In this document: piece after piece, positions 1-64,000 of the stretch | How positions within the stretch are numbered: position 1 is the stretch's first letter | Layout of the letters: each line of letters begins with the position of its first letter | Source of the DNA: Hysterangium stoloniferum | Taxonomy: Eukaryota; Basidiomycota; Agaricomycetes; Hysterangiales; Hysterangiaceae | NCBI GenBank assembly: GCA_015178975.1 | Contig: WHVD01000061.1 | Span: 124,001 to 188,000 of the forward strand | Direction of reading: 5' to 3' | DNA length: 64,000 nt | The notes under the pieces: model-generated | Database searches by the model: none | Told to the model about the DNA's origin: nothing | The model's input: only the letters and a program-made list of their open reading frames with translations | Program-made: the position numbers and the translations under genes

Positions 1-289
1 ATGATGGTCAAGATGATACCCCAATCACAACTTGCAGGACACTAAGTGGGTGTCTGGGCAAGTCGTGGTTACAGGGTAAAAAGTGTCTGAGTTCTAACTA
101 TCAGCACTAGAATACTGTACATAGGTCTGGCATGTATGTATGCACCCACAAGAGTCAATATACCAAATACATAGGTTGTCAAACTAAATATATGCATATA
201 ATAAAATAGAGAAAAAATAGAAATAATAATGGAAATATAGTGTGGGCTCGTCCAGACTATATTTCGGAGTATATTTTGCAGTACCTCTC

Positions 290-540
290 ACACTGATAAT
301 ATGTGACCCATCCACCCCACTTTTCACATTTCCATGTTGGAACCTTGTATTCCTAACACTATTCCAGAATGTATTCAACCCCCTCTGGTCATTATTGATG
401 GAGAACCTGAATTTGAAATTTCCAAAATTTTGGATTTCAAGATTGACAATCACCATTGTACCTGAAAACTGCTTTATTTGGTCAAATGGGCAGGCTATGA
501 AGGTACCAACAAGGAAATTTCCTGGATATTGGAGGATAGT
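290..540 (+). pseudogene. Ty3/gypsy integrase C-terminal chromodomain remnant (copy G1)
   Basis: Translated in pieces, this stretch matches the end of the chromovirus pol gene seen intact at 33.3-33.6 kb on the other strand. The shared parts are a 'FHISMLEPC'-like linker, the 'VIIDGEPEFEISKIL' start of the chromodomain, and 'LLYLVKWAGYEGT'. A TGA interrupts the frame where the younger copy has a sense codon. The rest of pol upstream is missing, so this is the 3' part of a decayed element that continues to about position 1690. The chromodomain would have directed integration to particular chromatin. The match is made inside the window, so the family call is firm; function is lost. Confidence 0.8.
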
Positions 541-1103
541 CACAATTCATTGAATATGCAAAATTTTATGAAAAAGTCCTTATATTTTCAAGTGAGACTA
601 TTTCCTCTGGCTATGGCTACATGTTTTAGGAGTTTATATTTCATTATCCCAAAATTTCATCTTTAAGACTTGTATGCTCTTTTAAAATATGCACAAATGT
701 CATGGTTAAACAAGATTATCTGGGTTGTGACCTAATCTTTGGGATAAAATGCATTCTCTAGTATCTTTGTGACTTTTAAAATATCCACAAACATCATAGT
801 TAAACAAAATTATTTGGATTATGACTTAATCTTTGGGATAAGATGCATTCTCTTGTATATGTATATGCAAACTTTCAAATATACTGTAGTTCATATAATT
901 TAAATTTATTTGGTTTAGAAAGTTAACCAGAACTATCTGGCCAACCAATCCATGCTGTGGAATTTATCCCCAAAGGATAATCTATATGTTTGTTTGACTA
1001 GCTTTTGTCAGATACAAGATAAATATAAATATTTCCTTATTCTCCAGAATGTCATCTGATAGACTGAATTTGATTAAATATTAATTCTACAGCAAACAAT
1101 ATA
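531..1103 (+). repeat. AT-rich dispersed repeat H, copy 1
   Basis: A block of about 570 bp that recurs with high similarity at about 29290-29835. It begins with GGAGGATAGTCAC and ends near CAGCAAACAATAT. It contains two near-tandem internal segments (around 665-745 and 775-850), each with TTTGGGATAA followed by ATGCATTCTC. No terminal inverted repeat or convincing coding frame was seen. Here it interrupts the gypsy remnant between the chromodomain and the antisense-gene remnant. Confidence 0.65.
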
Positions 1104-1251
1104 TCAACTCCTTTACCTCCTCTTCCTGCTTGCAGCTTAATTCTTCCATCCTCTGTTGTTTCAGTTTAAGTTCTTCGACCTTCAACATTTCAGGAGTTTC
1201 AATGTCAGAAGATTTGGGTGTTTTGGTAAAAAAAGGAAGATAGATCAACAT
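1104..1251 (-). pseudogene. N-terminal remnant of the antisense accessory gene of the gypsy family (copy G1)
   Basis: Read on the minus strand from an ATG at 1251, the frame stays open for about 49 codons. It aligns with the N-terminus of the antisense gene at 32079, sharing a P-[LF]-F-x-[TK]-T-P block, then K-V-x-E-L, then RMEEL and a glutamate-rich coiled-coil start. The remaining protein, including the cysteine cluster, is absent because repeat H replaces it. The nucleotide sequence is clearly diverged from the 32-kb copy yet the frame is kept, which suggests a different subfamily of the same element. Confidence 0.6.
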
Positions 1252-1432
1252 GCAAGTTCAGGGATAAGAAAGAAAATCACTAAATTGAATTTCTTGGGAT
1301 TTTATACCTGGGATGTGGCCTCCAAAACTATCCACCTCCAGACATGTGTTCCTATGACATATAATGGATTACCAATGGCTCAATACTTGTACCTAATCAC
1401 CTCTATGGGACTTCAGCCTTAATGAGGGGTAC

Positions 1433-1690
1433 TGTTGCAATCCATTCCTGGATATTTCAATCTTCCAATATAGTCTTCTGACCCCAGATATTTCAATACT
1501 CTGATATAATCCCCACCTCCAGAAACCTATCAATTCCTAGACATTCTGAACTTCATCCTTGTTCTGCATTTAGTAGCTTGTCTGTTGACAAGTATTCATT
1601 CATTTGCTTATTATGTTCCTTATGTCTTATTTGCCACCTCACAACCTTTAGAATACTTGTATTTCATCACATTTAGTCTTAGTTTGATCC
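1433..1690 (+). mobile_element. Partial 3' LTR of gypsy copy G1
   Basis: The LTR starts TGTTGCAATCCATTCC directly after a purine-rich GAGGGGTAC tract. The LTR of gypsy copy G2 (43594) likewise follows a GGGGGTAC tract. It runs until sequence in the opposite LTR orientation takes over near 1690. It is CpG-poor and truncated. Confidence 0.6.
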
Positions 1691-2230
1691 TTGTTCTTCA
1701 GCTTATATATGTGCTGCACCCTTATGCAAACACTTGTGTCTTTACATAATTTCAGAGGGCTGATACATAAGTGTCAAGGAGCCTACAGATAATTGGAGTT
1801 CTGAAGAGTTCTGAATATCAAGTATACAAAGAGGAGAGGAATAGGTTAACTAAGTCAATATCAGATCTAAAGTGTAAGTACAATGCATGGAAAATAGAGA
1901 CTTTCTAGTTATTGTACTACAAATTGAGATCACAATAAGACAGATTAGGATAGTTCTGAATTCACATCGAATTGGTGATGGGAGAGCATCAGGATGGAGA
2001 TGGGATGGGATGACTACAAAGGTAATCTACAGAGAAACATGTGTCAAGGCACTGCAGGGAGTGACACCATGGTTGGGGATACTGATAGTGGGGTGCCTTG
2101 ATATTGATGATATTGATAACTACCTACCTACCCTACCTGTAACAAAGCTCTTCAAGCCATACTCGTCATCGAAAAATACATTCAGAGCCTCAGCGATTCC
2201 TCTGCACCCAAGTTGGAGGGAGTGTTAGCT
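1691..2230 (+). mobile_element. Degenerate LTR fragments in the opposite orientation
   Basis: This contains the shared LTR motif (CAGCTTATATATGTGCTG, 1699-1716), then sequence resembling the LTRs at 31.4 and 38.3 kb. It passes near 1960-2110 into sequence resembling LTR family C (compare 13690-13780). It is a mosaic of decayed LTR pieces; no ends or target duplications were found. The open frame across 1887-2228 is incidental. Confidence 0.5.
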
Positions 2231-2529
2231 ATATTTGGCCACCAAACATGCTTGACTGAAGCTCAGACTGTGAAACCTACTCTTGTTACTGATTATTTCA
2301 CTCGTAAATAACTCGTACTACCTTCTATTAGTATATTAATATCATATTTCAAAGAATATTACAAATTTTTTCCTCATTTTTTTAAGTATTTTTAGGACTA
2401 TTCTAATAATACTCTGTAATACCACGTCCACGGAAGGGTTATCGACTGTACCTCAAGTAATTCAAACTCAGCTGCAATAACCTTTCCTTGTACAACTATC
2501 ACGGCTGTTGTGCTATTCTTGTAGTGAAA

Positions 2530-4090
2530 ATGCCATCTCAAGTAACCTACCCTAATAACTCAACGTTCGGCTCCAAGTCATCAGACTTGTCGGTTGTATT
2601 AGTCACTGGATCTTACGATCATGAAATTCGTTTCTGGGAGGCGTGGAGCGGAATATGTTCCCGTACAATTCCACGATCTGGAGAGACTGGTGTAAGATCA
2701 AGTTTAGCATATTTTCTGACTCCTCCTTTTATCGATGATATTTTTAGCAAGTAAATCGGTTGTCAATCTCTCCCGAGTGAGTGGATCTACTTTGTTATGT
2801 GACCGATGGCATATTCAGCAAGCTTCATAGTAAAAGATACCTTGCTGCGGCCATTCATAAAAAGGTCAATATATATGATATAGGAAGTTCAGCGTCCACA
2901 CCAGTAATGCCTATTGACTGATTGATCTGTGAATCCTCTCTGACGTCATAGGGCTCTTAGGTTGTCACTTTTGAGGGGCATACGGCGAATGTGACTTCTT
3001 TATGCTTCCATTCTGGCGGTAAATGGTTGGTAACTGGGAGTGAAGATGGAACTATTCGAATTTGGGACTTATCGGATGTCTCCTTTTTCTGATAATTTAC
3101 GCTCACTCTAATCATTTTCATTTTGCCGCGTCTGTAGAAGCAATCATGCGCATCGAAGTTATGATAATGGCGCACCAGGTATTGTACATCTGATTTTTTC
3201 ATTGCGCCCAGTTGGTAAACACATTATTTTTTAGTGAATGATATTTGCATTCACCCCAATCAGGGCGAATTAATTTCCTGCGATCAAGCTGGGAGCATTA
3301 AGCAGTGGGATTTAACAGAGAATGTTTGTACTTTAGAACTAGTAAGAATCTCCTTCGCTTTAAAATCCAGTATTTTGTGACGATTTGACATGAGCAGGCT
3401 CCTGCAGGGAACGTACCCATACGTTCCGTTACAATTGCTTCCGATGGACAGTGTCTAGTTGCCGGTAATAACAAGGCAAGTTATTTTTTATAAAACAATG
3501 GTCACGTCGATCATTAAATTTGTTAAATAGGGCAAATGTTACGTATGGAAGATAAACCCTGAAGGCTCTCCGCATCCCAGGTTTCAGGCTCTTACCAAAT
3601 TTCCGGCTCATAGCAAGTATCTTACTCGCTGCCTTCTGAGCCCAGATGTCAAGTCAGTTCGAAGAATGGATGAGTTGGTGCTTATCGCTGATATATTCAA
3701 TCTAGAACCTTGGCAACTTGCTCTGCTGATACGACCGTTAAAATATGGTCAATATCTCCAAACTATGAATTCAAACAGGAGAAAGTTCTTATTGGCCATC
3801 AAAGATGGGTTTGGGATGCCGCATTTAGTGCTGATTCCGCTTACCTAGTGACTGGTCAGTTATTTCGGTTATACATACGTTTGAGATGTCTTCCATGCAT
3901 ACCTTTCCCATCTGTAGCTTCTTCAGATCATGTCGCACGCCTCTGGGAAATGGCTACAGGTGAAACCGTTCGCCAGTACAATGGACACCACAAAGGTGGG
4001 GGGGTATATCCTACGGCACGGACACACTCAACCTAATATATATTTTCAGCTGTTGTCTGTTGCGCACTCCACGATGGGACAGGCTGCTAG
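2530..4090 (+). CDS. LST8: Lst8-type WD40 protein (TOR complex subunit), about 10 exons
   Basis: Lst8 is the beta-propeller subunit of TOR complexes 1 and 2 that binds the TOR kinase domain. Exon 1 (2530-2691) encodes [19 protein letters not shown] and CSRTI, the hallmark Lst8 N-terminus, and ends at a GTAAGA donor. Later exons carry [113 protein letters not shown] and finally [14 protein letters not shown] before TAG at 4088-4090. All are in the order expected for the seven-blade family. An in-frame ATG at 2488 could add 14 residues; 2530 is preferred because MPSQ sits just before the conserved start. No internal stop remains after splicing, so the gene looks functional. It is the first host gene after the gypsy debris. 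Confidence 0.93.
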
Positions 4091-4400
4091 ACCAAGCTGC
4101 ATCGGTTTTAATTCAGTCCCTGCATTATTAATATTGTCATTAAGAAAAGATCTCTCCTATAACTATCACTGTATTTTTCGTTTGTCGCGTGAAAGCGAAG
4201 AAACGGGGACGCCTTCTATGGAAATATCACTCGGGGTCAGACTCCATTATCCTCACAGTCTTCGCGAAGCATATCCTTGTGGAGTGGTTCTCCCGGTTTC
4301 TCACCTCGATATGGTGTACTTGTGGAGCTTCGAGTTGGAGAGGGGTGCCCTGTAGATTCGAAGTCATGAGATCCAATTCATTCTTTCTAGCAAGCATTAA

Positions 4401-4600
4401 TTAAGTGAACTCAGATTCCGTACTATTTCGTAACGCCTGATCTGTGCCGCTCGTGCTCTGACTTTGAGTTTGATCAGACCAATGATCCCTTGAATACCAG
4501 GAACTTGCGTACTTGGTGAGGCTTGTAAGGCTTTGGTGAGGATGTCATTTCCAACCGATTCGAAATTCACCTTAAGCTCATCTCTTGATCGGAGGCACTT
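4401..4600 (-). CDS. Possible 3' exon of an unrecognised minus-strand gene
   Basis: On the minus strand a frame reads about 60 residues (including GNDILTKALQ, VPGIQGIIGLIKLKVRARAA and RRYEIVRN) and ends at TAA near 4401. Composition and CpG content look like host coding sequence. No family was recognised and the upstream exons could not be placed. It could be the end of a short gene convergent with LST8 or a relic. Confidence 0.3.
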
Positions 4601-4805
4601 TTACCTGGATATCATCGCACCTGCTCTGCGTGGACACGTAACCCCTAATGGAAGGCTGCTTGACTGCCAGGATGGCAGATCAACTAACAGAGCCAGATGA
4701 AATAAAGATTAACTGTGCTAAACATTTGAATTCCCAATACACTGATAGACAATATTTCTTGTGGTATGGGCTAGGCAGGTAATTATGTACCTCTGATAAC
4801 AGTTA

Positions 4806-5564
4806 ATGGTTTCGCTCCTGCATGTCCGCAGGCCTTTCGCGAGCATTATCTGTATTCACCAGCCATACACGTGCTTTCAACGTGCAGTGATATCTACACT
4901 CCCACACTCAGTTTCCGAACACCCAATGGCTCCTAATAACGCTCTCGTTGTGAGTTTATTCCTGGTTCCGGGAATCGCTCGATGTGGGCCAAATCCATTT
5001 GGTCTTATACTTTCATACTCAAATGCACCCTCTTTCTTCTTAGTGACGTCTTCCATTACAATGAACCATATCGATCGAAACAGCCCTCAATATTCCTCGG
5101 TTGTCCTCCTACATAAAGGCGGTTCATCCATGGATGTGTTCTGCGTTCTCCTAATTTCGTTTATCATTTCAAACTATTTTACTTGAAGGGTCACCCTCCG
5201 AATTACTCAAAATTTCGGCCAATTACACAGTGAGCTGTTATTCGCTGTGGTTCCACCGTCGTTGATCCTATGTAGCATCCTCCTCAGGTCGGTGCTCGTG
5301 TGAGCTTTTTGAACGCCAGAACTCAACAATCCGAAACTGGAGTAGTAACCGCTATCCAGGATCGCCTTTCAGATGTGAGGAAAGTCCATCTATCTGGTTG
5401 CGATAGCTGACGATCGATAATCGATAATCAGGGCACCGTCATAGTCACAATTCAGCGAGATCAGGGTGGAATTGTACAGCTTCCGTGAGTGTGGCGTTAT
5501 TCGTTTTACTTTACGCTTACGTTGAACCAATTTTTCAGAGTCGCGGCACTGCAGCCTGCATAAT
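4806..5564 (+). CDS. Possible small multi-exon gene of unknown function
   Basis: Best supported are the last exons. One reads SPSELLKISANYT up to a GTGAGC donor. The next (after CTCCTCAG) reads VGARVSFLNARTQQSETGVV and continues to KVHLSG. Later exons read GTVIVTIQRDQGGIVQLP and, after a clean GTGAGT...TTTCAG intron, VAALQPA and stop TAA at about 5562-5564. The pattern resembles a small beta-barrel (KOW/Tudor-like) fold, but that is only an impression. The 5' end is uncertain: an ATG at 4806 opens a frame, but its join to the later exons does not keep phase. A minus-strand frame with LYVGGQPRNIEGCFDRYG (about 5070-5130) competes for part of the region. Confidence 0.35.
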
Positions 5565-5569
5565 AGGGT

Positions 5570-7509
5570 CATCTTAATATCATACCCAGTATATAATGAA
5601 CATTTTAAGGACGATCGCTATTATAAAGATGGACCCTTTATGTGCCATTCCACTGTATACCATCTCGCAACGGCACCACTCACCCTGTATTATGTATTCA
5701 TCTCTTGCTTATCGATTTTGGACAAGAGCATTCTGTATTGTTGGCTTAGACAGCTGTATTTAGTTAACATATTTCCATTCTGACACAATAGTTGGATGTG
5801 TAAAGCATGACGCGCGCGATATAATACGAGAAGGTGTGAGGAAAACTTTGGATAGTATACTTGGTTGGAAAGAAGTCTCGACCACCGCACACGTTTATAT
5901 ACCATCTACAGGGTGAAATTAGAATCAGGTAGTCATATTCATGTTATATATTATCGGACTTATAAGCAGTAGTACGAGCTACATGATGTTTTCAGTTGCA
6001 GTTCAGAAATTACCAGCAGCCGTCGATATTCGGCAATAAGTACATACAGTATGCACTGTGAGACCACAAAATTTCTAGATCACTCTTTTATCTAAACCCT
6101 GCTATTTCCCAAGCATTGGCCTTATATATTTGCTACTGTACGAAATCAACTCAAACGGGTGAACCCGACGACAATGGATTACGCTCCGGATTCATGCCGA
6201 CATGATGTTAGCCCCTATTGCAGATATCTGAATTTATAATCAGTTGAAGTAGAAGCAGAAGGGCGTTCAGCTGGACCTGCGCTGGTGTCTTGGGGTTGCT
6301 TGGGGTCAATTGGGTGTGCCTATTTACTGTATTCTCGGTGTGGATTGGATCATCGCCTGTCAAGGATCAATTTGATGCAAACACCAGAGCTCAAGAGTGA
6401 TGGGTATGCATGGATTCAGAAAAAAATTTTTTTCACAGAGTATTTTTAAGGCTAGTTGGAACATATATAGCCAAATACTAAGCGGCATATTCAGGAGGTA
6501 TCTTCGAATTCCTTCTGCTGTTCAGATAAGTTTGACTTATTTGAGGCCGATTGCACAATGTGTGATTCGTCCCCATCCAGCGTGAGGGTTAGATCGATCT
6601 AATGATGTAGCCAATCTCAACTCCTAGACTCTCAATTTGATTTTCTGCTGTTCCATTTCATTTATCACCACGACATAGTAGTTACCTCTTCCGGCTAGAC
6701 ATCTTTTTCAATCAACGGCTTCGGATAGGATTAGTTCGCATCGATTTACCTAAGATCTTACGTGGACTCTAGATCTGGTTGTGAAAGAACAAATATAAGT
6801 TCATTTTAGTGGCGGTACCGATAACCATCGTTTTTTACGCAGTCCTTAATTCCAACGTCACGCTCCGTAGAACGTTATTAATCAAACGCTGAAGAGGGTA
6901 AACTGTTATGAAAGCTTCTATGACCGTGCAAAATTTGGTTGTGACTTGTGGCCGTTTGAAGTCAACGTCCATCCCACAACAGGTGCCGCAAGGCGCGCCT
7001 GTTCAAGGAGCGCCTAACCTCAAATTATCTGGTGTTCTTGTGCTGGTGTCTAGTACATATTTCAGCTTTTGAGAGAAAGGCAGTGGATCGGTGCTAGAAT
7101 TTCATGGCCAATACCTCGATTCCGAAGATACATACTGCATACGTGTATTGTATGGTTCGTCATTGAATTTTGCACTTCTGCACACGTGATAGATTCATTC
7201 CGAGTAAAACTTCTTTCTCGCGCCAAACAGCAGATAGCTCTGATATCATCAAGAATATTCGAGCATGACGACATTCGTCTTTCATCGCTGTCGCCTGTCG
7301 CTATATTCGCAGGATGAGAAGACCACAGAACAACTCAAAATGAACGGCCTTCGTTTGACCTTTCAATGAACAGGATAATGCATTAAAGCTACTCTCCAAA
7401 TACTACGATCTTTAGAGAGAAGCCTCGCCTGCGGTCGCTGGCTCAAAGACCTGTCCGGTGCTTGTCCTATCCCGTAGCATCAGCACAGCGCCTCTGATCA
7501 GGCCATAGT
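5570..7509. other. Intergenic or unrecognised host-like sequence, 1.9 kb
   Basis: CpG content is like that of host genes rather than decayed transposons. Several 60-80-codon frames occur on both strands (for example 7062-7317 in both directions). None shows family motifs, consistent splice sites or extension, and no repeat copy was found elsewhere in the window. It may hold fast-evolving exons or a non-coding gene. Confidence 0.5.
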
Positions 7510-8419
7510 TCATACCCTCAACATAACACTAAGTCTTTGAGAGGTAGCAACAGGGACTCCCTTGAAGATACCACCTCCAGGTAAGATCGAATGCTTGTAA
7601 GAAAATCGAACATTATCACTTTAGAAGATGTTAGGATGTGTCGTGATCTACGTAACTTGACCACGCACCTTTGGACATAGGCACTTCCGGAAAGAAGGAG
7701 AAGTTCAAACATATCTCCAGCTTCATTTTCCAATCTGAGGACTCGCTCTCCGCCTAGAGATATGCCGGCTATCCATGAACCACTAGCATCCACATTGTCA
7801 ACGTGGGGAAGGATCATTCCTTCAGATGCCAGATGTAGGAGATGAGTTTGAATGTCATTCTTTGCACAAGGTAGGAGAGTATAAATCCTGTGAAGGATAG
7901 GCTCTAAAAGAGAATTATGAGGCCACAATGTTACATGAGTTTCTCTGTACTCTGTTATGACACCATCATAGTGTCCCTTAAAGAGTGAAGCGGAACATTG
8001 TCAAAACACAGGGATCAATCGGGGCCGGCGCGAGTAAAACGCACTTCTTCAAATTCATAATAGTTGTCGGGAAGAAAGAGATTATTGATATTCTCGACTG
8101 CCTCGTGGTTCGTCGATATGCTCTTGCGTTTCCGTTTAAATTCTCTAGAGCCCACTTCATTAAGTTTCTGAAGAGCCGCCTGCAAAAGTATCCGTTGTTC
8201 GGCGTCGTTGAGGAAGTGGGGTAAAAAGGTAAATCCAGGCGGAAATACCGTGGCTGAAGTTTGTGAGAGTTGTTCCAACGAGATTTTGGTTGAATAGGAT
8301 CGGTGGACAACGGCTGAGAGAAGCAAACGTCGTAAACTTTGAGATTTCATCACTATGCGAACATAATTTGGTGTGTTTAAAGCGCCGATTGAATGTAGAG
8401 TTAAAAGATGATCAGCCAC
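7510..8419 (-). CDS. ALKBH7-like 2-oxoglutarate/Fe(II) dioxygenase
   Basis: Three exons are seen on the minus strand. Exon 1 starts at ATG 8419 and includes FPPGFTFLPHFLNDAEQRIL, a typical AlkB-family lead-in, plus a serine/arginine-rich N-terminus (RRLLLSAVVHRSYSTK) that suits a mitochondrial presequence. After an intron (GTGCGT..AAG) exon 2 carries HYDGVITEYRE, then ILPHVDN with the iron-binding HxD, then WIAGISLGGERVLRLE and LLLLSGSAYVQR. After a second intron exon 3 gives FSYKHSILPGG with the likely distal histidine, and SQRLSVMLRV with the 2-oxoglutarate arginine spacing, then TGA at 7510-7512. Human ALKBH7 is mitochondrial and acts in programmed necrosis and fatty-acid metabolism; the fungal role is inferred from family only. 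No frame breaks were seen. Confidence 0.85.
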
Positions 8420-8734
8420 ACTGGATCAATTATATATAGATATCTTTCTAGCTTTATAGAAATAGGTTAAATTTTAACAGCTTTAAAATTTACTATTTTG
8501 TACAGTTTTGATCAGTAGGAGTATATTTCTGGGATGCAGGAACTTTGAACATTACATGTAATGTCAATGCATCACTTTGTAAGTGTCAGATTAACTCAGG
8601 TTTCCTTTTGGACTTATCTACATACTATTGTATGTTTTCATTAGCCTCCCATTCTACAACTTTGTTAGGAACCATCATTTCAGAACCCCACTTGCAGTAT
8701 TCACCTTTCTGGCAGCCAACCATTTGGTGCCTCT
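8420..8734. other. Intergenic sequence upstream of the dioxygenase gene
   Basis: AT-rich DNA between the dioxygenase start and the first LTR of the island. It contains the small palindrome ACATTACATGTAATGT. No gene or repeat was identified. It probably includes the promoter of the minus-strand dioxygenase gene. Confidence 0.4.
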
Positions 8735-8884
8735 ATTAAGTTCTGGATTTCTGGGCAGAATTTCCAGTGGATATTCCAGACACTTCCCAGAATGTTCCAT
8801 AGAGTTCCAGAGAATTAGTTCAGGAGTTTCCAGGGATTAGTCTGGGGAGTATTGGAATATTACCAGAGTATGGAATGGACTTGG

Positions 8885-9951
8885 TGTTATGACTGGAATT
8901 CCTGCCAGACTCCAGGCACTAACTTATATGCACCTGCACCCTATACGCACTGATTGTCAGTTTACCAGAATTCCCGCTGGACTCCGTACGTCAGACTTGT
9001 CCACACTCAACTTCGTTACTTCATGTATCAGTCACCGGAATTCCTGCTGGACTCTATCCCTGTCTATGTCTGACTCTGTCCCACACATCAGTCACCAGAC
9101 CCTGCTCAGAAAACCTGTCATCCCTCTAACTGAGCCCCGTTCCCATTATAGTCAAATGACCTGTCACAATTTGGACTCCACTCCCACTCCATTCCCATTA
9201 TGGTTTCATGACCTGTCACAATTTGGACTCTGCTCTGCTCCATTCCATTCCTAACACCAAGTTTGGTGTTTACTTATCTCATTTTATGTTTGTTAGTTTC
9301 GTTTTCATTATTACTGGATTTGGTATGTTATTCATTCCACAGTCTATATAGTCTGGCAGATGTTGTACATACATACAATCCAGTCAGAAAATCAGCTTAC
9401 TGTAGATTCTCCCCAGTAACCTTAGTATATTTTCCACTCTAAACTCCTCTTTGAATTACACCGCTCTTACTAGTCAGAGCCCACAGGCTCCAACGCATCT
9501 ATGTATCACTCAACCTCAATCTCAACTCCCCAACCTCTTGACCCACAACCTCTTGACCCACAACCTCTTTGTTGGAAGGTGAAGAAAGCACCATTGCTAT
9601 TTCTACCGATCAAGGGGGGTAATATGACCCGAGAGGTTTTTTCCATCTCAGGCATATCTCCCCAACTCCCCTGGTGCCTGTGTAGTCGAGAAAATGTATA
9701 TAAATGATGCTATGACTGTATAGTAGGGTAGTCAATTATACGATCATATTCTAGACATCTACTACGCTATAAGATTTCCTTTTTTTAACACTCTTGACCC
9801 ACGAACTCCACCCAGACTCCCTGGGATTCCTGTCTGCCCATTTGAATTGGACAACATGATCTCGTGAGGGTACAGCCTATAAGCTGAAGCCAAGTCCTAC
9901 TGGATTTCCCGCAGGTTTCCTTGGAAACCCTCTGTGTACGCACCCTTAACA
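8885..9951 (+). mobile_element. Solo LTR, family D, target duplication CTTGG
   Basis: It starts TGTTATGACTGG, ends ACCCTTAACA, and is flanked by CTTGG on both sides (8880-8884 and 9952-9956). It is similar throughout to the D-family LTRs at 21752 and 48580. It is interrupted by a 221-bp LTR of another family at 9570-9790. The shared motif lies at about 9872-9898 in reverse orientation. No internal coding region remains, so it is a solo LTR left by recombination. Confidence 0.85.
9570..9790 (+). mobile_element. Short solo LTR, family E, target duplication CTCTT
   Basis: 221 bp beginning TGTTGGAAGGTG and ending TTTTTTTAACA, with CTCTT on each side (9565-9569 and 9791-9795). It has a TATA-like GTATATAAATGATGC stretch and keeps several CpG sites, so it is younger than the LTR around it. 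The length would suit a Copia-type LTR, but no internal region is present to prove the superfamily. Confidence 0.8.
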
Positions 9952-10457
9952 CTTGGCTTCAGCTTATGTGCTGTGCCCTCATGCACTCACTCAGATGTCC
10001 ATATTTCAGAAGGCAGATACATATATACCAGAGTGTTTACAGATACTTGGAGTTCTAGAGAATTCTGAATATCCAGAGTCCAGAGGGTTCCAGATATTGA
10101 GTGTACAGAAAGACAGAAGGAATAAGAAACTAAGTTGAGATACAAACTAATTTGAGATTAAAACTGAGGAACTGAGGAGTAAGTACATGACTATGGAAGG
10201 CTATATAGATGTTTCAATAATTGTACTACAAGTCTGGAAGTATAATAAAACCTATTTGGAACTGTTTCCAAACTAAGCATATAATAACAAGTCAGATAAA
10301 TGAGGAAACAAGGATGGGGACAGATCAGGGAATAAGGGCAAGAACAATAAACAAATGAAGGAGCATCTGTCAACCAGTCAGTTACCAAATGTGGAACAAA
10401 GGAAGGGAGTCAGAATATCCATGGATATCCAATACTATCTGGAAATGGATCCTAACA

Positions 10458-11365
10458 CTATGTATAATGATTAGATGAGCATATTTTTGGGAAAGCCACA
10501 GGTTCTGGGTAAGTCAGAACATTGGCATAGAGAAAGTTGACAAGGATGATCTGGTGAAGGTTGGGCCATAGACCAAAGTATCTTGAACAAACACCAGGAG
10601 TCCAACCAGAAGTCCAGGCCAGGAAATGACTAGGGATATGTGGAGACATCAACGGTCAAATGGCAGAGTCTGATGGTTCTGGGTCATAATAGGAGGTGTG
10701 TAATCAAGGGCAGAATACCAGAATGGGATTTGAGTGGAAGGGTACTTGAGGGATGAGGGTTGGGTTCCAGTGGATTCTGGATCTTGATACTAGTCCAGAA
10801 GATGGTTCAGAACCTGATTTGATATCTGGGAAATGCTCTATGGAGTCTCTGGGAATAGATCTTCACAGCCTCCAACACTGGCATCTCTGATGACAGTGCT
10901 CTGACAACTTGTACTTAAGCTATTTCCTTTTTGAGCCACACTCCTCTGTTTCCATCCTGACAATTCTTTGTTATTTCCTTGCATCATTTATTTGTGGTAT
11001 TTGCTTTCACTTTCTGTCTACTCATACTTTGATCCATTACTTGTTTGTTCCATCTCACTCTTCCATCACTCTTTGTAGTCCCCATTTTCAGAACTCCACC
11101 ATGTTCTGTATCACTCCATTTCTCCATACTAGCTTAGTATAAAGTCTCTACCTGTATTCTACCATCTCTCAGTTTGAATATTGATTTAGGTATTCCCCAT
11201 TCTGTTATTAATGTCTTGTACTCTAGTCTTGGGCAAGTCTGAGACTTTAATTGTCATCAGCTTAGACTCCAGTCCTTCAGTTATCAGCTAAGTGTTGATT
11301 ATTTTGTTGGAGGATACTTCTTGCTTGCTTCTGAAATACCAGAGCACCAGACAGTTCATGTGAGG
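10458..11365. other. Unassigned repeat-like sequence between LTRs
   Basis: CpG-poor DNA resembling old transposon debris. It begins with the CTATG flank of the F-type LTR. A minus-strand frame (10458-10652) and a plus-strand frame (10909-11142) are open but show no recognisable domain. No second copy was recognised in the window. Confidence 0.35.
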
Positions 11366-11722
11366 TGTTAGGAACCTCATGTTTCAGGACCCTGCAACCT
11401 TTTCTCCCTCTGGCAATCCTCTGGCATCCTGACATCAGCATCCCCCACCATGTCAATTACCATTTTGGTCATTCTATTCCACTCCCATTGCAATGCTTTT
11501 CCATCATCCATTCTATGTGTATGCATTATTTGCCAACTCAAACTATTAGTATTCTTCTGTGCCTTGCATTTAATATCCTTCCACCCTTGTTCCATCACTT
11601 GCTTCTTTTGACCTGTTTGTCTTTTTACATCCATGATCCACCTCCCAATCATCTATCTCACTTTAGTATAAAAACCTCACCCTGTACTCTACTTATCTTC
11701 AGTTCAAATATCAACTTAGCTT
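11366..11722 (-). mobile_element. Truncated LTR, family C
   Basis: It begins TGTTAGGAACCTCATG. It reads on the minus strand like the LTR at 49405-50089, including the TCAAATATCAACTTAG segment near 11704. It stops there without the other LTR end. The long plus-strand frame 11365-11748 across it is incidental. Confidence 0.6.
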
Positions 11723-11792
11723 CCTCTTATTTGTTGGAATTTATTTGAATTTATTTAAATTTACTGGAATTGATTAGCCTTTTTTTGGAATG

Positions 11793-12826
11793 TGTTAGGA
11801 CTGGAAAACTTGCCAGGCTCCAGACCCCATCCTATATGCACCTGACTCTCTATATCGTACCCAAGGTACAGTTACAACTGGATTACCTGCCGGGACCCAC
11901 ACATCACCCTATATGCACCAGTTGTCAGACTCTGCCAGACCTTCACCTCAACCTGTCTATATCTAACACTGTGTGTCATGTACCAGTCCTCAGACTCTGC
12001 TGGACCTGCACATCAACGTGTTTATACCTGACTTTCTGTGCCCATCACCGGACTCCAACTGGACTCCCAGAACCCCTCTAACAGAGCATAGAACCCTGCT
12101 CCCATTATGGTCAAATAGTCTGTCATGTGTCTCATGTACCAGTCATCGGACTCCAGACTCCACCCTATATATGTACACCCGACACTCCATATCTCACAGA
12201 CCAGTCACCAGACTCTGACTGGACACCTGGAACTCCTCTAACAGAGCCCCATTCCCATTATGGTCTAATGACCTGTCTAGTTTGTTCTCCACTTCCATTC
12301 CATCCCATCCCATCCCGAATTCCCAATTTAGTATTTACTTGTTTCATTTATGTTTAATAGTTCTGCCCCTCATTGATACCAGATGTGGTATTATTACATT
12401 TCACAGTCTATATAAGTCTCCTATATTCATGTACTTAGAATCCAGTTTGAATCTCAAACTAGTTACACCCTGAATACATCCTGATCCAGTCTCAAGTCCT
12501 CTTGTCTGTCTGCACACTAGATTCCTGGAACTCCCACGGGAACTCCGGAATCTACATCTTCCTGTATGCATTCTGTCAGCTTGAAATATGGACACCTGAA
12601 TGAGTGTACGAGGGTGCAGCACATAAGCTGAAGCCAAGTCCACCTCAGCAGCAGTAACTTCTGGTAATTATTCTGATACCACACTCTTTGTACTAATATC
12701 CCTGGAAACTTCCCTGGACTTATTACCCAGGGACTCCATGGGACATTCCCAGAAAAGTGTGTTCGGAATAATTACTGGAAAATCTGCGGGACTTGAGGAT
12801 CCAGATCTTTGTTTTGGAACTTAACA
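11793..12826 (+). mobile_element. Solo LTR, family J, target duplication GAATG
   Basis: It starts TGTTAGGACTGGAAAAC and ends GGAACTTAACA, and is flanked by GAATG at 11788-11792 and 12827-12831. It matches in reverse complement the CpG-rich LTR at 40181-41241 over its whole length, so it is the decayed copy of that family. The shared motif is at about 12605-12633. Length is 1034 bp. Confidence 0.85.
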
Positions 12827-13095
12827 GAATGAAATTGAATTTGCTGGACTGTTTTGAGTTTGATGGTATACATATGTCTCAATCTCCTATAATTTTCCTC
12901 CAGCTGACAGAGTTGAGAGGAATTTAAAAATGCAGTAGGGATTCCAATACTTGCTGCACTCACAGATGCTTACAAGTTAGTGACTAAGTAGTGCCCATGG
13001 ACCCACCAATGCAAATTCATTTATATACAAGCCTGGAAAGCCTTGCTATGCTACAGGGCAGTCATTTTGTGACCTGCCCCACTGCTCACTATGGA
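12827..13095. other. Short unassigned gap
   Basis: 269 bp between two solo LTRs, CpG-poor, with no gene or second copy seen. Confidence 0.4.
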
Positions 13096-15276
13096 TGTTA
13101 AGATCTAAGCTAAAAAGGAGGAGGGGGGCTCTAGTTGGGGTGGCTGATGATAGTAACTAAGTCAATTGGGGGGCTGACAATAGAGATTGTACTAGTTGGG
13201 AGGTCTGACTCTATAAGTGTAGTAGAGTTTGGCTTCAACTTATGCATTATGCCCTCATACAAACTGTAAGGGTGCTCCAGTATTTCAAACAGAGTGAATA
13301 GTATGATAGAAGAAGAGATCAACACTTAGCTCAATTGACTGGAGGGCTGAATTACTAAGAGTCATGAGGTGAAGGATTGTGGCTTGCCAAAGACACCTTT
13401 GAGGATATTAGAATAGGAGTAATAGGACTGAGGACTAGAAGGGGGTAATCTAAGTCAATTTTCAAACTGAGGAAACTGTAGTATACATCAGAGAACTTTA
13501 TACTACAGAGAGATGGATGATTGGAGGGCTGATCAGAGAAGCAAGAGTGATGATGGGTCAGAAAGAAGTGGGGGAAGGAAATGGGGATGTAAACAAGACT
13601 AAATACAACATAGCAAGTATACTAAAGGTGTGAGGTGGCAAATGAGGTATGTATATACATGAAACAGTGATAGGGGAGTGAATGGAATGGAGATGGGACA
13701 GAAGGCTAAGGTGTTGGAATACAATGAAACAAGTGTCAAGGGCACCACAGGCAGTGCTACCATGAGTGGGGTACTGATAGTAGGATGACGGAGGGTTACA
13801 AGATGTTATGACCATGTCACAACCCAATGGTCCCTGATGATACTATCATCTGTCTGCACTTCAAGTTACTGGCCAAAGTCATCGTATCGGAAACCATCAG
13901 TAAACTGATACTGACATATACCCTCATGGCAATCAAACCCTGTTTACACCCCTGTCAAGTTATACTCGTACCATCTGGTTATGCTTTGATACATCCCTTT
14001 TTATTATGTTGATCCGTTCTACTCTATGTTTCACATATGCCCATATATACAGTACTTGTAGCTCTTGTACTATTCCCTTTTTCCGTAATCCCACTCTCAG
14101 ATAATCACGGCCTCTGATCTTACTGTAACCTTCCGGTTTCTAGTCAAGTCTATTTGTCAAATAGTATTTCCACTCTTCCTTTAGTTAGTAGTTTCTAGAT
14201 GCTGATAACTCGTATATACAGTGGGTCAAAAAACTGCCCCAATGTTTGTGCATTTTAGAAAGATTGATATTGCATGAAGGAATGACATTAGCAAACATTC
14301 TGAAAAACTCACATGATATACTAAAACATGTTGGCTCTCTACCAACTTAAGAAATCATGTGATTCCAATCAAAACCCATTGCTCAATAAATCAAACAAAA
14401 TAATCACTCATTGAGGCAGTTTTTTGACCCTCTATTATTTTACAATCTAATACTTTGTATGATCCCCCTTTGCCTTTAAAACTGCCTGTATCCTCCTAGG
14501 CATGCTTTCCAGTAGCTTCTGGCATGTCTCTGGTGGTATTTCAGTCCACTCCTTTGCCACCCTGTCCCATAATTCATATACTCCTTTGGGTGGTATGTCA
14601 TATTGTTGGAGGTGTTGCCAGAGGTGTTCATGGGATTTAGATCAGGGGATTGGGCAGGCCACTTCATGGGAATGATGTTATTGTCAGAAAACCACTTGTC
14701 TGCCTTTTTTGAGATATGTTTTGGATCATTGTCCTGTTGTTACGACCATGTCGCAACCCTATCGGTCCCCAAGGTTATCACCACTTATCAACAATTCAAG
14801 TTACTATTCAAGTCACCACATTGGAAACCATCTGTGAGGAGTATGCTTTTACCACAGTTTCATGGTGGTAAAACACTCCTTTTATTTCATTTATATTTTA
14901 CACATTTTATTTATATTTTTCTATCTTTTATATTCTTCGAATATTGCTTATTTCATTAGTTTGAAGCATTGTGTATACTTGTGGGTGCACTCGGCACCAA
15001 ATAGAACTAAGACACACTTTAACCCAAGAACCACCACTCGTAAGACATAAACTAGGTCTACTACGAGTGGTGATCAGGGTAACGTGTCAGCTACCATATA
15101 GGTAGCATTATCTGAACTACTGAACACTTCTGGCCTCGAACTATAACAGTTGAGGCCTCCACTTGAACCATCGCACTCGTTGACTCCTTCGTCATCTCAT
15201 GCTCTTTCTCTCACTTTCTCTTATATTGCACCGAATAGGTCAATATTCTTCCTTTCTACTCATTTCTTCATATATA

Positions 15277-15488
15277 CAGTAGGCAACAAAACCCTTACAA
15301 TGTTTTGTACTTTTTGAAAGACATGGCTATTCCTCCAGAAATAAATTCTGTAAAATGCCGAAAATATTATGTAATATACTTCAACATCATACCTTCCAGA
15401 AATGCACAGCCACAAGGCACCACATCCTTATTTGTAAGTCCACATCACACACAAACCAATAGCTCATTGTAAGGGTTTTGTTGCACAC
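15277..15488 (+). repeat. Left terminal inverted repeat of Tc1 element A
   Basis: Pairs with 16665-16877. The outer end has CAACAAAACCCTTACAATG and the inner end has its reverse complement, so each terminal repeat contains two inverted binding-site-like sequences about 170 bp apart. This resembles the two-site ends of IR/DR Tc1 elements, but the inner site is inverted. Confidence 0.85.
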
Positions 15489-15621
15489 ATTTTTAAAGTT
15501 CAAAATGGGTCCTAGTCACATGACTTTGCTTATAAAGTTCAACAAAGTCATGTGACCACTCTTCCTCAATGTATATAAGATGAAAGCAACCAGTTGGAAT
15601 CCCACAATCATCCTACTCACA

Positions 15622-16638
15622 ATGAAAAAGCTCTCCTCTAGCCAAATCCAACATGTTCTTACTCTAATTGACTCTGGCATTTCTGGAGCTCAAATATGTT
15701 ACCAAACTCATCTCAGCAGTGCCACCATCAGTCATATTCACTCTGAGCATTGCCCTGACCTCCCCAAATGCTCTGGTGGCCATTCTACAAAGCTTACCAC
15801 AGCCAATATTGCCTATGCTAGAAGAATAATTTGCATGGGGAAGGTTGATAATGCCACACAGGCAACCAAGAAACTTATAGACATCATCAACACTCCTATT
15901 ACTTCCCAAACAGTGCGTCACCACCTCAAAACCATAGGCATGAGGGCTGTGGTAAAGAGAAAAAGGCCACTTCTCAAACCTCATCATCGGAAATTTCGAT
16001 TGGAGTTTGCAGAAAGGCATTTGGAATGGACCCTGGAGGACTGGAAGAGGGTCATATGGTCTGATGAGACTAAGATTAATAGGCTGGGATCAGATGGAAG
16101 GAAAAATGTGTGGAAAAATGTGGGTGAGGGGTTAAATGATAGGTTAGTAGAGGGAACAGTCAAGTTTGGAGGAGGAAACCTGATGATGTGGGGATGCATG
16201 GGCTGGGCTGGGGTTGGGTTTGCAACCAAAATTGATGGGAGGATGGATGCTGAGCTTTATGTGGAGATCCTGGATGATGAACTCCAGCAAACCCTCAAAT
16301 ATTACAACAAAACAGTGGCTGCCATTGTGTTTCAACAAGACAATGACCCCAAACACACCAGCAAAAAGGCCCAGAAATGGTTCACTGACTATGATGTTAC
16401 AGTCCTCAAGTGGCCTGCACAATCTCCTGACATGAATCCTATTGAACATCTGTGGAATCATGTCAAAAAGAAGCTGGGGGAGTATGAACAGCCTGCAAAT
16501 AGTGTTCATGAACTGTGGGAGAGGGTGCAGAAGGTGTGGGAAGAGATTCCAAAGGAGGAGTGTCAGAAGCTTATTGAGAGTATGCCTAGAAGACTTGCAG
16601 CAGTGATTAGAGCAAAGGGGGGCCATACTAAATACTAA
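15622..16638 (+). CDS. Tc1 transposase (DD34E-type), intact
   Basis: A single-exon frame; an upstream in-frame ATG at 15580 would add 14 residues, but MKKLSSSQIQ at 15622 is the natural start of the DNA-binding region. Order of parts: paired helix-turn-helix region (about residues 1-115, with VRHHLKTIGM), LEFAERHLEWTLEDWKRVIW, WSDETK with catalytic Asp 1, GGGNLMMWGCMGW, FQQDNDPKHTSKKAQKWF with Asp 2, and WPAQSPDMNPIEHLWNH with the Glu 34 residues further on. About 338 residues is normal for Tc1. It cuts and pastes its own element at TA sites. The frame on the opposite strand (16144-16626) is a shadow. Confidence 0.93.
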   Translation: MKKLSSSQIQHVLTLIDSGISGAQICYQTHLSSATISHIHSEHCPDLPKCSGGHSTKLTTANIAYARRIICMGKVDNATQATKKLIDIINTPITSQTVRHHLKTIGMRAVVKRKRPLLKPHHRKFRLEFAERHLEWTLEDWKRVIWSDETKINRLGSDGRKNVWKNVGEGLNDRLVEGTVKFGGGNLMMWGCMGWAGVGFATKIDGRMDAELYVEILDDELQQTLKYYNKTVAAIVFQQDNDPKHTSKKAQKWFTDYDVTVLKWPAQSPDMNPIEHLWNHVKKKLGEYEQPANSVHELWERVQKVWEEIPKEECQKLIESMPRRLAAVIRAKGGHTKY

Positions 16639-16664
16639 TTTCTTGTAATAATAGTCTCAAAATA

Positions 16665-16877
16665 GTGTGCAACAAAACCCTTACAATGAGCTATTGGTTT
16701 GTGTGTGATGTGGACTTACCAAATAAGGACATGGTGCCTTGTGGCTGTACATTTCTGGAAGGTATGATGTTGAAGTATATTACATAATATTTTCAGCAAT
16801 TTACAGAATTTATTTCTGGAGGAATAGCCATGTCTTTCAAAAAGTGCAAAACATTGTAAGGGTTTTGTTGCCTACTG
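16665..16877 (-). repeat. Right terminal inverted repeat of Tc1 element A
   Basis: Inverted partner of 15277-15488. Differences are few (for example ATTTACAG versus ATTCTGTAAAATGC context changes), which indicates a recent insertion. It starts 27 bp after the transposase stop. Confidence 0.85.
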
Positions 16878-19464
16878 TAGAACGGTCTGAACTTCTACCA
16901 CTCTTCACACCATCAGCCCCCGAAGCTATCGTATGCTTTCGCGATGATCAAACTCTGTTTACGCCCATGTCAAAATATACTCGTATTATCTGGTTAAACT
17001 TTTGATATGTCCCTTTTATTATGTTGATCTGTTCTATCCTATGTTTCACATATGTCTATCTATATTTGTAGTCCTCGAACTATTTCCTTTTACCGTAATT
17101 CTGCTCTCGGTTATCATCAGCCTCCGAACTAATCATAAATTTCCCGTTCCTAGTCAAGCTTATTGTTAATACCATTTTCCGCCTTTCTCCCTGTTAGTAT
17201 TTTCTAGATGCCTGTTACTTGTATATGAACCCGCTGTAGTTGTAGTTACTAGGCAATCAGAATATCGACTCAGAATACCCTCATAAGTCTGTAACAGTCT
17301 CATACTAAGGATCCCCTCATCCGCCTTCGCATGTGCTCGCCCACTCCCAGCCCGACCCCTTGGCCTGACACTCGACTTGTCCTTCGGTCCCGATCAGTAT
17401 CTTGCCAAAAGGAACTCTTTAGGATTAGTCTTCGCCCGTCCAAAATTTAAGAACACACTATGGATATTTGCAAGGGCGCAGCACATAAGCTGAAGCCAAG
17501 TCCTTCCAATCGGTCCCTGTCAGCCACCGACATTAGTCAGTTTTCAGTTCTTAACACCTGTTGGAAGTACCACTTATCCTCAGCCATCTCCAAACTTTCA
17601 ATTCTCTCCTCCACTCCCTCCTCCAAAATCTCACAATACTGCACTGCATCCATGTTCCTCTGCACCTCTATCAGCTTCCCCACCCCATTCCAGCCCATAC
17701 ACCCCCAAACCATCAAGTTATTCCCCCCTCTATGTATGTTTGACAGTTGGTATGGTGGTCCTGTCTGATACTGGTTCCCCTTGTTGCTTCCAAACATATA
17801 CCTTCCCATCTGACCCAATCCTATTGATTTTTGTCTCATCAGTCCACAACACCCTCTTCCAGTCCTCCAAAGTCCAATTTTCATGACATTGGGCAAACTT
17901 TAGATGTTGCTGATGATGAGACCCCTTGAGCATAGGGACTTTCTTCTTTGTTACTGACCTAAAGCCAGCTTCCTTCAACACATTCCTAACAGTCTAAGGA
18001 GTGACAGAGGTAGATATGATGGAATTTATGAATTGGGTGGCTTGGACAGCATTGTCAAGCTTCCCAGAGCTGATTTGATGGATAATTGACTGTTATCATA
18101 AGGGAAAAGCTTGGAAGGACAGCCACCAGGATGATTTCCTTTATCCCCCTCTACCTCCCTACTGATCCTGCCAATAGTACCCTTCCCCAGGCCAGTCCTA
18201 GCTTGAATTTTATTAGAATAAACTGCAAGCCTGGGGAGCAAGTTGAATGACTCTCTATGTAGGGCAGAGAATGCGACTTAGATAGAGCGGTGTAGAAATA
18301 AACCGATGCTATAACTAGGCTTCCAGTTGAGGTTTCTACTCCTCAACTGGGGCTAACTATATACTATATTACATGGTTAGTGCATGGGTCTGTGCTCACA
18401 AGGAACTCGGAACTCCGTCACTAAACTAATAATACTATCACAGAAGTCCATGAACCGGTGATAACCTAAGCAGTTACAATACAAGGTATGAGGTTATACT
18501 AATAGATGATACCTCATATTTCAACAAATTTGATGATGGGAATACCCCTCATTGAGGAGAGAAACAACAGAAGAATGCTTTTCAGTAGAGATGGATTTCA
18601 TAGTGGTGGTAAGGAGTCAAGGAGATGAATGAACAAAGTTCAACATGCCAAATTGATACAAATAAGGTCACATGACATGTTGATGATTCACATGACCCAC
18701 TCCTACCTTAATACTGGTGTGTAACATTGAAAATCAGAGAAAATAATAGAGGGTCAAAAAACTGCCCCAATAAGTGATTATTTTATTTTATTTATTGAGA
18801 AATGAGTTTTGATTGGAATCACATGATTTCTTAAGTTGGTAGATAGCCAACATGTTCTAGCATATCATGTGAATATTTCAGAATTTTTGCTGATGTCATT
18901 CCTTCACACAATATCAATCTTTCTAAAATGTACAAACATTGGGGCAGTTTTTTGACCCACTGTAAACCTGCTGTAAATGTAGTTACTAGGTAATCAGAAT
19001 ATTGACTCAGAACACTTGTATACCTCTCTCATAGTCCCACTCTAAGTATCCACTCCCACCTTCGCTTGCACTCGCTCACTCTCGGTCTCTGACCCTCTGA
19101 CTTCCAACTATCCTTCAGTTTCTGATTGGTGACTTACTGAGAGGATTATTCAATAGGACTTAGTTTTCTGTCTGCCCAAAATTTAAGGACACCCTATGGT
19201 AACTTGCGAGGGTGCAGCACATAAGCTGAAGCCAAGTCCTTCCGTTTGGTCCCCGTCATCTTCCAACATCAGTCAGTTTTCTGTTTTTAACACAAGACTA
19301 ACAACAGCTCGTGGGGGTCCAGAATGATGGGGGTCTTAACAATGGGCTCCAGCTTGTTGGGAGGTGAAGCCCCCCAAACCCCCCCTATGTCAACAACTCT
19401 TAAGTATTTCTGAGGCCCATTGCTTTAAAATGGAAATTGTGTTAGAACAAAAATTGTGTTAGAA

Positions 19465-19888
19465 TGTTAGTATCCCAATCATCTTGGATCCCTCCAGGCC
19501 ACTTTAGCCTCGTAACCATCTGTCATCCCACTATCAGTACCCCCACTCATGGTAGCACTGCCTGTGGTGCCTCTGACACTTGTTTCATTGTATCATAGCA
19601 CCTTAGCCTTCCATTCCCCCATCACCATTCCACATATATATACCATTTGCCACCTCACACCTTTTTAGTATACTTTGCTATGCTGTATTTAGTCTTGTTT
19701 ACATCCTTATTTCCTTTCCCCACTTCCTTTTGACCCATCATCACTCTCGCTTCTCTGATTGGCCCTCTGATCATCCATCTCCCTGTAGTATAATGTTCTT
19801 TCATGTATGCTACAGTTTCCTTAGTTCAAAAATTAACTTAGATTACCCCCTTCTAGTTCTCAGTCCTATTACTCCTATTCTAATACTG
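19465..19888 (-). mobile_element. Truncated LTR, family C, inverted relative to the 13-kb copy
   Basis: It starts TGTTAGTATCCCAATC. It reads as the reverse complement of 13405-13800 (for example CACTATCAGTACCCCCACTCATGG against CCATGAGTGGGGTACTGATAGT). It stops near 19888, where the older sequence resumes, so about 310 bp of the LTR are missing. Confidence 0.65.
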
Positions 19889-20420
19889 TAATGTATTTAG
19901 GGGTTTCTCTTAGATAGCTCAATATACATATGCTATAGTGTCACAGAGCTTCAACAATAAAATAAGCAAAGGTCCAGTAATTTAAATACTGATAGATTAA
20001 TTAGTTGCACTATTAAGCTTAAACAACTAAAATCAATGCTTATTTTGATTATTGAAAGGTTCAATAGAAAATATATGACTCTTTTAGCAAATAAACAGCT
20101 ATTCCTTGAGAATAGGGGCTAGAAGCTGAGTATATGCACAGTAACTTAGCAGAGACTTGATATAAAGCTTCGGTTTCTTGTATGCTTATTTGTAACTATT
20201 AATAGATATTTAACAAGGAGTTAAATATTTTATTAATAGAGAAAATAATTTGTATTGGATTTCTTGCGTGCTTGTACTTGATTAATTCACTAACTTAGGT
20301 ATGGGCCTTGAATAATCTGGCAGGGATTTCAGTAAGGATACGTTTAGGTTTACTATGTATTGAATAAGCCTAAAGGGTAGCTGTGAGGCTGGGGAACTTA
20401 GATGATTAGCTAAGTTCAAA
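19889..20420. other. AT-rich spacer
   Basis: AT-rich DNA with short runs such as TTAATAG repeated (20205 and 20235). No open frame, terminal repeats or second copy were noticed. It precedes the decayed DDE transposase and may be its 5' flank. Confidence 0.35.
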
Positions 20421-21246
20421 AGTTGCTGCAGTTTTGGTTGATCCTGGTTACCCATGATGAGTCCATGTTCTACAAGAATGACTGCTGCAAAATGCTCTGG
20501 ATCAACAACAATACCAAGGCAGTGGCAAAGAAGAAAGGTGAGGGCCAGTCAATCATGGTGTCTGAACTTTTTAACATTGGAATGGGGTCAGCTAAAGAGT
20601 GGAGATGAGTGAGAATTTATCTTGTTGATACTGACATCTGTGGGACTCACCTTGCAAAAAAGTGAAGCTCGTGTGTTTTTCAAAGCAAGGAAGAACAGGG
20701 ATGGATACTTTGACACTGATGATCTGCTTCAACAAGTCAAGAATGCCATCAATATTTTCAAATCAAAGACAAATGGGTTTGTTACTGGCCTTTTCCTATT
20801 CAACAATGCTCCTGATGCTTATTCATCACAGAAAATGCCTAAAGGTCCCCATCCAACTTGGTGGCACTACAAGGATGGTCCCAAAATGCAATTGACAAAT
20901 TTCGGGGTTGATAACACACCTCAAGACTTTTACTTCACAGACAACCACCCAGCAATGCCTGGATGGTTCAAAGGGATGGAAGTTATTATCCATGAATGGG
21001 GACTTTGGCTGCAGAAAGGACTGAACATGCAATGTGAAGGGTTCAAGTGTGAGGCAGGGAAAACTGATTGTTGTTGGCATCGGTTATTATTCACACAGCC
21101 CAACTTTGAGAATCAGATGTCTCACCTGGAAGAATTTATCATATCCTGGAGTCACATCTGTGATTTCTATCCCAAGTACCACTGTGAGCTCAACTTCATC
21201 AAGCAGTACTGGGGAGCTGCAAAGCTGATCTATAGGACCAGCCCAA

Positions 21247-22878
21247 TGTTAAGTTGCATATACAGAGCTTATTGGAGGGTTTCCAGAGAAACCTGCAGGA
21301 AAGCCAGTAGGACTTGGCTTCAGCTTATAGGCTGTGCCCTCACGAGATCGTCTTGTCCAATTTCAAATGGGCAGATGGGAATTCCAGGGAGTTGAGATAG
21401 ATAAGTCAGAGGTCGAGTGATACATAGATGGGTCAGAGCCCATGGGCTCGATGAGTAAGAGCAGTGTGTTTCAAAGAGGAGTTTAGAGTGGAAAATATAC
21501 TTGAGATTACTGGGGTGAATCTAAGCTGATTTTCTGACTGGATTGTATGTACAACATCTGCCAGACTATATAAACTGTGGAATGAATAACATACCAAATC
21601 CAGTAATAATGAAAACTAAACTAGCAAACATGAAACAAGATAAATAAACACCAAACTTGGTGTTAGGAATGGAATGGAGCAGAGTGGAGTCCAAATTGTG
21701 ACAGGTTGTAAAACCATAACAGGAATGGGGCAGGAGTGGAGTCCGAATCATTGTTACAACCGGAAATCCCGCCAGACTCCGGGCACTAACTCCAGGCACT
21801 AACTTATACGCACCCGCACCCTACATGCACCCATTATCAGTTTACCGGAATTCCCACCGGACTCTGTACGTCAGACTTGTCTATGTTCGTCTTCGTTACA
21901 TTGTGTTTCAGTCACCGGAAAACCCACCGGACTCCGTCTCTGTCTATTTCCGACCTCATCCCGCACATCAGTCACCGGACCCCGCTCAGAATACCCGTCA
22001 TCCCTCTAACTGAGCCCCGTTCCCGTTTTAGTCAAATGACCTGTCACAATTCAGACTCCGCTCCCGCTCCATTTCCCATTATGGTTTATGATTTGTTACT
22101 ATTCAGACTCCGCTCCATTCCATCCCATTCCTAACACCAATTTGGTGTTTACTATTCCCGTTTTATGTTTTGCTCGTTTCGTTTCATTATTACTGGATTC
22201 GGTATGACATTCACTCCACGGTCTATTTAAACTGGCAGATGTTGTACATACAATTCAGTCAGAAAATCGGCTTAGATTCCCCCCAGTAATCTAATACATT
22301 TTCCGCTCTAAAACCCTACTTGAATCACACCACTCGCACTAGTCGGAGCCCACGGGCTCCGGCGCATCTATGTATCTCTCTCACCGCTCACGACCTCTCA
22401 ACCCACAACCTCCAACCTATGACCTCTCGACCACGACCCCCACCCAGACTCCCTGGGATTCCCGTCTGCCTGTCTGAAATTGGACAACACGATCTAGCGA
22501 GGGCGCAGCCTATAAGCTGAAGCCAAGTCCTACCGGATATTCCACGGGTTTCTCCAGAGACCCACCCTGCATGTATCCTAACAATCATGACAGGTCATTT
22601 GACCATAACGGAAATGGGGCTCAGTTAGAGAGCTGATAGGTTTTCTGAGTGGGGTCCAGTGACTGGTGCGTGGGACAGGGTCAGAGATAGACATGGATGG
22701 AGTCCGGTGGGTATTCCGGTGACTGATACATACATATATGAAGTAATGAGGGTCGAGCGTGGACAGGTCTGACATACAGAGTCCAGTGGGTTTTCCAGTA
22801 AACTGATAATTGGTGCATGTAGGGTGTGGGTGCATATAAGTTAGTGCCTGGAGTCTGGCGGGATTTCTGGTTGTAACA
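21247..22878 (-). mobile_element. Solo LTR, family D (outer, minus orientation), target duplication CCCAA
   Basis: On the plus strand it starts TGTTAAGTTGCATA and ends GGTTGTAACA. CCCAA is at 21242-21246 and 22879-22883. Its body is 21247-21746 plus 22589-22878, about 795 bp. It interrupts the DDE transposase remnant and is itself split by a younger family D LTR in the opposite orientation. Confidence 0.85.
21752..22583 (+). mobile_element. Solo LTR, family D (inner, plus orientation), target duplication ATCAT
   Basis: It starts TGTTACAACCGGAAATCCC and ends ATGTATCCTAACA. ATCAT is at 21747-21751 and 22584-22588. 832 bp, with many CpG sites kept, so younger than the D copy around it. The shared LTR motif (GCAGCCTATAAGCTG) lies at about 22506-22520. 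Confidence 0.9.
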
Positions 22879-23261
22879 CCCAAAGACAAAGGACATGAAG
22901 GAGATGGAAGAAAATGTCAAAAACTCACTTGATGATGTGCCAGTTGTCCAGATTCAATGGTGAGCTTCTTCTCAGTTACACAAATTGTGCTGCCCAGTTT
23001 ATCAGTGTATATTGCCAAGGTTTGAGTGGTCTGGAGGCAGCCTGGGCAAACTGGAAGTATCATGGCCACTGAACATTGCCTCCAGAAATGGCTACAAAGC
23101 TGAAAAATGAGCACAAGAAGAAATACAGTACACAGCCCAATAATGTTTAGCAATTTTTAACATTTTTCCACCCAAATACACAACACCTTTTTCATTTTTT
23201 CACACTCCATATTTTGCTGCTCTTGACGCTTATATAAGCGTATTACATAAGGTAGCCGGTT

Positions 23262-24920
23262 CCTAGTGCAAACGGAGTGGATGAGTCACGTGATAGGCGT
23301 TATTTCGCGAAAGTTCTATCCACTACTTCAGAAAAGCTGGTTCGTCTTGTACTACCTTGCAGATTGTACCAAGTCGCGTAGTTTTTGGAGTCCCAAGTCT
23401 ATTTGAAATGCCTAAATGTATGAGGAAAGGGTGTGGCTTAGAGTACGATGAACAAAATAATACAGAAACTTCTTGCCACTACCACAGTGGTGCCCCGGTA
23501 TGGAATTCCTTTCCAGATCCTAGAATAATTGCTTATAATGGTGTCAAGGTTTTTCACGAAGGTCTGAAAAGCTGGTCATGTTGCTCGGATGTTAACAGGC
23601 CAGTGCTTGACTTCGATTCATTCATGGCGATTCGTGTATGCCTAAATAAGTTACAACCGCTAATCCGTTCAAGCTGATTTACGACATAGGGTTGTACCAA
23701 TGGTCCGCATACCGAAGTGAAGCCCAAGGCCGAGCCACCTACATCTGGCGGCGTTAATACAGTATCCCGTGCAAAAGCTACTTCAAGCACCAGCGTGGAT
23801 GCAGATGTTCGTGAGACGCCAACAACCTCAGGACAAAATCAACTAAGCTCGACATTTACAATTATGAACCCACCTTTTAAACCTGAGCCCCCATTGCCTA
23901 TTCAAGATGAAGAAGACGACACGTCGATACCTGTTATCTTTGGGACGCCTTGTAAGAGACGCGGCTGCGGTGTCACATTTAATTCCGAGGAAGAGAGCCG
24001 GATAGGTGAAGGTGAGGGAACAGTATGCACGTATCATCCCTCTCAGGTGAGCCTGGCCGTATCGTTTATCAAGCTTGGAGCCACTAATATAAGGTAGCCA
24101 ATTTTTCGTGAGGGAAGCAAGGCATGCTTTATTTTATTTATTGAAGTGATACCCCCTCTGAAAGCCTAACTTTTTGCTTTAGGGATATTTATGTTGCAAG
24201 CGGCGAGTACTGGAATTCGACGAATTTTTGAAGATTAAAGGGTGCAAAACGGGAAAGCACCTGTTTGTATCAAAGCAGTCCAATACCGTGCGTGTATCTG
24301 CTAAGGCGATTGATAGATTATTGCCACGGCTGACCTATAGAAATAGTCGTCAGCCGAAGAATTAGTGACCTGCCGCATCGATCATTACCAAACGCCGTCA
24401 CAAGTACATGTTTCTGTTTTCGCCAAGCAAACGGATAAGGCAGCAAGCGTGATCCAACTAGAGGATTCTAAGGTGTGTTTCAGTGTCTATGAAGTTAGTG
24501 TCTGTCAATTTAAATTTACCCATTTATAAGGTTCATCTTGACTTGGTCATGCCCGCTTCGAAACGTTTCAAACGAACGCTAGACCTCTATGGCCCAATAA
24601 CTCCAGATGCTTCCAAGTACACATTTTTTGGGACAAAGGTATGAGCCATGCCGCTCATTGTGACGCTTATTGAATATATTATGTAGGTTGAGATCATCTT
24701 GGAAAAGGCTGATACGAGAAGTTGGCTGTTACTTGAAAAAACTGACCATTCCACGACGGGCTATGGGCTGACTTTCGGAGTAGGGGGTAGGACAGGTACA
24801 GTTGGGGGAAAGGAGCTTATACTGTCTGAAGAGAATAAACCCAGGACAAGCCAGCAACTTGATTCATAATCCATAGTTTATGTCAATCACCGGCTTTTCT
24901 ACTTGTTTAAATGGACCGAA
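23262..24920 (+). repeat. Left arm of a nearly perfect inverted duplication
   Basis: About 1.66 kb from CCTAGTGCAAACGG to ATGGACCGAA. It is repeated in reverse complement at 25185-26877 with very few differences: one base near the outer end, one intron base (extra C in GTATGCCTAAAT at about 23640), one silent T/C in the penultimate codon pair, and a 34-bp insertion in the right arm. Each arm holds a full CHORD-protein gene. The unique spacer is about 264 bp. Confidence 0.9.
23408..24869 (+). CDS. CHORD- and CS-domain co-chaperone, left copy
   Basis: CHORD proteins (CHP1, RAR1, melusin type) bind HSP90 and act with SGT1. From ATG 23408, CHORD 1 reads CMRKGCGLEYDEQ, CHYHSGAP, VFHEGLKSWSCC, DFDSFMAI, GCTNGPH. 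A 51-bp intron splits GAP|VFHEG; it has no stop and keeps frame if retained. CHORD 2 reads CKRRGCGVTF, CTYHPSQ, a 24-bp micro-exon PIFREGSK (24098-24121) followed by an apparent GC-AG intron, then GYLCCKRRVLEFDEF and GCKTGKH. The C-terminal CS/p23 domain has SVFAKQ, LDLVMPASKRFKR, FGTKVEIILEKAD and SWLLLEK. TAA is at 24867-24869. All frames join without stops, so both copies look functional. A proline/serine linker separates the two CHORDs. Confidence 0.9.
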
Positions 24921-25184
24921 TGACGTCGCCAACTCAAATGCCCTCCTAACCTTGAACAAAGAGTCACCTTCTTATCTCTTTACCAATCTTAAGCATATCC
25001 TTAAGATGCCGAAGAGCCTGTAGGGCACCAGCTGTAATATAGACTGAGCTGTGTTCCATAGGAGAACCTCCCGTCGTGGACAACCGTGCCATCAAGAACG
25101 ACATGCGTACAGACTTTATGTTAATATTGTAGTAAACCGTTAGGTACACGGCAGCCCACAATTTTCACTTCATAAACTAATGAC
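24921..25184. other. Unique spacer of the inverted duplication
   Basis: 264 bp between the arms, with host-like composition. A minus-strand frame (24964-25161) ends SSVYITAGALQALRHLKDML and GKEIRR, then TGA. It looks like a plausible last exon of some gene, but no family was recognised and no 5' part could exist inside the spacer except across the right arm. Confidence 0.4.
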
Positions 25185-26877
25185 GTTCGGTCCATTTAAA
25201 CAAGTAGAAAAGCCGGTGATTGACATAAACTATGGATTATGAGTCAAGTTGCTGGCTTGTCCTGGGTTTATTCTCTTCAGACAGTATAAGCTCCTTTCCC
25301 CCAACTGTACCTGTCCTACCCCCTACTCCGAAAGTCAGCCCATAGCCCGTCGTGGAATGGTCAGTTTTTTCAAGTAACAGCCAACTTCTCGTATCAGCCT
25401 TTTCCAAGATGATCTCAACCTACATAATATATTCAATAAGCGTCACAATGAGCGGCATGGCTCATACCTTTGTCCCAAAAAATGTGTACTTGGAAGCATC
25501 TGGAGTTATTGGGCCATAGAGGTCTAGCGTTCGTTTGAAACGTTTCGAAGCGGGCATGACCAAGTCAAGATGAACCTTATAAATGGGTAAATTTAAATTG
25601 ACAGACACTAACTTCATAGACACTGAAACACACCTTAGAATCCTCTAGTTGGATCACGCTTGCTGCCTTATCCGTTTGCTTGGCGAAAACAGAAACATGT
25701 ACTTGTGACGGCGTTTGGTAATGATCGATGCGGCAGGTCACTAATTCTTCGGCTGACGACTATTTCTATAGGTCAGCCGTGGCAATAATCTATCAATCGC
25801 CTTAGCAGATACACGCACGGTATTGGACTGCTTTGATACAAACAGGTGCTTTCCCGTTTTGCACCCTTTAATCTTCAAAAATTCGTCGAATTCCAGTACT
25901 CGCCGCTTGCAACATAAATATCCCTAAAGCAAAAAGTTAGGCTTTCAGAGGGGGTATCACTTCAATAAATAAAATAAAGCATGCCTTGCTTCCCTCACGA
26001 AAAATTGGCTACCTTATATTAGTGGCTCCAAGCTTGATAAACGATACGGCCAGGCTCACCTGAGAGGGATGATACGTGCATACTGTTCCCTCACCTTCAC
26101 CTATCCGGCTCTCTTCCTCGGAATTAAATGTGACACCGCAGCCGCGTCTCTTACAAGGCGTCCCAAAGATAACAGGTATCGACGTGTCGTCTTCTTCATC
26201 TTGAATAGGCAATGGGGGCTCAGGTTTAAAAGGTGGGTTCATAATTGTAAATGTCGAGCTTAGTTGATTTTGTCCTGAGGTTGTTGGCGTCTCACGAACA
26301 TCTGCATCCACGCTGGTGCTTGAAGTAGCTTTTGCACGGGATACTGTATTAACGCCGCCAGATGTAGGTGGCTCGGCCTTGGGCTTCACTTCGGTATGCG
26401 GACCATTGGTACAACCCTATGTCGTAAATCAGCTTGAACGGATTAGCGGTTGTAACTTATTTAGCATACACGAATCGCCATGAATGAATCGAAGTCAAGC
26501 ACTGGCCTGTTAACATCCGAGCAACATGACCAGCTTTTCAGACCTTCGTGAAAAACCTTGACACCATTATAAGCAATTATTCTAGGATCTGGAAAGGAAT
26601 TCCATACCGGGGCACCACTGTGGTAGTGGCAAGAAGTTTCTGTATTATTTTGTTCATCGTACTCTAAGCCACACCCTTTCCTCATACATTTAGGCATTTC
26701 AAATAGACTTGGGACTCCAAAAACTACGCGACTTGGTACAATCTGCAAGGTAGTACAAGACGAACCAGCTTTTCTGAAGTAGTGGATAGAACTTTCGCGA
26801 AATAACGCCTATCACGTGACTCATCCTTTTTTTTTTGTTATATTTGTATGTGACTCATCCACTCCGTTTACACTAGG
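25185..26877 (-). repeat. Right arm of the inverted duplication
   Basis: Reverse-complement partner of 23262-24920. It carries an extra 34 bp near its outer end: 23 bp rich in T (26827-26849) flanked by two copies of GTGACTCATCC (26816-26826 and 26850-26860). This lies upstream of the right gene copy, in what should be its promoter. Confidence 0.9.
25237..26697 (-). CDS. CHORD- and CS-domain co-chaperone, right copy
   Basis: Start ATG at 26697, stop at 25237-25239. The protein appears identical to the left copy: the only coding difference noticed is GAT versus GAC, both Asp, before the final Ser. One intron base is missing relative to the left copy; it lies just inside the donor of the intron after FMAIR and should not change the product. 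The same micro-exon and GC-AG intron are present. The copies are transcribed toward each other, so their 3' ends face the spacer. Only the left copy has an uninterrupted upstream GGATGAGTCAC region. Confidence 0.9.
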
Positions 26878-27198
26878 CAATTCTCATAAATTTAATCCAG
26901 GATATATATACAATATAATATATGTCAGAGTTTTACTGTAGCATTTTGATTACATGTTCAGCCAAACCTGCACTGAAATACTTATGGTAGAAGGGGAGTG
27001 TCTATTATATAAGTTTCTCCCAGTGAATCCTCATCACACTGGTGCATGTGCATGTCTGTGTCTGAGCTTCTGCACTTTCAGTGCCTTGCATCCACTTCCC
27101 TTTTTCATTTTAATAGAATAATGCTAAGAGTTTTGTTACAGTCAAAGTGACCAGAAATAGGGTAACCATGAGCATTTTGCAACACATGAAGGCAGAGG
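26878..27198. other. Unassigned sequence right of the palindrome
   Basis: CpG-poor and AT-rich near its start (ATATATATACAATATAATATATG). No gene or known repeat was identified. It separates the palindrome from an LTR fragment. Confidence 0.35.
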
Positions 27199-27310
27199 GT
27201 GTTAAGATCTAAACAAGAGGGCTCTATCCAGCAATAGAGATTGTACTAGTTGAGAGGTCTGACTCTATAACACAGGTGGAGCTTGGCTTCAACTTACAGT
27301 ATGTATGTAT
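27199..27310 (-). mobile_element. LTR fragment, family C
   Basis: It begins GTTAAGATCTAA and contains CAATAGAGATTGTACTAGTTG, then AGGTCTGACTCTATAAC and GGCTTCAACTTACAG, as in the LTR at 13096. It stops abruptly where the AT-rich ORF stretch begins. Confidence 0.65.
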
Positions 27311-27366
27311 TGCACCTCATGTCATTAAATACTTCTGCATTAAGGGCTCAAGATCTACTTTTACAA

Positions 27367-27600
27367 GGAATGGAGATTGATACTAACAATCACAACCATC
27401 CATTCCAAAAAAAGAGAAAATTATCAGAGTACCAAGAGTATGAAGTTGAAAGCATATTAAAACATAGAGAAGTTAATGGTAAGATGCAATATTTTGTAAA
27501 ATGGAAAAGATACTTCCACAAAACTTGGGAACCAGAAGAGAGCTTCAATACTTGAGGATGCATTGATGATTATTGGAATATGGAGCAGGACTAATTTTAA
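27367..27600 (+). pseudogene. Chromodomain fragment, probably the end of an integrase
   Basis: From MEIDTNNHNHPF the frame runs through a basic KKRKLSE and a chromodomain: YEVESILKHREVNGKMQ, then YFVKWKRYFHKTWEPEESF. A TGA follows, after which DDYWNMEQD can be read in another frame, matching the usual acidic end of such domains. The sequence is unlike the chromodomain of the gypsy elements in this window. Chromodomains end the integrases of chromoviruses and of Maverick/Polinton elements; the rest of the integrase is missing here. A longer ORF starts upstream at 27283 inside the LTR fragment, and that start is probably chance. Confidence 0.65.
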
Positions 27601-27662
27601 AACTATTCATGGTACATCTTTACATGTTCATTGTTTTAAAAAATCCTTAGATATAGATTATA

Positions 27663-28172
27663 CTATTCTATGTTTTCATCATCTACTATTATTCCAAAAC
27701 TTCTTAATGTTTGTGCTTCTTCTTTAGTAAGTAATCTTGAATCAAATGTAACATCTATTACTCTAAATACTTCATCTTCTTTAGATCTTAGTATTGTGGT
27801 ATCTGTTTCTAACTTTAATTGGGAACTAGTACAATAAACTAGTTTTTCCCAATCTTCAGGTATTCCTTCCAGGTCACTACATGGTTTCCATTCTAGAGAT
27901 TTTCCTTTATGATCTTTAAAGGTCAATGTGTTTTCTTCCTTCTTATTTGTTTGTGTCTTTAAATTACTGTATTCAAGTGGTTTTCTAATAGTTATCACTT
28001 CTAAACCATGTTTGTCACAAAAACTTTGCATGATTCTTCTTATTTTGGAATGTTTTAACTTTGGAGCCTCTTCTAGCAGTGTTGTAGCCATATTAGATGC
28101 CAATGAATGGACTAAGTCATCTATTAAAGAGTGACTATTCACCATCTTATTTTGTATAGGCTTATCTTCCAT
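27663..28172 (-). CDS. Unknown 169-residue protein in an AT-rich island
   Basis: A single uninterrupted frame starting MEDKPIQNKM and ending FGIIVDDENIE. It is acidic and lysine-rich with no signal peptide or membrane segment. Visible stretches are SLIDDLVHSLASNMATTLLE (possible helix) and VFRVIDVTFDSRLLTKEEAQ. No family was recognised. Codon use is strongly AT-biased, unlike the host genes. It is convergent with the chromodomain frame and divergent from the ORF at 28380, with a 207-bp AT-rich space between the two starts. Confidence 0.5.
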   Translation of the reverse strand: MEDKPIQNKMVNSHSLIDDLVHSLASNMATTLLEEAPKLKHSKIRRIMQSFCDKHGLEVITIRKPLEYSNLKTQTNKKEENTLTFKDHKGKSLEWKPCSDLEGIPEDWEKLVYCTSSQLKLETDTTILRSKEDEVFRVIDVTFDSRLLTKEEAQTLRSFGIIVDDENIE

Positions 28173-28379
28173 GATATTAATATGGACTTCTAAACATAAG
28201 TCTTTTCATTTTAGTCTATTTATTATTTTATTATTTTGTTTTAAAATACCATTAAATTTATTATTATTCTACTATATTATATATTATATACATATGATTA
28301 TAATAAGAATTAAAAATGAATTATTTTTATTTTAAATATCTATAAGCACATATCATTTCTACAATCTTTACAGATCAAG
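28173..28379. promoter_or_regulatory. AT-rich region between divergent ORFs
   Basis: About 207 bp, dominated by TTTATTATT and ATATATTATATAC runs. It lies between the starts of the minus-strand ORF (28172) and the plus-strand ORF (28380). A shared promoter is plausible but unproven. Confidence 0.35.
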
Positions 28380-28810
28380 ATGTCTACTTCCTCAACATCA
28401 CTCCTTATTAAACCCACTGCTTATAACAGTTTTGTCCATAACAAAGCAGTTATAATCACAAGAACTAGGAAGCCAAACCCTTATATTCCAAAATGTTATC
28501 AAATGACTATTGAAGGTTTTGAGGAAATTATATACCAGATCAACTATGATGATTTGGAATTACTGTAAGTCCCCCATATAAATTTCAAGATGAGATTGAT
28601 TTTCCTTTCTTATCTGAACAAATGGGGCATTACAAGTTTATAGAGCTTGAACCAATTTCATTGAGATCATATGATAAGGGGATCCAGATGTACAATTCAG
28701 TCTTTACTCATCCTAACATGGCTATTGTAGATAAGCTCACTTTTGAGGTATTCATATCCTTCAGAAAAAGGTTAGATGAATACAAAGAAAGAGTTGAAGA
28801 AGTTATATAG
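28380..28810 (+). pseudogene. Unknown ORF pair, probably one frameshifted gene
   Basis: The first frame (MSTSSTSLLIKPTAYNSF to YDDLELL, stop near 28566) and the second (PPYKFQDEIDFPFLSEQ through to RLDEYKERVEEVI, stop at 28808-28810) lie in different frames and abut. They read like one protein of about 140 residues broken by a small indel. A GTAAG-like donor at the junction could instead mark a tiny intron. No domain was recognised. The C-terminus looks helical. Confidence 0.45.
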
Positions 28811-29050
28811 CCTTCTGGTTGGTGGAAGAGACTACTTTGTTATTTCTGTGTTAATTGTTTCTAACTGTCATTAGCATTTGGTTGCAAATTTTAAAAGTTA
28901 CATGATTGTTAATACAATTTCAGAAAAGTATATTGTATCAAAATAATATTTTCTATTTCCAATAAAAATATCACATGAGGTAAAATGAAAGTACATGTAT
29001 TTAATAACTAACTATGAGTATTTTGTGAATACAATCCCTATAATTCTAAA

Positions 29051-29236
29051 ATGACAGAAATGATGCAATCATTTGCCAAAAAAATCTACCTTAGTATAAT
29101 AAAAATTGGAAAACCACCTGGGTCAAGTAAAATAAGAGGTAAAGGTAATAAAAGAAGGCATCATAAAGACTATGAAAATAGAGAAGAAGGTAAAAAGATT
29201 TCACATGACTTAAAAAAACTTAAGTTTATATGGTGA
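29051..29236 (+). CDS. Small basic ORF of unknown function
   Basis: 61 residues, MTEMMQSFAKKIYLS then a very basic middle (KIRGKGNKRRHHKDYENR) and a short hydrophobic end. It could be a nucleic-acid-binding peptide or a chance frame in AT-rich DNA. It lies in the same AT-rich island as the ORFs at 27.7 and 28.4 kb, just before repeat H. Confidence 0.3.
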   Translation: MTEMMQSFAKKIYLSIIKIGKPPGSSKIRGKGNKRRHHKDYENREEGKKISHDLKKLKFIW

Positions 29237-29289
29237 TGATAATGTGATATAAATTTTATATTGTTCTAAATATTTTAAAAATTAATATA

Positions 29290-29835
29290 GGAGGATAGTC
29301 ACACTTCATTGAATACACAAAATTTTATGGAAAAGTCCTCATATTTTTAAGTGAGACTATTTCCTTTGGCTATGACTACATGTTTTAGGGGTTTATATTT
29401 CATTACTCCAAAATTTCATATTTAAGACTTGTATACTCTTTTGAAACATGCACAAATGTTGGTTATACAAGATTATCTTGGTTGTTACCTAATCTTTGGG
29501 ATGAGATCCATTCTCTGGTATCTCTGTGACTTTTAAAATGTCCACAAACATTATAGTTAACCAAAATTACTCGAGTTATGACTTAATCTTTGGGATGAGA
29601 TGCATTCTCTTGTATATTATTCATATAATTTAAATTTATTTGGTTTAGAAAGTTAACTAGAACTATCTGGCCAACCAATCCATGTTGTGGAATTTATCCC
29701 CAAAAGGATAATCTATATATGTTTGTTTGACTAACTTTTGTCAGATACAAGATAAATATTAATATTTCCTTATTCTCCAGAGTATCACCTGATAGACTGA
29801 ATTTGATTAAATATTAATTCTACAACAAACAATAT
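29290..29835 (+). repeat. AT-rich dispersed repeat H, copy 2
   Basis: Aligns with 531-1103 from GGAGGATAGTCAC to ACAAACAATATA, with small indels. Here it directly follows the AT-rich ORF island. It may therefore be the 3' end of that unknown element, with copy 1 a truncated piece. Confidence 0.65.
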
Positions 29836-29911
29836 AAATAAATATACTTTAGTGGACAAATAACTTTTAAAGTTTTGGGTTATCCTCCTAATAATACAAA
29901 CAACTAATATA

Positions 29912-30185
29912 CAGTGGACAGATTTTCTGACAGACTTCCCTCACTCCTATCATTGTCCTTTTATACTATATATCATTTACCTATGATGATAATATGATAT
30001 CAAAGTGAAATCATCAATGACATCAAACTGAGACAAGTTGAAGATATTCAAGATTGTTGAAGAATAGTCAAGTCAGAAGTTGAGTCAGAAATTGAGTTGA
30101 AAAGTTGAAGGAATGTTGAAGATACTGTACATACATATATTGAATGAAAGTTGAATTGAATATTATTGAAATTTGAGCTTGTACG
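29912..30185 (+). repeat. Dispersed repeat I, copy 1
   Basis: It starts TA-CAGTGGACAGATTTTCTGAC, like a Tc1-type end at a TA site. It resembles in reverse complement the stretch 46990-47252. It is AT-rich and rich in GTTGAAG/TTGAGT words, with no coding frame. It ends where gypsy RT sequence begins. Identity as a mariner-type MITE is a guess. Confidence 0.4.
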
Positions 30186-31361
30186 TTGGTGACAAAAGCT
30201 CAGATTTACACCAAAATAGACCTTAAACACACCTATCATTTGGTCTGAATTGCTAAAGGTGATGAATGGAAGACTGCTTTCCATACCTGCTATGGATCCT
30301 TCAAATAGTTGATTATGCCATTTGGCCTTACCAATGCTCCCTCCACTTTTCAATGTTTTGTTAATGATATATTTTCTGACATGCTTGATGTATGCATTAT
30401 ATGTAGTCTATTTGGACAACATTTGGTATTTCCCGAAGATCCTGCTCTTCACAACAAGCAGGTCCATGAGGTTTTCTGAAGACTCTGAAAAAACAGTCTT
30501 TTTGCTAATGGTGAAAGAAGCTATTTTGATATGGACTCTATTGAATATTTAGGTTTCACTATTGGGCCCAATGATCTCTGTATGGATGAAACCAAAGTTC
30601 AAGTTGTCTGTGATTGGCCTGAGCCATGGAAAGTTAAGGACATCCAGTCATTTTTAGATTTTACAAATTTCTACCAATGATTTATTTGGAATTATTTGGA
30701 TATTACAATACCACTCACTTGACTTACCTGTAAATCACAACTATGTGTTTTTGATGAAAAATCCCATTCCACATTCCAGACTTTAAAAATGCCTTTACTT
30801 CCATCCTGATTCTTTCTCATTGGAAATCTGATGTTCCAATTATGCAATTGCCACAATTCTTTCCATTCAAGATTCCAATGGCAAAATTCACCCAGTCACA
30901 TTTCTTTCTCAGACACTTTTAATTTCCAAACTCAATTACGATATTCATGATAAGGAACTTTTGGCAATCCCCAAGGCTTTCAAACATTGGTAGCACTATC
31001 TTGAAGGTTCTGCAATTCCCATTGACTTCATCACCAATCACAAAAACCTGGAATATTTTTCAACTACTAAACTTTTGACCTATTGGAAAGCCTGGTGGTC
31101 TGAATTTCTTTCCACTTTCAATATGATTATCTGTTTCTGACCTGGACATCTTGGTGGAAAACTAGATGTCATGAGTCGATGATGGGACATCTATCCAAAA
31201 GAGGGGGAAAGTAACTATGCTGTTGCTAATCTGCATAACATGAAACCAGTTTTTACAACACAGCAACTTTCCACATCTATCTGAGTGACTTCTCTCTACT
31301 ATCCAATTATGCATAGTGTTATGACTATGGACATTGAGCAAGTATATCAAGACATCCTTTC

Positions 31362-31894
31362 TGTTAAGTGCCGTGTCGGGGACTTATTCCAGAACTATCG
31401 GAAAGTCACCGGGAAGTCGGGAACTATCGGATAGGGTCAGGACGTCGGCTTCAGCTTATGTGCTGCACCTCTACGCAAATGCTCAAAGTCCTTAATTTCA
31501 GAGGTGAGACTTACAATGGAAGATACGGATATTCAGAGTTCTGAAGAGTTCCGAATATCGAGCGTACAGAAAGATGGAGAAGGAATAAGAAACTAAGTCA
31601 ATATTAGATCTAAGGTAAAGTACAAATTCGTGGAAGTCAACTCGTTATTGTACTACAAACTAAGACCATAATAAGATGGAAATGGAAATGTTCTTAAAAC
31701 GGAAATACAATAAGACATATTAGGGAGACAATATTCCGAAATGGGAATACAACAAACAAATGAGTGAATACTTGTCAACGGACAAATTACCAAATGCGGA
31801 ACAAGGGAAGAACGTAGATGATACGGTAACTATGATATTCTGTAGTCGGAGATCGGAAGTCGGATATTGAAACATCTGGGAACGGGTCGTAACA
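31362..31894 (-). mobile_element. 3' LTR of gypsy element F
   Basis: On the plus strand it runs from TGTTAAGTGCCGTGTCGG to GGGTCGTAACA. The shared motif GGCTTCAGCTTATGTGCTGC is at 31444-31463. Because the antisense gene at 32079 reads away from this LTR, any antisense promoter activity of the LTR would drive it. Confidence 0.9.
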
Positions 31895-31908
31895 GTACCC
31901 CCCTGTTA
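31895..31908 (-). other. Polypurine tract of gypsy element F
   Basis: The minus strand reads CTAACAGGGGGGTAC directly before the 3' LTR start TGTTACGACC. This is the expected place for the plus-strand DNA primer. The same GGGGGTAC tract abuts the LTR of G2 at 43594 and a similar one that of G1 at 1433. Confidence 0.7.
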
Positions 31909-32078
31909 GGCCGAAATCCCATAGAGGCGATTAGGTACTGAGTGATTGAAGCGACGGTTGATTATTATGTGTCGTGAAATTTATGCAATTCTGGAGGTGA
32001 GAGTTTCAGCTGATGTTCTGAGTATAAAAACCTCCAAATATTCGAATTAACGTTTTTGTTTCTTCATCTACAACTTGT

Positions 32079-33183
32079 ATGTCAATACGTCGGCCACTGT
32101 TCATCACTACCCCGGAAGATTCAGGTGCCGAAATTGCTGTTCTACAAAAAATGTCGAAGGTCACAGAACTTCAACAAAAACGACGAATGATGGAGGAGTT
32201 GAAGCGACGACAGGAGGAGGAGGAGAAATCGTTGATGCAGGAGTTGAAAGATGCGGAAGAGGTGGAAAAACGGGAGTTGGAGCGGGCGAAGGTGGAGGCT
32301 CAGAAAAGGAAGGAAGAGGTGGAAAGGTTACAGTGGGAGTCAGAAGCGGCGAAAAAACGTGAGGAGATAAGGGAAGGAAAGGTAAGTGTTATCCATAAAT
32401 TCTGTGGTTTCAACTGATAACTATTGGGTACAGCGAAAAGCCGTGGAGGTGGAGGTAGAGGGAGAGGCTGGACCTTCAAGTCCTAAAGTAAGTGCATCTA
32501 CAAAAGGACCGATAATTGATTAACTTCCGAAACAGAAGCCAAAGGTCAAGGCTCCGGAACGGATGGAAGTGGTCCATGAAAATCTGTGTTATCGATGTTC
32601 CATACGGAGTATGACGTGTTGGAAACAGAAGGTAAAATGGGGCGGAACTTGCTATCCCTGCACGGTTCTTAAACTTCCGTGCACTCTCACCTCGAAAAGG
32701 GTTCCAAAAGGTGAGAAGCCTCAGAGAACTAACGACGCGGAAAGTTCGGGAGCTGCCAAAACTGCGGAAACTGAGGTACCAAAAATGGACAGTACAGGCA
32801 TGGAGCTCCTCAAGGACACCGTTGACGCATTAGTCTTTATTGGGATGGAAGTCATGAAGATGCGGGATACTCTAGATCACCATAATGAGATCCAGGAAAA
32901 AGGTTTCTGTTCATTGGTCCGAAATTTCTGGAGACAAAACGAATTCCTGGAGAAGGTAATGGTTAGCATCGGTGTGATCGCAGTTTCCAAGAGATTTTCC
33001 GATAAGGCAAGGGAACAGCCTAACGATCCGTTGGTGGAATATGTCGAAAAGAGATGGGAGTCAGGGAAAGGGCCGGAAAGTGAAGATGAAGAGGTACAGG
33101 ATATGGTGGAGAGTGCCGAGATTGTGGATGATATGGGAGTGGAAATGGAAGGAGGATTTGGGGTGTCAGAGACTTTAAAATAG
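32079..33183 (+). CDS. Antisense accessory gene of a Ty3/gypsy element: coiled-coil plus Zn(II)2Cys6-like protein
   Basis: Three exons (32079-32381, 32434-32487, 32536-33183) with GTAAGT donors and CAG acceptors give a 334-residue open frame. It runs opposite to gag-pol, between the chromodomain stop and the 3' LTR. Residues about 25-105 are charged and rich in Glu/Lys/Arg, a likely coiled coil (QQKRRMMEELKRRQEEEEK and more). Cysteines 137, 140, 147, 158, 161 and 168 have spacing C-x2-C-x6-C-x10-C-x2-C-x6-C, exactly that allowed for the fungal Zn(II)2Cys6 binuclear cluster (CYRCSIRSMTC ... CYPCTVLKLPC). A Ser/Glu-rich linker, a helical part (GMEVMKMRDTLDHHNEIQEK) and an acidic C-terminus follow. 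DNA or RNA binding is inferred, not shown. Its frame is open although gag and pol carry stops. Relatives in G2 and G1 support a real gene. Confidence 0.8.
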
Positions 33184-33279
33184 ATGAAAATAAATTTGAC
33201 TTGTATGATTTCAAAAACGAGCGTGATATCGGAAATAGCGGAAGTGTCGGAAACTGAAACAGAAAGAAAAACAGAAGAG

Positions 33280-36200
33280 TCAGAGTGATGATAAAGGTCT
33301 GGGTTTACTTGGATAAGCTGTGTGGAAATCAGTGACAATTTCCATAGTGTGTCTGAGTTCCATGGCCAATATCCATGAAGTTTCCTCGTCGGTACCTTCA
33401 TAACCTGCCCATTTGAATAAATAGAGCAATTTACAAGCACGTCGGCGATTGTCGATTTTAGAATCCAAAATTTTGGAAACTTCAAATTTGGGTTCTCCGT
33501 CAATAATGACCGGAGGGGATGGAGGTTGAATACGTTCCAGGATTTTGTCAGGAACACAGGGTTCTAACATGGAAACGTGGAAAATGGGATGAACTGCTCG
33601 CATACTATCGGGAAGTCGGAGAGTCTATGAGAGTGAACCGGCTTGTGCTATAATTTCAAAAGGGCCTAAGAATTTCTCAGTGAGTTTTTTAGAAGGTCGG
33701 GTAGTACGGAAGAATTGAGCTTTTACAAAAACCTGATCACCGATTTTAAAATTAGGAGGTGGGATCCTGTTTTTGTCCGCAGAATGTTGATAATATTCCT
33801 GTGTGGAAGAAATAGCTTTCCGAAGTTCTTGATGTAATTCGTTGAGGTCGGTAATAAATTCTTGAGCACGGACAGAAGCCAAATCTCGTTTGGGATGTAC
33901 AGTGAGATTCGGATTATAGCCTTTGTTGGTGAAAAAAGGAGATACGCCGGTAGTTGCATTCGGAGAGTTATTGTAGGCGAATTCCACGATTGGGAGAAGG
34001 GATTTCCAGTTGTCCTGTTGATAATTGCAATAGATGCGGAGGTATTGTTCCAATGTTTGATTTACGTGTTCCGTTTGTCCATCACCTTCCAGGTGATATC
34101 CCAAGGTGAAGTGTAGTTTCATGTCGAGGGCTTTTCCTAAGGCCTGGAAGAAATGGGAGACGAACTTGGAGCCTCGATCGGAAGTTATGTGAGATGGAAC
34201 TCCGTGTTTGGAAAATATGTGAATAATGAAAAGTTCCGCTAATTGTAAGGACGTGATTGTATCATGAGTGGGTATGAAAATGCCTTGTTTTGAGAATTGA
34301 TCCACAACAACTAGAATGGATGTAAAGCCTTCAGAAGTCGGGAGTTGTTCGATAAAATCCATGGAAATTGAGTTCCAGGGTTTTTCTGGTATCGGGAGTT
34401 GCTTGAGAAGGCCGTACGGCTTATGCCTCTGGGTTTTGGAGTGTAAGCAGGTGGTGCATGACTTACAGAACTGGGTTACGAAATCTCGGAGGTTGGGCCA
34501 AGTGTATTCTCTACGGATTAAACCAAGAGTATTATTAATGCCGTAATGTCCGGAGATTGGATCATCGTGTTTATACTGAAGTACGTGGAGTCGGAGATTG
34601 TTGGAATCTGGAATGTAGATACATCCATCAAGATGGATAAAACCTTGAGAGTCTTGTGACCATCAGGGTTGGTCGGGATTATTGGGAACTTCTAGGTGTG
34701 GCTTGAGAGCCAGATCGGAAGTGAGTGTGGAAAGGATATCTTGATGTAATTGCTCAATGTCCATAATCATGATGCTACGCATAATTGGATAGTAGAGGAA
34801 AGTTGCTCGAATAGATGTGGAAAGTCGTTGTGTTGTAAAAACCGGTTTCAAGTTATGTGGATTAACAACAGCATAGTTACTTTCCCCCTCTTTAGGATAG
34901 ACATCCCATCGTCAAGTCATGGCATCTGGTTTTCCACCAAGACGTCCGGGTCGGAAATGGATAATCATGTTGAAAGTGGAAAGGAATTCAGACCAGCGGG
35001 TTAAAAGTTTAGTGGTAGAAAAATATTCGAGATTTTTGTGATCGGTAACAACGTCAACGGGAGTCGTGGAACCTTCGAGATAATGGCGCCAATGTTTGAA
35101 AGCTTCAAAAATTGCCAAAAGTTCCTTATCATGAACATCGTAGTTGAGTTCGGACACTTTCAGTGTCCGAGAAAGAAATGCGACCGGATGAATTTCACCG
35201 TCAAAATCTTGAATGGAAAGAATCGCGGCAATTGCATAATTGGAAGCATCGGTTTCCACAATAATCAGAACATCAGGTTTCCAATGGGAAAGAATCGGGG
35301 CAGAAGTGAAAGCATTTTTTAAAGTCTGGAAGGCAGAGTGGCATTTGTCGTCAAAGACCCATGGTTGAGTTTTACGGGTAAGACGAGTGAGCGGTACTGT
35401 AATATCTGAGTAGTTCCGAATAAAACAACGGTAAAAGTTGGCGAAACCTAAAAATGACTGAATATCCTTGACTTTCCATGGTTCGGGCCAGTCGTGGACA
35501 ACTTGAACCTTGGCTTCATCCATACGGAGACCATCAGGTCCGATAATGAAACCTAAGTATTCAATAGAATCCATGTCAAAGTAGCATTTTTTACTGTTGG
35601 CGAAAAGACCGTTTTTACAGAGTCTTCAGAAGACTTCACGGACCTGTTCATCGTGGAGAGTGGGATCCTCGGAAAATACCAAAATGTCATCCAAATAGAC
35701 TATGACACATACGTCAAGCATGTCAGAAAATATATCATTAACAAAACGTTGAAAAGCGGAAGGGGCATTGGTAAGGCCAAACGGCATAACCAACCATTCA
35801 AAGGATCCATAGCGAGTTCGAAAAGCAGTTTTCCATTTGTCACCCTCGGCAATTCGGACCAAGTGATAGGCATGTTTGAGGTCTATTTTGGTGTAGATTT
35901 GAGCTTTCCGTGGGGCATCGAGTAAATCAGTAATGAGTGGAAGTGGATACTTATCTTTCCGTGTGATGGAATTTAATCCTCTGAAATCGACACAGAGTCG
36001 AAGGGAGCCATCCTTCTTTCGGACGAAAAGGATGGGTGCTCCATACAGAGACTTTGAGGGATGGATAAAACCTATTGACAGATGTTCATCCAGGAACTCC
36101 CGAATAGACGAAAGTTCCGATTGGGATAATGGGTAAATAGGTCCTAGCGGAGGGTTTGAACCGGGCTCAATATCAATTTTTAAGTCGTAGGGCCTATGTG

Positions 36201-36953
36201 GTGCAAGCCTGTCAGCTTTTTGCTTACTGAAAATGTCCGCGAAATCATGGTATTTTTCGGGAACTCCTTCCAGGTCGGCTTTTAGCTCGGATAATTCTGG
36301 AGTCACAAAATGCCCAGATGCTTCATCAACTTTTAAGCTGATTGAAAAACACTGTGAGCCATCCAGTTTACTCACCCTAACAAATGCCGAAGCGTTGATG
36401 AGAGAGATTTTTGGAGGCACGGAGGTTTCGGTAGAAGCTGGAGGTGCTGTAGATGCCGAAAAGGCATTGGCCGGAAAAGACGCTGCAGGAGGAACCGAAG
36501 TGTCGGGAATCCAGAAATTAATACTGCCCAATACCCAGTCAATCAACGGATTATATCGGGTGAGCCAGTTGTATCCAAGAATTACCGAACAGCTAGAGTC
36601 CAACTGTGTTACGAAAAAAGTAACCGTCTGAGATGTTCCACAAGGGAACAGGATAGACATGTCACAGGCTTGGGTAATTGCCATATTGCTAGTGCCGTCA
36701 AACAAATGTAAGGAAATTGCGGGAACAGAATGGAGTTTCAGATTATGTTTCGTGGCAAAGATGGTATCTACAAAACAGTGTGTGGAGCTGGAATCTATCA
36801 GAGCTCGGAACACTAAATTTCCAAGAAAGTCAGGAATGAGTTTTACAAATAATGAATCGGGATTAGAGAGAGTGGACGTGTTGAGACGGATAACCTCGGA
36901 AACACGGAGAGAGTCAACGCAACCCTCTGTCCGTGCAGTTTCCGGAGGGTTGC
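33280..36953 (-). pseudogene. Ty3/gypsy pol (protease, RT, RNase H, integrase, chromodomain) with several stops
   Basis: Minus strand. The protease-like part has FRALIDSSSTHCFVD (the usual DSG is DSS here). RT has PYDLKIDIEPG, LYGAPILFVRKKDGSLR, MPFGLTNAPSAFQRFVND and VYLDDILVFS (active site YLDD). RNase H has VETDASNYAIAAIL and HDKELLAIFEAFKHWRHYL. Integrase has the zinc-binding region, MDFIEQLP and DQFSKQGIFIPTHD, SDRGSKFVS, and GYHLEGDGQTEHVNQTLEQY. The chromodomain has KLLYLFKWAGYEGTDEETSW before the stop at 33280-33282. In-frame stops occur near 35624, 34911, 34662 and 33624; at least the one at 34911 is a TGA consistent with CGA decay. Pol is in the -1 frame relative to gag. Confidence 0.93.
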
Positions 36954-38183
36954 TTACTCTTTTTTCGACTCTGTGGTGGGTTTTTCCTTGGACGTTGTAG
37001 TCGTAGTGGAAGTTGCCGCATGGGCCTTGGAAGAGTTAGATTTAATGGTACAGTCAGAAACCTTGTGTCCGCCTTTCCCGCAGAGAAGGCAGAGGTCATT
37101 GTCCATACGTCGTTGTTTCTCCTTCAGGGTGAGTTTACTGTCGGTACCCAACAAATGGGAAATGTCAGGTTTGTCAGAAGTTGACTGTTTTTCCTTGTTG
37201 GATTTCTTGTCTTTCTTCCGGTCGGAGGTTGATTTGCCAGTATTCGTGCCAGATTTGCCGGTGTTATTGCCTGAGTTGTTGCTGGAAGACTTGCTAGTCG
37301 ACACCTTGTTATTCTGAGAGCGTTCTGTCGGGTTCTCTCGAGAGACCTCGGCTTTTCGTTCCCAATAACGGGCATCGGATGTTTGAGCTTTAATCCACAT
37401 GAGTTGGAGAGTTTTCAGCTTCCCATCTTTGCAGATCTCGTCTTTAAGGTGTGATGGAAGTCCCATATAGAAATGGTGTCTGAGGGCGGAATCGTCCCAT
37501 CCACATCGTGCAGCGAGGGTATTGAACTTGACAAGATAATCGGAAACTCGTTGATTGTCCTTCATCTTGAGCGTCATTAATTCATTTTCCGCTTTGCCGG
37601 TTTGATCGTAAGGTTCAAAATTAGTTTCCAGTTCTTCTACAAAAGCGTCCCAGTCATCGAGCCATACGGGTGTCTCGTCGGATATTCCAGATAGTCCAGG
37701 TTCGAACCAATCTTGAGCGGTATCCTTGAGATAAGAGAGTGCAAAATTGACTTTTCAACTGTCAGATTTAAATGCAGAGGGTCAATCACAGAAACTGAAA
37801 TGGCATTGAAGAAGGAAATTCTTCAATTTTTTTGGATCCTTGCCGGTAAATGGTTCAGGTTCTTTGACTCCAGTGCGGGATGATTCTTTACTATCCTCAG
37901 CAGATTTCAAGTAGTCAGCAAATTTCACAATGGAGTTGATGAACAACATTTCAGTCGGTTCATTGGATGATTTCTTTTTCGATGTCTCCGGCTGATCTTC
38001 TGCTTCGTTGTTGGAAGTGTGGGGAACATTGGTATCCTTCATTACCTCGGTAACCTCCTCGGTAACTTCTTCGACTGAAGCTGATGTTGTCGGCTGAAAA
38101 GGGGTTTCGGGTTGAGTGGTGTAAAGTTGCAACGGGGATTGAAGTTGGGATGGTCCTTCGGCAGCTTTGTGTTTGGGACCCAT
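36954..38183 (-). pseudogene. Ty3/gypsy gag with zinc knuckle, two internal stops
   Basis: It starts MGPKHKAAEGPSQ at 38183; ATG 38192 is three codons upstream. The N-terminal part ends FTGKDPKKLKNFLLQCHFSF, then two TGA codons near 37782 and 37755. It resumes with YLKDTAQDWFEP, NFEPYDQTGKAENEL, MKDNQRVSDYLVKFNTLA and a nucleocapsid knuckle CLLCGKGGHKVSDC (C-x2-C-x4-H-x4-C). It ends ESKKE-TAA at 36954. Without the two stops it would be a normal chromovirus gag of about 400 residues. The tail has a run of six A just before the stop. Confidence 0.9.
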
Positions 38184-38204
38184 GATGAGCAAGTCGCAGA
38201 GTTG

Positions 38205-38217
38205 AGATCTGATATAC
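38205..38217 (-). other. Putative primer-binding site
   Basis: Directly after the 5' LTR end CTTAACA the minus strand reads GTATATCAGATC. Eight of the last nine bases match the TATCAGAGC core of the plant and fungal initiator-methionine tRNA priming site (TGGTATCAGAGC). It may be a mutated version of that site; self-priming was not excluded. Confidence 0.45.
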
Positions 38218-38761
38218 TGTTAAGTGCCGTGTCGGGGACTTATTCTGGAACTATCGGAAAGTCACCGGGAAGTCGGGAACTATCGGATAGGGTCAGGACG
38301 TCAGCTTCAGCTTATGTGCTGCACCTCTACGCAAATGCTCAAAGTCCTTAATTTCAGAGGTAAGACTTACAATGGAAGATACGGATATTCAGAGTTCCGA
38401 AGAGTTCCAAATATCGAGCGTACAGAAAGACAGGAGAAGGAATAAGAAACTAAGTCGATATCAGATCTAAGGTAAAGTACAAATTTGCAGAAACTAATAT
38501 AAGTCTACTCGTTATTGTACTACAAACTAAGACCATAATAAGACGGAAACGGAAATGTTCTTAAAACAGAAATACAATAAGACATATTAGGGAGACAATA
38601 TTCTGAATCGGGGATACAACAAACAAACGAGTGAATACTTGTCAATGGACAAATTACCAAATGTGGAACAAGGGAAGAATGCAGATGATACGGTAACTAT
38701 GATATTCCGTAGTCGGAGATCGGAAGTCGGATATTGAAACATCCGGGAATGGGTCGTAACA
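38218..38761 (-). mobile_element. 5' LTR of gypsy element F
   Basis: Plus-strand ends are TGTTAAGTGCCGTGTC and GGGTCGTAACA, 544 bp. It differs from the 3' LTR by scattered transitions (for example GACGTCAGC versus GACGTCGGC) and 11 extra bases in ACTAATATAAGTC. The motif CAGCTTATGTGCTG is at about 38309-38322. Confidence 0.9.
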
Positions 38762-40180
38762 CTTTCCACACTTACTGTACTTCCAACCCGGCTCATACAG
38801 TACCTAGAAGTTCCTGAAGATCCCGATCAACCCCAGTGGTCCCAAGACTCTCAAGGTTTCATCCGTCTCAATGGACATATTTACATTCCAGATTCCAACA
38901 ATCTCCAACTCCATGTACTTCAGTACAAACATGATTATCCAATCTCCAGACATTATGGCATTAATAATACTCTTGGATTAATCTGAAGAGAATATACTTG
39001 GCCCAACCTCTGAGATTTAGTAACCCAGTTCTGTAAGTCATGCACTACCTACTTATGCTCCAAATCCCAGAGAAATAAGCCATATGGCCTTCTCAAGCAA
39101 CCCCTGATATCAGAAAAACCTTGGAATTCAATTTCCATGGATTTTATTGAACAACTCCCATCTTCTGAAGGCTATACATCTATTCTCATTGTTATAGACT
39201 GATTCTCAAAACAAGGAATTTTGATATCCACTCATGATACAATTACATCCTTGCAACTACCAGAACTTTTCGTCATTCATGTATTTTCCAAACATGGTAT
39301 TCCATCCCATGTAACATCCAAGTTCATTTCCCCTTTCTTCAAGGCTCTCAGAAAAGCCCTTAATATGAAATTACACTTCACCTCAGGATATCATCTGGAA
39401 GGTGACAGACAGACAGATAGAATATGTCAACCAAACCCTGGAACAATACCTCTGCATTTATTGCAACTATCAACAGGACAATTGGAAATCCCTTCTTCCA
39501 CTCACAGAATTTGCTTACAATAACTCTCCAAATGCCACTACCAGCATCTCTCCCTTCTTTGCCAATAAAGGATACAATATTAATCTCACAGTTCATCCCA
39601 AATGAGATCTGGAATCCACTCGTGCTCAAGAATTTATTACTGATCTCAATGAGTTACATCAGGAACTTCAGAAAGCCATTTCTTCTGCCCAGGAACATTA
39701 CCAATGTTTCATGGATAAAAACAGAATCCTGCCTCCTAACTTAAGATTGGAGATCAGGTTTTTGTAAAAGCTCAATTCTTCTGAACTACCCAACATTCCA
39801 AGAAACTGGCTGAGAAATTCTTAGGTCCTTTCAAGATTATAGCACAAGCCAGCTCACTTTCCTGAACTCTCTGACTTCCCAATAGTCTGTAAGCAGTTCA
39901 TCCCATTTTCCACATTTCCATGTTAGAGCCTTGTGTTCCTAACAACATCCCAGAATGTAACCAACCTCCACCTCTGTTAGGGCAACACTAACAAGGCTAC
40001 CAAACACAAGATAAAACACAGAAATATGAAGTGAAGAGGGGATAGCTCAATGACAGGGGAGATCACACTTGTTTTAGTGGGATTCTTAAGAGATTGAAAC
40101 TGAGGCTAACTACTGTACATGTAAAGTATTTATACTATTGAGAGCATAGCATGATATCACAGTATCAGTTATACATCAGT

Positions 40181-41241
40181 TGTTAAGTTCCCTAACAAAG
40201 CTCCACGGATAGTCCCGCGGAGGCTTCCGGTAACTATTCCGAACACACACTTGCTTCCGGGAATAGTCCCACGGAGTCCCCGGGTAATAGGTCCCGGAAA
40301 GGTTCCGGGGATTATTAGTACAAGGAACGGTGATATCAGAATAATTACCAGAAAGTATGGTGAACGACTGAGATGGACTTGGCTTCAGCTTATAGGCTGC
40401 GCACTCGTACACTCATTCGGGTGTCCATATTTTAAGCTGACAGAATGCATACAGGAAGATATAGATTCCGGAGTTCCCGTGGGAGTTCCGGGAATCGAGT
40501 GTGCAGACAGACAAGAGGACTAGAGACTGTTCAAGGATCAAACTTGTTCGGGGGAAAACTAGTTCGAGATTTAAACTGGATTCTAAGTACATGAATATAG
40601 CGGACTTATATAGACTGTGAAATGTAATAATACCAAACCCGGTATTAATGAGAGGCAGAACTATTAAACATAAAATGAAACAAGTAAATACTAAACTGGG
40701 AATAGGGACGGAACGGAACGGGAGCGGAGAACGAATCATGACAGATCATTTAACCATAACTGGAGCGGGGCTCAGTTAGAGGGGTTCCGGAAGTCCGGTC
40801 GGAGTCCGGTGACTTGGTGCACAGGATAGTGTCGGGTATAGACAGGCTTGATGTGCAGGAGGTCCGGTGGGTTTTCCAATGACTGGTGTGTGAGATGCGG
40901 AGACAGATAACAGGAGCGGGGTTCTATGCTCTGTTAGAGGGGGTTCCAGGAGTCCGGTCGGAGTCCGGTGACTGGTACATAAGACACAGAGTGTCGGGTG
41001 TACATAGAGTGGAGTCTGGAGTCCGGTGGAGTCCGGAGTCCAGTGGAGTCCGAGGACTGGTGTATGAGACACAGAGGGTTAGGTGCAGACAGGTGGGGTG
41101 CGTACAGAGAATCAGGCATAAACAAGTTGACATGTGGGCTCCCGTGGGAACTCCGGTTGTTACTATACAATATAGAGGGTCGGGAGCATGTAGGACGGGG
41201 TCCGGGGGCCCGGAGGCTGGCGGGTTTTCCGGTTCCTGACA
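40181..41241 (-). mobile_element. Solo LTR, family J, target duplication TCAGT
   Basis: On the plus strand it starts TGTTAAGTTCCC and ends CCGGTTCCTGACA. TCAGT is at 40176-40180 and 41242-41246. 1061 bp with very high CpG content, hence recent. Motif CAGCTTATAGGCTG is at about 40387-40400. It matches the decayed copy at 11793-12826. Confidence 0.9.
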
Positions 41242-41429
41242 TCAGTCATACATAGCACAGCATCGCTATGTACATGTCTACTATTTATACTATTTGTTTA
41301 ATATTTATTTAGTATTTTTTATTTATTAGAAACTTGAGAAAAATACTAAAAATGGATTGTATGCACCATACAGTGCATAGCTGCACTTTGGCACTTATGT
41401 CATCCCACCCAGCGCTGTGTAGGTCCACA

Positions 41430-41492
41430 TGGCATGGCGGTGCTTGTGTAGGCTCTGTGTGGCATGGCGGTGCTTGCGTAGGCTCCAACTGC
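41430..41492 (+). repeat. Two-copy tandem repeat inside element K
   Basis: GGCATGGCGGTGCTTG, then (T/C)GTAGGCTC(T/C), occurs twice in tandem with a period of about 33 bp. It lies in the GTGCA-rich part of element K. Short and probably structural. Confidence 0.6.
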
Positions 41493-42179
41493 AGTTGCAG
41501 TGCCGGTGCACAAGGAGGCCTCCATGGGCACAGTGCAAAGCACTATGTGTCCATCAGGGTGTAGGTGGTGGGGGTGGCCTTGCATCGGCACTGACATGAT
41601 GACACCATATTGCCATTGTGCTGTGCATGCACATTGTGACTCTGCAGTGTGCACACATTGTGAGTGCATAGTGTGTGCACATTGCAGCTGTGCAGTGCAC
41701 CTGTGTGTTGCGACTGCTTTCAATGGTGGTGGCAGCACAATTACATAATTGTTCTCACACCGTGCCTGCACTACTACATGTAGATATAGTTAAAATAAAC
41801 TAAAATCAAAAATAAATGGAAAAAATATATATTATATATATTGCCCTGACAACCTCCTCCAGTCATCATTGACAAAGAACCTGAATTTGAAGTTTCCAAG
41901 ATTTTAAATTCTAAAATCAACAATCACCAACATATGTGTAAATTGCTTTATTTAGTCAAATGGGCAGGCTATGAAGGTACTGACAAATAAACTTCATGGA
42001 TATTGGCCATGGAACTTGGACATGCTATGGAAATTGTAACTGACTTCCACACCACTTATCCTAGTAAATCTGGACCTTTATTGGTACTCTACTTTTTTCC
42101 ATTTTCCCTGTCTACTTTTCCAACACTTCCAATATCACACTGTTTCACACAAGATTTTCAAGTAATGCCAAAAATATTT

Positions 42180-43411
42180 TGTGCAAGTTAAAAATAAAAG
42201 ATACAATTAATTTAGCATTTCCAGTACTCCAAATCCCTCCTCCACTTCAGCTCCTATCTCATTGGCAACTTCCATCCCAAATTCTGCACTCTCCATCATT
42301 TCCTGCACCTCCCCATCTTCACTTTCCAGTCTTTCTCCCAACACCCACCTTTTCTCAACCATATCCACCAACAGATCATTTGGATCATCTTTTTCCTTTT
42401 CAGCCTACCTTTCAGAAACTGCAACAATACTGATGCTGACCATTTCCTTTTCCAAGAACTCATTTGTTTCCAGTTGTTCCAATTCAATGCCTGGAATCCT
42501 TTTTCTTGGACATCATTATGGCACTCTAAAGTTTCCCAAACCTTCATCAACTCCATCCCAATGAATACCATTGTGTTAACAGTATCCCTGAGGAGTCCAA
42601 CACTGGTATCATCACCCATGCTTGGCACTGCAGTTTCAATGGGCTTGGTCATTTCCAATGTTTCCAACAATCACTGTTTTTTCCACCCTCTCTGTTTTCT
42701 CCACTGTTTTGACCTTTTGAGCCTTTTTGCCTTTTGGAGTTCATTTGATGGTAAGAGTGCATGGAATTTTGTTCACTGCACAAGGGAAACAAGTTCTGCC
42801 CTATTTTACCTTCTTCCTCCAACAAGTTATGCCCCAGCTCGCACATCATTGACATAGGATTTCATGGGCAGTCTCCATTTGTTCCAGAGCCCTGGTCTTT
42901 TGTTTCTGTTTTGGATATTAGCCATACTCCAGAACGTTTACAAAAACTACTTACCTTTAGACTCAAAGCCCCAGCCTCTTCCTCCTCATCCACTTCATTG
43001 GCTTTCTGCTGTTATTTACCATTATCAGAGACACATGGACATTTACTGGTTCACTCACTTTTCCATCTTGTTTCTCTTTTAGCCTCTGTTCTTCTGCCTT
43101 GGCATCCTGCTGTCTCTTCTCCACCTCATCCCACAACCTCTGATCCTCCACTATTTTCTGAAGCCATTCTTTCCTATCTCCTCCATCTTTTTCTCTGCCT
43201 CAATATGCTCTAACTCCCATTTTTCTACCTCTTCCACCTCTCTCAACTCCCACATTAACTCTTTTGCCTCTTCCTCTTGTCGTCATCTTACCTTCACCAT
43301 CCTCTGACATTTTCATTGAAGTTCTTCTACCTTTGACATTTTGGCAGTTTTGGCAATCTTAGTTTCTGAACTTTCTGGAGTGGTGGTAAACAAAGGATGA
43401 TGAATGCACAT
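42180..43411 (-). pseudogene. Decayed antisense accessory gene in gypsy element G2
   Basis: On the minus strand from ATG 43411 the N-terminus reads M-x-I-H-H-P-L-F and TTTPESSETKIA, then KMSKVEELQ, aligning with the gene at 32079. Around 42740-42850 a second block gives C-x2-C-x6-C-x10-C-x2-C-x6-C again (ITCWRKKVK, TCFPC, IPCTLT). All six cysteines are kept although stops replace R or W at three nearby positions. The C-terminal part reads LLRDTVNTMVFIGMELMKV and VQEKGFQAL, parallel to the 32-kb protein. Stops and shifts make it non-functional. Confidence 0.75.
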
Positions 43412-43593
43412 GCAAGTTGTGGTTAAAGAAAGAAAATCACTATTTTGAATATTTGGAAGTTTTTATACTCAGATCAGCAGCTGAAACTCTCCACTTCCAA
43501 CCATGTGTTATTTCACAACACATAATACATAACTGGCGGTTCAATGCTCAGTACCTAATCACCTCTATGGGATTTCAGCCTAACAGGGGGTAC

Positions 43594-44150
43594 TGTTATA
43601 ACCCATTCCTGGATACTTCAATCTTCCATAATTATCTGACTTTCTGCCTCAAGTCTCCAATCTGACTTTCCAACTCAACTTCCAACCCAACTTCTGACTA
43701 CAGAACATTTATAGTTCCCATACTTCCAGACCTCATCCTTGTTCTGCATTTGGTAACTTGTCAGTTGACAAGTATTCACTCATTTGCTTGTTGCATTCCT
43801 GTTTTGGAATACTCACCTACATAAATCTGTCTTATTATGATCCTAGTTTGTAGTACAATAATGAAAGAACTTATATTAGTTTCCATGAATTTGTACTTTA
43901 CCTTAGATCTAATATCAACTTAGTTTCTTATTCCTCCCTTCTTTCTGTACACTCGATATTTTGGAACTCTTCAGAACTCTGAATATCCGTAATCTCCTGG
44001 TGTAAATCCCATCTCTGAAATTAAGGACATTCTGAGTGTTTGTGTAGAGGTGCAGCACATAAGCTGAAGCCAATGTCCTGAACCTATCCCAAGGTTTCCA
44101 AGTCCAGACATTTCCCAATAGTTTCTGGAATACACAGCACTTACATAACA
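43594..44150 (+). mobile_element. 3' LTR of gypsy element G2
   Basis: It starts TGTTATAACCCATTCC after the purine tract AACAGGGGGTAC and ends near CACTTACATAACA. It resembles the reverse complement of the F-element LTR across its length, including GCAGCACATAAGCTGAAGCC at about 44052-44071. It is CpG-poor. Confidence 0.75.
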
Positions 44151-44639
44151 CAGAGGGTGAGAAGGGTAAAACAAGGTTGCAGGGGGCTGAATGACAGGGA
44201 TCCTAACAGGTAGATAAAAATACATATTAGAGTGAAGGTTTATGACTCACTGAGAGTTATATTTAGAACTGCACAGATAACTTCAACATACAGTGACTCA
44301 AAAAACCCTTCCAATGTTTGGTACTTCAGATGTATATCCTTGATAACTCAGAGGATAAAAATGCAGAAATATTAAAAATATTTGTGAGCATGCTCTATCA
44401 TATATAGATTGTGGAAATACAATTTCATTACATAAGCTCCAAATATGGAAATACTACAAATATATATATACAGGAGACTCATTGGAAGGGTTTTTTGGCT
44501 GGCAGCCTTGATGACTATAAATGCTTATAGTCATGTGACCTTGTTGATTGTTCACCTCCAACTGGGTCCTATCAACAAAATCACATGATGTCACATGACC
44601 ACATTGTGCTGGAGTATAAATACATGGCCTTTAGCAACT

Positions 44640-45640
44640 AGCAATGTCCCAATTCCCAAAATGTGCACTTTGTCTCTTGCCAGCCAGAATCATATCCTCT
44701 CACTGCTGATGCTGGCCATACAGCTAGCCACATTGCAGCTCCTATTGGTTATGGCATTGGCACAGTCTTTAGACTTTACTCAAAGCATTGTTGTCATCTC
44801 TCTAAGTCTATTGGTGGTCACCCCTCCAAGCTTTCCCCTACTAATATTCACTATGCACAGCATCTCATCAGCTCTGGGAAGGCTGACACTGCTTTTGATG
44901 TGGCCAAAGCTCTTAAGAATGTCACCAACCAGTCCATCTGTACCCAAACTGTGTGCAATAGTCTCAATATGGTTGGGGGTGCCACAATAACCCTTCCAAT
45001 GTTTGGTACTTCAGATTTACATCCCTGATAACTCAGAGAATAAAAATGCAAAAATATCAAAGATATTTGTGAATATGCTCTATCATATCTATATTATGTA
45101 AATACAGTGCAATTGCATAAGCTCCAAATATGGAAATACTACAAATATTTATATATAGGAGCCTCATTGGAAGGGATTTTTTGTGAGGTTTGGAGATGGA
45201 TTTGTGATATTATGGGGCTACATGCTGTGGGAAGGACCTGGGTATTCTTTCAAGATAGATGAGAGGATGGATGGGTACCTTTATCTCAAGATTATGGAGG
45301 AGAATCTTCAAGCCAGCCTCAGCTGTTATGGAAAATATGTGGGTAATGTCATCTTTCAGCAAGATCATGACCCTGAACACACCTGCAAGAAGGCCCAGAC
45401 TTTGTTTCAAGATAATGATTTTAATGTCCTCCCATGGCCAGCACATTTTCCAGACCTCAACCCCATTGAATACTTGTGGGATCATAAAGAGAGGAGGCTG
45501 AGGGAGACTGGAGTTGTGGGAGAGGGTGGAGGAGGAGTGGAACAAGATTGATGTAGAGGTGTGTCAGAATTTGATTGAGAGTATGCCTAGAAGGGTTGCA
45601 GGTATGTTGAAGGCAAAGGACAGCCATACTACATACTGAA
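44640..45640 (+). pseudogene. Broken Tc1 transposase C with an internal terminal-repeat copy
   Basis: The N-terminal DNA-binding part (GHTASHIAAPIGYGIGTV, GGHPSKLSPTNIHYAQHL) runs to about 44985. A copy of the terminal repeat (about 44987-45182, AACCCTTCCAATGTTTGG to CTCATTGGAAGGG) then replaces the piece that should carry the first catalytic Asp. The rest resumes with GFVILWGYMLWEGPGYSFKI, FQQDHDPEHTCKKAQ (second Asp), WPAHFPDLNPIEYLWDH (Glu) and the C-terminus near 45640. It cannot be active. Confidence 0.8.
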
Positions 45641-45659
45641 TATTAGTAGGTTTAATTAA

Positions 45660-46130
45660 TTTCTTACCTTTTACTTTCCTTTTACAGATAAACTATTAAT
45701 ATTCTTATTGAAATCTTTAATAATTATCTTCAATTTATTAGTACTGCTTAACCAAATAAATCCACTCACATAATACTTTAATCTTACAACTAAATCTTGC
45801 GAAATACCTAATTCATTCGTCTCAACAGGTGGATATTAGATGCGTCCAAAGAATGGATTAAATTAGGCATAAAGCTTCTCATTTTTTCAGGAGGAATGAC
45901 GATAAATTTAGTGATTGGCACAATTCCCCCCTCCTTCTCAATCTATCAACCTCTCCCTCCACCCACATTGTCTTCGAAGAGCTAGACTGATCACAGCGCC
46001 AGAGGCACAAGAGGATGAGGTGAATCCATCTCAATTACCAAAATTATCGGCAACCTCTGTTTCGTTTTAAGCCCAGACAGTAAACTGATTAGCCTTTAAA
46101 CCGATAAGAAGAGGGTTTTGTGGGTCAGAG
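45660..46130 (+). other. Host-like DNA segment inside Tc1 element C
   Basis: Unlike the rest of the element this part keeps CpG sites (TCGTCTC, GACGAT, CTTCGAAGAGC, GCGCC, ATCGG). One frame reads RWILDASKEWIKLGIKLLIF, then SGGMTINLVIGTIPP and continues to SSKS with stop at about 45982. Another reads RARLITAPEAQEDEVNPSQL and ends SVSF at about 46069. It could be a captured fragment of a host gene, but the source gene was not recognised. Confidence 0.4.
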
Positions 46131-46345
46131 TTGTCAGCCAAAAAACCCTTCCAATGAGTCTCCTGTATATATATATTTGTAGTATTTCCATATTTGGTGC
46201 TTATATAATGACATTGTATTTCAACAATCTAGATATCACAGAGCATATTCACAAATATTTTTGATATTTTTGCAATTTTCTCCTCTGAGTTATCAAGGAT
46301 ATACAGCTGAAGTACCAAACATTGGAAGGGTTTTTTGAGTCACTG

Positions 46346-46989
46346 TAACAGTCATCTGCTAGATATCAATATACCTAGTTCTGTTTAGCTGCATGATTTA
46401 CATAAGTATTAGAATCATTATACTTGTCTTAAATGTCTCATTTCACACAGTTCCAAAATACTATTTAAGAATTAGTTTTTGCATAGATTTTACTGTACTC
46501 AATATTGACCTTACATAAATGTATTATTACTAACAAACTAGATCCAAACCCCAAAGGTCTCATTTTAATTTCACTTTTCTTGTGTAATCTAAAATGTTTA
46601 TTTTGTAAGATTTAGTAAAAAAACAAATTTATCCATAAAGTTCAATTCCTTGGGAGGATTTTGCAGTGCACCAAAAGTGGTATACCACAGCAGTGCCTTG
46701 TCCTGCACATCCTACTTATCCTACTTCCAACCTCCTACCCATCCAATAATAAATCATGACTGCTGTGCCTACTTCCCCCCCAGTGTAGTATGTTTTCAAT
46801 ATTTTGTAACCTGAATTGTGAAGACAACCAAGAACTACATTGTGGCAACTCCTCTCACAAGTATGGTGCTAGGTGCACATACAATTATCTATAGTGGTAC
46901 ATATCCAACACAATTCAATGCAAGGTTGGCAAGTGGAAGTGCTAAGCAAGTTAATCTTGTCCATTTGTTTCCCATGTTTGTTGTAAGTG
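46346..46989. other. Unassigned AT-rich sequence right of Tc1 element C
   Basis: CpG-free old DNA. The open frame from 46818 (MKTTKNYIVATPL...) shows no recognised domain and lies partly in repeat I. No gene is supported. Confidence 0.35.
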
Positions 46990-47252
46990 TCATGACCATC
47001 ACAGTCACAACATTGTCACAAAACATTCAAGGTGACCTTCAACAATCTTTCAGCTCATCTTTGACCAAAACTTCAACTCAACTTTCTATTTGACATATTC
47101 ATTCAACACCTTCAAGATACTCAACAAACATTTGACTCATCTCATTTCAACATCATATATGATTTCATTTGTAGGTCATAGTATAATCATAGTTTAATGA
47201 AGAAAGGGCAATGGAAAGAGTGAGGAGAATCAGTCAGAAAATCTCTCCATTG
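46990..47252 (-). repeat. Dispersed repeat I, copy 2
   Basis: Reverse complement resembles 29912-30185. It ends with GTCAGAAAATCTCTCCATTG next to TA, mirrored by CAGTGGACAGATTTTCTGAC at copy 1. The similarity is partial. Confidence 0.4.
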
Positions 47253-47461
47253 TACATTAGTTGTCTGTATTATTAATCCAGTCTTGATCTTCTCTTACAT
47301 AATCATTGTAACCTTTTGACATTTACATCTGTGAGCTTTCATGACTGGTATTAGCCTCTTCCTTCATTGACAGGGTGAATTTATACTTTGTCAAATGAGG
47401 CTTCCATACTTGTTTTGTAGAATATTATTTGACTTATTCATGAGAAATCCATTTCATGTCA

Positions 47462-47643
47462 GTAAGCCTGATGGCTTACAACATACTGATTATGTTATCA
47501 CAGATACACATAGTACATTTTTAGATAATTGTTTTTACTTACTGTCATCATCATATATCATACTTCCCATTCTCAAGGAACATAGTTTGGTCCTATCAAC
47601 ATCTGGACTGATACCAATGTAAGGCTGCATTAGACAGCAGCCT
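47462..47643 (+). repeat. Repeat L, copy 1, bounded by two hairpins
   Basis: 182 bp starting with GTAAGCCTGATGGCTTAC (7-bp stem, 4-base loop) and ending with AGGCTGC-8-GCAGCCT (perfect 7-bp stem). A second copy is at 50358-50538. A T-run (CTTTTTTTTT) follows a few bases later. No coding frame of interest. Confidence 0.7.
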
Positions 47644-48181
47644 TCCACTTTTTTTTTGATATCAACTTGCTTTTCTGCCAATGCAAACATGTCACCTTTG
47701 ACTCATTCACATCCACTTATTTTTCCATCTGATATCCTCATTCAACTCTCCTAACTGGAATTTATCATTGTGCTGATTTCATCCTCATTCAACACCTTTG
47801 AGTTATCATACATACAAGTCATCATCTTCACCATCATTGTCTCAATTAGCAACTGCCATTTTGAAACACCTCATAATTGTAACTTCAACTTCATGTCATA
47901 CCCACAGTTGCACTCATAGTCACATACACACTTGCCTCTAGCATCACACTTGTCACTGCCTATTGGTCATACATGTTATTGTCGAACCAATTGAACTGTC
48001 CCATGCTTGGCCCACACCTGTGCTGTTTTGCAATGTCCCATCATGATTGTCACAGTCACAGTCACTGCCCCACCATTCAGCATTGACCACAACTCATAGT
48101 TATTCCTATTGTCAAAAATCACACTATCCTACACATTGTTGCACCATTCATCTTCATCTCATTCACAACACTTGGATATTG
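47644..48181. other. Unassigned CpG-poor sequence
   Basis: Rich in CATT/CAC words on the plus strand. There is no credible frame, only weak similarity in composition to 46.8-47.2 kb. It is target DNA for the mini-LTR at 48182. Confidence 0.35.
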
Positions 48182-48305
48182 TGTTAAGAGGCATGCAGAG
48201 CTTATCAGAGGGTTTGTGGAGAAACCTGCAGGAAAGCTGGTGCATGTAGGGTGCAGGTGCATATAAGTTAGTGCCTGGAGTCTGGCGGGTTTTCCGGTCA
48301 TAACA
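48182..48305 (-). mobile_element. Internally deleted miniature LTR, family D, target duplication TATTG
   Basis: 124 bp from TGTTAAGAGGCATGC to TTCCGGTCATAACA with TATTG on both sides (48177-48181, 48306-48310). Both ends match the D-family LTR, but the roughly 700-bp middle is gone (GAAAGCTGG joins to TGCATGTAGGG). The intact duplication shows the loss happened after or during insertion. Confidence 0.8.
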
Positions 48306-48579
48306 TATTGACTCATTCTGGGACCCACTCATTCAGTTCCTTCATCAATCAGATCTCAGTGCCATTCCAGTTTGACTCTGGCCTTTACCATTCTATTCCA
48401 GCACCACAATAGAAGCTGCAGCAATTTCCTGGATCTTTACAATCTTCATTTTCACCATCATATCAATTTCATCTACCATAGTGTTTGTCAATCTCCAACT
48501 CATCCACTGTTAGGGATCAACATGTTTGCTGACTTGGTTGTTGGGGATATTGTCAATTTTGATCAGGGAGGGGTATAAG
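48306..48579. other. Unassigned sequence between D-family LTRs
   Basis: No gene seen. CpG-poor target DNA ending in GGGTATAAG, the duplication of the following LTR. Confidence 0.35.
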
Positions 48580-49332
48580 TGTTACAACCAGAAATCCTGC
48601 CGGACTCCAGGCACTAACATATATGCACCCGCACCCTATACACACCAATTTTCAGTTTACTGGAATTCCTGCCAGACTCTGCCCCTGTCTATCTCTGACC
48701 CCATCCCACACATCAGTCACTGGACCCCACTCAGAAAACCCATTAGCCCTCTAACTGAGCCCTGTTCCCGTTATAGTCAAATGACCTGTCACGATTTGAA
48801 CTCCGCTCCTGCCCTGTTCCTGTTATGGTTTTATGACCTGTCACAATTTGGACTCCGCTCTGCTCCGTTCCATTCCTAACACCAAGTTTGGTGTTTACTT
48901 ATCTCATTTTATGTTTGTTAGTTTAGTTTTCATTATTACTGGATTTGGTATGTTATTCATTCCACAGTCTATATAGTCTGGCAGATGTTGTACATACAAT
49001 CCAGTCAGAAAATCAGCTTAGATTCTCCCCAGTAATCTTAGTATATTTTCTGCTCTAAATTCCTCTTTGAAACACACCACTCTTACTCGTCAGAGCCCAT
49101 GGGCTCTGACCCATCTATCACTTGATCCCCAACTTATCTATCTCAACTCCCCGACCTCTTGACCCACAACCTCTCAACCCATGAACCCCACCCAGACTCC
49201 CCAGGATTCCCATCCGCCTGTTTGAAATTGGACAAGACGATCTCACAAAGGCACAGCCTATAAGCTGAAGCCAAGTCCTACTGGCTTTCCTGCGGGTTTC
49301 TCCAGAAACCCTCCATGTATGCACTCTTAACA
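48580..49332 (+). mobile_element. Solo LTR, family D, target duplication ATAAG
   Basis: It starts TGTTACAACCAGAAATCC and ends ATGCACTCTTAACA. ATAAG is at 48575-48579 and 49333-49337. 753 bp; it carries the motif in reverse (GCACAGCCTATAAGCTGAAG, about 49250-49269). Confidence 0.88.
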
Positions 49333-49404
49333 ATAAGCCTGGCTCTGCCTTGCACTCTGGACCATTTGTTTGGTTTCACAAATCCACTATTTCTTAGAGG
49401 GCCA

Positions 49405-50089
49405 ATGATGTGAAATAAGTTAATCAGGGGCTGATGATAGAGATCATACTAGTTGGGAGGTCTGACTCTATAACTGTAGTGGAGCTTGGCTTCAACTTAT
49501 GTGTTGCATCCTCACACAAACTGTCAGGGTGCTCTGGTATTTCAAACAGAGTGGATAGTATGATGTGAGCAAGAGTCAACACTTAGCTTAATCAACCAGA
49601 GGGCTGGATTACTAAGGGTTGAGAGATACTGTACATAGAGGGTTGTGGCTTGGCAAAGACTACTCTTGTGGAGTATAGTAGTGAGGAAAAGGTGAAAAAC
49701 TAAGAGAGGCTAATCTAAGTTGATATTCAAACTAAAGAACTGTAGTGTACATAAAAAGAGTTTCATACTACATAAAGATAGGTGATCAGAAGGTTGATCA
49801 AAGAAGTGAAGTGTGGGATGGATCACAGGGAAGTGATGACAAGGTAGAGAGATATAGAAACTAATGTATAGTACTAAGAAACAATACTAGGTGGCAAATA
49901 AGAGTATATGCAGAGACAGGAATGAAGGAACAGGTGGAGCAGAGATTGAATGGGGTGGGAATATACTATAAATAAGTACTGGGGGTGCCGCAAAGGGTAA
50001 TGATGTGAGTGGAGGTTCCAATAATGAGAAGATGACAGTTTTCTAGTGAGAAACAAGTCACAGGGGTCTGAAATGATGGGATCCTAACA
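49405..50089 (-). mobile_element. LTR, family C, 5' or 3' end incomplete
   Basis: It aligns with 13140-13800 in the same orientation and ends GGGATCCTAACA. The TGTTAAG end seen at 13096 is not present. The motif here is GGCTTCAACTTATGTGTTGC (49487-49506), where both arms of the small stem have changed compared with CAGC/GCTG. Confidence 0.65.
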
Positions 50090-50357
50090 CCCTGCCTTTA
50101 TCCAGGTTTTCAAATTTCCAATAGAGAGGAGTGTACATAAGTCTGGATGAATATCAACAGTCTTGTTTCAGGTTCTTTTTTATCTGTTTATTTTTGGTAC
50201 CCTTTCACATCCATACCCCCTCACATGTACTGCATTGTCCATCATCAGTGTCTGTCATCATCCATCATCCCCCCATATTGCACAGTTCACTGTCTCCTTT
50301 TGCAATTTTTTTTTACATTGTTATTTGGCATGGTAATTTTTCAAAGTGGGGAGGGGT

Positions 50358-50538
50358 GTAAGCCTGGTGGCTTATGACACACTGATTACATTATCACAGA
50401 TGCACATAGTACATTTTTAGATAATCTTTTTACTTACCATCATCATCATATATTGTACTTGCCATTCTCAAGGAATATAGTTTGGTCCTATCAATGTCTG
50501 GACTGATGCCAATCTAAGGCTGCATTAGACAGCAGCCT
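50358..50538 (+). repeat. Repeat L, copy 2
   Basis: 181 bp, GTAAGCCTGGTGGCTTATG to AGGCTGCATTAGACAGCAGC plus CT, nearly colinear with 47462-47643. The terminal hairpins are kept: the first has a 6-bp stem (TAAGCC/GGCTTA), the second is identical. It marks the right edge of the transposon island. Confidence 0.7.
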
Positions 50539-50785
50539 TTCATTTGTGTATCCCAAGAGGTTGCTTTGTGTATAATGTTTTATGATATGGATAAAGTGTG
50601 CTATGCCACTGTATCCATGTGTATAACAAATAACGCTCAAGAAGTCATCACATCCATAATAATTAGATATCTGTAAAGCTGGGGTTCACTTGTTTGGAAG
50701 AGTTAACAAGAAGCGGAATCTCCCTCGTATTAGTCATATCATTCGCTATGGACAATATTAATCAGATATTAGTTATGCGTAAGTG

Positions 50786-52128
50786 CTACATTAAACACAA
50801 ACCCATGTCAATGTAACGTCGCTTCCGGAAGGGATCCAATTCCCGAAGCTTAGAGAGCAGTTCAATGCACTCATGAGCGAGTGTATCTGAATAACTATGT
50901 CGTAATAGTAGGGATTTGTAGTAAACAAGAGAATCAAGGCACCCTATTGAAATCGTCAGTATTTAGGGAAACAACAAGCACCAGTCACACATTTGCTTTC
51001 CGGTTCTATTTCCATCAACTCTTCTATTCCAGTGATTTCACGCTCGAGTAAATCGCGGCTTTCACCTTTACCCCCTGTGAACACGATAATGGACCATGAA
51101 TGGGAGGTTATTCTCACCCAATCCTACCAGCCAGCGATGGTATAACCACACGCTCTGATCAGCCGGATCCGTATACATAGCCTGCTTCACCAATTCAAAT
51201 TCTGTGCAAACGTGTAAGCGATATTAGCAGCGGTTATGACGGGTACCTTGGATACCTCTGTCTCTCGTCTTTGTTCGTTCACCTTCACCAACGTCAGTCT
51301 GCCATAAAACCGAATAGATCTTGGCGCGCTGATGCCAAGCGCTAAAATTGGAGAAGTTCGCTTCGATCTTCCGGGTAGTGTAGGCTAATTCCTGATAAGG
51401 TGAATGAGGGGCATACGAACGCGCGAGGACGTAACGCCGATAATCCCATGCGTGGACTAGGATTCTTTGTTAGAAAACGTAATGTGAGCTGCGAGTCCAT
51501 TTCATACAATTCCGAGCATCGGCGTCTAGCATCTTCTCTACAACGTAGAGCTCGTGAGCCCAAACGGACTTTCGCCAGCCATATTGGTCATCGCCTGGGC
51601 CATCTGGTACATGCTCCAAACACCATTTCCGATGGTTCCAAATCCAATAAACCTTTGGATATTGACGAAGCGCTGCCATTGTCAGAGCCAGGTCACCTGC
51701 CAAGATATCATTGATTTCCTTGGCTGTTCTGTTCGATGGGTAATGTTAATGGCGACATGACTAAAGCGTTCTCACTCACTTCCTAGGAAAGATGCCACTG
51801 GACAGAATATTACGTCTGTAATTCCAGATAGTGTAGAACTCGGGATTAATCGCAAGGAGGTGCTTTGTCAAATCTAAGCTTTCTTCGCTAAAATCTCCCG
51901 CATGTCTCTGTAATAGAAATGCATGAAAACGACTGAAAGACCGACAGAGAGTGTACTGACACGTCCAAGAACCTGATTAGATAGCGTAGTATATTGCTCT
52001 ATCTTACTAATTTCGCGTTGTCTTCTGGCTTGTAATGCTTCCGGGCTCTCCTTTAAGCGTTTTACCCCATGGGACTATCTAGGAAGTGAGATAGAAGTAA
52101 AGATATATACAATGACACCACGCACCAT
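50786..52128 (-). CDS. BET4: Rab geranylgeranyltransferase (type II) alpha subunit
   Basis: With the beta subunit this enzyme attaches geranylgeranyl groups to Rab C-termini. An HGVKRLKESPEALQARR block near 52060 is the conserved N-terminus of the family; the ATG is probably the very short first exon at 52126-52128 followed by an intron ending CCTAGATAG. Downstream minus-strand exons carry FTIWNYRRNILSSGIFP-like and YPKVYWIWNHRKWCLEHVPD (PPTA repeat), WKRSVWAHELYVVEKMLDAD-like, a DYRRYVLARSYAPHSPYQEL-like stretch, and WLYHRW near 51130. The end reads HECIELLSKLRELDPFRKRR, YIDMGLCLM, TAG at 50786-50788. Exon borders were not all resolved. Its likely substrates include the Rab at 56.8 kb. Confidence 0.85.
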
Positions 52129-52522
52129 ATCGAGGCACTGACTAGTTTGGTCTGTCGGGACTAACGGACACGAACAAGTGTCAATTTGCCGTTGCCGAAG
52201 CAAAGGCCGGGACCGTGAGAAAGGTGTGTCCCTGGGATTCAATGTAAACTCAAAGACCAATGATTACGAAACAACGCTTTGCCTGGAAGAAGTTTGTGAT
52301 TACTTTTAGTCGATTATTTGAGCATTTGTGAAATGTGTTAGCTTCATTTTGGGCAAAGGCACTTTTTGAGAACGATTCTAGTAGTTGTCTAATACGCGTA
52401 GCCGTAGTATTATCTCGGCCGGCAGACTTGATTTCCCTCGCTCCCTTTTGCCGAGAACGGACAGATTAACAATGTGGGTATGCTCTGTTAGCATTTTTAC
52501 CACTTTCAACTTTTCTCAATTT

Positions 52523-54652
52523 ATGGAAAGTCTCGTGCAAGCTGCAGAACTCACCAAGAAGCAAGATGATGGGTCCACGCTAACTCACCCGCCTTCTTGT
52601 CGTGAAAGCATCGCTCGGAAAGACCTGGAGGTGTCTTCTGAAGAGAAGAGGGAAGAAACGGAGACCAGCCAAGATTCATCTGAAACAGATTTCCCCGAAG
52701 GAGGTCTCAGGGCATGGGCAAATTGCCTCGGTGCCTTTTTCATCTGCGCATCCACCTTTGGCTTTGTGAACAGCTATGTATGCGTCAAGTTCACTTTGTT
52801 TTGTTAGAATCTAATTCATCCTGCAGGGTGTATGTTACATTTCGGAATTGGAGTTACCTTCCGCAGCGAATTGAGTATTATACAAGGTTTTCCAAGCCTA
52901 CTATTCCGAAACCTTGATGCCTCAAACGTCTGCTTCGGCTCTGTAAGCTCTCTTCTCAGGTATTGATAGTACGTTTGTTCAGTAACCAACCCCTACAGCT
53001 CATGGATAGGATCTGTACAAGTATGAAATTCTTATCTCTTGTTCAATAAGAATTCACTCTTTGTTCTCAGTATGCATTGACCTTCTTTCCGGTAATATCT
53101 TGTTCTCCGACAGGGTAATGATGGACTAATTTACTCTAGGGCTTGTTTACCGGAAGATTGTTCGATCTAGGATATTTTAGGGTTCCGATGATGTTCTTCA
53201 GCATAGTTCTTGTTATTTCCACCTGTCTCGTGGCGGAATGCAAGGTATACTGGCACTTTCTCCTATGCCAAGGTGTTGCCATTGGAGTGGGTTTTTCGGC
53301 GTAGAAAGCAAGAGTCTTCTGATTGATTTGCTTAGATTTGCTGTGGAGTCCTTTTTGGGCCAACCCTCAGTTGTGTTGCCCACTGGTTTAAAAAACGACG
53401 ATCTACCGCATATGGTATCGTAGCATGTGGGAGTAGCGTTGGAGGTTAGCTTATTATCGTGTATTATCTATATTGGATCTAATTCGTTTCAGGAACCGTT
53501 TTCCCCATTGTTGTACGAAATCTTATACCTATTGTTGGGTAAGCTATACGGTGGTCTATCACCGGTTATGATCAAAGAATTTCCAGTTTTCCATGGACTA
53601 TGCGAATTCTGGGCTTTATATTGTTGATATTTACCGGTATTAGTAATCTGGTACGTATGAACAACATTTACATAACAAATCAACCTCATTCTTCATTCAC
53701 AGACTCTGCGGCGAAGATTACCGCCCAAGAAAATAGAAGGTGGCCTCTTCAACCTCCGTATTTTCAAGTATTATCCATATTCAATGTATATTGCGGGTGG
53801 CTTCGTGTGTTTTCTCGGATGTATGTACCGACAATACTGTGTTAGAAGCTCTTTGACTTTCAAATATAGTATATACAGGTAATGACCAATAAGGCTTACT
53901 GTATACGGTTGTTCAAGCCTACATTGCTGTTTCAGTCTTGACCTATATGTGAAGGCTGTTCCCTTCAAATTTCTTGCAAGTTTATAGAACAGTATTTCAG
54001 AGCATCCAGCGCTGTTTTTAATGGAGTGTCTCCCAGCTTAGCATTTTATCTCGTCGCAATTGCAAATGCATCGTCCACTATAGGTATTTCGCCCTGGCTT
54101 CTGGCACCAAGGCAGCGTACTAATCAATCCCCAGGACGTGTGCTTTCTGGACTCATCGCTGATACCACCGGACCTCTTAATTGCATGATACCAATGACTA
54201 TTGTAGCAGGGGCTCTTACTATGGCCTGGCCATACGCTAGAACGGCTGCGTCCCTCATCATAATCGCAGTTTTATATGGTATTACTTCTGGAGCTTTCGG
54301 TGAGTCGCTTTGTCTCGGTTTTAACAAGACATATAATATGCCCTCTTAAGTCGGTCTTTTGTCGCTACCTGTTACCGAGATGGGAGAAATGGGCGATGTA
54401 GGTAGAAGACAGGGAATGCTTTTTAGTATTCTAGCTCTGGGTGCTATCCTCGGGCCTCCAATATCTGGCATTATCAATGTGTCGACACACGGATATATCG
54501 CTGTGGGTTTCTATGCAGGCGAGTAGCATACAGAAATGGTTAATTCAAGCTTCTGATGATTGTCGTCAGGGAGTATGATACTCTTTGGTATCGGCTTAAT
54601 GTCAGTGTGTAGGGCATTGGTAACTGGTCGTATTTTCCATGGCAAGGCATAG
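52523..54652 (+). CDS. Major facilitator superfamily transporter, monocarboxylate-porter type
   Basis: A cytosolic acidic N-terminus (KKQDDGSTLTHPPS, EEKREETETSQ) leads into FPEGGLRAWANCLGAFFICA, the typical first helix of fungal MCT-like proteins (Mch/Esbp6 group). Spliced exons then give SWIGSVQYALTFFPGLFTGR, CQGVAIGV, LFGPTLSCVAHWFKKRRSTA then YGIVACGSSVGGTVFPIVV, WTMRILGFILL, PSLAFYLVAIANASSTIGRV, LSGLIADTTGPLNCMIPMTI, MAWPYARTAASLIIIAV, and SILALGAILGPPISGII. It ends GRIFHGKA-TAG at 54650-54652. Introns are short and in consistent phase, with no stop left. About 12 membrane helices are expected at the plasma membrane; the substrate (a monocarboxylate or other small metabolite) cannot be told from sequence. 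Confidence 0.85.
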
Positions 54653-55174
54653 AATCGGGACTCTTCAAAGGGTAATTGCAATGAATATACGATAGATACA
54701 AACCGACTAGTGTTGAGGATTGTTGGAGTGACTACTAAGTACTTGTCAACGTCGGCGTAAGGACAGTGTGAAAGTCATAGATGTATCATATAGAATAAAA
54801 ATAAAGAAGATTTAATTTTTAAAGAAGCACTAATAAATAATAACACATCACGTGCATAGGGAGGATCATGGGATCATACATTTCTTTTAACTTTTAGGCA
54901 ATTTTGACAAATAGGAGGTGGCCTTGTCAGAGAGTGCAGAAAGAGAAAGAAAGCGAAACAAGATCTACTCACTTTGTGAGTCTTAATTCCGGCACCGACT
55001 GCGGAGTTCGAATAGTGTACAAATTTTGTCCTATAACATCTAACCTCAACTTCCTCCTATCGATCAACTCATAGTTGTCTAGGAACCTAACTCTCCATTA
55101 ACGAACCGAACTTATAATCCGAGTCTCATCGACCTAAGTAGTCGATCCTTGGATAAACGAACTCTTTGAAACAT
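54653..55174. promoter_or_regulatory. Upstream region of the eIF4A gene
   Basis: No coding frame. It contains an AT-rich stretch near 54790-54850 and a CT-rich stretch toward the ATG, as expected for a highly expressed gene promoter and 5' leader. Individual sites were not assigned. Confidence 0.4.
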
Positions 55175-56635
55175 ATGTCAGCGTAAGTGTGAGAGTTTAC
55201 GTTATTGAGAGCTGCCACTTGACTCAAGGCACAGTGAAGACTCTCTTCAAGATGTCCCCGAAGGCGAAATCGAGTCTAACTGGGACCAAGTAGTCGATAA
55301 GTACGTTGTGTTCGACTTCACACAGTTTTCATTCTCACAATTAGATACAATCAGCTTCGATAACATGGACCTTAAACCCGAGCTTCTTCGTGGAATTTAT
55401 GCGTATGGTTTTGAACGTCCTTCTGCCATTCAGCAACGAGCCATTGTCCCCGTTGTCAAGGGCCACGATGTCATTGCTCAAGCGCAGTCTGGAACTGGCA
55501 AAACTGCCACTTTTAGTATTTCTATCCTCCAAAAACTGGACATGTCTGTCAAAGGCTGCCAGGCCCTCATTCTTGCTCCCACCCGTGAGCTTGCCCAGCA
55601 AATCCAAAAGGTAGTTGTCGCCCTCGGTGACTACATGAACATCGAATGCCACGCCTGCATCGGTGGAACTAACGTCCGCGAGGACATGGCCAAACTCCAA
55701 GAAGGAGTGCAGGTTGTCGTCGGCACTCCTGGCCGTGTATATGACATGATCAACCGTCGTGCGCTCAAAACCGATAACATGAAAATTTTCTGTATGGACG
55801 AAGCAGACGAAATGCTCTCCCGTGGGTTCAAGGATCAGATTTACGAGGTTTTCCAGCTGCTTCCCCAAGATACCCAGGTGGTTCTCCTCTCTGCTACCAT
55901 GCCAGCTGATGTCCTCGAGGTCACCAAGAAATTTATGCGTGACCCCGTCAGGATTCTTGTCAAACGTGATGAGTTGACGCTTGAGGGTATTAAGCAATTC
56001 TACATTGCTGTCGAAAAGGAAGAATGGAAATTAGACACTCTGTCTGATTTGTACGAGACAGTAACCATTACTCAGGCCGTCATCTTCTGTAACACCAGGC
56101 GAAAGGTGGACTGGTTGACCGAAAAGCTTCACCAGAGAGAATTCACTGTTTCCGCCATGGTATGTGACCCTGTGGCTCTATGGCTTGGGTGAACTGGACT
56201 AATATCTCTCCTCTCAGCACGGAGATATGGATCAGAAGCAGCGTGAACTTCTCATGAAGGAGTTCCGTTCAGGCTCTTCCCGTGTCCTCATTACTACAGA
56301 TCTTCTTGCTCGTGGTATCGACGTACAGCAGGTATCTTTGGTCATCAATTACGATTTGCCTACGAACAGAGAAAATTACATCCACAGAATCGGTATGTAT
56401 TCCGATGAACTGTAGAGATTATTCTGATATCTTGTTGAATAGGACGTGGCGGTCGATTTGGACGTAAGGGTGTGGCGATTAACTTTGTCACCACAGACGA
56501 TGTCAGGATGTTGCGGGATATTGAACGTAAGTACTTGGCATTCATAGATATCGGCTTTACCTGACATCTTTATTTCTAGAATTTTATTCAACACAGATAG
56601 ATGAAATGCCTTTGAACGTAGCCGACCTCATCTGA
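55175..56635 (+). CDS. TIF1: Translation initiation factor eIF4A (DEAD-box RNA helicase)
   Basis: eIF4A unwinds mRNA 5' leaders in the eIF4F complex. Exon 1 is only MSA (ATG 55175, donor GTAAGT). Exon 2 gives [20 protein letters not shown]. After an intron, [20 protein letters not shown] and the Q motif ([11 protein letters not shown]) follow, then AQSGTGKT (I), PTRELAQQ (Ia), TPGR (Ib), DEAD (II), SAT (III), [11 protein letters not shown] (IV), [18 protein letters not shown] (V), and [13 protein letters not shown] (VI, across an intron). It ends [14 protein letters not shown] at 56633-56635. About 397 residues is normal. The 218-codon frame on the opposite strand (55341-55997) is a shadow. 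Confidence 0.96.
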
Positions 56636-56830
56636 TCGTTATTTGTATAACCCATGTCTGTAATGATGTTGAGTTCCCTTTACCCGCCTTCTTTCCATTG
56701 CAGCGTTAGCTTTGTCATTCGGTACAGACGAATAAAGTATCTATTCCCACATGGTATTATAGATGATTAAGCTACATATGAATCGTCATTATCATCGTAC
56801 ACCGTCGCAGAATGTCCCTTCATATGAAAT

Positions 56831-57771
<941 letters not shown>

Positions 57772-57935
57772 GGTTGAATTCAGAGAAGGAATGTGGGAGC
57801 TTCCGTAGATGAGACGAGCGCCTGTTCTCTTAGCCTGTTTCCACAACAAAACGTTGGTGATCCCTTGCTTTCCTGTTGCCGTTGCTTTTCTCATTACAGT
57901 CCGCAGCTAGTTGACAGGTTACCACACGTATCAGT

Positions 57936-58250
57936 TCAATATGAGTGCACTCTGGCGGTCGCATTTCTCGTGAGGCTACTTGCCTTTTCAGGATTTAGAG
58001 ACTTATCCCTTCTTGCAGTTTCAATAAATATTCTCAAATTGCCGCACGAGCCTTGCGACAATCTCTCAAGGAAGGAGAGCGACTCCAGGCCGAAAGGCGA
58101 GGAATTACTTTGGTTAGGTACCAAAACTGGGAGAATGGGAAAGGTGGTGAACAGGTCCGTTGTGTTCACAACGCCGTCGGAAATGTATATCTTACTATCC
58201 ATTGTTTCAGATTTGGTTGAACCCAGAAAAGACTGAAAGAGCAACTCCAA
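57936..58250 (-). CDS. Small unknown protein, 104 residues
   Basis: Single open frame from ATG 58250 (second ATG 48 bp further on) reading MDSKIYISDGVVNTTDLFTT, then FPILPVLVPNQSNSSPFGLE and ending TARVHSY. No signal peptide, membrane segment or family was recognised. Its start lies 338 bp beyond the COX5 stop, in the same orientation as COX5 and the Rab gene. Composition and CpG content are host-like, and an extra intron is possible. Confidence 0.4.
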   Translation of the reverse strand: MELLFQSFLGSTKSETMDSKIYISDGVVNTTDLFTTFPILPVLVPNQSNSSPFGLESLSFLERLSQGSCGNLRIFIETARRDKSLNPEKASSLTRNATARVHSY

Positions 58251-58587
58251 AGAGTGGGGCAGTATGAGGCATATTCAATATAGATGTGAGTGTGGGATAG
58301 CTCATAATGTACAATCCCCTGGATCCACTCGGAATGCATTCTCAATCATTTAATTAAAAAAACGTTGACGCAGTCGGAATTATTGAAGCTTTGTTCATAT
58401 TTCTGACGAGTTCCGCACGGCGGTGCGAATTAAATTTGGTTCATTCATATTTTCCACGAAAACCGCAAATTATTTGTACTATGCCTGCTCTCCTACCAAA
58501 AGTTCCAGTAACCCTACAGTTACATTACTGGTGCTCGCATTGGCAAGGCTTTCAAAAACCATAAGGCATTCATCACGAAGAACCACC

Positions 58588-59262
58588 TCATTTATCTACA
58601 GAAATAAATCCTTTCCCTTTGTATCCTTCCGAGGAAATACCTTTCGAGGGCAATCTTAGCGATCTTTCATAGAAAAGGTTGAAGCAACTCACCAGTGAGA
58701 GGGTTTATTTTTTGAGCAATAGCACGCTCGTTCGAAGCTTCCTGCCATTCCTTGGTCATGGATTTGGGTGGTGGGTTGGCTGGGTATTAAGCAGTGAGGC
58801 AAGGTCGAAAACGACCGGAACGAGCTCCACGAACCTTGTGAACGAATGAACTGGAACGCGAGACCGCTGACACCAAGGAGACCCATTGTCCCCAAAAGAA
58901 CCTTTATGGCAGTTCCGGGAGGATTCTTCGGTGTGCGAGGGCCATGAGGACCATATGCGACATAATAAACTTGAGGTAAGATGTGAGTAGATTGGATATA
59001 GGCCACAAACGCGATAAAACACACTAGCTTTCTTTTCATCTAGGGATAACTGTTTCCAATCTTTCTTCTGCAATTCTTCTAGCTGTAGCGCGGTGTCAAC
59101 TTTCTCTTGCTTAGTTAGTGTCTCCCATTGGGCTTCCACGTTTGATAGTGGAATAAGGGACGGCTGGGAGTTTATTGTTGGATGGGAATGAGATGCGGTC
59201 GAAGCTCTACGACCAGCTGCCCGCAATGAAAGGTGGGTGCGGGCGAGACGTAGAGCGTGCAT
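58588..59262 (-). CDS. COX5: Cytochrome c oxidase subunit IV (yeast Cox5 family)
   Basis: Nuclear-encoded subunit of respiratory complex IV. From ATG 59262, MHALRLARTHLSLRAAGRRA is an arginine-rich mitochondrial presequence. Then come PLSNVEAQWETLTKQEKVD, LQLEELQKKDWKQLSLDEKK and, after an intron, YYVAYGPHGPRTPKNPPG. The single membrane helix region follows (VLLGTMGLLGVSGLAFQFI). Later exons give PPKSMTKEWQEASNERAIAQ, KINPLTG and ISSEGYKGKGFISVDK, with TGA at 58588-58590. All domain parts of the family are present in order. Confidence 0.92.
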
Positions 59263-59465
59263 TTTGTTAGAAACAGTATACCAAGAACAGAAGTGATACC
59301 AGTGTCGGAAATCTTCGGGTAGTCAAGGACAAACACGACACAACACAAACAATATTATTTATGTATCCGTTGCGGCTTTCCGCTGTCTCCACTACGTGGA
59401 CACAAACATCATGGCATATAAAAATCTCATCAGACCCGTTCCCTCTAAATATGAATACAATCTAG

Positions 59466-62400
59466 TTACATCCGCGCTCCAGATATGGGAGGTTGAATCC
59501 GTCGATAAAAGAGGAGATACGCACTCCGGTCATCCCCTGTCTCTCGTGCCGCCAAATCTTCAGACTGGATATTTTGCACGATATCGTCATCCAATCGTAT
59601 CCATCCCTCGCGTCCCTCCTCGCGGGGATCAGGGTGCAGAACATCTAGTGTATAGTGCCCACCGGTGGCAGAGCTTCCATGATGATTGAGAGCTGCGTGA
59701 ATTATGAGACACAACATTTCACCATTCAACGGGTACTCTTACCTCCGAAGAGTTTATATTTAATCGGACGCGAGCGACGGCCAGTCGACATCACCTCTGT
59801 GTTACTGAAGTTGAGCAGAACGTACTAGGAGAAATCGTTCAGCACACCTTTTGGAATCTCAAGCTCTGGTCCAAAGGCAACCTGTTTGTTTAACTTGACG
59901 ACGTCTTTCACAGTGGTGTCATACAAAAACCGTTTCAAATGCAAAACAAGTATCGGCGGAAGTGTTTCAATCACTGTCTGCTGACTGGCATCAACCTGGG
60001 CCCGAGATGACGACGCAACTTGAACAGTCTCTGGTGTCGCAATGTGTCGTAAAGCGTCTTCAATGGTGCGGACGTACACCGGCTACGAACTTGTCAACTA
60101 CTTCAAAAGGCACAGACAACACGACAATACCTGGATATCAAGTTGAAGCCGACTCCACGGATCCATTATAGCTGTCTCACGGGCTCCCGGAACTTTGAGT
60201 ACCGTACGAAATTTACCGCCGAAGATTCGACTAATTGGTGAATCTTGCCCATTATGCTGTTATCAGTCAATAGCTGCCGCGGACGACATTGTCAAAATAA
60301 ATCATACCATACGTGTCACGACAGCCTTGTTTTTCTTACCCACCTCATGCCACCCATCAGTGGCTGGATCATCATTGACGTCTTCCCTTTCCATCGTTGG
60401 TGCAAATGGGATCGCAGGAGAAACTGGCGTGATCATCGACAGTAATTCTTCTTCAAGAGTGTCCAGATAGAAGCCCAAAAACTCCTCTGCGTCTTCTTGC
60501 TGGCCGCCCTAAAAGCAAGGGAATGTGTTGGAAAGAGAAAGAATAAACTCGCACCAACTTACCCGCATAGAGTCAAACCGTTTCTTTTCTTTCAAAGCGT
60601 CATAAATGCCGCTGGGAACGAACGAATCACGACCAGTTTCCTCTTCCTCTTCCTGTTGTACCTTAGATTTTGGGAGCATGCCAAATTCTTTCATAAATGC
60701 AACACTACTCAAACAGTCAGAGTGCATACAAGGGCTTAAAAGTTCGCATATACTCACGTAGCATCCACAAGCGGAGTACTAGCGCTACCTTTGGCCGACG
60801 GGCTTGGGAAATATTTACCCAACTCAGTGAACAGCTTATGGAAAGGAGGACAATAAACGAGCACTTGAAGCACGGTATTCGCAAAACACATATTCCCCAG
60901 GTTGATCAAACCCCGAGCACGTAGGAAAGGCATCTGACCAGACAAAACTGTTGGCGATGTTAGGAGTTTAATGAGCTCAGGGTCAGGTCGTGATTTTGAA
61001 GACGTAGATCCTTCTTTTGAGGATGGTGCAGGAATGGAAAAACCCTGCACGGAGGACGTTGGTAGACCGTTGCCGCTGCTTAATTTAGAAACACTCGATG
61101 TACCGGCAGGGCGCAGGAGTGAGGCCCATGACTTTTTGACAGGAGGCGCTGAGGATTTTGCTGCAGGAGAATGGTTGTCCTCCACAGGTGTCTCCTCAGG
61201 CTGTGAACGCTCAGCGGTCACTGTGGATTCTGTTTGTTGGTCGGTACACTCGGGTATTGCTTTTGTCGCTTGAGTGATGGAATCGGATGGCAATCCAGTG
61301 GTGACTGTGGTGGGAGACTTTGCAGCATGTGACATTGAGGTCATGGATGAATGGGGGGATCCAGGCTGCGGCGTCTCGGGGGCCGTCGATGGCTCAGGAG
61401 TCGCTGTTGAAGTAACAGAAAGGGCCAAAGTCTGTTGTATCGGTGATGCCGGTAGATCAGAATCGATAGTCGAGAGTACTCTGAAGGCATCCGACGGCGG
61501 AGTCAAAAGAAGAGTACTCTTTCCCGAAGAGCTTGATAATGGCATATTTTCTTTCGCAGCCAAGCCGATAAGGTTGTAGAATGACGGCGGGGGTTGTGCA
61601 GTATGAGAGACTGTGACAGCAAGCGCTTCGAGAATGTGTGGTCTTTGCGCTTGCAGAGCAAGTCCTTTACTAACGTTTCTCCGATCAGGGAAGGGTTTAT
61701 ACGGTTGAAATACTATCGGGAGGGTATTTGGGCTCAATTCGGGTGATTGTGCGGTGTCACTAGGATCATTTAAAGGAGACAATCGTCCTTCAGCGATAGG
61801 GGATTGTTGTGGCGAGGGTGGTGCTGGTGAGGATGAAACATGCGAAGTACATTGCTCATGTTCATAAGGTTGTGCGGAGATGGAGGTAAAAGATTGCTCA
61901 GGCAGATGTGTCTCATCCTGTCCAGTACGTGAAGCAAGCGATGGTGGTGGCTGCATTAGTAGCTGCTTGGGAAGGGCAGATGGCGAATTAGATGGCGAGA
62001 CATAATTATAAATTTGCGGTGGCTGACGAAATGGAGGTGGCGAGAATGGAGGGGGATGTCGTTGTGCATGGGAATGTATGAATTGTGGATGTCTTGGGGG
62101 ACCATTTGGGGGATGTCCTACAATTAGCGGGCCACCATTGACCATGTGTTGCTGCTGGTAAGATTGTTGATGAAGTCGTGGGGGAGGAGGATGATGCTCA
62201 ATGTGGACGTAATTACCATGCTGATAATGGTGATGAGGATGGAAAGGCGGATGAAATGCAGGCCCGGGTCGGCTAGGGCCGTGGTGAATGTAACTTGCGC
62301 GTCCAGCCCCATTCGGACCCCTGTGAAGATGCATAGGAGCATTACTTGAATGGTGATGTTGGAAATGATGTTGATATGGCGGATTTCCGCCAAAGGTGTA

Positions 62401-62475
62401 CGGCTGGGACGGTACATTGTTGTATGGGATAGAAGAGGGCCCGGGTTGCGGGTGGTGGGGGTGGGGGGTGGCCAT
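59466..62475 (-). CDS. UBP3: Ubiquitin carboxyl-terminal hydrolase, Ubp3/USP10 type
   Basis: The start MATPHPHHPQPGPSS at 62475 is chosen over the longer frame from 62658 because the upstream part looks like leader sequence. About 500 residues of low-complexity Pro/His/Ser-rich sequence precede the catalytic domain: Cys box GLINLGNMCFANTVLQVLVY (Cys in NMCFA), then GGQQEDAEEFLGFYLDTLEE (QQD box), LPPILVLHLKRFLYD, and the His box SATGGHYTLDVLH with LDDD. It ends RIQPPISGARM, stop at 59466-59468. Introns are short with normal borders. Yeast Ubp3 acts with Bre5 in COPII traffic and ribophagy; here that is inferred from family. Confidence 0.9.
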
Positions 62476-62855
62476 TGGGATGCTCACCCAATACCGCTGT
62501 AAAGAAAAAATGTGAATATTGATTGTCGCAAATTTGGGACGGATTTTCATGCACCGTTTCGAGATCTTCAACGTCCTACTGTGTTCACGAGACAGCTGTG
62601 AAAGGGTTCTAAAGTGACTAATGAGCAAACTCATCCAAGAAAGTTTAATTACATTCAACTAACCCGTCTGAAAGCAATAGAATAAGTCCACAAATATTTT
62701 CGCTGCTGCGCCCGATGAAACCTGAACAAATCGAGGATGCGGGTAACTATAGGAGAATTATACACACTAAAGGTTTGCGGACATCCAAATTTCTCAGTTC
62801 CAACTCCGCCCGTTTTTTCAGGTCAACATCTGCAACCAACAGCCATACTTACTCA
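62476..62855. promoter_or_regulatory. Shared upstream region of UBP3 and fibrillarin genes
   Basis: 380 bp between divergent ATGs. It likely holds both promoters and 5' leaders; the CT-rich stretch with consensus-like splice sites around 62500-62660 could be a UBP3 leader intron. No specific factor sites were assigned. Confidence 0.5.
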
Positions 62856-64000
62856 ATGGCTTTCGGTGAGTATCCCATATCATACATAGACTCGTATATC
62901 ACGATGTTTTTTTTTCAGGCGAATCAGGCGGCAGAGGTGGATTTGGTGGTCGTGGTGGTCGTGGTGGTAGTCGCGGGGGAGGTCGAGGTGGGGATCGAGG
63001 AGGCCGAGGAGGCTTTGGTGGTGGCCGGGGTGGTGGTAGAGGCTAGTGCTTAAGCTACATGACGTTACAGAGGTACTAATTTGTTGCATAGGTGGTGGTG
63101 GTCGTGGTGGAGGCCGTGGGGGTGGTCGTGGTGCCCCTCGTGGTCGCGGTGCACCCCGGGGTGGAGGGCGTGGTGGCGCAAAAGGCGGTGCCAACGTTAT
63201 CTTGGAACCTCACCGACACCCAGGCGTTTTCATCGCAAAAGGAAAAGAACATCTATTGGTCACCAAAAATCTTGTCCCTGGGGAATCCGTATATGGCGAA
63301 AAACGCATTTCGATTGCTGGTGATGTAGAAGGCACCAAAACAGAGTATCGTGTTTGGAATCCATTCCGGAGCAAGTTGGCTGCAGGAATTTTAGGCGGTC
63401 TCGATCATATATACATCGCCCCAGGCAAAAAAGTGCTGTACCTCGGCGCAGCCAGCGGGACAAGTGTCAGTCATGTGGCAGATGTAGTTGGTCCGGTATG
63501 CAGACGTTTCCAGCATTATTTAGTTCAAACTATATCTTTGTGAATTAGACAGGGACTGTATATGCAGTCGAATTCTCCAACCGGTCAGGACGGGATTTGA
63601 TCAACATGGCTAAAAAGCGGACTAATGTCATTCGTATGGTCACCTTTTTTTCATCTTGACCCATTAACCTAATTATTTCAAATAGCAATAATCGAGGATG
63701 CGCGATATCCTCAAAAGTATCGCATGTTACTCTCTCTAGTTGATGTCGTCTTTGCAGATGTTGCCCAACCTGACCAAGCTCGGATTGTTGCAATTAATGC
63801 CCATCAATTCTTAAAAAACGGTGGCCATGCCGTAATTTCGATCAAGGCCAACTGTATCGATTCTCTCATTCCTGCAGAGGTCGTGTTTGCGAGTGAGGTT
63901 AAGAAGCTAAAAGAAGAGAAATTCAAACCATTGGAGCAGCTCACTCTGGAGGTATGTTGTTCAATAATGTTACGTACTTCATTATCCTGATCTTGCACCA
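62856..64000 (+). CDS. NOP1: Fibrillarin, rRNA 2'-O-methyltransferase (cut by window end)
   Basis: Catalytic subunit of box C/D snoRNPs in the nucleolus. ATG at 62856 begins MAF; after an intron the GAR domain ([14 protein letters not shown] and further Gly/Arg runs) continues across a second intron to about 63180. The core follows: [74 protein letters not shown] (SAM-binding), [69 protein letters not shown] precedes a GTATGT donor at about 63952. The last exon lies outside the window. Frames on the opposite strand over the GGN repeat are artefacts. Confidence 0.95.

Follow-up and report, generated by a model that had tools for sequence, protein, structure and literature searches.

A spliced antisense gene with a putative zinc cluster in a Ty3/gypsy family of the basidiomycete Hysterangium stoloniferum

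Introduction

In a Ty3/gypsy element of Hysterangium stoloniferum, an ectomycorrhizal basidiomycete of the Phallomycetidae according to the available excerpt of PMC7550596, an open reading frame divided among three exons lies in the interval from pol to the 3' LTR, on the strand opposite to gag-pol. The question that this locus raises is whether such a frame is a gene in its own right, kept by the element for its protein, and, if it is, what that protein might do. A reading made from the DNA letters alone (hereafter the sequence-only reading) had proposed that the frame encodes the element's own zinc-cluster protein, perhaps a regulator of its LTR or a factor that serves targeting or escape from silencing. 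The analysis given here follows that proposal through the copies of the element in the host genome, the substitutions in the frame, the relatives of its protein and the comparable genes of other retroelements. The window, as the term is used below, is the whole stretch of DNA analysed, 64,000 nucleotides of contig WHVD01000061.1 (assembly GCA_015178975.1, positions 124,001 to 188,000 of the forward strand), and all coordinates are those of the window.

The element and its antisense gene

The element (Table 1) has the TG..CA LTR ends, the short target-site duplication (CTTTC, at 31357-31361 and 38762-38766) and the order of protease, reverse transcriptase, RNase H and integrase of a Ty3/gypsy chromovirus, the chromodomain being supplied by a sister copy, L046, in which it stands above the Pfam cut-off (the window's own pol copy is broken). 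In the window element itself the four pol domains are above the cut-off and gag is below it. The two LTRs show 28 differences over 533 aligned columns, that is, 94.7% identity with 11 gap columns (92.8% by BLAST, where gaps are counted), and 26 of the 28 differences are transitions. The element is nested in an older, decayed relative of opposite orientation, whose plus-strand pol pieces are inverted repeats of the younger pol. This older host has its own version of the antisense gene near 42 kb, which was considered as a gene of a different kind; it shares its layout, its intron ends and a TATA box with the younger gene, however, and is an old, decayed relative.

The three-exon frame of 334 residues described by the sequence-only reading was correct in its coordinates, number of exons and cysteine spacing, the joined exons amounting to 1005 nt (334 codons and a stop) around two GT..AG introns. 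Its placement, opposite in strand to gag-pol and bounded by pol and the 3' LTR, is likewise confirmed by the limits of the element. Upstream, GAGTATAAAAACCTCCAAATATT is located between the LTR end with its polypurine stretch and the ATG of the gene; the TATA box is inside the element and outside the LTR.

Table 1. Coordinates of the element, its antisense gene and related features in the window
Feature	Position	Strand	Remarks
Ty3/gypsy chromovirus, gag-pol minus-coded	31362..38761	-	basis: LTRs, target-site duplication, Pfam domains
3' LTR	31362..31894	-	533 nt
Polypurine stretch adjoining 3' LTR	31898..31903	-	CCCCCC on + strand
Putative TATA box of antisense gene	32023..32030	+	TATAAAAA, 56 nt before ATG
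Antisense gene	32079..33183	+	between pol and 3' LTR
Exon 1	32079..32381	+	N-terminus and charged coiled-coil-like region
Intron 1	32382..32433	+	GT..AG, 52 nt
Exon 2	32434..32487	+	start of lysine-rich stretch (nuclear-localisation look, by eye)
Intron 2	32488..32535	+	GT..AG, 48 nt
Exon 3	32536..33183	+	contains stop codon; codes for six-cysteine cluster, conserved block and acidic tail
Six-cysteine cluster	32587..32682	+	CX2CX6CX10CX2CX6C, residues 137-168
pol	33281..36813	-	ends, with integrase and chromodomain, near 33280; window copy has 4 in-frame stops
gag fragment	36954..37577	-	zinc-knuckle-like motif; Pfam matches below cut-off
5' LTR	38218..38761	-	544 nt
Decayed copy of antisense gene	42210..43411	-	in older host element (gag-pol on +)

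Several other features of the window were recorded. An N-terminal fragment of the antisense gene (1102-1251, minus strand) ends at the start of a high-copy repeat, for which there are 962 candidates in the genome, the best 40 being scored. At 27663-28172 (minus strand) a 169-residue open frame lies on the strand opposite to a chromodomain frame (27271-27552, plus strand; Pfam Chromo), a short way past its downstream end; it has 17 matches from 18 candidates in the host genome and could be one more antisense gene, unrelated to the first, in a different chromodomain element. An inverted repeat of about 1.6 kb (23279-24920 and 25186-26826; a spacer of 265 nt, and arms of 1279 and 363 nt that are both 100% complementary) is either a recent inverted duplication or an assembly artefact, and a 352-residue open frame at 15580-16638 (plus strand) has, by eye, the look of a Tc1/mariner transposase.

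Copies across the genome

A DNA search of the host genome (111 Mb) with the gene gave 366 candidates, the best 40 of which were scored and all matched, and a protein search, with the best 120 of 1079 candidates scored, gave at least 206 matches. Fifty copies (L001-L050, L001 being the window copy) were taken for comparison, 30 from the DNA search, best matches first, and 20 picked from the protein search with a bias to well-preserved ones. All 50 copies keep GT or AG at all four splice sites. The spliced frame is intact in 15, made up of 2 of the 30 from the DNA search and 13 of the 20 picked ones, and codes in these for 334-350 residues; 10 of the 50 have an open pol segment, and 8 have both pol and the antisense frame open (the segments differ in length). 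The sequence-only reading had drawn attention to a frame left open in a copy with a broken gag-pol, and this is indeed the state of the window copy, yet it is nothing special, as 2 intact frames in 30 are ordinary survivorship. The open frame says little about the window copy itself; the evidence for a gene is that of the family.

Upstream of the gene, TATAAA occurs within 205 nt of the start in 48 of the 49 copies with a usable 5' end, and it stands in register across 18 aligned upstream regions; in 17 of 18 copies inspected (the exception is L002) the LTR end and polypurine stretch are also found there. The conserved TATA box suggests a putative promoter belonging to the antisense gene.

The gene itself had served as the query for the 50 copies, a circular procedure, and a search with pol only was therefore made as well. 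Beside 36 of the best 40 of 1848 candidates there is a match to the gene in the expected orientation (by eye), directly adjacent in 34 and at about 0.8 kb in two (C511 and C3); at the other four places (C547, C533, C42 and C544) no gene is among the matches listed. Circular sampling is thereby rejected as the source of the family-wide presence, and the homologous antisense frames looked for in other copies are found both in the set of 50 and in the pol search. In other words, the antisense gene is present in most elements of the family, among the best 40 of 1848 pol candidates. It is also found in 20 more distant, mostly decayed relatives of the 42-kb gene, that gene included (L051-L070), which have about 63-73% identity to the window gene in most aligned pieces and which, counted by eye, keep each splice site in 18 or 19 of 20 cases and TATAAA in 15 of 20.

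As a separate observation, 2166 of the 3020 differences among seven representative copies (L001, L019, L031, L033, L042, L046 and L049; 21 pairs) are A-G or C-T, a transition excess which fits a methylation-type decay of the family.

Selection on the reading frame

The sequence-only reading had named a dN/dS near 1 across copies, in advance, as a mark against a gene. Estimated by the method of Nei and Gojobori for the 105 pairs among the 15 intact copies, dN/dS is below 1 in every pair, at 0.16-0.35 for pairs with dS above 0.25 and at 0.24-0.72 for pairs with dS below 0.1, the latter as expected of fresh, unselected changes. CpG decay as the cause of these low values is rejected by 600 neutral simulations (200 at each of the CpG weights 4, 20 and 40), which give mean dN/dS of 0.73, 0.62 and 0.60, respectively, with minima of 0.33-0.39; the highest observed values (0.33-0.35) touch the lower edge of this simulated null and most fall below it. 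Moreover, across the 21 pairs of the seven representatives, third codon positions differ some 1.5 to 4 times as often as first or second positions, and the introns diverge by 0.16-0.34 in 19 of the 21.

The other five frames of the joined coding sequence hold 4-20 stops each in the 15 copies, and in five pairs their dN/dS is 0.96-2.08, except for frame -1 (0.22-0.36), which is low because its third positions face those of the antisense gene. Coding on that opposite strand is rejected, there being 4-6 stops in frame -1 in each of the 15 copies. Nor is the constraint borrowed from an overlap with pol: in all 50 copies the pol C-terminus lies on the opposite strand past the antisense stop, with 85-103 nt between the two coding ends in 47 and more in three (L009, L010 and L027). 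The antisense gene is, then, almost certainly a real, selected and spliced protein gene, and the claim that the element carries such a gene as its own is well supported by the splice sites and by a dN/dS that, between the more divergent copies, is below the neutral means.

The protein and its cysteine cluster

The charged region noticed in the sequence-only reading is borne out by the window protein, residues 13-105 of which are 60% E, K, R or Q with 2 Pro or Gly, and which by this composition appear coil-like. It is followed by a lysine-rich stretch, GKRKAVEVEVEGEAGPSSPKKPKVKA, with a nuclear-localisation look (by eye), then by the six cysteines, and after these by a conserved block, IQEKGF..L..NF..QN.FLEK.MVSIGVI; the protein ends in an acidic tail, its final 39 residues including 13 D/E and 2 K/R. 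The six cysteines and the block WKQKVKWGGTCYPC show no variation among the 15 intact copies.

The assignment of the cluster to the Zn(II)2Cys6 class stands in part. Its spacing is that of the class, CX2CX6CX5-12CX2CX6-8C, a pattern which appeared in none of 200,000 shuffles of the window protein. With Pfam, however, the window protein and its exon 3 have no Zn_clus match at E up to 10, and of the 15 exon-3 proteins seven match Zn_clus below the cut-off (best E = 2), this being the sole family touched and its gathering score being reached by none. In GAL4-type clusters a basic run in the first cysteine loop contacts DNA. Such a run is absent between Cys 2 and Cys 3 of the antisense protein, where the alignments show, by eye, loops such as SIRSMT, SVRDIT and SERSII, and the basic residues are instead between Cys 3 and Cys 4 (WKQKVKWGGT). 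The six cysteines are best described as a putative zinc-binding site, Zn(II)2Cys6-like by its spacing, and they offer a tractable domain. As to other families, the window protein reaches no Pfam cut-off, its weak matches being to the coil-like part (best E = 0.02). Among solved structures, a PDB search with the single sequence gave two chance-level hits (E 0.79 and 1.5) and a search with a profile gave no relative.

A protein search with the single antisense sequence found no relative. With a profile, and the best 8000 candidates scored, the matches were P0001, P0002 and P0003 (the last over a short part only) and, in a second round, P0001, P0002 and P0004. P0001 is H. stoloniferum BU17DRAFT_62310, 100% identical over 146 of 146 residues to a place in the genome that holds the window, and, because it and P0003 and P0004 are all named H. 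stoloniferum, only P0002 is evidence of spread. This metagenomic protein of 227 residues, from a contig no longer than 7,663 bases, shares 41% identity with the window exon 3 and keeps all six cysteines at the same spacing; it too lacks a Zn_clus match, at E up to 1. Its best match in the H. stoloniferum genome is at 44-45%, among 150 places scored of 914 candidates, and it is therefore probably from another organism. A scan of viral contigs gave 36 pattern matches, none of which was confirmed. Agaricomycete proteomes presumably hold many unnamed coiled-coil, cysteine-cluster proteins, which may be of the same kind.

Exchange of blocks between element lineages

Comparison by blocks was made for 18 of the 50 copies, of which ten belong to the type of L031 (type 31) and five to that of L046 (type 46). 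Between the two types the pol segments differ by a mean of 0.038, against 0.047 (raised by an outlier, L034) and 0.023 within types 31 and 46, respectively, and the LTRs by 0.073 against 0.034 and 0.023. For the coil with the introns the corresponding figure is 0.206 (0.036 and 0.059 within types), and for exon 3 it is 0.202 (0.042 and 0.023). Along L031 and L046, in bins of 100 bases, the flanks are 0-9% divergent; between 32279 and 33078, a span of eight bins, six are at 15-31% and the other two at 5-7%. Since the introns diverge too, the pattern is one of replacement of DNA blocks and not of fast amino-acid change. In 12 pairs of type 31 with type 46, the antisense gene exceeds the pol segment in synonymous divergence by a factor of about 5 to 12, to which slower synonymous change in pol could contribute. 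One copy, L042, is a clear recombinant, though a single case: its coil is that of type 46 (0.98), the first part of its exon 3 that of type 31 (0.96), and its LTR is closer to that of type 46 (0.035) than to that of type 31 (0.059). By these comparisons the coil and zinc blocks seem to have been swapped between element lineages.

Such exchange supplies natural variants of the cluster and raises a testable question, namely whether the antisense protein recognises its own lineage. The protein could in this regard be an immunity-like specificity module, that is, an autoregulator that forms dimers and has a zinc cluster, and in which template switching between element lineages replaces the coil and the DNA-contact blocks, such that a newcomer escapes the control of the many resident copies, much as phages swap repressor modules. 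The idea draws on pol being about 4% apart where the coil and zinc blocks are about 20% apart, and on the mixture of types in L042, but its simplest form is argued against by that same copy, in which the type of the zinc block does not match that of the LTR; overall we think it distinctly improbable.

What the protein might do

The best explanation as a whole is that of a separately transcribed and spliced antisense gene whose product would be a nuclear, dimeric zinc protein acting in trans, most likely as a regulator. Read from the features set out above, this complete account seems to us about evenly poised between right and wrong, and the claim within it that the protein is a nuclear DNA-binding regulator is tentative, its probability lying a little short of even. 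The gene would be transcribed apart from the sense RNA and its transcript then spliced. The introns would survive retrotransposition, because packaging and copying concern RNA of the opposite strand, from which they are not removed; indeed, the antisense orientation makes possible a natural intron-bearing gene that is carried through an RNA intermediate. The protein would enter the nucleus, dimerise through its N-terminal coil, bind zinc through its six cysteines and act in trans, with nucleic acid of the element itself as its target, the acidic tail suggesting a transcriptional regulator. The putative separate promoter, the acidic tail and the likeness to plant and retroviral antisense genes, so far as the accessible text on these describes them, speak for a regulator rather than for a factor of replication or targeting. 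The regulator reading is weakened by the absence of the canonical Zn(II)2Cys6 DNA-contact residues, and the best explanation as a whole by the weak matches to Zn_clus, by a zinc-block type in L042 that is off its LTR type, by the want of a relative in the PDB, by the 35 of 50 copies whose frame is not intact and by the contact of the highest dN/dS values with the edge of the null.

Alternatively, the protein may be a factor for replication, nuclear import or the targeting of integration, travelling with the pre-integration complex or binding the RNA or cDNA of the element, which we judge unlikely although far from negligible. The lysine-rich stretch would suit this role, as would the basic residues between Cys 3 and Cys 4, which are not a canonical recognition loop, the departure of the L042 zinc block from its LTR type, and the accessory-factor roles proposed for plant antisense proteins in the available portion of PMC7264820 (section 7). 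A separate antisense promoter would be odd for a structural component, however, and the chromodomain of the family's pol could already serve targeting.

It is improbable that the antisense RNA matters and not the protein, by pairing with transcripts of pol or the LTR into double-stranded RNA that feeds or blocks silencing. The convergent layout, with its short interval between the coding ends in most copies, would favour such pairing, and double-stranded RNA roles are discussed for loci of this sort in the accessible parts of PMC7264820; a protein is nevertheless indicated by codon-level constraint, a single open frame, kept splice sites and the conservation of the six cysteines, and an RNA role could coexist with it.

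Returning to the protein, its origin as a captured host zinc-cluster gene that persists as a functionless passenger is very improbable. The spacing is like that of the fungal Zn(II)2Cys6 cluster, and fungal genes have introns of comparable shortness, but dN/dS is low between lineages and the gene is beside at least 36 of the best 40 pol matches. The protein matches listed, moreover, are hypothetical proteins of H. stoloniferum and a single metagenomic protein, from word-based searches which could miss a distant host gene. Finally, a chance frame with chance splice sites, suggested by the 28 of 30 DNA-search copies that are not intact and by the possibility that the window frame alone is luck, is refuted by the 50-copy comparison, with its uniform splice sites, low dN/dS, near-constant TATAAA and neutral simulations, and has a negligible probability.

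Comparison with known systems

Fungal Zn(II)2Cys6 factors are like the antisense protein in their cysteine spacing and in combining a coil-like region and an acidic tail in one protein, and the likeness ends at the Pfam cut-off and at the basic recognition loop, which the antisense protein lacks. Its coil is N-terminal to the cluster, which we take to be a departure from the usual order in such factors.

HBZ of HTLV-1 is the product of a spliced antisense gene at the 3' end of the provirus, a nuclear coiled-coil protein of the bZIP class which regulates that provirus. The likeness to the H. stoloniferum gene would be one of way of working, with no homology claimed. The antisense promoter of HTLV is in the 3' LTR, whereas the TATA box of the H. 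stoloniferum gene is inside the element. The HTLV antisense genes are mentioned, in the accessible text, by both PMC11963269 and PMC7264820.

The sequence-only reading held antisense genes in Ty3/gypsy elements to be rare, a view weakened by several plant families and by the fungal element Boty, all of which, in the parts of the literature available, have them; an antisense gene at the site between pol and the 3' LTR is not new. The plant genes, known as aORF-3R, include Grande GENE23, RIRE2, Retand ORF4/TRP28 and PvRetro13 ORF2 (available parts of PMC7264820 and PMC11963269), and the function of antisense genes of LTR retrotransposons was called unknown in the accessible text of the 2020 review (PMC7264820). 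The H. stoloniferum gene has the place, strand, presence in most copies and conserved coding capacity of an aORF-3R, and some of the plant products are, as far as the excerpts go, nuclear or predicted to bind DNA. Grande has, in the same excerpts, an antisense promoter of its own, to which the conserved TATA box and putative promoter described here may be compared. The H. stoloniferum gene differs from the plant genes in its fungal host, its six-cysteine cluster, its two conserved introns, its conserved TATA box and the lack of a TRP28 match, PF04195 not being among the Pfam matches at E up to 10 for the window protein and the exon-3 set.

Within the fungi, no basidiomycete element with an antisense gene was found in the available portions of open-licence full-text literature; PMC4101180, considered as a precedent, was rejected, its accessible text being about other matters. 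The ascomycete precedent is Boty of Botrytis cinerea, a Ty3/gypsy element with an additional antisense gene, brtn (Zhao et al. 2011, Virology 417:248, as cited in the available parts of PMC7264820, PMC8365987 and PMC4227169), which the review places between pol and the 3' LTR (PMC7264820, accessible text). By description only, brtn and the H. stoloniferum gene are alike in belonging to a fungal Ty3/gypsy element, in their antisense orientation and in their position between pol and the 3' LTR, the one in an ascomycete and the other in a basidiomycete, and the family described here adds, for a fungus, strong codon-level and splice-site evidence that an antisense gene of this kind encodes a selected protein.
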